From positions 62,001 through 126,000 of the forward strand of contig JANDJZ010000123.1 in the NCBI GenBank assembly GCA_027943245.1: a DNA stretch of 64,000 nucleotides, read 5' to 3'. The notes beneath the pieces are model-generated. The model was not told the origin of the DNA, did not search any database, and worked only from the letters and a program-made list of their open reading frames with translations. The DNA is from Acanthamoeba sp. SK_2022b (taxonomy: Eukaryota; Discosea; Longamoebia; Acanthamoebidae). Position 1 is the stretch's first letter. Every line of letters begins with the position of its first letter. Shown piece by piece: positions 1 through 64,000 of the stretch. A program made the translations under genes and the position numbers.

Positions 1-57
1 CGTAGCTGATGCAGGAAACAGCAGAGCGTCGTCGTCTTCACCCTCCGAGTCATACAT
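1..57 (-). CDS. 5' end of an unidentified acidic protein (runs off the window)
   Basis: On the minus strand an ATG at 57 opens a frame that stays open to the window edge. The visible N-terminus is MYDSEGEDDDALLFPASAT, which is acidic and compositionally like a real N-terminus. Only 19 codons are visible, so no family can be named. The gene would be read leftward, in the same direction as its neighbour at 342-661. The call rests on the ATG context and composition alone and could be chance. Confidence 0.35.
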   Translation of the reverse strand, partial: MYDSEGEDDDALLFPASAT

Positions 58-341
58 AGCTGGATTAAATCGAATCGATTGGGAGGAGAAACGAACAATT
101 AATTCAGAGGCTGGGCCAACGCTTCTAAACGTGGCAGGAAGGATTGTGCACCACGTCTCTGATGCAGCAGGTTGTTTGGTTGATTTGAACCTCAGCGAAT
201 CCACTTCTTGCAAGAAGAAATTTCCGCAGCAGACATTTTTTTCACAACCAAATTCTTTTTCTGTTTGCCAGCCGAAGAAACACGCCCAGACGAGCTTCTT
301 TGTGATTTACAAGATGTACCATAAAATACATAGAAAATGAT

Positions 342-661
342 TCAAGGCAGATCAGCCAAGTTCTTCTTCGGAGGCGGTCCCTTGGGCTTTCCTCCCTCCC
401 TGGTGTAGCGGATGTGTGACGCTTCGGCGGCGGAAGTGGTACCGTTGTCGTCGGCCTTCCAGCTCACTTGGCGAGTGAAGAGAAGTCAGTAACCTGATAG
501 CACTAACACCTGCTCTTGAGAATACCTTTGGCGGGCGGCGGCTCAATGAAATTTTTGTGCTGCTTGATGAGTCCCTGCACGCCAGTTGGCTGGCCAGGCT
601 TTGCCGCGGGCTTCTGCTTTGCCGCTTCCGCTTCGAACTGAGCCTTCAGTGTTGACGCCAT
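342..661 (-). CDS. Small basic protein with a KVSW (RVxF-like) motif, unknown function
   Basis: Two exons joined across a 59-nt intron (467-525, GTATTC...CCAAG) give about 86 residues starting MASTLKAQFEAEAAKQ and ending KKNLADLP. The protein is rich in Ala, Lys, Pro and Gln with no membrane segment. Directly at the splice join it reads PPPAKVSWKADDNG. KVSW fits the RVxF docking motif used by protein phosphatase 1 regulators, but such a short motif occurs by chance, so a PP1 role is only a suggestion. Without splicing, the frame stops soon after the donor site. The ATG at 661 is the first in frame after an AT-rich leader. I do not recognise a family. Confidence 0.6.
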
Positions 662-1732
662 CTTTGCTGTTGCTTGTTTGTTGTTTGTGAGGCTTTTGGT
701 AGCGCAATTCTTGCTTTGGTTGATCTAGAAGATGATTGGGAGATGGGATCATTTGAGCAAGAATGATTGGTATGAAGGGTGGATAGCATTTAAAGGCATT
801 GACTCTCCTCTCCTGCCCAGCTCTGCAAGGACTGTTTTTGTGCTGATCTTTTACACTGCCAACCAGTATGCAAGTCCTATTCCTTGGTGTCAATCACAAT
901 TCTCATCATCATGGTAATCTGTAGTTCATTGGTAGCAGTCCTACACATGTTTTGCTTTAGCACTAAGATAAGGTGGTTTGTTTAGTGTTTGGTTTTTCTC
1001 AAAGCAAAAAGTTGTGTGTGGAGGGGGACGGTTCTGTTGCAGGTTTGTGGTGGTGGTTGTTGTGGATATCTTAGGGTTGGAGAATATCCTAATATTTATG
1101 TGTTTTCTGTCAGCACAAGTGATCTTGTTCAAAGTAGGGTGGCAAACCAATGGGTATGGCAAATGGGTGGGACATGGCAAACACAGTGAAGTGGTGCTCA
1201 GGTATCAGATGAAGGTACTGTCCATCAGTTTGAAGTTCTCCCACTGTGTTGTAGACAACATAGTTGAACTCCAGTTGTGGGTGGGACAGCTGATATGTAC
1301 CAGAGGGAGAGGGGTACACCAGCAAGCTGCCAGTTTGGGTCATGTGCTGACAGCACTGGTGGCTAACAAGCCAGGCATGCCAATGTGCTTTGGGCAATGC
1401 TTCCTACAGATCTCACATCTGTCCAAGATATTTTGGCAAGTGCTGAGTGGGAGGCAATGGCATTCACAGAGCTGACAAGCTGAGCCAATACAACACATGG
1501 GCTACAATCCAAGTGCTGGCACCTGTCAACACTTCACTTGGCATGTGGGTGTGGTGCTAGGCCTGCTTGCCTAGTGTTCAGGCATGAACTCTACACTCAG
1601 CAGATGGCTGCCATTGATGAGCTCTTAGGTTAGGGCCAAGTGAGGTCGCTGCTTGCGCCTGTAATTTTCTGCTCACAAAAATCCCTCTCAGAAATTCAGA
1701 TAAGCCAAAAAACAAAAAGGCGGGAAACGACC
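662..1732. other. Intergenic stretch containing a CpG-free relic (about 1081-1620)
   Basis: No supportable gene lies here. From about 1081 to 1620 I see no CG dinucleotide at all, while TG and CA are common. The flanking genes are full of CG. Composition closely resembles the retrotransposon relic at 35.9-40.1 kb. A 95-codon open frame on the minus strand (1110-1397) has no recognisable domain. The likeliest reading is a decayed mobile element. The last 100 bp should hold the leader of the HAUS8-like gene. Confidence 0.5.
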
Positions 1733-3417
1733 ATGGGTGGTTGCGGACAGAAACGCCGGCAAAAGCAACCAACAAAACAAAAGATGGGAGACGAGCACAC
1801 TGGACTGGAGAAGGATTTTTCATTTCTTCTTGAACCTTCAATCAGTGCTGAACCTAATCCAGGGGATGTTACAGGCCTTGACACAACACTGACCAACATC
1901 TCAAACATTAGTGACGTGTCTGCGCTTGGCGGACAAAAACGCAGAGGTATCTCTTTATCGCACACCTTATCAGCAAATTTCACTGTTAATTTTCTCCCGC
2001 ATTGCAGTCAAAGCCGTCCAATCTCGGTACATGTCGAACCGTTCTACAAGCACCACTCCTGGGCCCTCTTCGCGAGACTCCACAGGAGCTTCTGCTGCCG
2101 CGCCAACCAAACCGGCCAAGACAGATCTTAACAAAACCGTTTCGCGTACTTCTTCCACGTCGTCGCGTGCACACAAGGAGACACGAGGTCTCAACACGAC
2201 AGTGCGCGAATCCTCCCGCGCTACGATTTCCTCGGGCACCGCATCTTTCTCAACTGCCAAGCCGTCCTCCACGAGACCACTCGTTCCGTCCGGTTCGAGG
2301 AAGGTGAGTGGTACTTCGCAGCATGCCACGGCACCCTCAGCTACGAAGAAGCTGCTCGATACGACGGTGTCAGCCGGAACCAAGCCCAGAACCACGAGAA
2401 GCGCCGCCTCGCAGTCCCAAGCTTCGGTAGCAGCCAGCACTTCCAGACTCACGAAGCCCAGCGGTGCGAAGACGCGGACGACATCGGCGGGCAGTAGTTC
2501 TGCCAACGGCGCTCCCGCAAGCGGAGATGCGACGAGCGAGGCCAAGAAGCAGGCGAGCCGCCAGGCCAAGAGAGAGAAGAAGATACAAGAGTGGAACAAC
2601 AACCTGGAGATACTGCACAGTATCCACATCCAGTGGCTCTACATTAACGCTCGAGCAGGCAGCGCAACCGCAAGGCAGCGGGCCGAGGCAGAGGTAAGAA
2701 CTTTCACTCACTTTCTGCAGCCATATCACGCTTCTCACATGTACGATATGTAGCAACAATTATATGCTGCTACGCAAGCGGTTGCCAAGTTGCGCGAGGA
2801 GGTCAGACGCGAACAGGCGCTGCTGGAGAGGGACAAGTATGACATCCACCTCGAGGAGGTCGTCGCTGCTCAGGTAGGGCTGCGAGAGGTTTACGCGTCC
2901 GTGCCCGCGCTTTGCTGATGCATATGCCTGTGACGTTGTAGTACGCGTGCATGCCGCTGCTGGAGGACAGCGTCAACAAGATAGCCCCCGCGTACAGTGA
3001 ACTGGCCTCTGCCATCGAAGCGACCACCCACCGTCTCCCCACTACCGGCATCATCGTGCCACCGCCTGCCGAACTCATTCAGGCGCTCGGTGCGTCTGAA
3101 GAGACCATGGACGGCATCCTCGAGGCAGTAGGCCCGCAACTCGACGCGGTGCGTTCGCGCACTCACTCAGCGCTCTCCTGTGAGCGCTCCCGTGCGCGCA
3201 GTGTGTGAAGCTCACTTTGTGCTTGTTTTTCGCGCTTGCTTCGCAGCTGAGCGAATACTCACGGTCCACGGAGGGCCTCGTCGCCGTGCTTAGCGAGGAG
3301 CTCAAGGAGCTGAAGATGACCAAGGAACTGCTCGTCGAGACGGACATGTTGGAGAGCCAGAGAAGGAGTCTGCTGATCCAGTACATCCAGGAGAACGGGC
3401 GTCGTCCCGATCAGTGA
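1733..3417 (+). CDS. Augmin subunit HAUS8 / QWRF-motif protein
   Basis: Five exons joined across introns 1947-2007, 2694-2753, 2874-2941 and 3149-3246 give one continuous frame ending TGA at 3415. The first 200 or so residues are basic and Ser/Thr/Ala-rich, as in the microtubule-binding tails of HAUS8 and plant AUG8. Then comes LEILHSIHIQWLYINARA, matching the QWRF block (QWRFxNARA) of that family, followed by predicted coiled coil to the C-terminus. Augmin recruits gamma-tubulin to existing microtubules to branch the spindle. The start at 1733 sits in a good ATG context and the first exon splices in phase. A shorter start at 2031 is possible. Assignment is from the QWRF block and overall architecture. 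N-terminal length is less certain. Confidence 0.72.
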
Positions 3418-3523
3418 TGCGAACCGCAGGCGCTCACCTCATCGTCTACACGCGTGTATATAATAACAAGCCGTCCTTCTTCCAAAGCTTAGAGGTATGC
3501 TTTCGACATAACCGATGCGAGGT

Positions 3524-4571
3524 CTAGACTTGAGTATAGTCGTCGTTTCGTGCCTTCTTCTTCCGTTTGCTGCTGTTCGCTCGCTTGGCCTCGCGTTCCA
3601 CCCGGTACGCCACTTCGCGGTCCTCCTCCAGGCTTGACAGGCTCACGTCGGCAGCACATCCTGCAGGCATGAGATCGAACGTAACGTCGGCGCGCTGGGC
3701 GTGGGCCAACACAACACAGAAAACAAGCCAAGTGGTTACCTGCCACTGGGCACGTGGTGCCCTTTCGCTTGTTGATGGATCTGATGTGGGCCACGATGGC
3801 CTCCTTGCTGTAGAGGTGCCCGCACACGTTGCTGATACGACGAAAGTAGTGCGCATGCGTGTTATGAGATAGGCGATCGGCCTCAAGCGTGGGAAGGCAG
3901 TGCGGGGAGGGAAGTATACTTCTTGACTGGATTGACGAGCAGCTTGCGCGTGATGGGGCACATGAGAGTGCTTTCGTCTTGTGTTGCCATCACCACGAGA
4001 TCGTCGTCCGCTTCGTCGGGCAGCGCTTCATCGGGGTGGTGCACTTTCTGGATGGGTAGCGCTCATGAGCACCAGAGGCTAGGGGGCAAGGAGGGGTGGG
4101 CTCCGTACCCACACTTTCTGGCGGAACTCGCGGTATCGCGGATGCCTCTGAAACTGTGCCTCCTCTTCGGCTGCTTCCGCGTGTCGTCTGTCAATCATCT
4201 CCACCAAATCTGTATCATTCTGTGGCGGGGGTGAGAGAACGGAGAGAGAGAGAGAGAGAGAAGAAGAAGAAGCGTACGTCTTCATTTCGAAGCACGTTTC
4301 GAACTTCAGCGATAATGGTCGTGTGATCCTGGAGGCGCTTCTCCATGTTGATGTAGGATTGCATGGCTTCCTCCAAATTCTTTACCTGATAAACGGAAAG
4401 ATGTTAATTTCAAAATCGTGTCTACTGATAGTAAGCACTTACTTTCTCTCCTTCACCTTGCTCCTCCAATGCAACCGCCACCTCTGTGGCGAGGGTCATG
4501 GCAATCGCCAGTTCATCTTTGATGGCCTTGTGCTTGCCGCCAAGCCTATCCAGTTCCCGCTGCAGCTGCAT
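3524..4571 (-). CDS. NSE2: NSE2/MMS21 SP-RING SUMO E3 ligase of the SMC5/6 complex
   Basis: Six exons with in-phase GT-AG introns give a protein of roughly 230 residues. The N-terminal half is helical (MQLQRELDRLGGKHKAI onward), as expected for the part that docks on SMC5. The C-terminal half is an SP-RING: CPITRKLLVNPVK, then VCGHLYSKEAIVAHI, then TTCPVAGC. These give the Cys, Cys-His and Cys-Cys ligands of this single-zinc RING. The tail is Lys/Arg-rich and ends DDYTQV. NSE2 sumoylates chromosome-maintenance proteins during repair. The start at 4571 is the first ATG of the helical frame. The Nudix gene begins 76 bp away on the other strand, so the two share a short divergent promoter. One intron carries a (TC)n tract. 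Confidence 0.85.
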
Positions 4572-4647
4572 CTTGCCTTGTTGTCTTCTTTTCAAGGAAT
4601 AAAAAAAAGGTGAAAAATAGCAAAAAAAGCTTGTTGAACAAAGCCAG

Positions 4648-5494
4648 ATGAAACGGAGCGTGTGTACATCTGTGGTGCCCCGGTGGGCGATTGGTAGTCG
4701 CTGGGTGGGCACTGCTGCTCGCACACTTACGAGCTCAGCAACAACAAGTTCTGAACAATGGAGGAACAACTTCCAAAAGATTGTGCCCGAGGGCGACTCG
4801 AAGGAGCGGGCAGTGTGCCGGGAGTGCGGCTTCATAAACTACCAAAACCCCAAGATTGTAGCTGGCGTCGTTGCCCTCTCCTCCACGTACCTTCGCTCTT
4901 CTTTTTATTTGTTTTATCGAATTTATTTCTTATTCTTGGTTGTCGTGTGCAGTGGCAAGTTGCTCTTGTGCAAGCGTGCCATTGAGCCACAGATCGGCTA
5001 CTGGACACTGCCCGCTGGTGCCCTCTCCTTCTTACTGCTTCGTGATCCCATTCCCTATGCTTAGATTGAGCTCAACGCCGAGCGCAGGTTACATGGAAGT
5101 GGGCGAAACGGTCCAGGACGGGGCGGCGAGAGAGGCGAGGGAAGAGGCCAATGCCACGGTGGAGGCGGGCTCCCTCCTAACCATGTATGATGTACCTCGA
5201 ATCGGACAGGTACTACATAATGCACATGTGCTGCTCCTTCTCGATAGCATACTCATCATCAACAACACATACGGTGGGTGGCAGGTGCACATGTACTACA
5301 GGGCGAAGCTGCTCTCGGACGACGTGTCCGCGGGAGAGGAAACGCTGGACGTGGCGCTCGTGGACCTGGACAAGATCCCATGGGACGAGCTGGCCTTCCC
5401 CACCGTGCGCCACACGCTGTCCTTCTTCCTGAAGACCGGCCGACACTCACCGGACGCCATCGAGTTCAAGTCCATCACCGAGCAACTCATCTGA
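4648..5494 (+). CDS. Nudix hydrolase, NUDX23-like, with a mitochondrial-type leader
   Basis: Four exons (introns 4887-4952, 5018-5087, 5210-5284). After a basic Arg/Ser/Thr leader ([19 protein letters not shown]) suited to mitochondrial import, the protein has [19 protein letters not shown] and [10 protein letters not shown], as in plant FAD pyrophosphatase NUDX23. The Nudix box [20 protein letters not shown] follows, then the C-terminal alpha/beta part with [14 protein letters not shown]. In the box the usual Gly of EExG is Asn (EEANA). Only the second CxxC zinc knuckle is present; the first pair seen in NUDX23 is not in frame. The reaction would be hydrolysis of a nucleoside diphosphate-X such as FAD or ADP-ribose. 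Substrate is inferred from the family resemblance. Confidence 0.82.
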
Positions 5495-5661
5495 GGGAGG
5501 CCCTTGATGTGCTCGTTCGTTCATTGTTACAACACACAACACTATTTTTACACCTCGCCGCGAGCATAAGCATTATTGTAGTGTACATTCGCTCTCCCTC
5601 TCCTTCGGCCGGTCTGCGTGTTCATTGAGCATGGTGCTATGGAGCGCGGCCACCCGTTCCC

Positions 5662-6913
5662 TCAGCCGAACCCGCGCCTCCTCCGTCCCTGCGTTGGGGC
5701 GGGTGTGGCGTGAGTGTGCCGGCCAGCGGAACAGACCTGCCCCTCTGGCCCTCTCTCAACCGTACTCGTTTTCCACGTGCGGTATTGCTTGTGGGCAAGC
5801 GTGGAGCCGTTGAGCGTATAGCGCATGGCTTCCCACTGTTGCAGTTGCCACATGAAACCCTTTTCAACACAACACACCACACCACACCACACCACACCAC
5901 ACCACACCACACCACACCACACCACACCACACCACACCACACCACAGTGCAACGCAACGCAACACAACAACACAACAACACGGGTTCAAGTTTGGGAAGA
6001 TGCTTCACTCCACCCCAGAGTGCGCCTTTACCTCGTTCGGGCAGGCGATAGGTCGCCGCTTCTTGACCTTCCGCAGAGCCTCGGCAGCGCGCAGCTGCTT
6101 CTCCTTCATCAGCCATGCTGCACGATCACGACCGCCGAGCGAGTGAGTGAGCGAGTGGATGGTGGGCCCCTCAAGTGAACGTTGACCGAAGGAAGTGTTC
6201 TTTACCTGTAACTATCGTCGCCGATCGCGACACGCCCGCCATACTGTTTGTCAAGTTGGCCGATTCGCCCGGTGAGAGGACACGCTTCATCAGCCATCGA
6301 GGTTCATGTGACGCTCAGGCGGTGGGCGGCACGCATGTACCAGTGAACGAGCACGGCGCCTCTGGTCCTGCCCTCGTTGATGAACGCGATGCAAGACTCG
6401 AAGTGTGACAGCAGGTCCTCCTCTTTGGTGTCGTACACGGGCAAGCGCTTGTAGATGAAGTCCTGCGCGCAGAGAAGGGGAGGTCATTACGTTTTGCTGT
6501 GGTGTCGATAAGCAGGCTACGGTGGTGCATGCACACCTCAGGATAGCGCATCTCTGCACTCGCCGCGGCGACGAGTATGTGTGTGATGCCATGTCTCTTC
6601 ATCTCCCCGTACATCAGGCTCGCTTCCACTCCTAAGTTAATAGGTGAAAAATAAATTAGATTAAATGATAGAATAATAAATAAACTTAGAATAAATGAGA
6701 TAATAACATACAATAATCCTAAATGGTAAAATAAATAGTACCGGAGAGGAACAGTCCGGGACAAATCTCATCTGCAGAGTGGTGGAGGAGGGCGTCTCGC
6801 AGGTATGGCGGTGTTGGGTCGTCAGCCAGAGCTTCCCTTCGCTTGTCCGCAGGCTTCTCTCTGGGACTTACAAGATGCGCGGCCGAGCCGTTGGATCCGT
6901 GCACGACGTCCAT
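5662..6913 (-). CDS. Atypical dual-specificity protein phosphatase
   Basis: Six exons. The first encodes an N-terminal extension and EICPGLFLSG, the typical start of a DUSP domain. Later exons give the core, then VLVHC joined across a splice to MAGVSRSATIV, forming the HCxxGxSRS signature. The Cys is the nucleophile and the Arg binds phosphate. AWLMKEKQLRAAEAL and RRPIACPN follow, as in MKP/DUSP proteins, and GFMWQLQQWE closes the domain. The Cys codon itself is split by an intron. The upstream Asp general acid probably lies in LPVYDTKEEDLL. The last intron (5860-6031) holds an ACACC pentamer array. About 260 residues, without an obvious MAPK-docking domain. Probably cytosolic; substrate unknown. 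Confidence 0.88.
5874..5946. repeat. (ACACC)n pentanucleotide array in the last DUSP intron
   Basis: About 14 near-perfect copies of ACACC in a row occupy nearly half of the 172-nt intron 5860-6031. It should be length-variable between strains. Confidence 0.95.
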
Positions 6914-7000
6914 TCCGTTATTCTTTTCATTTTTGTATTTATCTTCTTGAAATAAAAATGACTCTCACCTTCGGCGAAAGAACCGATTCATCGGCCGGTC

Positions 7001-8362
7001 ATGTTTCGTAGAGGACGAGGTGGCAGGGGTAGAGGAGGCTGGGGAAGGGGCAGGAACCGCGTGGAGGAAGAACCGCGTAGGACGCGGCTGGAGCGGGCGG
7101 CCAGGTCTGGCGAGCTGACCAGCATGGCAGAGGTCTACCTCGCCGCCCAACGGCTCCACTCGCCCAGGGTCTTTCCTCATTTCTGCCACGCAAACGACAA
7201 GGTACTAATCAAAACCACACCGTGGAAACAAACGAATCAACAACCAAAGATTTGTGCAGATTTTGGTGGTGGAGCGACAGCACAACCCAGTCACGGGACG
7301 CACCTTGTCATCGACCACGACCTCCTATCGGTACCGCTGTACACCACAAGCTGCCAAAGCTGTGCCAACTGACCGATGAGAGGCCTGCCTGAGCAGCGCG
7401 ATGGTGATTGTTGGCGACAAAGCCCACCAGGTTGGGTTAGGCGTGGGCAGCGGCAGTGACGTGGCGACAGCCATACGGAGTATGTGGTTGTGGTTGTGGT
7501 TGTGGTTGTGGTTGTGGTTGTGGTTGTGGTTGTGGTTGTGGTTGTGGGGCGATGGCCACGGAAGCTCATCGATGGGCCGACATATTGCACGGTAACATAT
7601 TGTCCGTGCAGAAGCGATAAGCAACGCCAACATGACGGTGGCACCCGTGCGCAAGGGCTACTATCTTGGGCGCACAGGCAGACCTCACACAGTCGCGTAC
7701 AAGGTAAGGCGGGTCCTCCGCACAGCACTAGAAGCCACGGCTCGTGTGCTCTTGTGCTCACCAACCAACCTGGTCGCGTGACGAATTGTTCTCTGCAAGA
7801 CCACGGGAAAGAGGGGCGGCACCACCGTCCGCCTGCAACCGGCGCCTCCTGGGACCGGTCTCCATAACGTCAGCCGAGCCGTGGCCGCCATCCTCGACTA
7901 CGCTGGCATTCGTGACGTTCACTTTCACGTACTCCCCTCCCTCCCCTGCTGCTCTCCCTCTCGGTGCGCGCACACGCGCAGAACTGCTGAGGCCCTTCTC
8001 TCGGGCAGGCGACCGGCTCGCGCGATTCGGAGATCAACGTGGCCGAGGCCACGTTCGATGCGCTCAAGCAGCAGTACGCGCGGACCATGCCGTGTGATTG
8101 GGGCGTGCCGATCCGCACCACGGCGGCGGACGAGAAGGACAAGGCACCACCCACTCAAGGACCGGGCGCGGGGGAAGAGAGCGACGCCGAAGCCGAAGCA
8201 AAAGATGCCAACCGAGCGGAGGAGGAAGAGGATGAAGAGAAGGAAGAGAAGGAAGAGGAGGAACCTTGGGTGGAAGTGCGACACCAAAAACGGAGGAAGC
8301 CAAAGTCCAAAGGCAAGCAAGCAGCTGTGACTGCCGAGATACCAAATGAGGAGGGGCGCTAG
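7001..8362 (+). CDS. Divergent uS5 (RPS2-type) ribosomal-protein paralogue with an acidic tail
   Basis: Six exons with in-phase introns. The protein begins with an RG-rich tract (MFRRGRGGRGRGGWGRG), as in cytosolic RPS2. It then has MVIVGDKAHQVGLGVG, DVATAIRKAI, VAPVRKGYYLGRTGRPHTV, VRLQPAPPGTG and NVAEATFDALKQ, which match successive blocks of eukaryotic and archaeal uS5. PHTV and the RG tail point to the cytosolic rather than the mitochondrial type. Many positions that are near-invariant in RPS2 differ, however. After the domain comes an extra acidic Glu-rich stretch (about 60 residues), then a Lys-rich end that canonical RPS2 lacks. It may be a specialised paralogue or a nucleolar assembly factor. 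uS5 normally sits at the mRNA entry site of the small subunit. One intron holds a (TGGTTG)n array. Confidence 0.75.
7484..7547. repeat. (TGGTTG)n hexanucleotide array in a uS5-paralogue intron
   Basis: About ten copies of the hexamer begin immediately after the donor GTATG, so the array takes up the 5' half of the intron. Confidence 0.95.
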
Positions 8363-8636
8363 TGGTAGAAGGACAAGAGGCGCCTTGTAAAAAATATCAA
8401 AAAATTGGGGGGGGGGAAAAACAAAAAAACAAAAAAGGGTGGTGCTTCGAACGTAGTGGCTTAGGCCTCTTGGGGCGCAGGACTGGCGTATCTGAGGTCC
8501 ACTCCCCGAGCGTACTCCTTGATGGGCGAGACAATCCTCTCCTCTACCCTGCTCGTGAACGCGCACGGACGAATAGGGAGTCAAAAAATAAACAAATAAA
8601 AAAACTCACATCAGAAGAGCGAAAAGGGGGTTGATG

Positions 8637-11600
8637 TTACTTCTGTGCCTGGTTCGACACGAGGCGCATGATGTCGATGGTCAACTCGTAGTTGCCCAGA
8701 ATGTCGACGTGGTCGCCCGTGCCAGGACCGCCTCTGTCGCAGCGACCGCAAAACGTCGTCAATTTACGCTCACACTTGCCGACACAATGGGGAGCGCGCA
8801 TAGGGTACCTGATGTCGGCGAACACGGAGGAAGGCTGATGCGGGTACTCGCGCGTGAGCACCTTGATCCCGGCAGGGTTGTAGGGGTAGTCCTCGCGCTT
8901 CCACCCCTCCACGCACATGTACCCTACAGTCGTCGGTCGAGAAAAAGCGTGAGCAACGTGTCGTCGTGTGTCGCCTGTCGTGTCGTGTGTCGCGTAAAGC
9001 GTAAACATGTACCGAGGGACATGAGCGGTACGGTGCCATCGCCTTCCGAGTCTTGAACGCCGGACACGAGGTCATGCTCGGGATCGTTGACCTCGTTGTC
9101 TGCACGACGCAGCACGCGCTCGTGAGCCCACGCGACGTCACCCAGCAGAGGGAGGGGGAGCACGCACTGATGCGGAAGGGCACGTCGTGCTCCTCTTCCT
9201 CGATGATGTCCTGTCCAGCGGCCTCGCCGGCCTTGACCTCGTCTTCGCCCTCGAGATCGCGGACGAGGCCGCCCACCTCCTGCTCCTTGACCGTCTGCTG
9301 GAGCTCGTCGGCGAGGTCGGTGTGCCTGTACACGTAGGCCCGCTCCGCTCCCTTGCCCACGCCGTAGAGGCAGTAGATCTTCATGTTGGGCGCGTTGGGC
9401 AACAGCGACTCGAGCGGGTTGCTCCAGTACTTGGCCTCGCGCTGCCCGATCAGGTTACGCCCGTCCGTCTCCGCTCCATAGCTGTACACCGACCTGTAGA
9501 CGTTTTGTTCACCACATCTTCAGTTCCGTGTGCGTGTGCGTGTGCGTGTGCGTGTGCTACCTGATGTAACGCTCAAAGTGCGGGTCGTCGGCGACCTTGA
9601 TCATCCACTCGATGGCCTCGCCCATGGTGACGTTGCGCACCAGGGCGTGCGGGGCGGGCGACGGCGAGGCCTTATCCTTCTTGAGCCTCTTCATCATCAT
9701 GCTCTTCATCTTCTTGAGCTTCTTCCTCATCACTTCCTCCACGCTCACGCCGCTTTCGGCAGCTGCGTCGCCTGCTGCGCTCTTGGCGGTGGTGGTCGCC
9801 GTCTCTGTCGTCGTCGACGCATTGGCCAGCGCTGCGTCGACGGTCAGCGGGTCGACCACGGCCGGGTCGAGCTCGCGGACCGGCACGGCCTCGGCGCCCA
9901 CGATGCCCAGCGAGCCTCCGCCGCTGGCGACCGTGGGCTTGGTGTCGACCGATTCCTCCCGGTCAAGCTCGGCGCGCAGGGCCTCGTCTTCGATGGTCTC
10001 CTCGCGCTCGTCGGGCTCGAAGGAGATCATGTTGCCCTTGACGATCACGCCGTCGGGCGCGAAGGTGGAGTTGCCCCAGATGTAGTCGCCGCCCTTGGGC
10101 AGCATCGACGCTATACTGCCCCACGAGCGCAGCATCTCGGCGCGTTGGCGACGAGAGAAGAAATTCTCCATCACGTAGGTCTCAAGCGCTGTATTATAAA
10201 TGGAATTAAAATAAAATAAAATAAAATAAAATAAAATGAAGTCAGTAATTGAGCGATTAATGCAATAATTTATCATTTGAATCGAACGAGCAAAGACGTG
10301 CGTACCTCCGAGCTGAGCAGTGTCGCGCATCTCCCCGCTGGCGAGGGAAGCCAACGCCTTGGGCACGCCCAACATGGGACCCGCGATGTTGACCCACGAT
10401 TCGATGTGCTTGTCGACCCATTCGCTGGTCTCACCACCTGACCGACCATGACGTCATCAGTATCGAACCTCGTTGGTCATCCACACACGCACACGCGCCC
10501 GCACACGCGCAGGGCATGGATACCTCCGTCGCCGTTGTTGGTGGCCGGGTCGGCCTGGACCCAGTTGAGGAAGTAGAGGAACACGTTGGAACCCATGCTG
10601 TGGGTCAGCAGGACCACCTTGCGGTTGTGGTTGGTGTCGTAGGCCAGCTCGATCATGTGCTTGAGCTTGGTGAAGTAATGGTCTCGCTGCTGTAGGCCCT
10701 TGAACGACAGACGCCAATCATAGGCGGCCATGAACAGGTTGTTGCTGTCGTAGCCAATGTCTGATCGCGCCGCACGCACACAACAAACCATGTCACATTC
10801 TGTTCGGAGGCTACTGGTCGTATAGGCGGGGCGCACCGGCAAAGTTTTGGATGAGCTTGCCCCACACCCAGTAGCCCGGAAAGAGGTAGTCGGCTGCTTC
10901 GAGGCCCGACGCTGCTCGCAGCTTGATGCCCTCGGGGTCAAGCCCAGTCTCCCTGTTCGTATATTTCACGTTAACACACGTGTAGTGTGTGGTGTGTGGT
11001 GTGGGTGGTGGTGTGTGGTGTGGTGCGTGGTGCGTGGTGCGCAGGTTGAGGGGGCGTGTAGATGAAAATACTTGTCAAGCATGACGTGGTCGAGCCAGCA
11101 CTGCTTATCGAGAAGCAGTTTCTGCATCATGGTCACCGTTCCCCATATGCGCATGCGGAAGTGTTTCCTGTGTGTGTCAAGCTCGTCAGCAACACACGAC
11201 TCGTCCAATTTCATACACCGAAACTGAGTCTTCAGAAGAAGCAACGCACAGCGCACACGGTCTCCCGTTCCAGATCTCGAGACCTGAACACACAACAACA
11301 ACAATTTGTGAGTATCACGTTCGCACGAGCACATGCAAGCGTGGGTGCTGCACCTGTGCTGACGACCCCAGGAATCATGAGCACCGGGAAGTGAGGCGAC
11401 ATCTCGTCCTTCGCGCTGAGGCCTGGCCGCGTCGGATCTATTGTGGTCCTGTAGTAGAGCGCACGCGCGAGCGCAATTGTCAGACGGTGGCGGCAGGCCG
11501 CGCGCTCTCTCACACTCCCTGATGCGCGTACTTGTTGTCAAAGAGCATTCCTTCCATGTAAGCGGAGATGTCGTCCAGACTATGTTGCAATTCCTGGACC

Positions 11601-12622
11601 AGTGAGAGTGGTGAGAATGCTGTGTTGGAGGAGGGTCGAATATGAGAGAAGGTGAAGGTTACCTCGGCTGCCTGCGCAGCTTTGCGCTGCGCTTTCTGTG
11701 GACGGATTGAAAGAAAGCAAGAGAGGAGAAAGTCAGCAGTGTGGTTCGGCGTTGTGGGCTCCTGATCAAGAGCGAAGAGATACGAACCATCGCTACCTCG
11801 GCCGCCTTGTGATGCGCCTCCTATCACATCGAATAGCACTCGTTTAGTAGCTCACAACACACAACACAAGGGTCTTGCGTACAGCGGCAACGTGAGCGGC
11901 GCGCTCGGTGAAGGGACGGATCTTGGAGGCCTCCTCGGCCACGATGATGAGGTCGATGTAGAGCCACACGCACAGGGCCGTGAGTGCGCCCAGGAGGAAC
12001 ACCGTAAGGAACTTCCTGTTACTACGCCGGTTGCATCACCACAACGCACGTCAACGCACGTTCTCTTGTGAACGGTTACAACATGAACCGAACCGCGTGA
12101 CGCTCAAGAGAGAGCCTCAACCCAGCATGCCGCACGCAAGCAGAGACATTGGGGCGAGAAGGGGTCGAGGTACCTGAAGCTGCAGCAGCGAAGGCCGCCT
12201 CCGGCCTTCCTACGCTTGCGCTTCTTCTGCTGTTGCTGTTGCGATTGCTTGGCAGCGCCGTCGTCAGGCGCGGGTGCCCCCTTTAGCTCGCTGGCCTGGT
12301 TCGTATTCACAGAAGAAGAAGCATCCTCAGTCGGGCGGGTGCTGCGGTTGTCAGAATCGTCCTTCGATTTGTCGCTGGCCTCCGAAGAATCGCTGCTGGC
12401 TTTGGCACGACGCTTCCTTTTCTTCTTCGCGCCGGTGGCATCCATCGGCTCGGCAGATGGACTGGAAGATTCGCCGTTGCTGCTGTCACCAATCTGATTA
12501 TATTGCTGATTCGATTTATTCGTCGTGCTGCCGGCGGGGACGAGCACCCACTCGGCCTCCTCGCTTGCATCGGCCTGCGTAGGCTTGGCCGAGCCCAGCC
12601 CGCCCTTCTTCCTTCGGCCCAT
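8637..12622 (-). CDS. Phospholipid:diacylglycerol acyltransferase (PDAT/LRO1 type)
   Basis: Many short exons. The N-terminal 170 residues are charged and Ser/Gln-rich with KKKRKRR clusters. A single transmembrane anchor follows (FLTVFLLGALTALCVWLY), then a coiled segment, then a lumenal LCAT domain. Seen in order are PVLMIPGVVSTG, GLEIWNGRP, MLLDKQCWLDHVMLDK-like text, AAYDWRLSF, the nucleophile elbow THSMGS, GPMLGVPKAL, DSEGDGTVPL and GTGDHVDILG. These supply the Ser, Asp and His of the triad. PDAT moves an acyl chain from a phospholipid to diacylglycerol, making storage triacylglycerol at the ER. A long acidic/Ala-rich insert lies between the Ser and Asp motifs. The ATG at 12622 heads the charged N-terminus. 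Stop at 8637. Confidence 0.88.
10207..10238. repeat. (AAAAT)n tract in a PDAT intron
   Basis: Six or so AAAAT units lie within the AT-rich intron upstream (in gene sense) of the exon encoding ALETYVMENFF. Confidence 0.85.
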
Positions 12623-12942
12623 CTTGGTGTTCGTCTATCGGGCAGCTGCGGGCAAGTCGGTCAAGGCCTGTATTCGCGGGAGCAGCCAATCGCCTTTCTT
12701 CTGTTCAGCCGAGGCTCACGTTTCGGCAACACCAGGGAAAGAGGAACGCTTGACGACGACGGAGAAGGCGTGGCGACTGGGTTTGGACGCGTCTTGCCCT
12801 CTGTGCATGGGCCGAACACTAACATGTCCGCTGTTGGAAGATATTCTGGTTTTTTTTGTTTGAAACAGTTGTCAAGATGTAGCATTGCGCCGTTTAGCAT
12901 CAAAGGCACAGCGGCACGTGCTGCACCCATCCCCAGCTCTCA

Positions 12943-13597
12943 TCAGCACAGTCTGCAGCCGCCCAGCCTGTCTTTGATTCGCTGGAAGAGGAAAGAGCGT
13001 CAGGGTTCATCGACGAGATAAGGCAATGCAAGGGCAGGGGACCTGCAGGGGCTCCGCGCAGGTGGTGAGCAGCAGACCAACCGCCAGCACGGCAGCGATC
13101 GGTCCCACCGACGCCATCGTCAAGATGCCAAAACCTGCACGCGGAGGCCATTGTGGGTTGGTGTCATGGCCAAAAAAGAGGAACCTGGGAGCCTTGCCTT
13201 CGTTTGCGTCGACGGCGTTGCCGAACGCCAGACCGAGCGCCAACACGAGCGGAACGGTGACCGGACCTTGACCATGACCAACCAACACGCCGAGTTAAAC
13301 ACGTAGTGGCAACACGCGCAGGCGCGGAGTGGTACCCGTGGTGACACCGCCGCAATCCCATGCGACGTTGACAAACTCGTCGGGCGACAGGAGAGTGAGG
13401 AGCACGGTGAAGGAGTAGGCCGGCAGGATGAGGTACAGCAGCGGGATGTGGAAGGTGATCTTGATGATGCCCAGCGTGATCCCGGCGCCCACGCCCACGC
13501 ACACCGAGTAAATCAGCACTCCCGCCCGCATCCGACCCTGCGACAGCCGCTCTGCCTGCTTGCCCAGGACTGTGTGGCCTTTGTTAATACATACAAG

Positions 13598-13636
<39 letters not shown>

Positions 13637-13893
13637 GTGGTGGCAAGTGTGTACCTCGGAGGGCAGGTTCGGCAAATGTGGCGCCGAAACCGAGAACGAA
13701 GGAAAAGGCGAGGGCGATGAAGAGACCCAGAGCGTAGGGATAGAGGGGTTGCATGAGGTCGTCGTTGCTGCCAGCACTGCCATCATCGGCAGCAATGGTC
13801 CTGTTGTTCGAGGCGTGATGCGAATGCTCCTTGGGCAGAGGCATGAAGGTAAGCGGGGTCAAGTATCCCGTCTCGCTTCCAAGCAATGTTAGC

Positions 13894-13954
<61 letters not shown>

Positions 13955-15087
13955 TCAGATATCAGCGGCGATGACTACAACTTGTGCTGCAGGTGAGGTA
14001 CCTTTGGTGAGGCCAATGTTGAACAGCATGAGGCCTAGCAGAGCCAACAGCAGGTAAGGGAAGATCCAATTCATGGCTGCGTTCGCGGCCAGCCCCACGG
14101 CGGGTTCCATGACGTGGCCCTTCTTCGACACTTCTTCTTCGTCGGCCTCGGCCTCGGCCTCGTCCATGCACTTGCCCTTCTCGGGGTCCTCTTCCTTGAC
14201 GGACTTCTTCTCCTTGGCCTCATCATCCGAGCGATCGTCGCTGTCGCCCTCAGTATCGTCGCCTACGTTGGCCGATTTGCGCGAGCCCGCGCTCTCGCCG
14301 CTGGTGTGCACGTCAAAGTCGACCATTTCCAGGTCGTCGTCGTCGCAGCCCCCGTCGGCTTGGTGATACTTGAAGCGCGAGAACGAGGGACCCCTCTTCC
14401 TTCGCTTCTTTGGCTTCTCCCGCTTTCCTGCTGCGCCGTTCTCGCCTTCTCCCTCGACGCCGATGACAGTCATCGGCACCGTCGTCGTCGCTTGGGCGTT
14501 GTGGTCGTGGTGACGGTCGAAGAGGATGTCAACAAGCGCGACGTGCGGGAAGGGCTGCTTGAGCACCAGCTTGAGGATGATGACCAGGAACACCAGCAGC
14601 GGGACCAACGCGCGCACCGACAAAATGACCTCGTGCTGTGGCGTCTTGTCGTACCTTTTGCCCGCAAGCTCGAGTAAGCCGACAAGTGCGCGGAATGGGA
14701 GGGAGAGAGCGGCGGCTTACCACGATTGGGTGGCTTCGACGTCGTCGTGTAGAAGTGCGTAGCTCTCGATGTCGGCTTTGTCAACAAAGGCGTAGACCAG
14801 GATGCCCAGGATCTGTACGGTGATGACGGGCATGAGCGACGCCAGGGTGACGATGCCGAATCCGCCCATGTCGCCGCTGTCGTCGGGCTTGTCGTCCGCT
14901 TGGCGGTCGCCCACATGGCCGTCCTCTGCGGTCGCGGCAAAGCGTTCTACTCAACGCCATGGCCATTCGATAAACTGACGGGCGAAAGAAGCTTACCTAT
15001 GGTGGCCGCCGCCGGTTCGCCCACGAATACGGACTTAGCTGACGCGACGCCGATGCCCACGGCCAGCACGATGGGCACCGTGACTAC

Positions 15088-15155
<68 letters not shown>

Positions 15156-16326
15156 GCGCGCCATGGAGAGAGTGAGAGACCCGCGCGTGTTGCAAGATCA
15201 CCAATATCGATATTGGTGGGGGCGAGGCGAGCGGCCAAGGCGAGACCTGGTCCGGTGGTGATGGCGCCGCAGTCCCAAGCGAGGCCGATGAGCGGTCGCA
15301 GCTCGCCGTTGAAATGGAGCACGATGCTGAGCACTGTTGTCGTCGTGGGCGATGAATTCGATGGTGGCAATCAGTGGGCAGGCCACATGTGAAAGGGAGG
15401 TGGGATGGGGTCGTACAAATGGTGGGCACGAGGGTGATGAGGATGATGGGCTTCATTCGCCACCCGCGGTAGAATCGAAGCACACCCAGAGAAGCGGCAA
15501 AACCCTATGTGCGGTAGACCACGTCCCCAAAGCTCATGTGAGAAGGTGCTTCACACCGCGCGTCAAGCAAGCCATATCCATACGCACCACGCCGATGGCA
15601 ACAGAGAAGATCAGAAAGAGAGAGTATTCGTTGAGCACGGCGTAGAGGTACGCCGCGCGTTCGACCTCTACCAGCGAACCTATGGCATGATGCGTGTAGG
15701 GGCGTGTGTGTTGTGCGTTGAGTGTGTGCGCGTGCAAGAGCTGCCAAGAGAGAGCATGAAAGGACACGGATACCTATGGCCTGTAGAGCGGAGATGGCGG
15801 GCTCGGCGATGGTGACGCCCACGCCGAGGAGAAAGCAGATGGCCAGCACCAACGAGGCGCGCAGCTGGAGCGGCAGGTTGAGCCCGATGGCGTGGCCCAG
15901 CGGCATGAGGCCCCACTGCAGGCCCTCGAGGAACAGCACCAAGCCGGCCGTCAGCACGACCAGGCCGCCGGCGATGGTGAGGTAGGGCGGCTCCTCAGAG
16001 CCCTCGGGCAAGCGGAGCACGACCAGGAGGAAGAAGAAGAGGTAGAGCGATACGGGCGCCACCGCCTTGCACTGGTCCAGCGTGATCCGCAGCACGTACT
16101 TGGCTAGAAGAAGCGGCAGTGACGGTGTGTATAGTAGTGGTGGCGGTGGTGGTGGTGTGTCCGTGCTTCTTCGGCCGCCATCTTCTTCCAAGACCACGGC
16201 ATTTGCTAATGATGGATGGCTAGTTGGAATTTCATCCTGTGGGAGATTGAGCTCATCCTCGAAGTTTATGGAAAAGTGGGGCGAGAGCTGGAGATTATCC
16301 TCATCTTCGCTTCGCCTTCTTTCCAT
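12943..16326 (-). CDS. Polytopic membrane protein with two DUF1538 modules
   Basis: Multi-exon gene for a protein of about 13 or more membrane segments arranged as two homologous halves. Module 1 has GLVLFLEGLQWGLMPLGHAI, GVGVTIAEPAISAL, then GLAWDCGAITTGP and PIVLAVGIGVASA. Module 2 repeats these as GLTLLGSETGYLTP, FGATFAEPALR, VAWDCGGVTTG and PLVLALGLAFGNA. Paired AEPA and DxGxxTTG motifs are the hallmark of DUF1538, which in bacteria often occurs as two adjacent genes. A bacterial pair has been reported, as I recall, as a cation/proton antiporter (UmpAB). A long acidic and basic hydrophilic loop (about 14070-14470) separates the halves. The start at 16326 is preferred over an upstream ATG at 16506. 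The stop is 12943 if the last short intron is spliced, or 13007 if not. Confidence 0.72.
13601..13635. repeat. (TG)n dinucleotide tract in a DUF1538-gene intron
   Basis: About 17 TG units on the plus strand, within an intron, so CA-rich in the transcript. Confidence 0.95.
13896..13953. repeat. (TG)n dinucleotide tract in a DUF1538-gene intron
   Basis: About 29 TG units end next to the acceptor of the exon encoding GLTLLGSETG. In transcript sense it is (CA)n running into the CAG acceptor. Confidence 0.95.
15089..15152. repeat. (AC)n dinucleotide tract in a DUF1538-gene intron
   Basis: About 32 AC units on the plus strand, hence (GT)n in the transcript, so the tract offers many GT dinucleotides near the real splice sites. 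Confidence 0.95.
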
Positions 16327-16522
16327 GGCTGGCTTGTACCCAGAGGTTAGGCAGAGGCCGCACCTTGTAGAGCTGCAGAACAACTCACAGCAGAAAATGT
16401 TTGGTATGCAAGAACAGGACAGCGGACAAGAGCAGGGAGAGGCGCCCATGCTTGGTCTGACCAAGAACAAGTCAACTTGTTGACAATACAGCCAAAATGC
16501 ACTCAAGAGGCTGATTGTGGGC

Positions 16523-18919
16523 TCAGCTGTTCCAGTTGAAGGCGTAGAAGCCGTTGGCGTTCCAGAACTCGCACTCGTCTCTCTTCCAGCCTCGATGGGC
16601 CTACAAGAAGCATATCAGATGCCAACCACAGACGAAGACCGAGCGCAAATAGGAGGCACCGTAGCATACCGTGGGCTTGACAGTGAGCCGGTACGTGTTG
16701 TAGTCCTCGGGCCAGCGAACGTTGTTTCCGTTGATGGGCCACCACTTGGCGAGGCCATCATCTGATGTGCAATAGGTGCGCACATGAGTGTCCAGCCACC
16801 CAGGCATGTTACCGACGACACAGCGGAAGGGCGTACTGGCGGGCGTGTCGCCATGCCTGGCAAAGTAGAGCCAAAAGTGTCGCATGATATTGCCCATCTC
16901 GTCGTCCACAGCGTTGGGCGTGTAGTTGGTGGGCATGTACGTCGAGTAGTCGTCAAACAGCATGAACTGCTCCCATGGATGCGTGCAAAGCGGTTATGAG
17001 CGGTCCAGAGCATCACGTGAGGGCTGAGCACCATCACGGGCGTACCATCTCGAGCGCGTGGAGCGCGTACTTGGCGCACCAGTCCGGGGAGAGGCAGAAC
17101 GGATGGGAGGGGCCTTGGCCGAAGGAGTAGTGGAACACCGGCGATTTGAACCCAATGCCCGCCTATGCGGAACAGCAATTAGCGACCGCTAGCGCGCGTC
17201 TGTGCGCGCATTACTGCACGATGGTGGGTGCAGCGTGGCATATGGGTGGTTAACGTGTGACGTACAGCCTTAGCGAGCAGAAGCTGGCCGCAGGTAGCAT
17301 GGAGATCGGCGCCGATGGATTCGTAGGCCTTTTGCGGGAGGCTGCCGTAGGCCTTGACTACGTTGTACTTGTTGAGCACGCGGTCGCCAAAGTCTGGGCC
17401 CCACGCAGCAAACCTGCAACGCAACACTGCCGTCAGCAATTCGGCGCTCGTGGAACGACGAAGATACCGGGCACTACGGTCTACCTCTTCCTGATGTAGT
17501 CCTCGTACTGAGGAATGGTGTAGTTCTCGAGGTGAGCCGCCGGAGCGAAGTCGAGCTCCTGCTCGTTGGTGCCGATGATGGTTGGCACGTCGTTGAACAG
17601 ACCCGCCATCAGGGCCTCTGTTGCGCAATAGGATATAATAAAGGAATCATATAGCATATAAAAATATAATATAAATTTCCTTATTATTTAAATAAAATTC
17701 AGCTTAGCCGGTGATGGTCAAGAACCGTACGGTTGGCAGGTAGAGGAATGGTGACGCCATCGACAATGCCCAGCATGGCTCCCGGTCCCTTTTCGAAGAT
17801 AGGAATGTCCATGTCGGTAGGGTGATTGTAGTACGGATATTCATCCCTAAGAGTGCGCGTGCGTTGATGAGACAAAGAAGTTTGGGCATCAGCGTTTGCG
17901 CAAACTGCTCTTGACGAGGCGATCAGGCTTGTACCAGGGTATGGCCTGGAGAACCTGATCGGTGGAAAGCGACAGGAGGCAGCTGTACACGTCGGCCGCC
18001 TTGTCGCAGTTGGCATTCTTGACAAACACTCTGCAGGAACGTTTGCTTCAATGACAATCCACTCGCAGGAAGGAGGTAAGGTTGCTGATGGTTACCTGTT
18101 CTGGAGGTTGGCGTCCTCCAACGGCATATCTACACGTGTGGATGCGCTCTGTTGGGTGTGGTAGGAGTTGGGGCGTTGAGGGAAGATTCCCGCGCTGTTG
18201 CGAGGAGAAGCGAAGGGAGCAGGCGGGGGCGGGTGGAGCACCTCGAGGATGGCGCGATGGAAGAGCCCCTTGGCAGCGGGCGCGGTGAGCAGCATGAGCA
18301 CGGCAGTACCGCCGGACGACTGGCCAAAGATGGTCACCAGATTGGGATCACCTCCAAACCCGGCAATGTTCGTTCTCACCCACTGCGCGCAGCCATTGTT
18401 CGCGCGTGAGTGCGCGTGTTGATGGCGCAGTATTCATAATCGTCAGCGTTTGCCCTACCTCGAGAGAGGCGATCATGTCGGTGACGCCGTAGTTGCCGGA
18501 GACGCCTCGGGCGTCGTGCTTCGAGAGTTCGTTGAGGGCCATGAACCCGAATCCATTCAGACGGTAGTTGACCGACACCAGAATCGCCTTAGCATGCCCC
18601 GCCATACACATCAGCCTCACACGGCACAGCACAGCACAGCACAGCACAGCACGAGTCGCCTTGTACCTGGCCAGCAGACTTGTTGACGAAGCGGGCACCA
18701 TCGAATTGGCCGCTGCCCATGACGTAGCTTCCGCCGTGGAAGAAGACCATCACGGGCAGCATTTCATTGCGGCTCGCATTGCGCGGGGTCCACACGTTCA
18801 GGAACAAGCAGTCCTCGCTCATCGCCGATGCGGGCATCCACTGCTGCGGGCATGCTTTCCCAAAGGTCGACGCCAATTTTACCCCCTTCCAGCACCTGTG
18901 TGTGCGAGTGCGTGCGTGC

Positions 18920-18964
<45 letters not shown>

Positions 18965-19287
18965 CCCTAGTGTGCGTGTGCGGTGTAAGGAGGAAGTGGG
19001 TACCCCAGGTCGCGCGAGAGTGGCTTGGTGGGCTGCCAGCGCAGATTCTTGACAGGCGGTTGGGCATAGGGGATACCCAGGTAGGAGACGACCCCGCGGT
19101 CCTCCTGCGTCAACCCCTGCACCGGTCCGCACTCGGTTTCCACTTGGAGGCGGCGACACAGTGAGCTGGCTGTTTTGGATTAAAGAAATCTACGAAGCTC
19201 GAAGTTCAAACCTGTTCGAGCACAGGCGCCTGTGCACGCCACGAGAGTGGCCACAAGGAGTAGCACCAGCGCACCTGGTACTTGCAT
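16523..19287 (-). CDS. Secreted type-B carboxylesterase
   Basis: About ten exons. A signal peptide ([20 protein letters not shown]) is followed by [53 protein letters not shown], the oxyanion-hole segment [15 protein letters not shown] and the nucleophile elbow [10 protein letters not shown]. The usual elbow is GESAGG, so the residue before Ser is Gln rather than Glu. The acid is probably in the NEQELDFA region and the His in [13 protein letters not shown]. The end reads [13 protein letters not shown]. The family hydrolyses carboxylic esters. This copy should be secreted or lysosomal. Its start is 97 bp from the stop of the PNGase F-like gene, in the same direction. One intron has (GT)n plus (GA)n, and another has a CAGCA array near 18630. 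Confidence 0.88.
18919..18962. repeat. (TG)n(AG)n compound tract in a carboxylesterase intron
   Basis: A TG run of about 26 nt passes directly into an AG run of about 18 nt. In transcript sense it forms a (CT)n(CA)n stretch leading to the acceptor of the exon beginning near 18897. Confidence 0.9.
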
Positions 19288-19383
19288 TGTTAAAAAAAAA
19301 AACAAAAAAATGATAAAGATATCGGCGTGATAGGAAGTTGGCCCCAACCAACGACTTTATTACGTAACCAAAAAGGAAAATCC

Positions 19384-22300
19384 TCAAGACCAGAAGACGA
19401 GATAGGACGACATGACGATGTAGCCTCCGTTCTGGTGTGGCGGCCGACCATCGAAGGTGGCGTGGTAGCTGATCTGATTGGCGCCTGGTACAAGCTCGGA
19501 AGTGATGTCCTTCACGTAGGGCTTCACGTCCATTCCATCACACCAACCTGGGGCAAGCACGTGCGCCACGTTGGGGGAGCTGGTCAACCTTCTTCACCCC
19601 AGATGGGTACATAGGACGCCAGGCGTACCTCCGCGTCCGTACAGCCAAGTGCCATGTTCGTTAGGAATCGAACCCGCGCGCACCTGGGCGCAGGGAGTGA
19701 GGCTGAGCACAGGTTCGGGGTGGAGACCGGCAACGACAGAAGGCGCACCTCGTTGGCGCAGCCGAGAGGCGTCGCGGCTTGCGGGTTGCTCTGCGAGTGG
19801 CGGTACTTGCCGTTCACCACGAACGTGTGGACGATGTTACAGAACTCACCACATCCGTCCGCGTCGCTTCCTGTCCGTATGGCGTGAGACACAGGAATGT
19901 GCGAGCGTGCGGAAGAAGCGTGATTACTGCTTACCATGGCCGGTGATGATGGTCACGAGCTCCGTCTTTGCGGTGTTGTTGGGCAGCTGAAACTTGACCG
20001 GGTAGTAGGTGTAGTTGGCGTTCCAGGGCCCGCCCGAGTAAAGGTACTGGATCTGTCGTGGCGCAATAGATCGCAGCATCTCCGGCTGTGAGAGGCTCAG
20101 CACAGGCGCAGGTTGGCCGAGCGTCACCAGCTTGGATAGGGCTGACATATCGGCGGGCTGTGGTTCCCTCTGCTTCGTTGATGACTTGGCCAGCAGGTTG
20201 ATGGTGGACACCCACGGCTCGTCAGTGCCCGTCCCGAAGGTGAAGTTGCAATGGTAGGGCTTATCGTAATCTGCCCGTGATTGCAATAGTGAGACTCGAG
20301 GGCTCAGCCAGAAAGGGCGGAGGGAGTCGTGCCAGCGGTCGGGCTATAAGTCAGCAAAGCAACGAGGGGCTCGGTACGGGTGAGCCATCGGCCAACTCGC
20401 CTCCGGAAGGGCGTGATCCACCTTCATCGACATGCATATGAAGCGAGCGTCACGAAAGGTTTCGTAGTCGCAACGTCGCCGAGTTTGTTACGGTGTACCT
20501 GCCCAGCTCTTTTTCGCACAAGAAGTCGGGACTGCCGTCGCAGCACATGCGCATGTAATACAGACGATCCCTGACGATGATGATTAAAATCAGAAAATGA
20601 TTTAACAATCATCAGAAACAGGTCTTTGATGGTCAGCTCAAAGAAAAAACGAGGGACACGGCACCATATGGGGCAGTCTTCATCTCTGGTGCCGAGGCAG
20701 GACATGGCTAAGTCCAAGGTAAGGTCCCTCCACGTTTGCAGGATCGTGTTGCGCGAGGGCAGCTCGACGCGAGCGGTGTAGAGCTTGTTTTTGTTCACCT
20801 TTGTTCAAGTAAGCAGGCACCATAGTGAGCTGTAAAGGACAGGCACTACAAGTAGCTGTAAAGGAGGAGTAGGAGCTAGCGCACGATGTTGCGAGCGATC
20901 GGCACGTGGATGTTGTACGAATCGACCTGTTCGAGCATGTCAGTGTAGTAGGCGTACCACTGCGAAGCCCACGCGTAGTGCATGAGCGTGGGCATCTTGA
21001 GCCATCCAAGCTCTGTACAGGTAGTTATTAGTGCTTCCGGTTCTGGCGACTATTTACGCAACATTCAAGCGGGGCGGTTGCATGTAGACCGAACCTTGAA
21101 TGCGGGCTTGCTGGTCAATCACGAGGTAGAATCCAGGCACGCTTACGTTGGTGAAGCTCACCGTAACCTTGTTACTGCTCGTTGCAAGATAGAAAACGTC
21201 AATTCCAGCCTCGGTGCGATAGCTTCTTGGTGGGAAAACGCACGTGGGATCGTCCAGAAGAGCGCGCAAGGAGAGACCAGCTTGGTAGGTGATCATCGTG
21301 CCAGGTATGCTGAGCTGCGTGTTGCATTCGGCGTCGCCTACGCTCAAGGAGAAATATGATAAGCAACCGATTGAAAAGAGGAGAGACTGGGTGGCCGGTT
21401 CGATACCCTGGCAGTTCATATCGACTAACGGCTGGCCGGGGTTGCTGTAGACGACCACGCCAGTGGCGTTGGCCTCCTGCGCATTCTTGACTTTGGTGAA
21501 CCAGTCGCAGCCGGCCCCGTAGGGGTGGCGGGAGATCAGCGCCAGCTTGCCTGTATGCGGTCGCGAGTCAGCCTACACATCGCGCGCAAAAGAGCTGCCC
21601 TGTCGCACCAGACACGTTCTGCACCGGTTTACCGCCGCAGCCATCACCGAAATAGGCGATCTCCAGTTCTTGGTCGCCTGGTGTGGGCACGTGGCGGTGA
21701 GGATTGTTCTACCCACTATAGTGGAGGGAGAGAGGAGGCGACGCGTACTCGAGAAGGTGAGAAAGACATAGGGAAGCCAATCGTATCTGGCATCGAGCCT
21801 TTTGTCTTGGAAAGGGAAGTCGTTCACCTGGGCAAGTCGATTCAAGTGAGACCTCATGCTCAAACAGTGGTCAAATGGGCCGTACATTGATTGTGAGCTG
21901 GTAGATGGTGCTGTTCCACTGGGAGAGGAGGTCGGATATCCAGACACCATTGCCGCCCAGACTGCCCGCGGGCTGAGTCACAAAGTGGAGCCTACTTAGC
22001 CACTGTTGAATGCTCTCTGCATTCACACACCATAAAAGACGATTGGTGACCTCATGGAAGGTTGAGAACGAGATGAGGAGTGGGTTTAGTACCTGTGGAG
22101 AAGGCTAGAGCCTTCATACGTGAGAGAAGACGAGCGCGCATCACCGTGACCTCCATCTCGGCCACATCCTCCGAGTAGGACATGAACACGTATTCACTGG
22201 TGGCCAAGTCACTAACCACCGCCAGTGTGGGAGTGTGACTAACTGGGAGGTGTACCTAGTTAGAGTGGCGTTTAAGATGAAGTCGTCGAGGTAGGCGTCG

Positions 22301-22530
22301 GTGGTCCACAGGGCGTTGGAGAAAGCATCCTGTGAGTTGTAGGCGTAGAAGAGCAAGGGCCCCTTGCGCTGGACCTTGGGTTGAAAGTGCAGCGTGCCCC
22401 CATCCAAAGTGGGCAACGAGAACGAGGGTGCAACAGAGCCTGGCACCAGTGCAAAGCCAGTGCCTACGTGCACCAAGGCCAGTAGCGCCAGCGCCACCGC
22501 CATGAGGACGCTTAGCCCTCCTGCCTGCAT
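19384..22530 (-). CDS. Secreted PNGase F-like glycoamidase with a PA-like insert
   Basis: Multi-exon gene. A signal peptide (MQAGGLSVLMAVALALLALV) leads into PGSVAPSFSLPTLDGGTLHF, which looks like the start of a thioredoxin/peroxiredoxin fold. The middle holds a protease-associated-type domain (VVVYSNPGQPLVDMNCQG). The C-terminal third carries the PNGase F C-terminal fold: TELVTIITGHG, DADGCGEFCNIVHTFVVNG, then PNEHGTWLYGRGGWCDG and YIVMSSYLVFW. PNGase F cleaves whole N-glycans from asparagine. HGTWLYGRxGWC is highly characteristic. Many Cys residues suggest an oxidised, extracytoplasmic protein. Whether it is enzymatically active cannot be judged without aligning the N-terminal catalytic acids. 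Stop at 19384. Confidence 0.78.
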
Positions 22531-22644
22531 GTTAGCTCACGCGTTGTTGTGTTTTTGTGTTGAAAGCGGGCGCAGACTTTTTTGGTGTGCCTTCGTTTCC
22601 TCTGTTCTTTTATTTTAATTTCTTTGTTGTTGGTGCTTGTCAAG

Positions 22645-23550
22645 ATGGAGGCGCTCGGTGCAGGGTTGGCTTCTGCAAAGTCCATGCTGGGGATGGCACC
22701 CTCACGCCCACCTACCCTCCTGGAGGAACTTGACTCTGCAACCTCCCTCTCTTGGAAGAAGTACGCTGTGAGCAGTTTTTTATTTATTTTTATTTTTCAC
22801 GCTTGCAAGACTTACTGACACGTTTGGCCACAGGGTACGCACGTAGTGCTCAATGATCATTTTATGGTGTAGTGTGGCACTGAAGTGGGCTTCCTTCTTC
22901 ACCAGCGCATCCTGGCTTTCGCTGTCTGCTTGGCCTTTGGCATCGTCTTTTGTTTTCTCGTACGCGACGCACCACCCCTTCCTGCGTCTACCACCGGCAA
23001 GCTCACCCATTCTTGTGCCTGTCAAGTCCACGTGGTTCCTGGTTGTGCCTCGAACATTTGCCAAGTTCTACACAGTCGGGTCTCTGTTCCTCATTGGCAG
23101 GTACGCGTCTCCACGGAGGTCATCGTCGACGCGCAACATCGCTGCTCACACGACGCCGTCCGGTGGGTTCAGCACGTTCTTTTTGATGGGTCCGTGGAAG
23201 CAGCTCCAGTCCATGTTCCAGCCCACCCGCTACATGTCCACTCTCATCTACTTTGGCGCCATGGGGGGCACCCTCTACGCTGCCCTCTCGGTACCACCCA
23301 CCGTTGTGGATCATTCGTTGCCTCGCCCGACTGACAACTGTTCACTTCAGTTGCACAACACGGGCCTCACGTTGATCATGGTCATCATCCAGTTCTGCGC
23401 TGCCCTCTGGTATGCGGACGCCGCTTCTCTGTGCTGTTGCGTGTCTGCGATTGCCTGCTCACCCGTTCGCCCTCCAGGTATGGAGCCTCATACGTTCCCT
23501 TCTGTCAGCAGTTCCTCATGGGCACCGCTCGAACCGTGCTGCCGCTCTGA
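22645..23550 (+). CDS. SFT2-family Golgi vesicle transport protein
   Basis: Six short exons. After a cytosolic N-terminus (MEALGAGLASAKSMLG) come four membrane segments: ILAFAVCLAFGIVFCFL, FYTVGSLFLIGSTFFLMG, STLIYFGAMGGTLYAAL and GLTLIMVIIQFCAALW. Between the second and third is GPWKQLQSMFQPTR, the SFT2 signature loop. The end reads WYGASYVPFCQQFLMG. SFT2 proteins assist fusion of endosome-derived vesicles with the late Golgi. Length (about 195 residues) fits the family. The gene starts 114 bp from the PNGase F-like gene on the opposite strand, a divergent pair. Confidence 0.87.
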
Positions 23551-23960
23551 AGTTCATACATCATTCCACACCGCGCCGCCGCGCACGCGGAGCTGCGGGG
23601 GCCATTATCTTCGCTGTACCATCTCGTCTGATGAGCGTTGCCTCACACCAGTAAACACTGTACTGACCACCCAAGAGAGCGAAAAACTCCTACAATCGCG
23701 ATGGCCCATCGAGTCATCCCACTACCGTTCCGTGCGACTGCTGGAGCCGAGCTCGCCGTCACCAAGGCGCAGGGGGAAAAGCCTTTTAATAGTTGTAGTT
23801 GTGTTCATTAAACACAATCATATCTTCCTCAGCAGCACACCAAAGAGAGGGGAGAGGGGGTAATCAGGAGGGGCGCAGTAGCAGGAGGAAGCTTCGGCGA
23901 GCACTTGGTCACACGACACAGGGAGCGTGAATGGCCAGAGGCGCTCGCCGAAGCTTCCTC
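23551..23960. other. Convergent 3' region between SFT2 and UBE2D genes
   Basis: No gene seen. It holds both 3' untranslated regions and the left arm of a perfect inverted repeat (23883-23902) that pairs with 23943-23962. Confidence 0.6.

Positions 23961-23962
<2 letters not shown>
23883..23962. repeat. Perfect 20-bp inverted repeat with a 40-nt loop
   Basis: The left arm AGGAGGAAGCTTCGGCGAGC (23883-23902) is the exact reverse complement of 23943-23962. The right arm overlaps the first two bases of the UBE2D stop codon region, so the hairpin would form at the end of that coding sequence and in its 3' UTR. Confidence 0.92.
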
Positions 23963-24613
<651 letters not shown>

Positions 24614-24775
24614 TCAGCGGACGTGGCGTGTGGCATAACGACGCGTGGCACAGTCAAAGTCACGGTCGTTGTTGACCGAAGAAGGAAAAAATTTGGCCGA
24701 ACGAAAAAAGAGGAAAAGATGCACGGCAAAGCCTTGTGAATTTTTTTTTTTAATAAAATAAGTAAAAAATACAGG

Positions 24776-26086
24776 TTAACAGTACAGCCACCGGAGTGGC
24801 ATGGTGCGCAAAAGAGGCAGCACGACGAAAGAGACAGAAAGAGCCAGGATGATCGCCCACGATGATGGAGCGGTCCCTGCTCGCCTCCTGGACGCTTTGC
24901 GCCCTTGACTGCTGTCGTCATTCACCCGTTCTAACCGGCTGACCGCCTCCGCAGCAGTGGTGGTTTTCCTCCACAGGTCCCACCCATCCCAACCCCCTCC
25001 CCATTGGCTCCGGCTTCACTTGCTTCCAAACTCGTCGAGTACGAGCGTGGACGAAGTGATCTTGCTGTGGGCGTCGTCGTTCTTGGCCTTGCTGTCGGCC
25101 TCCTCGTCGGTGCTGGTCTTGGCCTTTCTGCTGTCGGCGTCGCCGTCGCTCTTGCCCTCGCCCTCGCTGCCCTCGCCATCATCTTCATCCTCGTCGCTGT
25201 CCTCGTCCAGCTGCTCCTTTAGGTGCTTCAGGAGATCCTCCTTCTCTTTGACCTTTTGTTTGATGTCTTCCAGCTCCTTCCTCTTCTGCTCGCTGGCCGA
25301 GATCGGCGAGCCGCTCTCATCGCCCACCAGCTTCTCCTTCTCCTTTTCCTCTTTCTCTTTCTTCTCTTTCTTCTCTTTCTCTTCCTTCTGCAGCTCCGCG
25401 GCTTGGCTATCGAGGAACGTTCTTATCTCGCCCGAGCTTCCTCGCAGCGACAGTCGTCTCTTCATCTCATCCAACGGTATCTGCAGTGCGCGCCAATCAA
25501 ACGGGCGCAGCGGCAATGATAGATATAAAAGATGTCAGACGAGAGCCACACCCCGCCGGGCAGCAGCAGCAGCTATAGAGAGGCCGTGGGCGAGCAGAGA
25601 GGGCGCACGTCAGCGTCAGCAGTGTCGCTGGTTTGAGTGTTTGAATCCTGGAGAGCCGCGGATAGGATGGATATACGTAGCAGGAGGCGACGCGTAGGCG
25701 CAATGGAGAGTGTGCATGCAGATACGTATATCAATATGAATGAATGGATGGATACGGCGCAGCGCATGGCTAGCATCTCGTACCAACTCGGGCCTGGCAA
25801 TGATCATCGAGCCTGACTTCTTCACGGTTGCCGGTTGGTCGGTTTTCTGAACAAACAACATGCCCAGTCAGCCACCAATGGGAACCAATCTAGTCGCTCT
25901 CCTTCTCTCCGCAGATGGATTGGCGTACGTTGGTCATGTAGTCGATTTCTTCGATCATCAGTTTGACAACGCTGGTCAAATAGCCAGCTTCCATCATGAT
26001 CTGCGAGAGCTCCTCCTTTTCTGTTCGAAGAAGGTTGGGCGAGAAGATCATCGCCAAGTTGGCTGCCGACATCCTATTATTGACAC

Positions 26087-26134
<48 letters not shown>

Positions 26135-27017
26135 ACAATCGCACAATGGTGAGGGATGCGATCTGTGAACGAGCACAAAACGTGCAGACGGTCGATAGTA
26201 CCTGTTCACCTTCTCGTTGGCGACGACCTTGGCGAGGAACCGCAGCAGATAGAAGACGGTCGCCTTGTTGGCCTCGGGCAGGCCATTCACCAGGATGCGC
26301 AGGTTGCGGAGACGTGACTCGGCCTCGGGGTTCTCTGCACAAGTTTTCCGCAGTGCATCAGCAGTGCATCTCGGACACCGCAGGAAAGGCGAGGTGGCGA
26401 TCGTGACGAACTTGCGATCTTGACAAAGGTGGAGTAGAATCGGAAGACGAGAAGAGGCTCGGGCAGCTCGCGCAGGTAGAGCTTCAGAAGACCGGCCACG
26501 GACGCAATGTCGGTGATGCCCGCCAGCGTGCCCGTGCCGCCTGGAAGACCACACGTCCGATACGAGAGAGAGAGAGAGAGATGGAGGAGCGCGTCAGGGG
26601 CAGGGACGTGTGCATACCGGGCCACTATGAGCGGGCAGAGGAACAGTACGTGTGTCGTATTCTTTCTTAAGGCTCTCGATGATGGTCATTTGCCCAGGCA
26701 CGCGGAAGAGGCCCTCTTCGTTTATGGCTGCGGGCGAGATAAGATGAGATAAGCGAGAGAAAGGTGCGTGTTGGCAACTAAGTGTGGGTCACCAGGATTA
26801 AATCTAGTTTTAATAAACAAATGAGAAAAAACGGACCTCCGTTGGCTTCTAGCCAGGTGATGGTGTCGCGCACGATGTTGGGAACGTAAAGGCCATTGTT
26901 CTGCATTTCTATGACTTCCTCCAACCGCCGCCCGAACACAAGGCCGAGCTTGGTGGCGGAGCCCTGCTTTTTGTCCTTTCCTTTCTTCATTTCCTTCTTC
27001 TTCGATCGATCCGCCAT
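24776..27017 (-). CDS. RhoGAP protein with a probable C-terminal tail anchor
   Basis: Multi-exon gene. A Lys-rich N-terminus (MADRSKKKEMKKGK) precedes a RhoGAP domain: KLGLVFGRRLEEVIEMQ, then AINEEGLFRVPGQ with the arginine finger, LKLYLRELPEPLLVF, NKATVFYLLRFLAKV and MSAANLAMIFSPNLLR. RhoGAPs switch off Rho/Rac GTPases. After the domain comes a long charged coiled coil (EKEKKEKKEKEEKEKEK). That frame stops at 25016. If a roughly 50-75-nt intron there is removed, it continues in phase through KASRRRAGTAPSS into the hydrophobic segment WAIILALSVSFVVLPLL, ending RWLYC at 24776. This would make a tail-anchored protein. The core is certain; the tail exon is a proposal with a weak acceptor. One intron has (CA)n. 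Confidence 0.75.
26088..26131. repeat. (CA)n dinucleotide tract in a RhoGAP intron
   Basis: About 21 CA units on the plus strand, (TG)n in the transcript, between the exons encoding KVNR and MSAANLAM. Confidence 0.95.
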
Positions 27018-27817
27018 TTCCTGAGAACGATCAGAAATCAATTAGAAATTCAGCATTAAAATTAATGGAAGCTATAATCGAGTTGACGCAGCCACCGAAG
27101 TGCATTCGCATACCGTTGAAAGAGGAAACGCGGGTTGGGCCTTCGAGATCCGACAAGAATGTGGTACCTGGTTGCCCTCGAGGTTGTTTTTGTTTATCGT
27201 CGACAGGAAATCAGTGTGGTGCACGGTATTCAGCAGCACCGGGTCACCATCTCTGTCGGTACCGCGCAGCTAATGCCAAGAATCGGGCGACTTTCGGCGC
27301 CTGCTGCCAAGGAAGCACGTTCTGACCAAGTCTTTTCAACTAAAGTGTGGAAGGGAGGGTGACCTACCACACTTGTTCAAACAAAGTAGAGCTACCAACA
27401 TAACAGGCATGGCTGAAGCAAAGCAGCACAATGTTCACCCATAGCCTTTCATTCTTTTGACTATCAACATCCCAGCATGTCTACAACTGGGGGGGTGGCA
27501 GTGGCAAGGCTGTGCTCATCTGGCTGACAACTCATCAGCCTAATCAGGCATCCAGAATTATAAGGAAGCTAAGCTTTGCAGTCACAAAACCCAGTGTATC
27601 TTACTTACAATAGGTCATCACACTGCAATATATTGCTGTAGGTTTCAAGCCTATGTATGGTGATGCTTTGATTGCTGTCTCTGTTGGGGAGCGTTTCTTA
27701 GTGGGGTTGACAACTGGCAATTTTTAAATTTGTTTTAGATGCGTTTCAGTTAACAAAAATATCAGACAAGAAGGCCAAATCCAGAATTAGATATATCTTG
27801 CACAACACCAAACCATC
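27018..27817. other. Divergent intergenic region with a CpG-free relic (about 27363-27690)
   Basis: The first 300 bp look like the 5' leader and promoter of the RhoGAP gene, with a possible 5'-UTR intron acceptor just before its ATG. From about 27363 to 27690 no CG is present and TG/CA are abundant, like the other relics. No coding frame is recognisable. The last 100 bp are the CSN5 promoter and leader. Confidence 0.5.
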
Positions 27818-29315
27818 ATGGCGCTGTCAAGTGGCGATGCGAGGAAGCGATTCGAGGCTGAGAACAAGATTGTTACCGAAGACCCTGACCAAATCTACAA
27901 GTATGATGAGGCGAAGCACCAGGGCTGGACGAGCCAGCGTTTGTGGCAGAAAGAGTAAGATATCTCCCCCCCCCCCTCTCAAGCGTAATCACTAGACCAT
28001 CCTGTCATTGCACTCTTGCAGCCCATAGTGCAGCACTCATTTAATTAATTATGCAGCCCTAACTACTTCAAGAAGGTCAAGATCTCTGCTGTTGCTTTGC
28101 TGAAGATGGTACGCCGCAAAAACTCGCCAAGCGCTCTGACTCGTTTTTGACGTTGCGCTCGTATGGCGTCAAGGTGATGCACGCGCGATCTGGCGGCAAG
28201 CTCGAAGTGATGGGCTTGATGCAGGGCAAGATTGATGGCGATACCATGATCGTGATGGACTCGTTCGCCCTGCCGGTAGAGGGCACTGAGACGCGAGTCA
28301 ACGCGCAGGTGGAGGCCTACGAGTACATGGTCAGCTACCTCGAGCTCATCGGCCAGGCCGGCCGCTTGGAGAACGCTATCGGCTGGTACCACAGTCACCC
28401 GGGCTACGGATGCTGGCTCTCTGGTATCGACGTCGGCACTCAGATGCTCAACCAGCAGTACCAGGAGCCTTGGCTTGCCGTCGTCGTGCGTCTTTGCCTC
28501 TCCCTCTCCTGTAGCCACACGTCATACATGGTCTAGTTTTACTCAGAGGCCCTTTCCCCAACAGATCGATCCCACCCGCACCATCTCGGCCGGCAAGGTC
28601 GAGCTCGGCGCGTTCAGGACCTACCCTGAGGACTACAAGGCCCCCGACGAGGCCCCCTCCGAGTATCAGACCATCCCCATCTCTAAGGTGCGTACACCCT
28701 TCTCCCCTTGAGGTAGCAAAAGAGAGAAAGAGCCATTGGTAGAGACGTCGCGTTGTTGCTCACCCGGTCGTGTCGTGTCTGTGCGCCGCACGCAGATCGA
28801 GGATTTCGGTGTGCACTGTAAACAATACTACCCGCTCGAGGTTTCCTACTTCAAGTCGTCGCTCGACTCGCAGCTGCTCGACCTCCTGTGGAACAAGTAC
28901 TGGGTCAACACCCTCTCCTCCTCGCCTCTCCTTGCCGTACGCCCTTCCCCCCAACCAAGCCACTCTTTCTCCTCCTCCTCTCTCGCTCTCTGCTTTTTGC
29001 GCAAGTGTGGCGTGGGCTGTGCGTGTGGAGAGACTGAAAGGCCTCTGTCACTAGAACCGAGACTATTTTGCCGGAGCGATCCACGATCTGTCGGAGAAGC
29101 TGGAGCAGGCCGAGACGCAGCTGTCCCACAGCGGGCGCATGGGCGGCTACCTGGCGCCCGAGAAGAAGAAGGAGGAGTCGCAGCTGGCCAAGCTCACCAA
29201 GGACTCGACCAAAACGACGATCGAGCAGGTGCACGGTCTCATGGCCCAGGTCATGAAGGACATCCTCTTCAACATCAACAAGTCGGAGACCACTCAGTCC
29301 TCCACTTCCCAGTGA
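27818..29315 (+). CDS. CSN5: COP9 signalosome subunit 5 (JAMM deneddylase)
   Basis: Six exons. [18 protein letters not shown] leads to the MPN+ domain with [16 protein letters not shown], the JAMM motif [14 protein letters not shown] (two zinc His plus Asp) and [15 protein letters not shown]. Then come [20 protein letters not shown] and the CSN5-specific C-terminal helices [33 protein letters not shown] and [19 protein letters not shown]5 removes NEDD8 from cullins and so controls cullin-RING ubiquitin ligases. The C-terminal features separate it from proteasomal Rpn11. All splice phases fit the family sequence. Stop at 29313-29315. Confidence 0.95.
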
Positions 29316-29484
29316 AGGGGAAAAAGGAGGCGAGTTGTAATGATCCCTCTCTCGCGAGAGGTCTACCGATTGCGTTGACCTTGCACAAAAACAGATGCCT
29401 TCTTCTTGTCTCTCATCGAGCTCTCCCCCACCGCTTCCTCCCGTTGCGCATTGGCTTGCGGCTCGTTCAGCGGGCGGCGAGCGC

Positions 29485-32400
29485 TCAGTCAAAGTTTCTC
29501 GAGTACTTCTTGATCTCGTAGGTGAGCGTCGGGTCGGGCACGAGGTTCTTGGACAGATCCTGCACAGCACACACAAGAAAAGCGAGCTGTGATAAATCTG
29601 ATCCAGCAACACACACGGGCGACCGACGGGCCAGGTGATGCACAAACCTTGTGATAGATCTTGACGATATCCGAGAAGCTTTTGTACAGCACCGCCAGCT
29701 CCATGAGCACGCGTCGCAGGATCTCAGCGCTACACGCACACGTAGTCGCCCCCAATCAGCTCACACCAAAAGGTTTGATGGTGGGTGGTGGAGCGAGAAT
29801 ACCCCTTGATGAAGTTGGAGAAATTCATGACTTCACCGGACAGCTGGACGAACACGGCCTTCCACGTGGCACCGAAGTCCTCGATCAACTTCTCGCACGT
29901 GTCTGCGCGAATGGAACGTATCGATCAGATCACGTGGAGGGGAGATTGGAGCAAGCGCGTGTTCCCGCATATGGATGGCCAGTACCTTTGTCGACGTTGA
30001 GCTCGCGCGGCGAAGCGGTCTGCGCTTGCTTGGCCTTGACCGTGTTGACGAACTTGATCATGCGGCCGTAGTGGTGTGTGAGCTCTTGCTCGACGAACGA
30101 AGCAATTTGTTCATCGCACTGCAGGTCATTGGTCACACCCCATCCATCGTCAGGTTATTGTTACATGTATGCAGCATTTGTGAATCATAGTAAAAATGTA
30201 ATTAAAATAGAAAGGAAAGGTACCAAGGCAGAGAACTTGATGACTTCCTCGGACTGTATGTTGAATTCATGTAAAACTTTGAGGATGAGGTCGTAGTTGT
30301 TGATGAGGAACACGGTCTGGTTCTTCTTCGAGCTGTGCAGAGCGGCCATGCGCGTCTGCGAACGAACGAACGAACCCCGGTTAAGATCCAATCGAAGCTG
30401 TCCTCTTGTTTGGGCGCGTACCAGGAGATCGCCCATGGCCCGCCGGAGCGCTGCGCATGCCTCGGCCACGCCGCCCATCTGCCACCATTCGGCCTCCACG
30501 CCGTCAAAGATCACACACCTGCCCGGGCACAGCGGGCGTGATGCATGGTCAAGGGGCCATTCGTGGAACGTCTATGAGAACAGGCTCGCGGCACCTTGTA
30601 GCGGAGAACTCCGCAAAACGCAGCGTGATGTAGTGCGGGTTGGTCGTCTGGACGTTGAGGCGAGGGATGGGCGCAGCAATCTGTGTATGTCATTCGACAG
30701 GGAGCCATCAGTCTCGGTGAGCTTGGCCAAAGAGAAAGAAGTCCCATTGAAAAATACAAAACAAACAACACAATAATGATAAAAATAATCAGAAAATAGA
30801 AAAATGGGCGTACCAGGCTCTCGGTGTTCATGGCGAGGATGGCTGCTAGTCGCTCCTGCAGCTGCAGTCGACTGCCCACAAAGTATTTCTCCAGAGACTG
30901 TAGATATTCAAAATCAGTATAAATATATTAAAATAGTGAGTAAACTCAGAGTGCAGTTGCAAGCGTGCGCCGTACCGCGATGGTGAGCTTCCTGTTCTTT
31001 GACATCAGGTTGGTGAACTGATGTGCCATCCTGATCATGAGCATCACTGACCCCCGTGCAAACACAATTAACAGCTAACGTGAGACTACCATACAAATAT
31101 GATTACAATAGCTTGTAATTCTCTAGATAATTAAAATAAGTTAAAAAATAGAGGGGGGGAAGACGCACAGCCGACAGCATCGAAGGAGGTGATGAGGTGA
31201 GCGGAGAGGTGCTCGGAAAACAGGGCCAACGATTTCCCGAATATCTCGTCAAACAGCTCCTCCCTCGACAGAACGCCTTGATTGTCGCAGACACGCAATA
31301 CAAGAGAGAGCAAGCATGCGTGAGCAAACGAATACGAAACGGTGACGAGAGGTCGGAGGTTGTGATCGGCGCGAACGTGGGCCATACCGGGGGCGGGCGA
31401 GCTCCCGCGAGCAGAGTTGTGGGGCGACACCAGCGACGCCGGAAGCGAGGGAGGAGCCACGGGGGTGGTCGAGTGGGCGCTGCCAAAGAAATCCGATTGG
31501 AAGGCTGGGTCACCACAGAAACGCACGCGGTATCGACATTTGTGAGCGATTCGACGAATACGGCGCTACGTTCGCGTGTGCGAGAAGAAAGGAACGCCTA
31601 CCGCACTCGTGGGTGATAGTGTCGAGAAGCAAGTGGTGGTAGCTGCGGTACAGCTCTTCGAAAATGATCTTCTGGTTCGTTTGCAGAGCGACGTGGGGCA
31701 CCTGCAGGCGTAGGATAGGCGGAGTTCAGTAAAAACGCAATCACCATACGGTAGCAGGGGAGTGATGCAAGCAGCCAGAGCGCATACGATGGAGGGCGAG
31801 TCGATCTGCTGGAGAATCTGTGCTCGGTCGCCCAACGAAAAGACGTTAACCTGCTGCTTGAGGTCCACCTTGGTACTGGAGCCCAGCCAGCTGCTCGACG
31901 CTGGATTGAATAATTGGATTAAATAATCAAGCAAAAATTGTTTGTTCTTCAGGGAAAATATATTCAGATAATGGGACAATTGATTCATACCTTTGCGCTG
32001 TTCTTCGGGGACGCCGATGAGGTCGCCCCTCTTGGCGGTGCTGTACGCCAGCTTGGCGATGGCCAAAATGTAGTTCTTGAAGTGGGCCGTGAAGATCTTG
32101 GACATCGTGTCGGCGTAATTCCTGCTCACCTGTGACCACCAAGCCACAGCCGCATACGTACACGCACACGAGCTCATATGAGACCTGTTCATCGGACGTG
32201 AGGGCTCTGCTTGCTAAAAGTGTGCGAACCTCCAGGGCGACGTCGGGCGCGTAGGTGGCGAGGAAGTGGAAGAGGTATTTGTACTTGACGAGCGTGCTCT
32301 GCTGCATGATTTGTACATTCTAGTGGAATACATTGGAAAGTAAGCACACGCACGCACAAGCACATGCGCACTAAACTCACCGTGTTTGGCTTGCGCAGTG

Positions 32401-32878
32401 CGTAGATTCGTTGCAGCAGAAAGTCTCTTATCTTAGCCACGGCCTGAGAGGAGGAGAGCGAGTGCAAAACTCGTCAGCGGTCCGAGGGCGATGATCTGCC
32501 AGCTCCGAGAACGGCGCGGGGGTGGGGCTTGACGCGTACCTTGACCTTCAGGCTCTCGAGGTGCGGCGACATCTCCTTGAAGGCGACCACCTGGTTGTGG
32601 TCGGCAGACGCTGCGTACTCCATTTTCTCATTGAGCTTGGTCAAGTAGGCGATGTAGGCTTCGTTCACTTCGGTTGCACAGATGTTACTGGTAGCAAAGG
32701 AGTGAGTTGAAATATATTAAAAGAATAAAACAAAAAAACGCATATTTAAATTGAAATGTAAGGAAAATCAGGCAAGGAGTGCGCACTTGACCAGGTTCTT
32801 GGGCAGCATGATGTCCTCGATGAATGCTGACAGCTTGGTCTCGACAGCCTATTCCGCAGCGTCATCAACATTGGGCCG

Positions 32879-32934
<56 letters not shown>

Positions 32935-34068
32935 GGCATTTGTACCTTTCGGTTTCGTAGCTTTACACTCATGGAGGAGGACTGCTCCTGCAAGTATCTG
33001 TGTGATGACGAACGCGGTCAGTCTTCAGCTTCTGAAGCCTTGGAAGTCACATGAAGAATGGGCTTGGCGAGGAAACACGAACTTGATCTCCTCCGAAATA
33101 TTGCCCAGATCGGCCTGGAACCCGCTCAGCATGCTCTCCATCCTGGAGAATCGAGACACGAGAAGGGTTGGCAAACGCTCACCCACTTGCGCTGGAACAA
33201 CGCAGCACGCAGAAGGCAACGGCACGGTCGTTGAACGACGTCCCGAAGCTCGGGTAAAGCACACCTTTGCAGCACCTCGTCGCAGGTGCTGATCGTCGAG
33301 AGGAGCGTCAGGAAGTTCTTGGACTCGGAGATGTAGTCCTCCACCGATTCTCGCTCCTGAGTGGGCCCACCTACTCGGTGAGCAGACCACTACCCTTGTG
33401 GCGCGGTGGTGCAAGAGTGGCAGTGAGACGGCACCGTCTTGTAGAGCTCGGCTTCGGTCTGGGCGGTGTATTCGCGCAGATTGACGCCTTGATTGAGCGC
33501 CTCCTTTACCCGCTCATCCTGTGTGTGCCAACACGAGAGCCTCTCATTCAGCACAGGATGGTCTGTGGAGAGGCAAGCCATGCGGTACCTGCTGGAACTT
33601 GTCGATCAACTCTGCCAAGAGCATGAAGAAGGGCGGCAGCGTGCACAGCACACAGCAACACAGCACGCGTGAGGCACCATTTTGCAAAGGGCAAAGAGGG
33701 GTGAACGCAAGCAAACCCTCAATCTCGTCGAAGTCAAACTCATCGTTCGTGAGGTCCAGCCCCCTATCCAACTCTTCCATCTGCGTGGAACCCAACAAGG
33801 GGCCCAATCAATCATCTGTCAAGGCCCTTGACTTCAGGACGTTGGGGCTTACGCATTCTTCAATGGTGTCGGTGCCGAGCACGTGGTCCACTTGGCTCTT
33901 GGTACGAGGTCGCCTGGCTCGCCCTCCACGACCTACCGTCGATTGGGTTGGCGAATTTCTGCCGCCCCCGGGGCTGCCTCCCCCACGCTGCCCGAGCAGG
34001 GTGTCTCGTTTTTGAAGGTCTTCTGCAGAGAGTTTCTCCATCGTACCTCCAGACGATCTGCCCTCCAT
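29485..34068 (-). CDS. VPS52: VPS52, subunit of GARP/EARP tethering complexes
   Basis: Long gene of about 16 exons. The N-terminus is Gly/Arg/Ser-rich, then [20 protein letters not shown] and coiled coils. The middle has [23 protein letters not shown] text, [38 protein letters not shown] and [19 protein letters not shown]. The rest has [36 protein letters not shown] and [17 protein letters not shown], ending [10 protein letters not shown]. These match Vps52/Sac2 throughout. GARP tethers endosome-derived vesicles at the trans-Golgi. The start at 34068 is the ATG nearest the recognisable N-terminus, but the frame is open further upstream to 34563. One intron carries (TTG)n. Confidence 0.88.
32878..32935. 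repeat. (GTT)n trinucleotide tract in a VPS52 intron
   Basis: About 19 GTT units on the plus strand, so (AAC)n in the transcript. Confidence 0.95.
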
Positions 34069-34804
34069 CCCCAAGCAATCAAAGAGCTGTCTTTTCTTTT
34101 TGCTAATATATTTTCTGGCCGGGCGTAACACGGAGTTAGCCACAAAATCGCACAAGTACGGAAGCCCACCTGGAGCCATACTTAGGGGAGGCTGCGCGCG
34201 ATTGCCGCTTAAACTTTGAGCCCGCGTGAAGTGACTTGCGGCGGCACGTAAACGGTGGCTTACGCGAGCGCCACCGAGGTGCTCGCCAGGGAGTGCTCTC
34301 AGGGCACCTGCGTGCCTGGACACGGTCTCTTGGGCGAGCTGGCTTCCACGACTGTGTGCTATGTAATTGAACAGCAGCCTGAAGCCAGGCCACACACGTT
34401 TGTCCCTACTCAGCGTGACTGCAACTGTCTCATCGCGTGAATGTTGCGCAATGGGTAGAAAAACTGTGGTCTCGACGTCAGGTCCCGGGACATTCATGTG
34501 CAAGGACGAAGCCGTACGACAGCCTCCCTCTTCTTGTTCTATACTTTTCGTTGCCACACTCACAACCTTGTGGAGCGGCGCTGCGAGTTCAGGAGCTTAG
34601 ACTACAGATCGAACCGCGACACAGACCCGAGCGCACAGTTTAACCGAGGGAGCGGACGCGTCTCGCCGATGCTGCCCAAACGCCGACTCGGAATTTCGTC
34701 GCCGATCGGCCTCACCAATGTGCGGCGACATCTTTTTGTGACGACTGGACTGGCCCACAAAAACAAGACACACGGCATCACAACAACAACTACAACACTA
34801 CAAC
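34069..34804. other. Divergent promoter region between VPS52 and GST genes
   Basis: Base composition and CG content are like the genes, but no frame on either strand shows a recognisable domain or codon pattern. A minus-strand frame stays open from 34563 into VPS52. It could be a longer first exon but contains no family-like sequence. The stretch probably holds the promoters of both genes. Confidence 0.45.
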
Positions 34805-35782
34805 ATGTCGAGCGAGACACCTACTGGTTCTGCTGATATCCAGCTTTACTCCCTCGCCACGCCCAATGGACAGAAAATAAGTAAGCTCATTCCCTCTCTT
34901 GTCTTCTCTTGGTGCCCACCAAGTGCACCGCCCTGTGCCACGCCTTGCTAACCACGAAGCATCGCGCAGGCATTGCGCTCGAGGAGATGGGGCTCCCCTA
35001 CGATGCTCACACAGTAGACATCCGCAAGAACGTGCAGTTCGAGCCCTGGTACCGCACGCAACCAATTACCTGTCACATGCCGCTGCACGGTGGGCTCACT
35101 ACTCGTACGCGGTAGGTTCGTGGCCATCAACCCCAACTCCAAGATTCCAGCCATCGTGGACAAGACCGGAGGCACCAACGGCCAGCCAGTGGGCGTGTTC
35201 GAGTCGGGAGCTATCCTGCTGCACCTGGCCAACAAGAGCGGCAAGTTCCTGCCGTCCGACCCGACCAAGCGCGTCGAGACGCTCGAGTGGCTCTTCTGGC
35301 AGGTGGGCGGCTTTGGACCCATGCTGGTATGGCCGTACCTCCCTCAAGCAGGGATCTCCCTTCTGACGTGATGCTGTACATTGGGACGTGTGTAGGGCCA
35401 AATGGGCCACTTCCACAAGTATGCCAAGGAGGACGTGCCCTACGCTAAAGAGCGCTACTTCAAGGAGTCCCAGCGACTATTCCAAGTGCTGGAGAAGCGG
35501 CTAGAGGGGCGCCAGTTTGTTGTGGGTGACGACTACACCATCGCCGACATGGTACATACACACCACACCAACTCACGGCCTCCTCCACACTGGCTTCATG
35601 TTTTCGGTTGCTGACGTTGTTGCGTCGTTTGAAAGGCGATCTACCCGTGGGCAGTGGGCGTGGACCGGTTCTACAACCTGAAGAAGCAGCTGGGCGACTT
35701 CCCCAACATCGACCGGTGGATTGCTACCATCAGCGAGCGTCCTGCTGTCAAGAAGGGCATGGACGTGTGTCCCTTCTCGTAA
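34805..35782 (+). CDS. Glutathione S-transferase, Ure2/YfcG-like
   Basis: Five exons. The N-terminal thioredoxin-fold half reads IQLYSLATPNGQKISIALEE, LPYDAHTVDIRKNVQF and FVAINPNSKIPAIVDK, then GVFESGAILLHLANK with the ES pair that binds the glutathione gamma-Glu. The C-terminal helical half has GQMGHFHKYAKEDVPYAKER, FVVGDDYTIADM, YPWAVGVDRF and RPAVKKGM. This matches Ure2/YfcG/YghU-type enzymes, which conjugate glutathione or act as disulfide reductases. Splice sites restore the family sequence exactly at NGQKI/SIALEE and EPW/FVAINP. Cytosolic; about 235 residues. Confidence 0.92.
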
Positions 35783-35808
35783 GAAGGAGAAGCCCTTCAC
35801 TGCTCAGC

Positions 35809-35814
35809 AATAAA
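35809..35814 (+). terminator. AATAAA polyadenylation signal of the GST gene
   Basis: AATAAA lies 27 bp downstream of the GST stop codon, at a typical distance for 3' end formation. Its use is inferred. Confidence 0.5.
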
Positions 35815-36030
35815 CTCCTGGGATCACCGAGCCTGTCTATGTCAAGAAGAGATGGCTCAAACTTCGCATGCAGGCGTCCGGGGTTCAGGTGGTCTCCCAC
35901 CCCAGTAAAAAAGCTGGTGGAGCAGCTTAACTTCACTCTTTGGGTAGGCATTGTGATCATTATGGCCAGAACGGCCTTGATAGTGTTTATTGCAGGTTTT
36001 AGAAGAAAGAACTCCCTCATGAACACTCCT

Positions 36031-36105
36031 CATGTTTAGTGCCTATGTCCCCTTCTTATCACTCCACATTAGATTGGAAAGAAGGGGCCATAGACACTAA
36101 ACATG
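36031..36105. repeat. 27-bp imperfect inverted repeat, 21-nt loop
   Basis: The left arm 36031-36057 (starting CATGTTTAGTGCC) pairs with the right arm 36079-36105 (ending CACTAAACATG) at 25 of 27 positions. It lies at the left side of the retroelement block and could fold into a strong hairpin. Confidence 0.85.
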
Positions 36106-36577
36106 ACTGCCTGTTGTGACTTGGCTTGGGGGCTGCCCCTTTGTATAAGTGATATGGCAGCTGGTCCGACATTGAAAACATAGTGGTCTCACTGCAGTAC
36201 AATTTGTGTCATTATGAAGTGGCAAGGTCAGGGGGCCTGCCCAAGGAAATCCAGGAGAAGGAGACTGTGAAGTTTCGTTTATGGGGAGAATGGAACTGTT
36301 CACATATGAGGTAGTTGCCAAGATCTTGCTAGCCAATTTGAGCAAAGCCATTATTAAGATTACAATGGTGAACAGGGTGACCCAGGTTTGATGTGATAGT
36401 TGATGGGGACCAGGCACCAATGGTATTGAGCAAGTTCAGGAACAGCCACACATCACATGAGTATGGCTGGGTAGGGGTGGTCTCTGTATTCTAAGAGAGA
36501 GCGTACAAGACAAGTCAGACAGGACCAGAGAGGCAATCCACTCATACAGACTCTGCCCAAAGGCTGGGCTTCAGGAC

Positions 36578-36970
36578 ATGGAACAGGGGGCTACTGGCAA
36601 GAGACCTTTGATTGCCAATGCAGCTCCCCTGAATGGGGTAAGTGTGGTGGCACTGCAAGAAACCAGAGTCCTAGGAGGTCAGTGGGCACTGCACCTGGCA
36701 GGCTACAATATATTCTCTGTCCCAGCAGTAGCTGGGAAATGGGGGCATGTGGGAGTGGCCTTGGCAGTCCACAATAAGATCCCAGCATTTGTGATTGGCA
36801 AGCCATCTAGCCACATGGTGTGGGCATCACTAGTAGGCCCAGCCACAAAGCAGAGAATCATAGCAGCCAGCATCTACATACCCAGCAGGAATGGCAGGAC
36901 CAACACCAGAAGGGGAGTACACATCAGGGAAGTAAAGGGCAGGGCCAAAGAGTGGGGGTGTGCAAGATAA
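36578..36970 (+). pseudogene. Remnant of LINE endonuclease (EEP) domain
   Basis: A 130-codon open frame contains NGVSVVALQETRVLGGQW, AGYNIFSVPA and IIAASIYIPSRNG. These resemble the ALQET and SxYxPS blocks of the endonuclease/exonuclease/phosphatase domain that nicks target DNA in LINE elements. The domain's later SDH block is absent here but present as ISDHWLLM near 38195-38220 in the second copy. Only the N-terminal half survives, so the frame is not a functional gene. Confidence 0.68.
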
Positions 36971-38789
36971 CAGGGTCTGACAATTTCTTTGGACAAGCAG
37001 CTGGTCTAATATTGACCACATCTGGCAGCAATGGTGGAGGAACCCACATGGGAGGATACAGAGGATAGGGCAGCAGCCTTCACAGAGACTTCACACAAGC
37101 TGGCTACAGAGTATGGTGGAGATAGCAGCCCTCTGGACTAAATGCAGGCCTTTTCTTGGACCAGACAGGACACAGCCATGACCCTAGCTATGGCTGGGGG
37201 GAAGGGGTGGACCTGGAAGGAGTAGCAACACCAAACACCATGGCCAAAGCATTCCTCAGCATGGCACAGTGTGTGGGTGATGGCCCACATACCTGGCTGT
37301 GATCCAACAATGCCTCCAAGTGGTGTGGCTGGGATTAGTTGTCATAGGCATTGAGTGGTTGTCAGAAGTTGGTTATCCATAATAGAGTGCTGCTCTGGCC
37401 TTAAGAACTTGAGTGTAGTGGGATTGCAGTGAAGAGAACTCTGGCTGGAAGATAATACAAAGGTAGCAGGTGTCCTGAAACCATATTTATATGAGGAGAG
37501 GCTGCTTGAAACACTTTGTAAAGAGAAAGACCTACACCTGCAGAGCTAACAAGTGATTGGCACTCAAGGTAAATATAGGTCCCCCAGGCACTCAGATAGG
37601 CTGGAAGCTGCTCAGGCATAACCCAGAATAGATGTCTCAGTGTACTACACAATTAATGATGCCAAACATGTTGGTTGGGTGAGAGTAGCCTCACAGCATG
37701 GGCACTACCAAATATGACACTACAAACTAGTGAGACAGGGCGTGCAGCAAGTGATAGTCCTCTCACAAGCCTAGATCATACCAAAAATGAAACGGCAAGG
37801 TTGGGGGCCAAGGAAATCCAGTGGGAGAAGGAGACTGTGAAATTCTGCTTGTGGGGCGCTGCAGGATGGAACTGCTCACAGATGAGGGAGTGTTTGGCTA
37901 AGATCTTACCAGTCAATTTGAGTGAGGCCATTATTAAGATTACTAAAGTGAACAATGGGCGACCCAGGGTCAAGGAGTGGGCGAAAAAAGGGGCAGACCC
38001 TCTGCTGGTACTGGGGATTGGAGCATGAAAACCAAGGAACTCAAGAAGGGGGGGACCCTTGAGGGTGCAAAATAACGGGGTCTGACAAGATATTTTTGGG
38101 ACAAGCAACTGGTTAGACATTGACCACATCGTGGTATCACACAGCTACATTGACAACTGCCTGCCAGGCGTTGTCAGGAGACAATACTCAATTTCAGACC
38201 ACTGGTTATTGATGTCAAAGTCAAGGCCAACCACTCAAGTGGTACAATGCCCAGACCAGTAGAGAAGCCTAGGCAACTCAATGCTGAGAGGGTGCTGGAC
38301 CACAGGGAGGCTCTGTCATCTGAGTCCAACTACTGGGGACCACTGTCAGCAATGGGAGGACGCACATGGGAGGACGCACTGGCAATGGCAGAGGCGTTTA
38401 CAGAGACATCAAATAAGCTGGCTACAGAGTATGGACTTGGGCAGGACCAGACAGACAGTGCCCAAAGCATTCAATGCCAAGCCCTGGGGTATCAATACCC
38501 CAGAGCACCTTAAAAGCATTGGGCTGCAAGGCAGGTGGCATGGGAAAAGTGGGTTAAGAGTGATAATGGTAAGCCAATCAGTAGGGCAACCCAATGGAGA
38601 TAGCAGCCCTCTGGACCAAGCAGTACTCAGGCCTTTTTTAGACCAGACAGGGCACAGCCATGACCCCAGCTATGGCTGGGAGGAAGGGGTCATACCCAAG
38701 GTGTGGAGAACAGCTGACACATCTCCAATGACACAGGTGCCACACACAGCAATGCTGTGGAAACTGGGCAAGATGAGAGAGTAGAGTTG

Positions 38790-39000
38790 GGTGAGGCTGG
38801 GCACTTTGCTGTTTGGTGACCTGTTCACACTGCAGAGGGGAGTAAGACAGGGAGGGCATGTCACCAGTACTCTTCAATGTATTCATCACCAATCTGGCAG
38901 ACGCTATGCAAGAAACCAGCATGAAACTGGAGAGGGCAAGAAGGATGGCCTACTGTTTGCAGATGACCTGGCCATGTGGTGCCAAGTACAAAACATCAAA
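38790..39000 (+). pseudogene. Remnant of LINE reverse transcriptase domain
   Basis: LQRGVRQGGHVTSTLFNVFI in one frame matches the RQGxxxSPxLFN block of non-LTR reverse transcriptases. About 40 codons later, in another frame, comes GLLFADDLAMW with the catalytic FADD box. The frame change between them and the lack of the remaining RT blocks show a frameshifted, truncated relic. Confidence 0.72.
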
Positions 39001-40105
39001 TTTTCAACACTGTTTTACCTCAGTGTACAGAATTTGAAGCTTTTTTTTTGAGGCCTTGTACATATCTCAGTGTGTTTTTCTTCCATTTATGTATAAAAAG
39101 AGTACATTGTCAAAAGAGTTATTGTTACTTTTTTCCTCACACTCTGTTGGGATCATTGCGGTGGGTGGAGATGAGGAGGCAAGAGTGGAAGATAGATGGC
39201 GCAGCCATTCCCATTGTTCAAGAGGACAAGTGCCTAGGAATTCACCTCAGAGGTCTGTCTCTGGGCAAGGACCACAGGCACACAAGCCAGCTGTCACAAG
39301 TTGGTGCTGTTCCTGGGAAGTCATGACAGACCCCAGCAAGAACCTGGAGAACTGGTTGGAGAGGTTGGCACTTAAGTAAAAGGGTACACAGGCCAATTTA
39401 TGGCAATTTGAGCATTGCATACACATATGCAGTGGTATGGCAAGCAGCAGCCCAGTGTGAGGTGAAGGTGGTGCACTGTCAAAACCTTTTGTGCAATGTC
39501 ATCAGCAAGGATGCATACAATGGAGCAGGTGCAAACACACCACCTGCACATGCATCAGTGCAGGTGCTTAACAAACAAATACATTGCCCCTTCCTGATAT
39601 ATTGCAAACTTAAACTTACAATTACAAGCAAACTGAAAATTACAATTGTACTTTGTCTCAACTAAGATAGCACAGCATTGGTGGGAATGAGTGCACAAAA
39701 CTCCAGTCATTTTTCCCCTCTCATTCAATAATAGAGGAGGTTAATGGACATTATCATTAAAACCACCTCTGAAAGGCTGCACCCTGGATGCTGAAGGAAA
39801 CCTGGTGGCTGAGATTGCAGCCTTGGGACTTTGCAGTATGAGCCTGTGCACCAGCCATTACCCAAACTACAGCAGAGAGGAACGGGTGAACATTGAAGGT
39901 GCAGCACAGATGAAGACCTCCAGTGGACAGAAGTGAAGGAGGCCACCAGGGATTTGTGTGGCCTTATGAGGACATAGACATGTACGCCAGTACTCTCCTG
40001 CTGTGATACTTTTGCTTTTTTGCTTTGACTGTGAAAAAGCAAAGGAAAAAGGAAAAAGGGGGTGCTGGTTGATTCTTCTTCTCTGCCTACCGAACCAACG
40101 CCACA

Positions 40106-41121
40106 ATGGCTCACCAGCATTGGGGCAATAGCATGCTATCAGTAGAGCAGGTGGCAAATCTTAAGTCAGGCTTGCGTCGCACCCTCCGCAAGCGCCTCGG
40201 CGCCATCGCCCCCGAAGTGCAGCATGCCCAGTGTAAGTCTGTCCGCCTCAACAGAAATCTCTTGCCCACGTTTAAGCTCCTTGACCAATGCGCATGTAGC
40301 TCAGCGCGTGTGGGAACGGCTGCGTGCCCTGCCTCTCTTCCAGAGAAGCAAGCACGTTGCCGTTTATTTGAGCGTGCCTGGCGAGATCGACACCAGGCCC
40401 ATCGTAGAGCATCTCCTCTCACAACCGGGTTCGCTTCTCCTTCCCAAGCTCAGCTTCTCGTTCGCCTTTATAACGTTGCTGCTGGCCTCACTCGCTGCAG
40501 GCATGGTCTGCTACGTGCCACACACGGAAGCGGGCGAGATGAAGATGCTGAGCGTGGCTTCGCTTGATGACTTGAACACGTTCGAATGCCATAACAACTG
40601 GGGCATCCTCGAACCTCCAGCAGAGAGCATCAAGAACCGAACAGAAGGTACAACTTTGACCTGCTTCAACATTCGTTAACTCCCTGTGCCAAAACGACCA
40701 ACGACGCCTTCCTTGCACGTGTGTCGTGCTGTCCCCAAAACAAACCAGCGACGGAAGGAGGCAAGCTGGACCTGATTCTTGTGCCAGGACTCGCCTTCTC
40801 TCGAAGCGGGCGACGGCTGGGCAAAGGAAAGGGCTACTACGACCGGTACATCGCTCACGCTGAACGCGTAGCGGAGCAACACACCCGGCCTCGACCACAC
40901 TTGAGTACTACACCTTTGCTTCCACTTTCCTCACGCCATTCGCTTGTCGCGTGCACACCAGGCATCTGATTCTCTCCGTTTCTCTCTCCTGATGGCTGTG
41001 CCGCACAGTCGGCCTCGGGTTTACGGAGCAGCTCGAGGAGGACATCCCCACGCTGCCTCACGACCGCACGCTCGACCTGGTGCTCACGCCCGAGGATGAG
41101 CCCGAGCTGCCCAGCGTGTGA
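40106..41121 (+). CDS. 5-formyltetrahydrofolate cyclo-ligase
   Basis: Five exons. The N-terminus has [19 protein letters not shown], typical of the Arg/Lys-rich start of this family. Then come [53 protein letters not shown] and [25 protein letters not shown] and [11 protein letters not shown] form the ATP/phosphate-binding signature, and the end reads [15 protein letters not shown]. The enzyme uses ATP to convert 5-formyl-THF (folinic acid) to 5,10-methenyl-THF in one-carbon metabolism. The ATG at 40106 or the in-frame ATG at 40130 could start it. It begins immediately right of the retroelement block. Confidence 0.9.
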
Positions 41122-41231
41122 AGAATCATGAATTTGAAGAAAAATCAAAAAGAAAAATTAAAAAGAAAAATTAAATCAAAAAGAAAAATTAAAAAGTAGT
41201 ACTAATTTTACACGTTGCGAGCGGAGGCGAC

Positions 41232-41974
41232 ATGGCGAATAGGGCACTGGTCTTCTTTGCGTTGGCAGTGACGGCCTGTGTGCTAAGCGTCAGCGCCTCT
41301 GACGCCGGAACTAATCTCATCGCCCTCACAGACACCAATTTCGAATCCGTACTTCCGCCTCCATCAATCAGAAAGATAAATATAAAGACCTAAAAATAAT
41401 GCGCGCACAGATCGTGCTGCTGCGGGATGGCCCTATTCTGGTTGAGTTTTACTCGCCCTACTGTGGGCACTGCGTGTCGTTCGCGCCCGAACTCGAAAAG
41501 ATCGCCAAGGACCTCCACACGCTCATGCCCGTCGGCCAGGCACTTGCCCGCCCTCTTCCTTTTCCTTGCGTTGCTGTGGCCGCTCCTACCGCTGACCGCA
41601 CACCAGGTCGACGTGACCAAGCACCGATCCAGGCTGTCCGAGTACAAGATCGACGGCGTGCCCGCCGTGTTCCTGTTCGGCCAGGACAAGCAGCGCCCTA
41701 TACGCTACGTCGGACGCCACGAGCAGCGCAGCGTCGTGCAGTTCGTGCTGACCAACTTCAACCATTCCTACGTCACGCTCACCCCTACCGCGCTCCCGCG
41801 CTTCCTTGCCGACAAGGACGACCTCGCCGCGCTGCCCCGCATCGTCTACTTTGCCGACGCCAATAATCAAGAGGCCCCAGTCCAGTTCGCCTCCATCGCA
41901 CACACGTACGGCCAATTGTCACCTCCACCGGACAGCATCGAATGTTCGACTCTCACCGCTGCAACTCAACGCTC

Positions 41975-42027
<53 letters not shown>

Positions 42028-42785
42028 ACGTGTGCGTGTGCGTGTATGTGTGCAGGTGGAAGGACTCAGCGCTGTTTGGGTTCGTGCGAGGAGCCGATTT
42101 TGTGCAATTGTGGAAGACTCAGTACCAGCTGGACAACTTGCCCGCTCTGGTGGTGTTCTCCCCGGTCGATCTGAGCGGTGCGTGTGTAGCTTGAGCCCAC
42201 CTGCTCGTCCGCGCCCTGCCCCCACCCCCGTCCTCCACTTCACGTCCATCGTCCATCGGGCCTGACGCTGAGAACGGCTCGCATGCCTTGGACTCTTTTT
42301 TCTCGCTTGCAGAGACGGTGGTCACTGAGGCCTGGCCGGCCGTGGCTGGAGCCGACACGACAACCTTTTTCTACCGCTACACCGGTACGAGACGACACGA
42401 CAAGTATCATGTGCTTATTTGGTTCAAGTCTGATATCTTCGGTTCCGTTCCGAACGTGGCTAGGGTCGCTCACCGACGAGGAGCAGCTGAACGACTTTTG
42501 CATGGAGGCTGGCGCGCGATCGTCGCTCTACTACGACAGCAACAGGGGATTCGGGTTTGGTCTCAGCAGGTAAACGGCCGGTCCCCACGCCTGGCGCGTT
42601 GTGCGGCTCACTCAAAGCTGCGTCTGCGCTGGTATCGCAGGACGTCGTTCAACCTGTTCTTCTTGCTGGCGGTGGTGGGCGCGGGTGTGGGCTTCGTGTG
42701 CTGGTCCCGACGGCCCAACCGAAACAAGGCCCACGTCCTACCCACCACGTATCCTTCCTCCTCCCACCGCAACTTTGCCGACTGA
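41232..42785 (+). CDS. Membrane-anchored PDI-like thioredoxin protein of the ER
   Basis: Multi-exon gene. A signal peptide (MANRALVFFALAVTACVLSV) is followed by a thioredoxin domain with ILVEFYSPYCGHCVSFAPEL; the CGHC pair is the redox active site, with Tyr instead of the usual Trp before it. YKIDGVPAVFLFG contains the cis-Pro. Two further thioredoxin-fold-like segments lack a CxxC. Near the C-terminus is a membrane span (FNLFFLLAVVGAGVGFVCW) and a short basic tail. The layout resembles TMX3. It would catalyse disulfide formation or isomerisation in the ER. It has no KDEL. One intron holds (GT)n right before its acceptor. Confidence 0.8.
41977..42026. repeat. (TG)n dinucleotide tract before an acceptor in the PDI-like gene
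   Basis: About 25 GT units followed by a degenerate GTGC tail lead directly into the TGCAG acceptor at 42050-42054. Confidence 0.95.
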
Positions 42786-43230
42786 TCGGCAGGCTTGGCC
42801 ATGCGTCCAATCCCGTCCCATCTTTTTTGATATGAATGTACAGTTGTTTCTCCATCATATACATCCATGAACCGCCTCCCACGCGTATACATCGTTGTCC
42901 CTTTTGTGTCTTTTTGTCTCAGTCTCTTTTCTCTGTTGCTTGTGCTTCTCAGACAGAAGCCTTGGTAGAGGACCGCAACACGAGAGGCCTCGAGAACCAT
43001 CAAGTTTTGTGGTGTAAGGAGGTGTCCTACTCGGAGCCCGGCCAGGGCGGTTGGGCCCTTGAGTGTACAAGGGCACTCTTCCCAATCCAAGAGAAAGAGG
43101 GACATAGGCTCGAAGGCGGGTGTGATTATGTGTATGATACATCAACTATCAATCTGATGGAACAAGCTTTGGTGGGTGGCGACTCTCGTGCGGTGCTTGT
43201 CTAAAGTTCGAAAGCGGCGGGGAGGAGGGG

Positions 43231-46200
43231 CTAGTCTTTCTTTTCGATGCTTCGCTTCCGCTCACCTCTGGGCACCCGAGCCGACGCGCTGCCTTTGGTC
43301 TTGGAGCGCTCCTGCCATCGCTTGAAGCGCTCGTTTACCATCTTGGGGATGATCCGTGAGCCCTCGGAATACTGTCGCCACCACAGCCACCGACCGCCAG
43401 GAACACGTGAGCCCATCGCGTTCGGATGTGGGCGTTCTGAGGACAGAGAGAAAAAGAGGCGCGCCTACCTCCTTAGTGGCGCCCTCGTGTTCGTCGTTGT
43501 TGGGCGAGGTGGCTCCGGAGTCGTCCTTGTGTGCGCGGACGGGGACCGCGTTGGACGATATCTTGCCCACATTGACGTTGAGCAGCATCAGCAGGTTCAC
43601 CATGAACTTGATGTGCGCCTGTCTCCCCATCACACACGAGGGGGGTCAGTCTTGCTCTTGTTCTTGCTTGGTGAGGGGGTGAGGGTAAGCACCTGAATAT
43701 TCTTGACCAGTTCTTCCATCGAAAGGATTGGGTTGTCCAGGAAGCACGGCGCAAACGCCTGCGATCGCGCACACGCACACGCCAAGTAATGAGCGCCGAG
43801 TCGCACACAAGGCGGGGCTGTGTTGGTGCGACGTAAGGCGCACGTACCGTGGCGATGGACCGGATGTCCATTCGCGTGGCGCGCTGGACTTCAGGAGAGA
43901 GAATCTGCTGCTGCAGGAATCGCACCACGTACTTGATCTGCACACCGGACCACATTTGTGCTTGCGTGTGAGAGAGCTTCGCACGCAGTTGCAACTGGGA
44001 CGGTGAGGATCGAAGCGTACGATGCGTTTGTTGAGGTCGGGAAGACTCTTTTCGATGACTTCCACGCAGTCGTTGGGACGCCCCGACACCTCCACGCATC
44101 GATCGCTGTCATGGACGCGGGTGTCAGCCAAACCGAACGGCAAAAAAAAGCAAAACATATAAACAATAAAAAGGGGAAGGGGGAAAGGTGAGTACTAGAG
44201 CTCGAGCGGAATGAGTGGCGGCGTGACGGACTTGAGCCATTCCTTCATCAGCGAAGCCAAATCATGGGGACAGGTGCCTGCGCGAAGTGCCGACGCGAAA
44301 CTCAGCCGCGCGATTGAACAAATGATTATAATTGGGGGGTTCCCTCCATACCCTCCTCGAACTGGTAGACGCCCGAGTTGAGGCGGTCTCGAATGACGTC
44401 CATCGTAGCCTTCTTTCCCGGCACTCTGGATGCCGAATGCGCGCATGCGTGCCAAGATGGGGCGTGACATGAGCATGGAGGAGAAGAGGGAAGTTTGGGG
44501 GGGGGGGCAAGAAATCGGACGAGTCGTCTCACCTGAAGAGCCCGGTCATCTGCGTTCCGCCCAGCTCGAGTATTCCGTTGGCCAACGCTGTCCGGACATG
44601 GGCAGGCACGGGTCAGTGTTTTTTTAGCTCCGGCTATTGCATTATTGGTTTTGTTTTAGCTCCGAGGGTGTTGGGCGTACCGGTGAGCACCACCGGGAGC
44701 TTGGCCTCTTCCTTGGAGAGACTGAAGTGCACGGCAGAGGCCGTGTTGACGGACGACGTCGAAGCGAACATGCCCAGAATCGGCGAGCCCGACAGGGGCG
44801 GGGAGCACGACATGGGCGAGCCCGACAGGGGCGACGTGAGGGAGGGCGAAGGCTGGGGCGAGACGGAGGTGGGCGGAGACGTGGACGACTGCTGAAGTCG
44901 CATCACCTCATCGAGCGTCATTCCAAACACCGGGCCGCGCTGCACCTGCACGAAGACGCGCTGCCCTTGTCCGTCGTTCTGCTCGTCTTCGTTCTGTTCG
45001 TTGTCGCTTTCGCTTTCCCCTTCGTCGTCGCTGTCGCCGCCGGCATTCGCTCGCAGGCGATCCTTGGCCACCTTGTCGCCCAGCTTGCGCACGCGAGAGC
45101 CGTTCTTGCCTCGGTTCATTTCGTCCATCTTCTCAGCCAAGTCCACCTGACGATCGATCAACTCTCGCTCGGGCCTGCTCAGCACAATCTAGCCACCGCC
45201 ACACGCGTGATGAGGAGAGAGAAGCGTCGCAGAACCGAGGAGCCGGAGGTCTTGTGGGCCGCACCTGCGATTTGAGTCCCTTCCCGCTGCTGATCTTCTC
45301 CTGCAGGAGCATCGACGGGATCTTCGCCGTCAGCAGCTTCAGATGCTGCTCGGAGTTGGATCTGTACGTTGGCTTGGTCAGCTCCGCCATCGCCAAACTG
45401 TGCTGTGCTGTGCTGTGCTGTGCTGTGCTGTGCTGTGCTGTGCTGTGCTGTGCTGTGCTGTGCTGTGCTGGTGGTGGTGTGGTGGTGTGGTGGTGTGGTG
45501 GTGTGGTGGTGTGGTGGTGTGGTGGTGTGGTGGTGTGGTGGTGTGGTGGTGTGGTGGTGTGGTGGTGGTGTGTGTACCGGTAGAGCGTCTTCTTGCGTTC
45601 TCGTTCGGACTGGCGATCACTGGGACTGAAGGAAAGCGAATTGGGTTGGTTCGAGTGAGTGCACTGGTGAATGGGCGAATACACCGTGAAGCGCGCGCGG
45701 GAGAGAGGGCAGGGCACCTGGCGCCGTGCTGGGCGGCGGGCGATGCATCGTCCCTCCTCTTGCGGAAGCTGAGCATCTCCCGAATCTCCCGTAGCTCCTT
45801 CTCTCGATCCTGGCCCGTCGCCACGGGGATGCGGGGCAGCAGGGCCGGGGTCGCTTCGCCCTTGGGCTGCTGCTGCGGCACACTGATCTTCACCGACGCT
45901 CTGTCCTCGTCGTTCGTGGGCTCCTGAACCGTGACCTCCTGCAGAGCCTTTGACGCCTCCTTGCCCGTGGTGGGGGAGGTGACGAGGTGTTTGTCCTTCT
46001 TCTCCTTCTTCTCCTTCTTGTCTTTCTTGTCCTTTTTCTCCTTCTTTTCCTTCTTGTCCTTCTTGTCCTTACGCCCCTGTGCCTTGGCGTCGTCGGGCTG
46101 GTCGGTGAAGTAGTGGGTCAAGTCCGAGAACGACCTGCTGCGCCTCTGTAGACAAACATCAAACAAATCGGAGCCATTAGACCAGCAGCCCTTGGCCCAC

Positions 46201-48141
46201 ACTTGTATAGTAGGAGTTATAAACAAAACGGTTAGGCTACCTGCTGCTTGGACATGCCCAGGTGAATGGAGATCTGCTTCTTGTACTTCTTGCGCCGTTC
46301 GGCCTCCAGCTTCAGCTGTATCTCGCGCTGCTCCTGCTCCTTGAGCTGCGCTTCGAGCTTCTTGTGGTGCGCCGCATCCTCCTCCGTGGGCGCTCCCGCG
46401 GTGAGCACTTTTCTTGTCGGCATTGGTGGCGAGGCCAGCGATTGGTCGTCCCTGCGCGGCGAGTCTGTGCGCGGCGACGCCGACGGCGGCGAGTGGGCCT
46501 TCGGCTCCGATGACCCCCGCGCGGCCGTGGCGCCGCCCTGGGAGAGCGTGAGCGGCGGCGGTGCGGCGCGTGGGCTTTCCATGTACTCCTCGGCCGCCTG
46601 GCTGGGGCGTCGGGGCGTCGTGGGCCTCTCCTCATCAACCGAGTTGAAAGCCGCCGACGGCTCGCGCTCGAGGAGAGACTTGACCTTGTCGTTGGCCAGC
46701 GAGATGCCGGGGAAGGGCTCGTCCTCGGGACTGCCCTTGCTGTTGATGCGCTTGACCGAGGCCTGCTGCTGCTGCTTCTTTCTCTCCTTGCGCTCCTTTT
46801 CCTCGCGCTTGGCCTTCTCCTTTTCCTCGCGCTCGCGCTCCTCCTTCTCGCGTTTCTCCCGCTCGCGCTCGCGCTTGAGCTCGAGCTTGCGTTCGCGCAC
46901 CATCTCCTTGAGCTGCTCGGGCGTCAGGTAGGACGCCTTGGGCGATGTGGGCGACGTGGGCGTCATCGCTCCCGCTCCCTGCCCGCCTCGAGGCGACAGC
47001 AGCGGCACCTGCGGGCTCGTGCTCGTGCTCGAGCTCGTGCTGGTCCTGCCCTTGGGCTTCGAAGCCGGGTCCGCGTCGTCGTAGTCGCTGCCCGGGTCGC
47101 TCGACTCCGAGCCCCGGCGCTCGTGTTGCTGACGTCGCCGACCGCGCTCGTCGTCGTCCTCCGATTCGACCTCGGCCGAGACGGCTTCGATGTCCTCCAG
47201 CGACCACAGGAGCTGCTGCTGCTGCTGGCCGTCAGGGCCGTCCATCACGTTGCGACAGATGGGGCCCTTCTTGCTGGCCTTGGTGTTGCGGTAGAAGAGT
47301 ATGTTGCTACCCTTGATCTTCTGCTCGAACTCCTTCTTCTCCTGCTGGCTCAACGAGTGGAAGCGCGGCGAGCTCTTGTTGACTCCGTCCGTGGCTCGCG
47401 AGGCGACGACGTCGCTGGCTCGCGGACTGCGGTTGCCGGCGGCTACGGCCGCGTTGGCGAGGGCCACTGCGGTGGCAATGTGCCGCTCGCCGCCGGGGAG
47501 GGCCACCTCGCCGCTCTTCTTGAGACGCTCGCGCTTGGATAGCTCGGCTTTGTTTCGCGTATCGACCAGGGCCGTCTGCGAGAACGAGCGCAGCAGCTGG
47601 CCTCGCGCCCTGCCCCGCGGACTCTGCACCGACCATTCCATTTCATTCCACAGCCACAAAAGGCGGCATCGACGTGAGCGATAATAGGGCCATCCAAGAA
47701 TGAAAAGGAAAAAGAACGAAAAGGAAAGAGAGGAGGGGGGTTAAAGAACGAAGACAAACTCGAGCGGGGGGGGGGTGAAACCTTGGACTCTGAGTCCAGG
47801 GATGTGGCTTGGTGAAGGGAGGCGAGGTCGTCCTCGGCTTTCTTCTTGTTGCTCTTGCTAGTCTTTTCCTTCTCCTTCTCCTTTTCCTTGACCGCATCGT
47901 GCACCGTCACCAACGCCTTCTCCTTGCTCGCATTGCCGGCCGTCTCGGACCGCTTGCTCCGTTTGAGGAAACGCGGCGACAGTACTGCAGGCAAGCCTCG
48001 CCCCCCGCTCTTCTCGTCATCTTGCCCCTGTTGATGTCGGCCCTCGATTACGTCAAATCGTTTGTTGGCTATCCACGGGTCGTCGTCCGTAATCGAGTCT
48101 CCCCGCAGGCGCGGCCCTGCCCCGCCACCACTGTTTGACAT
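43231..48141 (-). CDS. Large RhoGAP protein with long charged N-terminal region
   Basis: About 13 exons. Roughly the first 850 residues are low complexity: basic/acidic coiled coil, poly-Gln, Ser-Pro repeats and KKDKKEKK runs. One exon alone is over 1.3 kb, unusually long here. The RhoGAP domain follows: VFGMTLDEVMRLQ, LPVVLT, ALANGILELGGTQMTGLFR with the arginine finger, VPGKKATMDVIRDRLNSG, CPHDLASLMKEWLKSVTPPL, IKYVVRFLQQQILSPEV and IATAFAPCFLDNP. The C-terminus is Lys/Arg-rich (ERKRSIEKKD). It would inactivate Rho-family GTPases, with the N-terminal part likely for localisation. It is a different subfamily from the RhoGAP at 25-27 kb. One intron (45398-45577) is almost pure minisatellite. 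Confidence 0.85.
45398..45573. repeat. Two abutting minisatellites filling an intron
   Basis: 45399-45470 is about 14 copies of TGCTG. 45471-45573 is an array of GGTGGTGT-type octamers. Together they make up all but a few bases of the 180-nt intron 45398-45577 of the large RhoGAP gene. In transcript sense the 3' array is (CACAG)n, each unit ending in a potential CAG acceptor. Confidence 0.92.
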
Positions 48142-48601
48142 GTCTCCTTCTACGACAGCTCTTTTCCCTCCTTCTTCTTCTTCTCGGGCTTCGAGGCTTG
48201 TTGTCCCGTCCTTCTCAGGACCCCTGACACGTTGTGCGAGGTAGTCGTTGTATTAATTGAAAAGTGGTTGCAGTGGCGGCTCTCTGCGTCGACCACTCTC
48301 GCCCACGAGAAAGGCAATGAAGTGGGTGTAATAATCGAATAAATGATGAGCGAATTTGGGTCCCGCCGACCATTGCCGAATCGGCCAGAAGGCAGGATAA
48401 GGCCTGCACACTTGGTGTCAGCAAGCTGTTGTTTGTCTTGGGGCTTGAGATATTCAGTTTCTTGAGGGGAAGACTGCCGCTTGCCCATGTGATGCACTTT
48501 TGTAAGGAGAGGTGCTCCAGCTGCTGCATTTACTCACAGTGCTTGCCACGACAACAGCCTTATGTGCGATTGATACTAGAACAAGTAATATCTGAATTCC
48601 A
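48142..48601. other. Upstream region of the large RhoGAP gene
   Basis: No coding pattern seen on either strand. It is moderately AT-rich and probably contains the RhoGAP promoter and the 3' UTR of the possible small gene at 48602-48985. Confidence 0.4.
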
Positions 48602-48985
48602 TCAGGTTATATCGTCTTTTAGATTCTCCCAAAGAACCAGATAACATTGCCATGGTGAAGAGAGAGAGAAGAGAGTGATCGGCAGGAATACGGTATAACA
48701 CGCCCAGCCCTCGTGATTGACAAGGCAGAACTTGGGACACTGGCCCGAGCTGTAGGGCACCAAGATCCTTGAGATCGCTCAAAGGGGTACGGGTCAAGGA
48801 CGGCCGAGCAAACTCCCTGCTCATGACTTGATAAAGGCGCCTGAACGAAACGATGAAAGTGAAATGGCAAGTTTCGTATGACCTATGGTTGGGCTGCAAC
48901 ACTCGTCCAGGCAGCCTTTCACGGTGGAGGCGACCTCCTTGGCGATCAGGGCGTCGAGGATGGTCCCTTCTTGAGGTGTCTCCAT
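48602..48985 (-). CDS. Possible small Cys-containing protein, unidentified
   Basis: An ATG at 48985 opens METPQEGTILDALIAKEVAS followed by VKGCLDECCSPTIG, with gene-like codon use. Removing two short introns with reasonable acceptors (about 42 and 60 nt) continues the frame through KILVPYSSGQCPKFCLVNH and EGWACY, and an ending near 48602 is possible. The product would be under 100 residues with seven or more Cys. I recognise no family. It lies 123 bp from the divergent membrane-protein gene. Exon structure is tentative and the gene may not exist. Confidence 0.33.
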
Positions 48986-49108
48986 CAGTTCCCTGCGCAC
49001 GCTTGGGTGTCACAGCGACCTAAGCCGTGGTCCAATGCTGCATGTGGCGTGTGGTGGCGTATCAATAAAAAGCGTTTTTCGGTTTTATTTTAGTGCCCGA
49101 AGCGAGGG

Positions 49109-50297
49109 ATGCAAGAGCAGACTGCGAATGATCCAGAGTCGTGGACGTCGTTCTTTGGGCCTGGGATTGCTCTACGGACACGTGGCTTCCAGCTTGTAGT
49201 GGAGGACGTCTCTCACTGGAATGTGTTTCTCGGCGTGCTAGCTACACTCATAGGTGCCCACTATTTTTTAAACATAAGCTTGTTAATAAATAAATAACTA
49301 AATAAATAATTTTGTTGCCACCACGCTTCATTCGCTCTTTATTAGTTTTATTACGTATTTAATGGGCTTTTTTGATTTTTTTCTGCTGTTGATTCTTGCA
49401 TCGCAGGCGTGTCGTCTGTGGGTGCTCTGCTGGCCCTCATCCTCAACCACCACACCGGCCTGTACGTTTCCCTCCGCCTGCCTGCTGCCCACAGCACGGG
49501 CGAGGAAAGCTGACGGGAAAGAGGGCCCGACAGGTACCTGTTCGCGCTTTGTGTGGCGTCGTTGATCCCCGTCGTGGTGCTGCTGATGGCCAAGCGGAAG
49601 GTCATCGTCGACCTCCTCCGCAAGAAGATCAAGCGTGTCACCAACAGGCGGCTGTTCTGGACCGAGTCGAAGGTGATCCGCGTGCTCGACGCGGACCGAG
49701 CGGAGAAGAAGGTCACGATCGGCCCGACCGGCAAGGCCATGTCCAAGGTCATCCTCAGTGCGTCTCTCCCTCTCTCGCTCCCTCCCTTCCCCCCACGCTG
49801 ACGCTTTGCGCGCGCGTGTGTGCATGTGTGGCCAGTTTTGTACAGCGGCGAGGAGTTTGACGTGACGATGTTCTTCGACGTGATGAACGACAAGTTCAAG
49901 GACACTATCGTCGAGAAGATCAACCACTACCTACACATCGCCCAAAAGTACGTGCATTGCAGCGGCTGTGCCCACACTCACGACACGTCAAGCAGCCCTG
50001 ACACGCACGCACACGCACGCACGCGCCTGGTTCGGCTGCAGAACGGCGCACGATCGCAACGCCGAGGAGGAGGAGTGTGGGTCGTCGGATTTTGAGGAGG
50101 AGACGGAGGAGGTCGCCGAGGGGGACACCCTTCCCGAGGGCGCCACGCTCGACGAGGAGGAGAGCGCGGTGGACTGGATCGACCGCGAGGAAGACGCAGC
50201 GCTCGTGGGCAAGGGCAAGGAACGAATCGGGGACGACCGCAGTGGACGACAAGACGAAGAGGACGAGGCAAGGGAGGAGACCCTCATACTCGTCTGA
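49109..50297 (+). CDS. Two-pass membrane protein with acidic tail, unknown
   Basis: Five exons in phase. The N-terminus MQEQTANDPESWTSFFG precedes a hydrophobic stretch VFLGVLATLIGVSSVGALLA, a short turn HHTG, and a second span LFALCVASLIPVVVLLMA. A basic juxtamembrane segment (KRKVIVDLLRKKIKRVTNRR) and a globular region with FWTESKVIRVLDADRAEKKV and YSGEEFDVTMFFDVMNDKF follow. The last 75 residues are strongly acidic. Positive-inside reasoning puts the C-terminal part in the cytosol. No domain is recognised. It appears to be a real gene from the consistent splicing and codon use. Confidence 0.72.
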
Positions 50298-50462
50298 CGA
50301 GAGAGAACACAGCTCTCGCATTTGTACATGCATTCATGGTGTACTACTTTGGCGAGAACGATTATTTATGGTGGCCGGCGGATGCTGGAGAAAGCAGAAG
50401 AGGGAGGCAGTGTGTACAGGTGAAGCGGCACCAGCACTCGGCCACCTTTGCTTGTTTGTTGG

Positions 50463-51862
50463 TCACGAAAGCCACGCCTGGACCTCGTTCTGGAACTCTG
50501 CGACCTGGCGTAGCACGCATCAACAGAGTTGTGAGCAAAGAGGCGAGAGGTGAGAAATGGCAAGCCTCGCACCTTGATGAGCTCCGGGGTGTGCGCCTCC
50601 CACGCCTGCCGGCCTTCGGAGATGACGTGCTCAAAGAGCACCACCTCCTTGGCCGCCAAGTAGTCGAGCAGGCCCTTGGTCTTGTGATAGGGCACAGTGG
50701 TGTCGTCTCCGGCCCAGAAGACGAGGGTGGGCAGCGACAGCACCTCCTTCTCGAGGGCCTGCATGCTGTCTTCCCTGAGCGCCGGCGCGATGAGGATCTG
50801 TCCATGAAGCGGTTTGTTTTAACGGGCGGCCACGACACGTCGTCAAGACGGCGTAGGTTGGTGGTGGGTTCGATGAGCGAGCAGAGGACGGCCACGTACA
50901 ATCTTGTGCACTTCATCAGCGCCAAGCTGGTTGGCCAATTCCATCACGATCCGTGCGCCATAGGAGCGTCCGACCAGCACTGTACTCGCGTGTGACGGTG
51001 GCTCATCAGCGCTCAATTCGTGGGGGGCAAGCCAGTGTGTATGCAGCGCGTGCGGAGCTCAGAGATTGGCGCCTCACCTAGCTTTTGCTGGTCTGCCTTC
51101 TTGTCGGCCACCAGTCTCAGGAGAGCCCGCACCTGAGCCTCGGCAGAGACTGGGCTCTGCGTTTCGTTGCAAAATCGATCGGGTCATGGAGAAAGGAGAA
51201 GCGGTCAGCAACGCGAGAGCTTACTCCTACGCACACGCGAGGTTGGTGATCTGCACGTAAGACCAAGACAGCACACCTTGAGCGGGTCGCGATCGCCGGG
51301 AGTGGAGTGGCCGTGGCCGAGCATGTCCACAGCGCACACCTGCCCGAGCCGGGCGAAGAAGTCCATGTGGGGCTTCCAATGCTCTGCGTTCTGAAACTCT
51401 CGGCTGGCGCCGTGTACCTGCCTCGGCGTTCCGTTAGACGCGTCCTTTTGCTCTTTCTGGTCTACAGATTTTGATTGAGATTGATTCGAAGGGGGAGTGA
51501 TGTACGAGAAGGAAGAGATAGTCGCTGCTTTCGTTGCCGCTGGTGAGGACACTGAGGGCGCGGCCCTCCGCCACCTGAAATCGTTTGCGGGCTGAATCCG
51601 AGCTCATCTCGGGAAGCGGGAAAGCTTGCAAAGTGGAGTTGCTGTTGAGCAGCTGACGAGCCCGCCGTACTACGAGCAGACGCACGGTTATGGCAGAGAA
51701 GAGGATGAATATGCACACCACGGCCCAGCCGGTCCACGAGTATTTGCCACAGCCCAAGTACTTGCACAGCCTTCGCACAGACGACAATGACGTGTGCGCA
51801 CCGCGGACCTTCCTCGCCCCTCCGCCAAGTGTCGATGCTGTCCCAAAGCTCCCTCCTCGCAT
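50463..51862 (-). CDS. Membrane-anchored alpha/beta hydrolase
   Basis: Five exons. A basic N-terminus is followed by one membrane span (WTGWAVVCIFILFSAITV). The hydrolase fold then shows YLFLLVHGASREFQN (oxyanion HG), VCAVDMLGHGHSTPG, the nucleophile elbow VLVGRSYGARI, LPTLVFWAGDDTTVPY with the acid, and AWEAHTPELI with the likely His. The Ser-Asp-His triad is thus complete. The C-terminus reads VAEFQNEVQAWLS. Such proteins hydrolyse esters or lipids; the substrate cannot be told. The start at 51862 was chosen because the in-frame upstream ATG at 52036 adds a low-complexity leader. Confidence 0.82.
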
Positions 51863-52156
51863 GCACGCAGTTGCTGTTCGTGTGTGCTCTTCTTGCACAA
51901 ACGAACTTGCGGGCAAAAGAAGTAAAAGAAAAGGCAACTGACTGGCGTACGGGCAGAACGCGCTAGAAGAGGCAACGAGGAGCTTGCTGCTTCTGCCACG
52001 GGGGGGGGGGGGGGGGAACTGACTTACACTACGCAAGATTGCTTGCCGCTAAGCGGCTAGGATCGACGCTACACGACATGCACATCGGCTGTAACGTCAC
52101 GTAATGCTGGTGTATTTGTGTGTTTTTGTGCGGCTCCCACGCGAACATTCGCGCGC

Positions 52157-53203
52157 TTACTTGAGCTCCACGGTGCCTCCAAGCTCCTTGAACTTGGCAA
52201 CCATGGCCTCGGCCTCCTCCTTGGGAACGTTCTGCTTGAGCATGGACGGAAGCTTCTCCACCATTTCCTTCGACTGTGCGTTGTGTTTGTTATGTGGCAC
52301 AACGATCGTTGCGAGTGGAGAGTGGTAAGCGAAGGCGAACACAAGGGGGAGAGGACAGAAAGAGCGTACCTCGAGCAGCTTCATGCCAGGCTTGAGGGCG
52401 CGGATCTCCTTGAGCACCTTGAACTTGTCAGCTTCAGCGACAGCGGTGAGCTGCACGTCGAAAATCATCTTCTCCTTCTTCTCCTCCTTAGGAGCCTCAG
52501 CGGCGGGCTCGGCAGCGGCGGCGGCAGCGGCAGGGGCGCCAGCGGCCTGAACGACCACGCCGCCACCCGTAAGGGCGCTGTCGGGCACGTCGAACCGCAG
52601 CTGGAGAAGCTTGAGCAACTCGAACATCTCAACTTGATTGAGCTGGAACAGGGCCTCGCCGATCTTGCGCACGCGGGGGGAGAACTCGAACTGCTTCCAA
52701 TCGGTCACGTACTTCCAGTCCTTGGGGGTGGGGAAATCGGAGATGTCGGCAGTGAAGGCCTTGTCCTCGCCAAATTCGGGGAAGGTCACAGTCTCCAGCT
52801 TGAGGGGCTCCGCGGGCTCATCCTCGGCGGGCTTGGCCGCAGCCGGAGCGCCCTTGCCTCCCTTCGCTGGGGCAGCGTACTGAATGTGGCGCCAGCAGCA
52901 GGGTGATTATGGAGAAATGCTTTTTGATTTTAAATTTATGGGGGCGCGTACATTTCTGGCAATCGAAACGACGCTCGTTTCAGAGCTCACAGCGGTACGC
53001 GATCCATTGCTGAAGAGGCCTTGAGAAAAAGCGATCAATGGGGATGCGGGTTAATTGCCGTCTTTGTGCCAAAGTGGTAAATGTAACAAAATGCGACGGG
53101 AGAAAGCCAGCGGAAGGCGGAGGGAGTTGGTACAAAGGGCAGACGTCTGCTGGCTCTGACGCAGAGCAAGGCGAGGGAAAATGTGCACAGTGCTCCGCCG
53201 CAT
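52157..53203 (-). CDS. Mitochondrial ribosomal protein bL12m
   Basis: Four exons. The first encodes an Arg/Ser/Leu-rich, acid-free presequence (MRRSTVHIFPRLALRQSQQ), a clear mitochondrial targeting signal. Then come an Ala/Pro-rich linker, a helical dimerisation part (IGEALFQLNQVEMFELLKLL), an Ala-rich hinge, and the L7/L12 C-terminal domain: MIFDVQLTAVAEADKFKVL, KEIRALKPGMKLLE and MVEKLPSMLKQNVPKEEAEA, ending ELGGTVELK. bL12 forms the flexible stalk that recruits translation factors to the ribosome. The first splice (TTC TCC C / GC CTC) was found by phase. Its start is 165 bp from the divergent ureohydrolase. Confidence 0.88.
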
Positions 53204-53367
53204 GATTTCTGTGTAAAAGAATGAGAGGGAAGATGAAGATGACGGAAGGCCAACGAACCGCGCACGCGAAGGCTGTTCCTGTCTCGTGCCCGTCGCAAAC
53301 TATCCGCAGTTTATTTCTTCTTCTTTTTCCTAAGTTTTTAGTTTTTGAATCAATATTTTGATTAAAG

Positions 53368-54910
53368 ATGGCTGCGAACGATGACCCCAGGCTGGGCGCT
53401 CTAATCGTGCCGGGTGAGGTGGGCGATATTGTGGTCGTTGGCTTCCCCTCAGACGAAGGAGTCAAGCGCAATGGTGGACGTCCTGGCGCTGCAGGTGCAC
53501 TGAAGATCCATGTCGTGCCTGTGCGTAAACACCACACCAGTTCACTCACCATACAAACAGGCGGACCCGAGGCAGCGAGAAAGCATTTGATGAAGGTTGG
53601 ACCTCTCGTAAACCCTGAGTTTAACATCGACCTGCGGTACCGCCCCAATGCCACTCGCCCTTTTCTCTCCTCTCTCACTCTCTCTGACCTGTCGCTACAG
53701 CGGCCTCAAGATCGTGGACGCGGGCGACATCGCCGTTCCCACGCTGGAGGAAGGCCACGCGTCGCTAGCCAGCACGGTGGAGAAGGTCATCGGAGAGGGT
53801 GCGTGTGCACAAATCAGGCTTCCGAACGGCGCAGTGGACTGCCCGAGAACACTCACTATCCTATTATCGCGTCCACGCACAGGAGGGATTCCGTTCGTCA
53901 TTGGTGGAGGCAACGACCAATCCTATCCTAACGCTCGCGGGCTCCTTTCGCACGTGCCATCGTACACTCTTCTTGCTTGGCAGCGTTGCATGCACTCCTA
54001 TAATCGCTCACCTGTTGCCTGCGTGGTGAATGACCACAGCGGTTCCATGGCTGCTATCAACATCGATGCTCACTTTGACGTGCGACCCCTGAAGGAGGGC
54101 AAGGTCCACTCTGGTTCACCGTTCAGGCTTCTCATCGAAGATGGTACGCTAGATTGGGGCATCGGCTTCGCGTGGCCTGTGCACAATTGCTAACAACAGT
54201 GCGGGCCGTCGCCACACAGAACGGTTCCATGGAGAGAACTTTGTCGAGTTTGCGAGCCAGGGCAACCAGTGCAGTGCGATTCATGCGCAGTACATCACCG
54301 AGCGCAAGGGCAAAATTGTGTGGCTCTCCGACATCAAGAAGGTGCAAGTTCGGTCTGGGGTCGAAATAAGAGAGTCGCTTGTGCTCATCTTCGCGTATTC
54401 ACAGTCAGGAAAGACTCCAGGCGAACTGTTCGCTTCCATCCTCGACGACCTGAGCAAGCGCTGCGAAGCCATTTTCGTGTCCTTCGACATCGACTCCATC
54501 AAGAGCAGCGACTGTCCCGTACGCCCCGCGGCTCTTCTCTTTATCTGAGCCCACTCTCACTTGCTATTCTGCTCAGGGAGTGAGCGCTCCCGGAGCAATT
54601 GGGCTCACGTCTGAGGACGCCCTGGAGATATGCTTCGTATCGGGGAAGAACCCGAAGGTGGCCCCCAATAACAATCCCATGTCCACGCTCCTCCACCTCA
54701 CCATCCTCCAAACTGCTGTGCAGGTGCGTCTGGTCGACCTGTCAGAATACAATCCTCTTGTCGAAGAATACCGGTACAACTCACGCCCGCTTGTTTGCGC
54801 ACCACAGCGTCTCGCCACTTTTCTTACATGTAAGTAGAACGGGTCGCCTTGTGGCAACGATGTTCTACTATTTTGCCATGGGCGTGGCATCACGCGCCGC
54901 CAAGCCTTGA
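53368..54910 (+). CDS. Ureohydrolase (formimidoylglutamase/arginase family)
   Basis: About eight exons. Family blocks in order: VGDIVVVGFPSDEGVKRNGGR with Gly/Arg as in HutG-type enzymes, KIVDAGDIAVP, FVIGGGNDQSYPNARGLL, AAINIDAHFDVRPL with the DAHFD metal ligands, SGSPFRLLIED, and VSFDIDSIKSSDCPG with the second Asp pair. The end has GAIGLTSEDALEICF and VDLSEYNPLVEEYR. The dimanganese site splits guanidino-type or formimino-type groups. GGGNDQSYPN is closest to formimidoylglutamase (histidine breakdown), so that is favoured over arginase. Stop at 54910 after MGVASRAAKP. Confidence 0.85.
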
Positions 54911-55155
54911 TGATACCGGCGTGACCCTCGAACGGAGCAAGATAGAGGGAGAGCCTGGGGGCGCAGGGCGCCATCTTAACCGCACCGTGTTGCGCCAGCC
55001 TTCGATTGGTTGAGTTTGTGTCGACGGGGAGGGGGCAATTCATTTGTGAGGCGACCAGCCATTTTCCTTCAACCGCAGCCGAAAGTCTACAAAGGCAGGC
55101 ATCTTCAGCGCATCGCTACTTTTTGTAATCCATCCATCAACACAGCACAGCAAAC

Positions 55156-56620
55156 ATGACCGACTCGTCGAAGGTGATCGTGTGCGACAACGGCACGGGT
55201 TTCGTGAAGTGCGGCTTTGCCGGCTCCAACTTCCCCGCCTCCATCTTCCCGTCTATGGTGGGCAGGCCCATCCTGCGTTCCGAGGAGAAGTTCGACAACG
55301 TCGAGATCAAGGACATCATGGTCGGCGATGAGGCCTCCAAGCTCAGGTCCATGCTCCAGATTACCTACCCGCTCGACAACGGTATCGTCCGCAACTGGGA
55401 GGATGCTGAGCACGTCTGGAACTACACCTTCTTCGGTACCATACCTGGCCCTTGCCGATTTTACTTCCCTACATCAAAGGGATCGAATGAACACTGCAGC
55501 AGGCAAATTGGTTTCGTCCATTGCTTTTGACTCACTGTTTCCTTCATGCTGAACAACAGAGAAGCTGAAGGTGGATCCCAAGGACTGCAAGATCCTGCTC
55601 ACTGAGCCGCCCATGAACCCCCTCGCCAACCGCGAGAAGATGGTCCAGGTCATGTTTGAGAAGTACGGCTTCAAGGCCGCCTACATCGCCATTCAGGTAC
55701 GTTGCCGGATTCAGCAATTCTTTGAAATGGTGTCGCACTGCATTCGCTCACAACGCGCTATGTTCGATGTTGTGTCTTCTATAGGCTGTCTTGACCCTGT
55801 ACGCCCAGGGTCTGTTGACCGGTGTGGTCGTCGACTCAGGTGACGGTGTGACCCACATTGTGCCCGTGTACGAGGGCTTCTCTCTGCCCCACTTGACTCG
55901 TCGTCTCAACGTCGCCGGTCGTGACGTCACTCGCTACCTCATCAAGCTTCTCCTCCTCCGCGGCTACGTCTTCAACAGGACTGCTGACTTCGAGACCGTC
56001 CGTCAGATCAAGGAGAAGGTGTTATTCTCTTTCTTTCTTTTATTTAATTCTTTTCCCCGCCGCGTAATCTTGTTGACTCCAACTCACACCTTGGTTTCTA
56101 CCAGTTCTGCTACGTCGGCTACGATCTCGAGCTCGAGAAGCGCCTGGCCCTCGAGACAACCACGCTCGTGGAGAAGTACACTCTGCCCGACGGTCGCGTG
56201 ATCCGCATTGGTGCCGAGCGATTCGAGGCTCCCGAGTGCATGTTCAACCCCGCGCTCGTCGACCAGGAGAGCGTCGGCGTCGGAGAGCTCGTCTTCGACT
56301 GCATCAACAAGGCCGATATCGACACGCGCGCTGAGTTCTACAACCACATCGTGCTCTCTGGCGGTTCGACGATGTACCCTGGTCTTCCCTCGCGCCTCGA
56401 GAAGGAGATCAAGCGCCTCTACTTCGAGCGCGTGGCCAAGGGCAACAAGGTCTCGATGCAGAAGTTCAAGTGCCGCATCGAGGACCCGCCGCGCAGGAAG
56501 CACATGGTGTTCCTCGGCGGTGCCGTGCTCGCCGAGATCATGAAGGACAAGACCGCCTTCTGGATGAACAAGGCCGAGTACGAGGAGCAGGGCCCCCGCG
56601 TTCTCCGCAAGTGCTTCTAG
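55156..56620 (+). CDS. ARP2: Actin-related protein 2 (Arp2/3 complex)
   Basis: Four exons give about 390 residues. [20 protein letters not shown] holds the first phosphate loop; [18 protein letters not shown] the second; [19 protein letters not shown] the adenosine-side motif. The end [14 protein letters not shown] replaces the KCF tail of actin in the same position. Arp2-specific text ([23 protein letters not shown]) separates it from actin and Arp3. With Arp3 and five other subunits it nucleates branched actin filaments at the leading edge and endocytic sites. Codon use is strongly C-ending, as for an abundant protein. Confidence 0.97.
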
Positions 56621-56879
56621 AGTGCTTCAACAACAAACAAATTGCGTGTGGGAGAGAAGGTCCCCTCCTTCGGCCACGCCAATGTCTGCCCCCTCCCCGA
56701 CACTCGCCGCCACCGCCCAAAGCTTCTCGCGCGGCGGCGGGCCTGCGTGGCCCTTTTAGCTTCTTCGGTTATTGCTGTCCCGCCTTCTCTCCCTCTCACG
56801 ACCTTGTAAACAAAAAGGGCAGCAATACATTGCGTGTTTAGCTAGCACTGCGTGTCTTCAGCAACAAAGAGGCGCCAGG

Positions 56880-58022
56880 TCAATGCGGAGAAGAGAGGGA
56901 GAGCGGGACGATGGTCTTGGTGCCGGCGGCGTGGGCGCGGGCGTAGTCAAAGGAGGCAAACTTGGAGAGGAGGTCGGTGAGGGTGATCAGGCCGACAGGT
57001 CGTTGCTGCTGGTCGACCACCCACACGCGGTGGACGCGCGAGCGCAGCACGAGCTCCATGACCTCCATCAGCGTGGCGTCGGGGGTGCAGGTGACCAGGT
57101 TCTTGGGCCTGGCCGGGTCGCTCTCCTGCACTCGGGCCAGGAACACCTCGACGGGCTCGCGCAGCAGGTGGACAGTGTCGGGCGCGATGCCGCGGAGATC
57201 GGACGCCGACAGGTTGTACAGGAGGCGCTGGCCGCCCAAGTCGCCGGCGCCTATAATGCCGATGGCGTGGACGCCAGACAGGGCCAGCGTGCGGAAGGCC
57301 TCCAGGGCCGTCCTGCCCTCCTCGGCCGAGTAGATGAGGGTCTTGGCCGCGCTCTGCGCGGGAACGGGCGATGGCGAGGCCAGGGTTGGGGCGGTAGCGG
57401 GCGCCGGGCCGACCATGCCGAGGGCGGCGACGCTGCTGGTGATGAGGTGGTGGTTGAGGTTGCGCTTGTGCTCCGCCAGAAAGCGAACCAGGTCGATCTG
57501 GGCCACCAGGCGGTAGTGCTCGAGCCGCTGGCCCTCCTCGTCCTCATCCTCTGGCCACACCCGCACGAGCGCACGATGGAGCCCCTGCGCCATCTGATCC
57601 AGCAGCGAGCACACCGAGTCGAGGTGACGCTTCAGGACCAACGTGCTATGGCCGAGGCGGTGCTTCTCGTTGAGAACCTCCACTATCGCCACCTCGTTCA
57701 TCTTGGCCTTTAACTCTAGGTCAGAGTGCGTTTGCTGTTCACCTCCCTTGTCGAAGAAGTGCATCGTGCCCCAACTCAGATAGGCGCATATGTCGAGGAT
57801 GTCGGCCAGCCCGAGGATGCGACGCTTCTCTTCGTCGTAGATGGGAAGAGAGAGGAAACTATGAGTCTTCATCAGCTCGCAAGTGGCGGCGATTGAGGCT
57901 TGAGGCCCAACCCATACAATGGGTGGGGCTTTCTCCACGACTGAGGCCAGGGAAGAGAAGGCCATAAAGTCGTTCTGGCGCCCGTGCAGCCCCTCCATGT
58001 GATGTACGATTTTGCTCGACAT
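56880..58022 (-). CDS. CBS-domain protein, AMPK-gamma/SNF4-like, intronless
   Basis: A single uninterrupted 380-codon frame, unusual in this intron-rich window. Four CBS-type repeats can be seen: around VVEKAPPIVWVGPQAS and FLSLPIYDEEKRRILG; the weak second repeat near LEHYRLVAQIDLVRFL; the third near GRTALEAFRTLALSGVHAI; and the fourth, CTPDATLMEVMELVLRSRV followed by HRVWVVDQQQRPVGLITL. This is the pattern of two Bateman modules, as in AMPK gamma subunits, which bind adenine nucleotides. A Pro/Ala linker divides the halves. It could instead be a plant-type CBSX protein. Lack of introns suggests retroposition or simple loss. Confidence 0.78.
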   Translation of the reverse strand: MSSKIVHHMEGLHGRQNDFMAFSSLASVVEKAPPIVWVGPQASIAATCELMKTHSFLSLPIYDEEKRRILGLADILDICAYLSWGTMHFFDKGGEQQTHSDLELKAKMNEVAIVEVLNEKHRLGHSTLVLKRHLDSVCSLLDQMAQGLHRALVRVWPEDEDEEGQRLEHYRLVAQIDLVRFLAEHKRNLNHHLITSSVAALGMVGPAPATAPTLASPSPVPAQSAAKTLIYSAEEGRTALEAFRTLALSGVHAIGIIGAGDLGGQRLLYNLSASDLRGIAPDTVHLLREPVEVFLARVQESDPARPKNLVTCTPDATLMEVMELVLRSRVHRVWVVDQQQRPVGLITLTDLLSKFASFDYARAHAAGTKTIVPLSLSSPH

Positions 58023-58328
58023 TTGAAGATTCTTACTCGAGCAACAAGCAAGTTGAGAGCTGTTTGCGACTGTCTAAATGGCATGGCTTCCATCTTGTCT
58101 TGAGCCACGAATGTCGTGTCCCTGCGAATCTTGTTGGTGTTTTGGCGGTTCGTGGGCGAGTTTCCCGCCCTTTCGTGTCGACGGTGTCTGTTTTTTGTTA
58201 TTTTATTTTGCTCCACAACTTGTGTTTCGGCTGGCGCAGGCAAGCCGATTCCTTTCGAGGTTTGGTGCGTTGCCTGCACATTGCCTCCATTCTGGAGCTC
58301 GAACAGGACGTGTAGTACTATCGAGAAG

Positions 58329-58721
58329 ATGCTAAGGAAGAGAGTACACGCGCCGCAGTCTGCCAGTGAGTTAGCTCTATCCCTCTTGAGCGATGACACG
58401 AGCGAGCCGAACTTCAAGAGGTCGAAGAGCGGTAGCAACGGCCAGTTGAGCACCATCGTCGAGGCTGGGCGATGCAAGGGAGAAGTACGACGAGATCCAT
58501 GTGTAGAGTGCGATACTTGCCCAAGGCTAACGCCCATATCGGCTCTGGGCCTCGCTAAAGTGCCCACTCAGGTACGTGCTCCTCGTGCACAAGCATCCCC
58601 AGCTAACCAGAATGTACCACAGTGGGCCTGGCGCTGCAACGCCTGTGTGGTGGGGTGGAACCAGTTAGAGGGTGACTACAATCCTCCGATGATGCCCCAA
58701 TGCTACGAGCCTGAGGAGTAA
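58329..58721 (+). CDS. Small zinc-ribbon-like protein, unknown
   Basis: Two exons, or one if the 51-nt intron 58572-58622 is retained; the intron is a multiple of three and has no stop, so both forms are translatable. The protein starts MLRKRVHAPQSASELALS, has a basic patch (FKRSKSG), then PCVECDTCPRL and, after the intron, WRCNACVVGWNQLEGDYNPP. The CxxCxxC and CxxC groups could bind a zinc ion. About 114 residues, probably nuclear from composition. No family recognised. A short stretch of about 300 bp between it and the next gene shows nothing. Confidence 0.6.
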   Translation: MLRKRVHAPQSASELALSLLSDDTSEPNFKRSKSGSNGQLSTIVEAGRCKGEVRRDPCVECDTCPRLTPISALGLAKVPTQVRAPRAQASPANQNVPQWAWRCNACVVGWNQLEGDYNPPMMPQCYEPEE

Positions 58722-59113
58722 AGGGGGTCAACCTGGCAAGGAGGCCGCCGGACTGGCGCCGCGAACCAAAACAGAGCAAAATGAAAAGCAATTCCTGGAG
58801 AAAAGGGAGCTTCTTCCAAGGCTCCGCCTTTTTATCCGGAAGACGCAAAGGAGGAAGCGGAGGGGTGCAAACTGCAGTTCCGCGCGACACCCGAAGGGTT
58901 GGTAAATTGAAAGGAGAAAACATCAAGGTGTAAGGGGGCGGATCAAAGGTCACCGCAACAGGAGGCAAGCCGCGTACTTGCCAACAATGTACGCATTCCA
59001 ATTTGTGAAGGATGGAAAATGGCGTAGGTTTCCATTTTCGGGTTCAATTCAAATTTCGAGCACAATCGAGGATAACAGGCCTTCACCATCTTACCAATTC
59101 TTACCTGCAGAGG

Positions 59114-60114
59114 ATGGACCACAACAAAGCGATCCCCCTCACCAGCGAGAAAATCAAAAACTATCTGAAGAACTTGAGAAGTGAGCAGCTCGCCTCCGAT
59201 GTCCTCAACCAAACCCTTGACCTGGCCAAGGAATTCAGATCGAAGGACTACCCGCTCATCCATCTGCTTCTCCAGAACCCGCTTGCCGAGCTCATCTCGG
59301 CCGCCGTTCCTTCACCCTCTTCGCGTACCCTTCCATCTTGCTTTGCCGTGTTTGTCATGTCGTCTTCCCTCTTGCAAGACTTAGCTTGTTCATCTCCACC
59401 AGTCGTCGTGAACCCGTCCGAGGGCACAGTCCCAGGCTTCTTGTACCTCTTTGATGCCCGTGTGCCCATAGAAAGGCGAAGGGTGCGTTTAAGTTGGCGT
59501 GCGCACCGCCATCTCCGTTGTGCTCAGGCGTGCCTCCCATGTTGTGTGCTTCTCTCTCCAGTCTGATGAGATTCGATGGAACGACTCGAAGAAGATGTCG
59601 GTGAAGCTGATCATCTTCAACGAGAGCAGCGGCATGTACAAGCTCAAGAACAATAAGAACGACGAGGGCGCCGTTGTCATGCGGCGACAAACGTGGAGAG
59701 CCGACGGCGGCGATAAGGGTACTGCTGCCACAACCACAGTACAGCAGCTCATGAAAGCGTTTCCCACACGGCCTTACACATCTCGCGTCCTCGATCTCCT
59801 CGCCAGGCTGGAGGCGCAATGAATACAAGCTCGTGGTGAAGGAGACCTACTTCAAACAGGCCTCGGTAAGGAGAGAGAGAGAGAGAGAGAGAGAGCTGGC
59901 TCCGCGTGTTTCAATTGATGTGTCGCGTGCCTGGTGTTGTTGCGCTCGCTAACCCGCGTCGCATCGATCCTCTCAACTACGCGCTGCAGGACGGCCGATT
60001 GTCCGTCACGGAGGGCCAGTCGCTGCAGGAGTTCCCAGTGCTCGTCCACTACTTTTGGAAGAAGTGCGCGCCCTCCTTTCATGTCGTTCGTTGTTTGCGA
60101 TCGATCACTAATCG

Positions 60115-60151
<37 letters not shown>

Positions 60152-62861
60152 AGGTCGTACGTACCACGGCAGCCCCGGCTCGTGGGAACAGGCGCTCACC
60201 GAACGTGGTCCCTTTCCCCTTTCTCTTTCTCTCTCGCGTCGTGCAGGGAAGCGAGCGGCCACCCGCGCAAGAAGAGGAAGAGGGGCAACTCGTTCAAGGC
60301 CGAGGAGGAGGACGCGGAAGAGTCGCCAGAGCACCACTTTGGCGAGCCCGAGCACGTCATGACCATGACGTCCCTCCTCGCGCACGGTTCCGCACCGTCC
60401 GCCATGGCGCCTTCCAGCGGTCCCTCGTTCCTCTCCTCGACCCCCTCGACTGCCTCATCGTCCTCCTCGTCCTCGACCTCTTCCTCTGTGCCGCCCATGG
60501 CCATGAACGTACGCGGCAAGCGCGAGAGAGAAGGCCACAACAGCATGATCGCCTCTGCGCCGCGCAACTTCATTCCTCACCCCGACACCCACAGCCTCGA
60601 GGACTCGCAGCAGGTTGGCCGCCTCGCCCTTTCGTGTTCTATTCTATTCTATTTATTCCATTTTATTTTATTTTATTTTATTTTTATCATTTATATTGCG
60701 ATGAGATGGGGCCACCGTTCGATTGCTCACGTGTTGAGGCCTTTTTCCCTGGCAGGGCCCCACGCAGATCATCGACGACGACGAGCTGCTCTACTCGTCG
60801 TCGTCGTCTTCGTCGTTGGGGATGTCCCGAGGGATGATGTCGAGGAGCCTGGAGCGAATGCCGAGCTTCTCCGCTGCGCCCACGACTCCGTCGCTGCAGT
60901 CGCCGTCGACCATGTTGTCCCTCAACTCGCCCTCGATGGGGCCCTACTCCAACGCCGTGTCGACGCCCTCCTTCTACACTCCGCGCATGTCGGTCAAGAG
61001 CGAGCCCGACGAGGATGACTTCTCCCTCTCCACCGACATGGTGTACGTCTATCCCGTCGCCCATTCAGTGAGCGCTGCGGCTTCACGCCCACGCCTACGC
61101 CTAGGAACAAGCATTGATATCCTTTGCGCGATCTCCCGATTGCAGGTTCACCTCGCGCGTCGAGAACGGAGCCCTCGTGCCCTTTACGCCCGTCCCGTCG
61201 TCGATGGGCGCCCCCTCGGCCAGCGACAGCACGGGGCCCAGGCCCGCGGAGATCAAGAGCTACGCGCCCGAGGCCGGGTATGGACACTCCCTGCACGCTG
61301 CTCGCGGCTATGTCCGTTGCGCGGTAGAACCGTTCCGTCTCATTTCCTTCTGCCTTTTCTCAGCCCATCGACCGAGTACACCAAGATGATACTGGTCCAT
61401 AATGGCTTCCACATGAGCGACGACAAGTCCTATCGCTTCTCGTGCCTGTTCGAGGAAGTCTCCGTCCCGTGCACGGTGCGTTTCCTCTCTCTCTCTCTCT
61501 CTCTTTCCCCTCCCCAAATCCGGACCGTGGAACAGGTTGTCTCCCTTTCGTCCACTCGGCTTACCTCGGCGCCTGTGCGGTTCCTATGTTGCTTTGCCGC
61601 AGGAAATCGCGCCGGGAGTCGTCCAGTGCCAGGTGCCTCCGCACAAGCCCGGGATCGTCTACTTTTGGCTGGCCTGCATCGAGGAAGGCAGCGACACCGG
61701 TACTCGCCTTACTTCTTTTTCTTTTATGTTTGTCGTGATCATTATCATTATTATTATTATTATTCGGACTGGCTCGAGTGTTCTCACGCCGCCATGCGTG
61801 GCGTCTCCTGGCCAGTCGACCTCACCGCGCTGCCCAAGGAGGGCGACACGGTCCAGTATTCCCAGCCCGTGCCCTTCTACTATGCGCCCATGGACCCTTC
61901 TGGTATGTGCCGCAATCTGCTACCTTTGGTGTCCTCGCGACTCTCTCCTGCTGCCGTGTTAGCTCATCGCGCTATGTCCAATCAGGACGTCTGTCCTTGG
62001 CCTGGGAGCTGGTCGGCCACAACGACATCCTGTCGGTCATGAAGCACTTCAAGTACACCGCGAAGGAGCTCGACCTCTCCAACAACGGACTGGCGTATGG
62101 CCCCTGCCTTTTATTTATATTTTAATTATCAATTAGCCATTATTTGTTGTAACTCTTATTTTTTGACGCCTGGCCCGTCTGTAGGAACATCGATTGTCTG
62201 GAGGGCTTCAGGGAGCTGAACACGCTCATCTTGGACAACAACCACCTCACTCACGACACCAAGTTCCCGCCCATGCCAAAGCTGAGAACCCTCTCCATCA
62301 ACCATAACTGGTACGCAGTCATCACACTACCATCATTAATGGACGCAACGCGTTCGCTTCTGCTGACTTGGGTTGGTTGCGGTTGTGGTTATTGCCAACG
62401 AGTGAAGGCTGATCGAGGTCGACAAGTTCCTGGACAACATCGTGGCATCTGCGCCCAACCTGCGCTACTTGTCGACGCTGCACAACGCCGCGTGCCCGTT
62501 CTTCTCCTCGGCCAAGCACCACTACTACAACTACAGGATCTACATCCTGAGTCGCTTGCGCAAGCTGACCCATCTCGACAGCTCACCGGTCACCATGGAG
62601 GAGTGGCGGCATGCCGAGTGCATCATGCCGAGTACGTCCGCGCCTCGCCGCGTGTGCAGTCGATTGACCTCTCGTCGCTGGGTACTCACCCCTCTTTTCT
62701 CTGCCTTGTAGGCGGCGAGGCCGCGCCCACCAGCACAAGCGGCATTGAAGAATTCAACCTGGTCGACGATGAGGTGCGTCTTCCCCCATCGCAGCGGCCC
62801 GCGGTCAGCGTTGTTGCATGGTTGTTCTCACTGTGCGCCTTCTCACCCATAGGATCTGTGA
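59114..62861 (+). CDS. IPT/TIG-domain protein fused to leucine-rich repeats
   Basis: About 14 exons, all joins in phase. Order: a helical N-terminus (MDHNKAIPLTSEKIKNYLK); an unrecognised domain beginning NPSEGTVPGFLYLFDARV and ending FPVLVHYFWKK; a basic nuclear-localisation-type cluster HPRKKRKRG; a long Ser/Pro-rich region; a TIG domain (IKSYAPEAGPSTEYTKMILV, FSCLFEEVSVPCTEIAPG, CQVPPHKPGIVYFWL, QPVPFYYAP); then leucine-rich repeats (ELDLSNNGLANIDCLEGF, LNTLILDNNHLT, LRTLSINHNW) with a C-terminal LRR cap like LRMDA. The TIG resembles that of CAMTA calmodulin-binding activators. TIG domains sit in transcription factors and LRRs bind proteins, so a nuclear regulator is inferred. Introns near 59880 and 60120 contain GA, TC and TG tracts. 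The start could lie upstream. Confidence 0.78.
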
Positions 62862-63288
62862 AGGCCTGCCCTACTCTCGCCAGCCCAGCAACTCAACTGA
62901 ATTTTTAGACTGTAAAGCTTAAGTGTGGCCTTTTATGTACATTTAAATGTAGTAGTTTTTCTTCTTGTCTGAAGAGAGAATTCATTCATGGCCAGAGTAG
63001 CGTGAAGGTGAAAAAAGGCAACTGTGAAGTCCGAACCTGTTAACCTGTAATATTGTGGTGAATAATTATTTACGCATGGTGTGTTAGCCGCATGCCCTCC
63101 CTTCCTCAAAACCTAAACGTTCTCCCTGTAGGGTTTGATTATGCTCAGAAAGGCCGCCTTCATTTTACTGCCTGTATCCTGCGTATGTCCTGCTCTTTTT
63201 TTTTTCAGCCAGAACACCAAGCTCTGTTGCTGCGTCTTCAAGTCCTGTCTTTCTAGAAAAAGTTTCTTCGGTCTTCTTATTCCCTTTT
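62862..63288. other. AT-richer intergenic stretch
   Basis: 3' region of the TIG-LRR gene. No coding frame is convincing. A possible acceptor (GGAACAG) at its right end precedes the coiled-coil exon of the NHL remnant. Confidence 0.4.
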
Positions 63289-63855
63289 GTGGAACAGGTG
63301 ATCGCTTCGCTGGAAGAGGAGAATCGCGCACGAAAGGTGCAGCAGACCATGCTGGAGGGCCAGCAACGCGAAATCGAGAAGCTCAAGAAGGAAGTGGAAG
63401 CGCTGAAGGAACAGAGTCATGGTCCGCGTGACTGCTCTGCTAGCATAACTCTCCTGTGTGTGCTCGGCTCGTGGTTCCCGCCTTGGCAGGTTTGAAGGCC
63501 CGAATGGCGTGGCGGTGGACTCTGCTGGCAACATCATCGTGGCCGACGATCATCGGGTGCAGGCGTTTGGCGCAGATGGGTCGTTCATCCGTGCGTTAGG
63601 TGCCATCGACGGGGACAGACTCCCTTGTCCTCGTGGCGTGGACTCGGCAGGCAACATCGTCGTGATCTGCGCTTATCAGCTGCAGGTGTTTGGTGGCTGC
63701 TGGGTCGTTCATCCGTGCATTTGGTTTCTGTGGCAGTGGACGCGAGGGGTCATCTCATCTTGTCCGACACAGGCACTCACCAGGTGTCAGTGTTACTAAA
63801 CCCACAAGGGAGTGAAACAATAAAGGCTAACCCTTGGATGGACTGTCTTGCATAA
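63289..63855 (+). pseudogene. NHL-repeat protein remnant (coiled coil plus broken NHL repeats)
   Basis: The first exon encodes a coiled coil (IASLEEENRARKVQQTML), as in TRIM-NHL-type proteins. After an apparent intron come NHL units: FEGPNGVAVDSAGNIIVAD, a second unit with VDSAGNIVV, and a third, VAVDARGHLILSDTGTHQV. The units lie in different frames, so the propeller is frameshifted. Only about three of the usual five or six units exist and no RING or B-box lies upstream. AATAAA occurs at about 63819. A fragment or decaying gene is the best reading; unusual splicing could restore part of it. Confidence 0.5.
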
Positions 63856-64000
63856 ACACCAAAACAACAGACAGCGCAAGCCACGGTCGGTTCTATGACT
63901 CACGATAGACGGCGATTGGACATAAATTGGTGTGAAGATGAATAAATACATATACAGGCTTAGCATGAGCAACCCGACTGCGAGGGCTCGGACTTGTCGA

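Follow-up and report, generated by a model that had tools for sequence, protein, structure and literature searches.

The window analysed here, a 64,000-nucleotide stretch from Acanthamoeba sp. SK_2022b, contains a gene for a protein in which a TIG domain is joined to leucine-rich repeats (LRRs) (Table 1). All 16 introns are GT-AG and in phase, measure 78-142 nt and total 1,552 nt, and the spliced frame has a single stop at 62859-62861. The in-phase splice sites and uninterrupted frame that the first-pass annotation had reported across the TIG and LRR exons are thus borne out.

Table 1. Parts of the TIG-LRR gene and neighbouring features, in window positions
Feature	Position	Strand	Details and basis
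Whole coding gene	59114..62861	+	17 exons, 731 aa; collinear with P0001
Gene exons 1-9	59114-59324, 59403-59482, 59562-59718, 59807-59865, 59990-60063, 60154-60156, 60247-60613, 60756-61042, 61146-61277	+
Gene exons 10-17	61364-61475, 61603-61699, 61816-61902, 61986-62094, 62185-62310, 62408-62631, 62712-62773, 62853-62861	+
N-terminal domain, probably divergent CG-1-like	59219..60063	+	aa about 36-193, 5 exons; profile comparisons, AF2 confidence
Micro-exon GTC, 3 nt	60154-60156	+	Completes Lys194, begins Ser195; Ser in P0001 and P0002
RKKRKR, nuclear-localisation-like basic cluster	60266..60283	+	Directly after N-domain; regex
Low-complexity Ser/Pro/acidic linker, predicted disordered	60284..61242	+	P0001 pLDDT below 50, about 197-443
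TIG domain, CAMTA type	61243..61889	+	aa about 446-551; Pfam, Foldseek, profile search
LRRs and C-terminal cap	62012..62713	+	aa about 565-709; Pfam, structural matches
Last coding exon, 9 nt	62853..62861	+	Asp-Leu-stop; P0001 ends likewise
Arp2 gene piece	56048-56617	+
ORF with CBS domains	56883-58073	-	Placed divergently; Pfam 3e-20
ORF with one NHL repeat, perhaps a gene piece	63449-63796	+	1.3e-05

The first Pfam scan, the protein search and the first alignments used an initial model of 16 exons and 730 residues. This version reads WKKEASG across the join of exons 5 and 6, where the related proteins P0001 and P0002 read WKKSEASG, with one Ser more. The 183-nt apparent intron at 60064-60246 was searched for segments of at most 39 nt that keep the frame, lie between AG and GT and stay at least 20 nt from its ends. 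Two candidates emerged, one of which, GTC at 60154-60156, gives exactly the missing Ser and sits between two 90-nt GT-AG introns. Because the Ser of P0001 and P0002 is absent from the 16-exon model, this 3-nt exon was included; exons as short as this are rare. At the other end of the gene, the window protein finishes in DDEDL and P0001 in DDDDL. An open stretch at 63298-63480, which reads VIASLEEENRARKVQQ... and probably encodes a coiled coil, could follow the exon at 62712-62773 in phase and so form a different gene end. It was rejected and left out because P0001 terminates as the 9-nt last exon does.

The fusion of TIG and LRRs is real. P0001 is 729 aa long, matches the query with 100% cover, has the same start as the spliced model and ends like it. 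Its contig measures 2,432 nt, while a coding sequence with introns like those of the window would need ~3.7 kb, so the contig is too short to hold them. From these lengths we infer that a transcript spanning the TIG-LRR join exists in this close relative, running across the join instead of ending between the TIG and LRR exons.

Relatives of the protein are numerous. The protein search returned at least 15 at an E-value of 1.4e-70 or better, and in addition P0016, an LRR protein with E=1.7, which was dropped. A profile search gave 49 rows, consisting of 14 family members (six of them new, P0021-P0026), 13 CAMTA proteins and 22 LRR proteins, the last dropped from the family count. Thus the search for the joined protein in other proteomes, suggested in the first-pass annotation, found a family of at least 21 database proteins, the member counts being lower bounds because scoring was confined to the candidates with most words in common (7,986 and 7,990). 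Eighteen of them have the N-domain, TIG and LRRs in the same order, which argues that the join did not arise by chance. The other three are incomplete: in P0026 the first part of the N-domain is missing, while in P0002 and P0023 the whole or almost the whole domain is gone, as if these were fragments truncated at the N-terminus. P0004 and P0005, which come from Balamuthia, nearly duplicate each other. P0005 seems to read through an intron and was left out of the sets A2, A4, A5 and famN; P0002 was omitted from A4 as a fragment, and P0002 and P0023, whose N-domain is absent, from the N-domain work. The named members, from Balamuthia (phylum Discosea) and Planoprotostelium (phylum Evosea), represent two amoebozoan phyla.

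Pfam recognised LRRs in all 16 members scanned and TIG in nine. In the members without a Pfam TIG match the domain is seen in alignments, and that of P0021, P0024, P0025 and P0026 was recognised solely through visual inspection and a short anchor pattern. Identities between the window protein and P0001 are 157/158 in the N-domain, 200/244 aligned positions in the linker, 102/106 in TIG and 156/158 in the LRRs and cap; with Balamuthia P0004 they are 105/151, 80/245, 63/100 and 114/157. These comparisons indicate that the three domains are kept and the linker less so. None of the matches listed in a search of open-access papers describes a TIG-LRR or CG-1-LRR protein. Two other places with TIG in the host genome (L001 and L002) were set aside as unlike the TIG-LRR family by eye.

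The TIG domain is of the CAMTA type, as the first-pass annotation had proposed. Above the Pfam cut-offs, the window protein matches TIG, LRR_4 and, marginally (30.7 vs 30.5), LRR_9. When a profile of 14 TIG pieces was compared with solved structures, CAMTA1 (2cxk) was the top TIG chain at E=1.5e-10, followed by COE1 at 0.012, and Foldseek likewise placed 2cxk ahead of every other TIG chain for the AlphaFold model of P0001. In the profile search, the only rows to which precomputed Pfam or the protein name assigns a TIG were family members and CAMTA proteins (the latter 13 of the 49), and the CAMTA matches fall in the TIG region. EBF/COE and other TIG transcription factors share with the window protein a TIG that follows an N-terminal domain, but the window TIG is much nearer to CAMTA. 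Among the Pfam matches listed, none of the DNA-binding families of those factors appears in the window protein or the members.

The LRRs have their best structural matches in dynein light chain 1 (LC1), U2A', SDS22 and their kin. They had been called LRMDA-like, a putative likeness that would lie in the short LRR domain and is loosely suggested by the name C10orf11 given by NCBI to two Balamuthia members; the structural matches are to LRRs generally. LRMDA differs in being described, in the available text of PMC12491506, as an LRR domain plus a tail, with RAB32 bound by the LRRs and Retriever by the C-terminal tail, through a C-terminal motif [IL]x[DE]xx[IL]. The acidic C-terminus of the window protein (62756-62861) contains VDDEDL, one residue off the Retriever-binding pattern of SNX17 and LRMDA. 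This candidate Retriever/Commander motif was rejected: the strict pattern occurs in 0 of 22 rows, and a relaxed one, allowing V at -5, in two, the window protein and P0001 (VDDDDL).

The N-terminal domain, taken by the first-pass annotation for a possible new DNA-binding fold, is instead best read as probably a divergent CG-1 domain. Pfam is silent here: hmmscan of the domain gave no match, and among the matches listed (25 of 26 families) no CG-1 was found in the 16 members scanned. The idea arose from reading an alignment and was then tested by hhalign. In one set, 13 N-domains (A2) were compared with four CG-1 pieces of plant and Acanthamoeba type (from the same genome, from P0017, and two Arabidopsis pieces from outside the database). 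This comparison gave 93.7% and a score of 49.3 over 105 columns, reaching LVHY, against a mean of 12.6 and a maximum of 24.2 in 200 column shuffles. When the CG-1 side was limited to database and genome sequences, each of them of the Acanthamoeba kind, the result was 82.7% and a score of 39.6, compared with a maximum of 20.6 in 200 shuffles of the family columns. E-values of 1.9e-7 for the 93.7% set and 9.5e-6 for the set from database and genome each apply to one comparison; multiplication by the number of Pfam families, 24,736, brings them to about 0.005 and about 0.2.

The outcome depends on which CG-1 sequences are used. A set of 15 CG-1 rows, 11 of them animal, gave 49.0% and a score of 33.8 (200 shuffles, maximum 19.5), and a balanced set scored 41.9 against a maximum of 22.3 in 300 shuffles. 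On scanning two family alignments with three gap settings each, values were 78-90% for the balanced set, 79-90% for the Acanthamoeba kind, 88-93% for the two Arabidopsis pieces, 22-54% for the animal-heavy set and 5-17% for animals alone. Single animal pieces gave 6-20% and the own-genome piece 86%. Subsets of the family score lower, with the three Acanthamoeba-group N-domains alone at 23% or 1.3%. As a control, 52 CAMTA stretches outside CG-1 reached a maximum score of 15.9. P0051 and P0052, which lack all or most of CG-1, were left out of the CG-1 sets.

When CAMTA proteins whose CG-1 is complete or almost so were searched with the N-domain profile, the best place lay inside CG-1 in 11 of 11, at scores of 1.1-7.5 bits, which are low. 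A stretch was reported for 75 of 320 shuffled sequences, scoring 9.3 in one of them and 1.5 or less in the others, so the best shuffled sequence exceeds the scores inside animal CG-1. It is therefore the place of the match that is telling and not its score, the eleven CAMTAs being closely related. Solved structures searched with the Acanthamoeba-type CG-1 sequence yielded no CG-1 chain, and searched with the N-domain profile A2 yielded no match. The VIA matches listed for the full-length P0001 model fall mostly in residues 418-710. That model has a mean pLDDT of 65.5. Averaged over ten residues at a time, the N-domain is mostly at 71-91, two blocks being lower (55 and 67), TIG is mostly at 80-91 but drops to 53-66 where it begins and around 521-540, and the LRRs are mostly at about 90; in a control CAMTA fold model CG-1 is poorly resolved, with pLDDT of about 29-41. 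Homology of the N-domain with CG-1 is accordingly probable but not proven, and if it holds, the protein would be CAMTA-like over its first two domains.

Residues tied to DNA binding offer a further comparison. According to the accessible part of PMC10417383, the CAMTA3 residues W26, W75, H88, Y102/Y103, W118 and Y132 were chosen for mutation, and human CAMTA2 K108 and human CAMTA1 K141 are cited as essential for binding. In hhalign alignments, CAMTA3 W75 corresponds to W103 of the window protein (Trp in 18 of the 18 rows with a letter), Y132 to Y190 (Tyr in 18/19) and CAMTA2 K108 to K126 (Lys in 19/19), while H88, Y102, Y103 and W118 are replaced by other residues in the family and W26 either falls outside the alignment or is not conserved. 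The human CAMTA2 numbering is assumed to apply to the bird protein P0034, whose residue 108, the Lys in KLK, was used as K108; one of four alignments to P0034 was too short to reach it. Since the places of W75, K108 and Y132 are kept and those of H88, Y102, Y103 and W118 changed, the family may use part of the CAMTA surface in DNA binding, and its preference may differ. The family would also supply a very divergent CG-1 for comparison: the places common to it and CAMTA (W103, K126, Y156 and Y190) point to the CG-1 core, and the sequence search gave no solved structure of CG-1.

Basic clusters follow the N-domain in 19 of 22 rows, a regular-expression count carrying no chance control, and together with the linker predicted to be disordered they would fit a nuclear regulator. 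In place of the ankyrin repeats of CAMTA the family has LRRs, as had been proposed from the sequence alone: no ankyrin family was found in the 16 members scanned, among the Pfam matches listed (25 of 26 families), nor in the precomputed Pfam matches of P0021-P0026. A relaxed IQ pattern occurs in two of 22 rows at places that are not shared (the N-domain of P0014 and the linker of P0023), and 2-4 times in each of three comparison CAMTAs; a strict pattern, found in 0 of 25 sequences, is uninformative because it is absent from the CAMTAs too. CAMTAs are treated as calcium-calmodulin-responsive factors. As the family shows neither ankyrin repeats nor an IQ pattern common to its members, calmodulin is probably not the input to the TIG-LRR protein.

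With CAMTA, then, the family shares the CAMTA-type TIG, an N-domain that is probably CG-1 kin, the domain order and the long linker between. It differs in having LRRs where CAMTA has ankyrin repeats, in the absence of a shared IQ motif, and in an N-domain from which several aromatic residues of CG-1 are missing and which is longer ahead of LVHY. We favour, with moderate confidence, a nuclear regulator that is related to CAMTA and binds DNA, with an LRR docking module in place of the calmodulin-responsive half; its DNA binding, its nuclear location and the existence of an LRR partner are properties that we infer. The divergent CG-1-like N-domain would contact DNA, the basic cluster would take the protein to the nucleus, the disordered linker may serve as a regulatory or activating region, the TIG domain could support dimerisation or DNA contact, and the LRR solenoid would dock a signalling partner. 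As the LRRs occupy the place of ankyrin repeats and IQ motifs, this partner, and not calcium-calmodulin, probably governs the protein.

Other explanations carry less weight. That two adjacent genes were wrongly joined is scarcely credible: in the window strain the introns that separate the TIG exons from the LRR exons are predictions, but P0001 and other members on contigs barely exceeding the coding sequence join all parts, and the order recurs in both amoebozoan phyla. It is also very improbable that the protein is a trafficking adaptor and not a transcription factor, its LRRs acting as in LRMDA on RAB32 and its tail on Retriever. The C10orf11 name of two members and the near-motif ends VDDEDL and VDDDDL would suit such a role, but the rarity of the motif across the 22 rows does not, and the basic clusters and CAMTA-type TIG point to the nucleus.

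A stronger competitor, though one we still think unlikely, holds that the N-domain is unrelated to CG-1, so that a separate DNA- or protein-binding fold precedes a CAMTA-type TIG and LRRs. The missing Pfam CG-1 match among those listed for the 16 members, the fruitless profile search of solved structures, the weak hhalign results with animal CG-1 and the low profile scores inside CAMTA CG-1 are all consistent with it, as is the change at four of the seven tested CAMTA3 positions, with W26 not kept. Against these stand the hhalign results with plant and Acanthamoeba-type sets, far over shuffles, a domain order as in CAMTA, and KLK, W and HY in matching places.

The 45-Mb host genome also encodes a CG-1 of the ordinary kind (C619:33585-34003), with exons scoring 92.5 bits and 15.9 (below the cut-off), or 108.3 when joined; its contig ends at this gene, so that only the CG-1 part was read and any ankyrin/IQ region lies beyond the end. 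For A. castellanii, the available text of the genome paper (PMC4053784) reports a CAMTA family member and does not mention the TIG-LRR protein of the window. With an ordinary CG-1 protein in the same genome, the TIG-LRR family stands beside such proteins and does not replace them. We suggest, more tentatively, that CAMTA-sister factors are old within Amoebozoa and have exchanged calcium-calmodulin sensing for LRR docking, pairing a similar DNA-binding core with a different signal. If so, in amoebae with both a TIG-LRR protein and an ordinary CG-1 protein, related DNA sites would receive two inputs. A conserved branch in Amoebozoa that combines a CAMTA-type core with a different C-terminal half would demonstrate that the sensing part was exchangeable, making the family a testable model for a change of input in a transcription factor family.

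A stand-alone LRR paralogue with 40% identity lies elsewhere in the host genome (C667:24061-24336), and with it a donor of the LRR part is imaginable. In the surrounding locus (L014, G000:C667:20001-28000), this paralogue occupies about 3752-4490 and beyond, with its own start and with exons joined by eye, downstream of a coding sequence that is WD40-like by eye.
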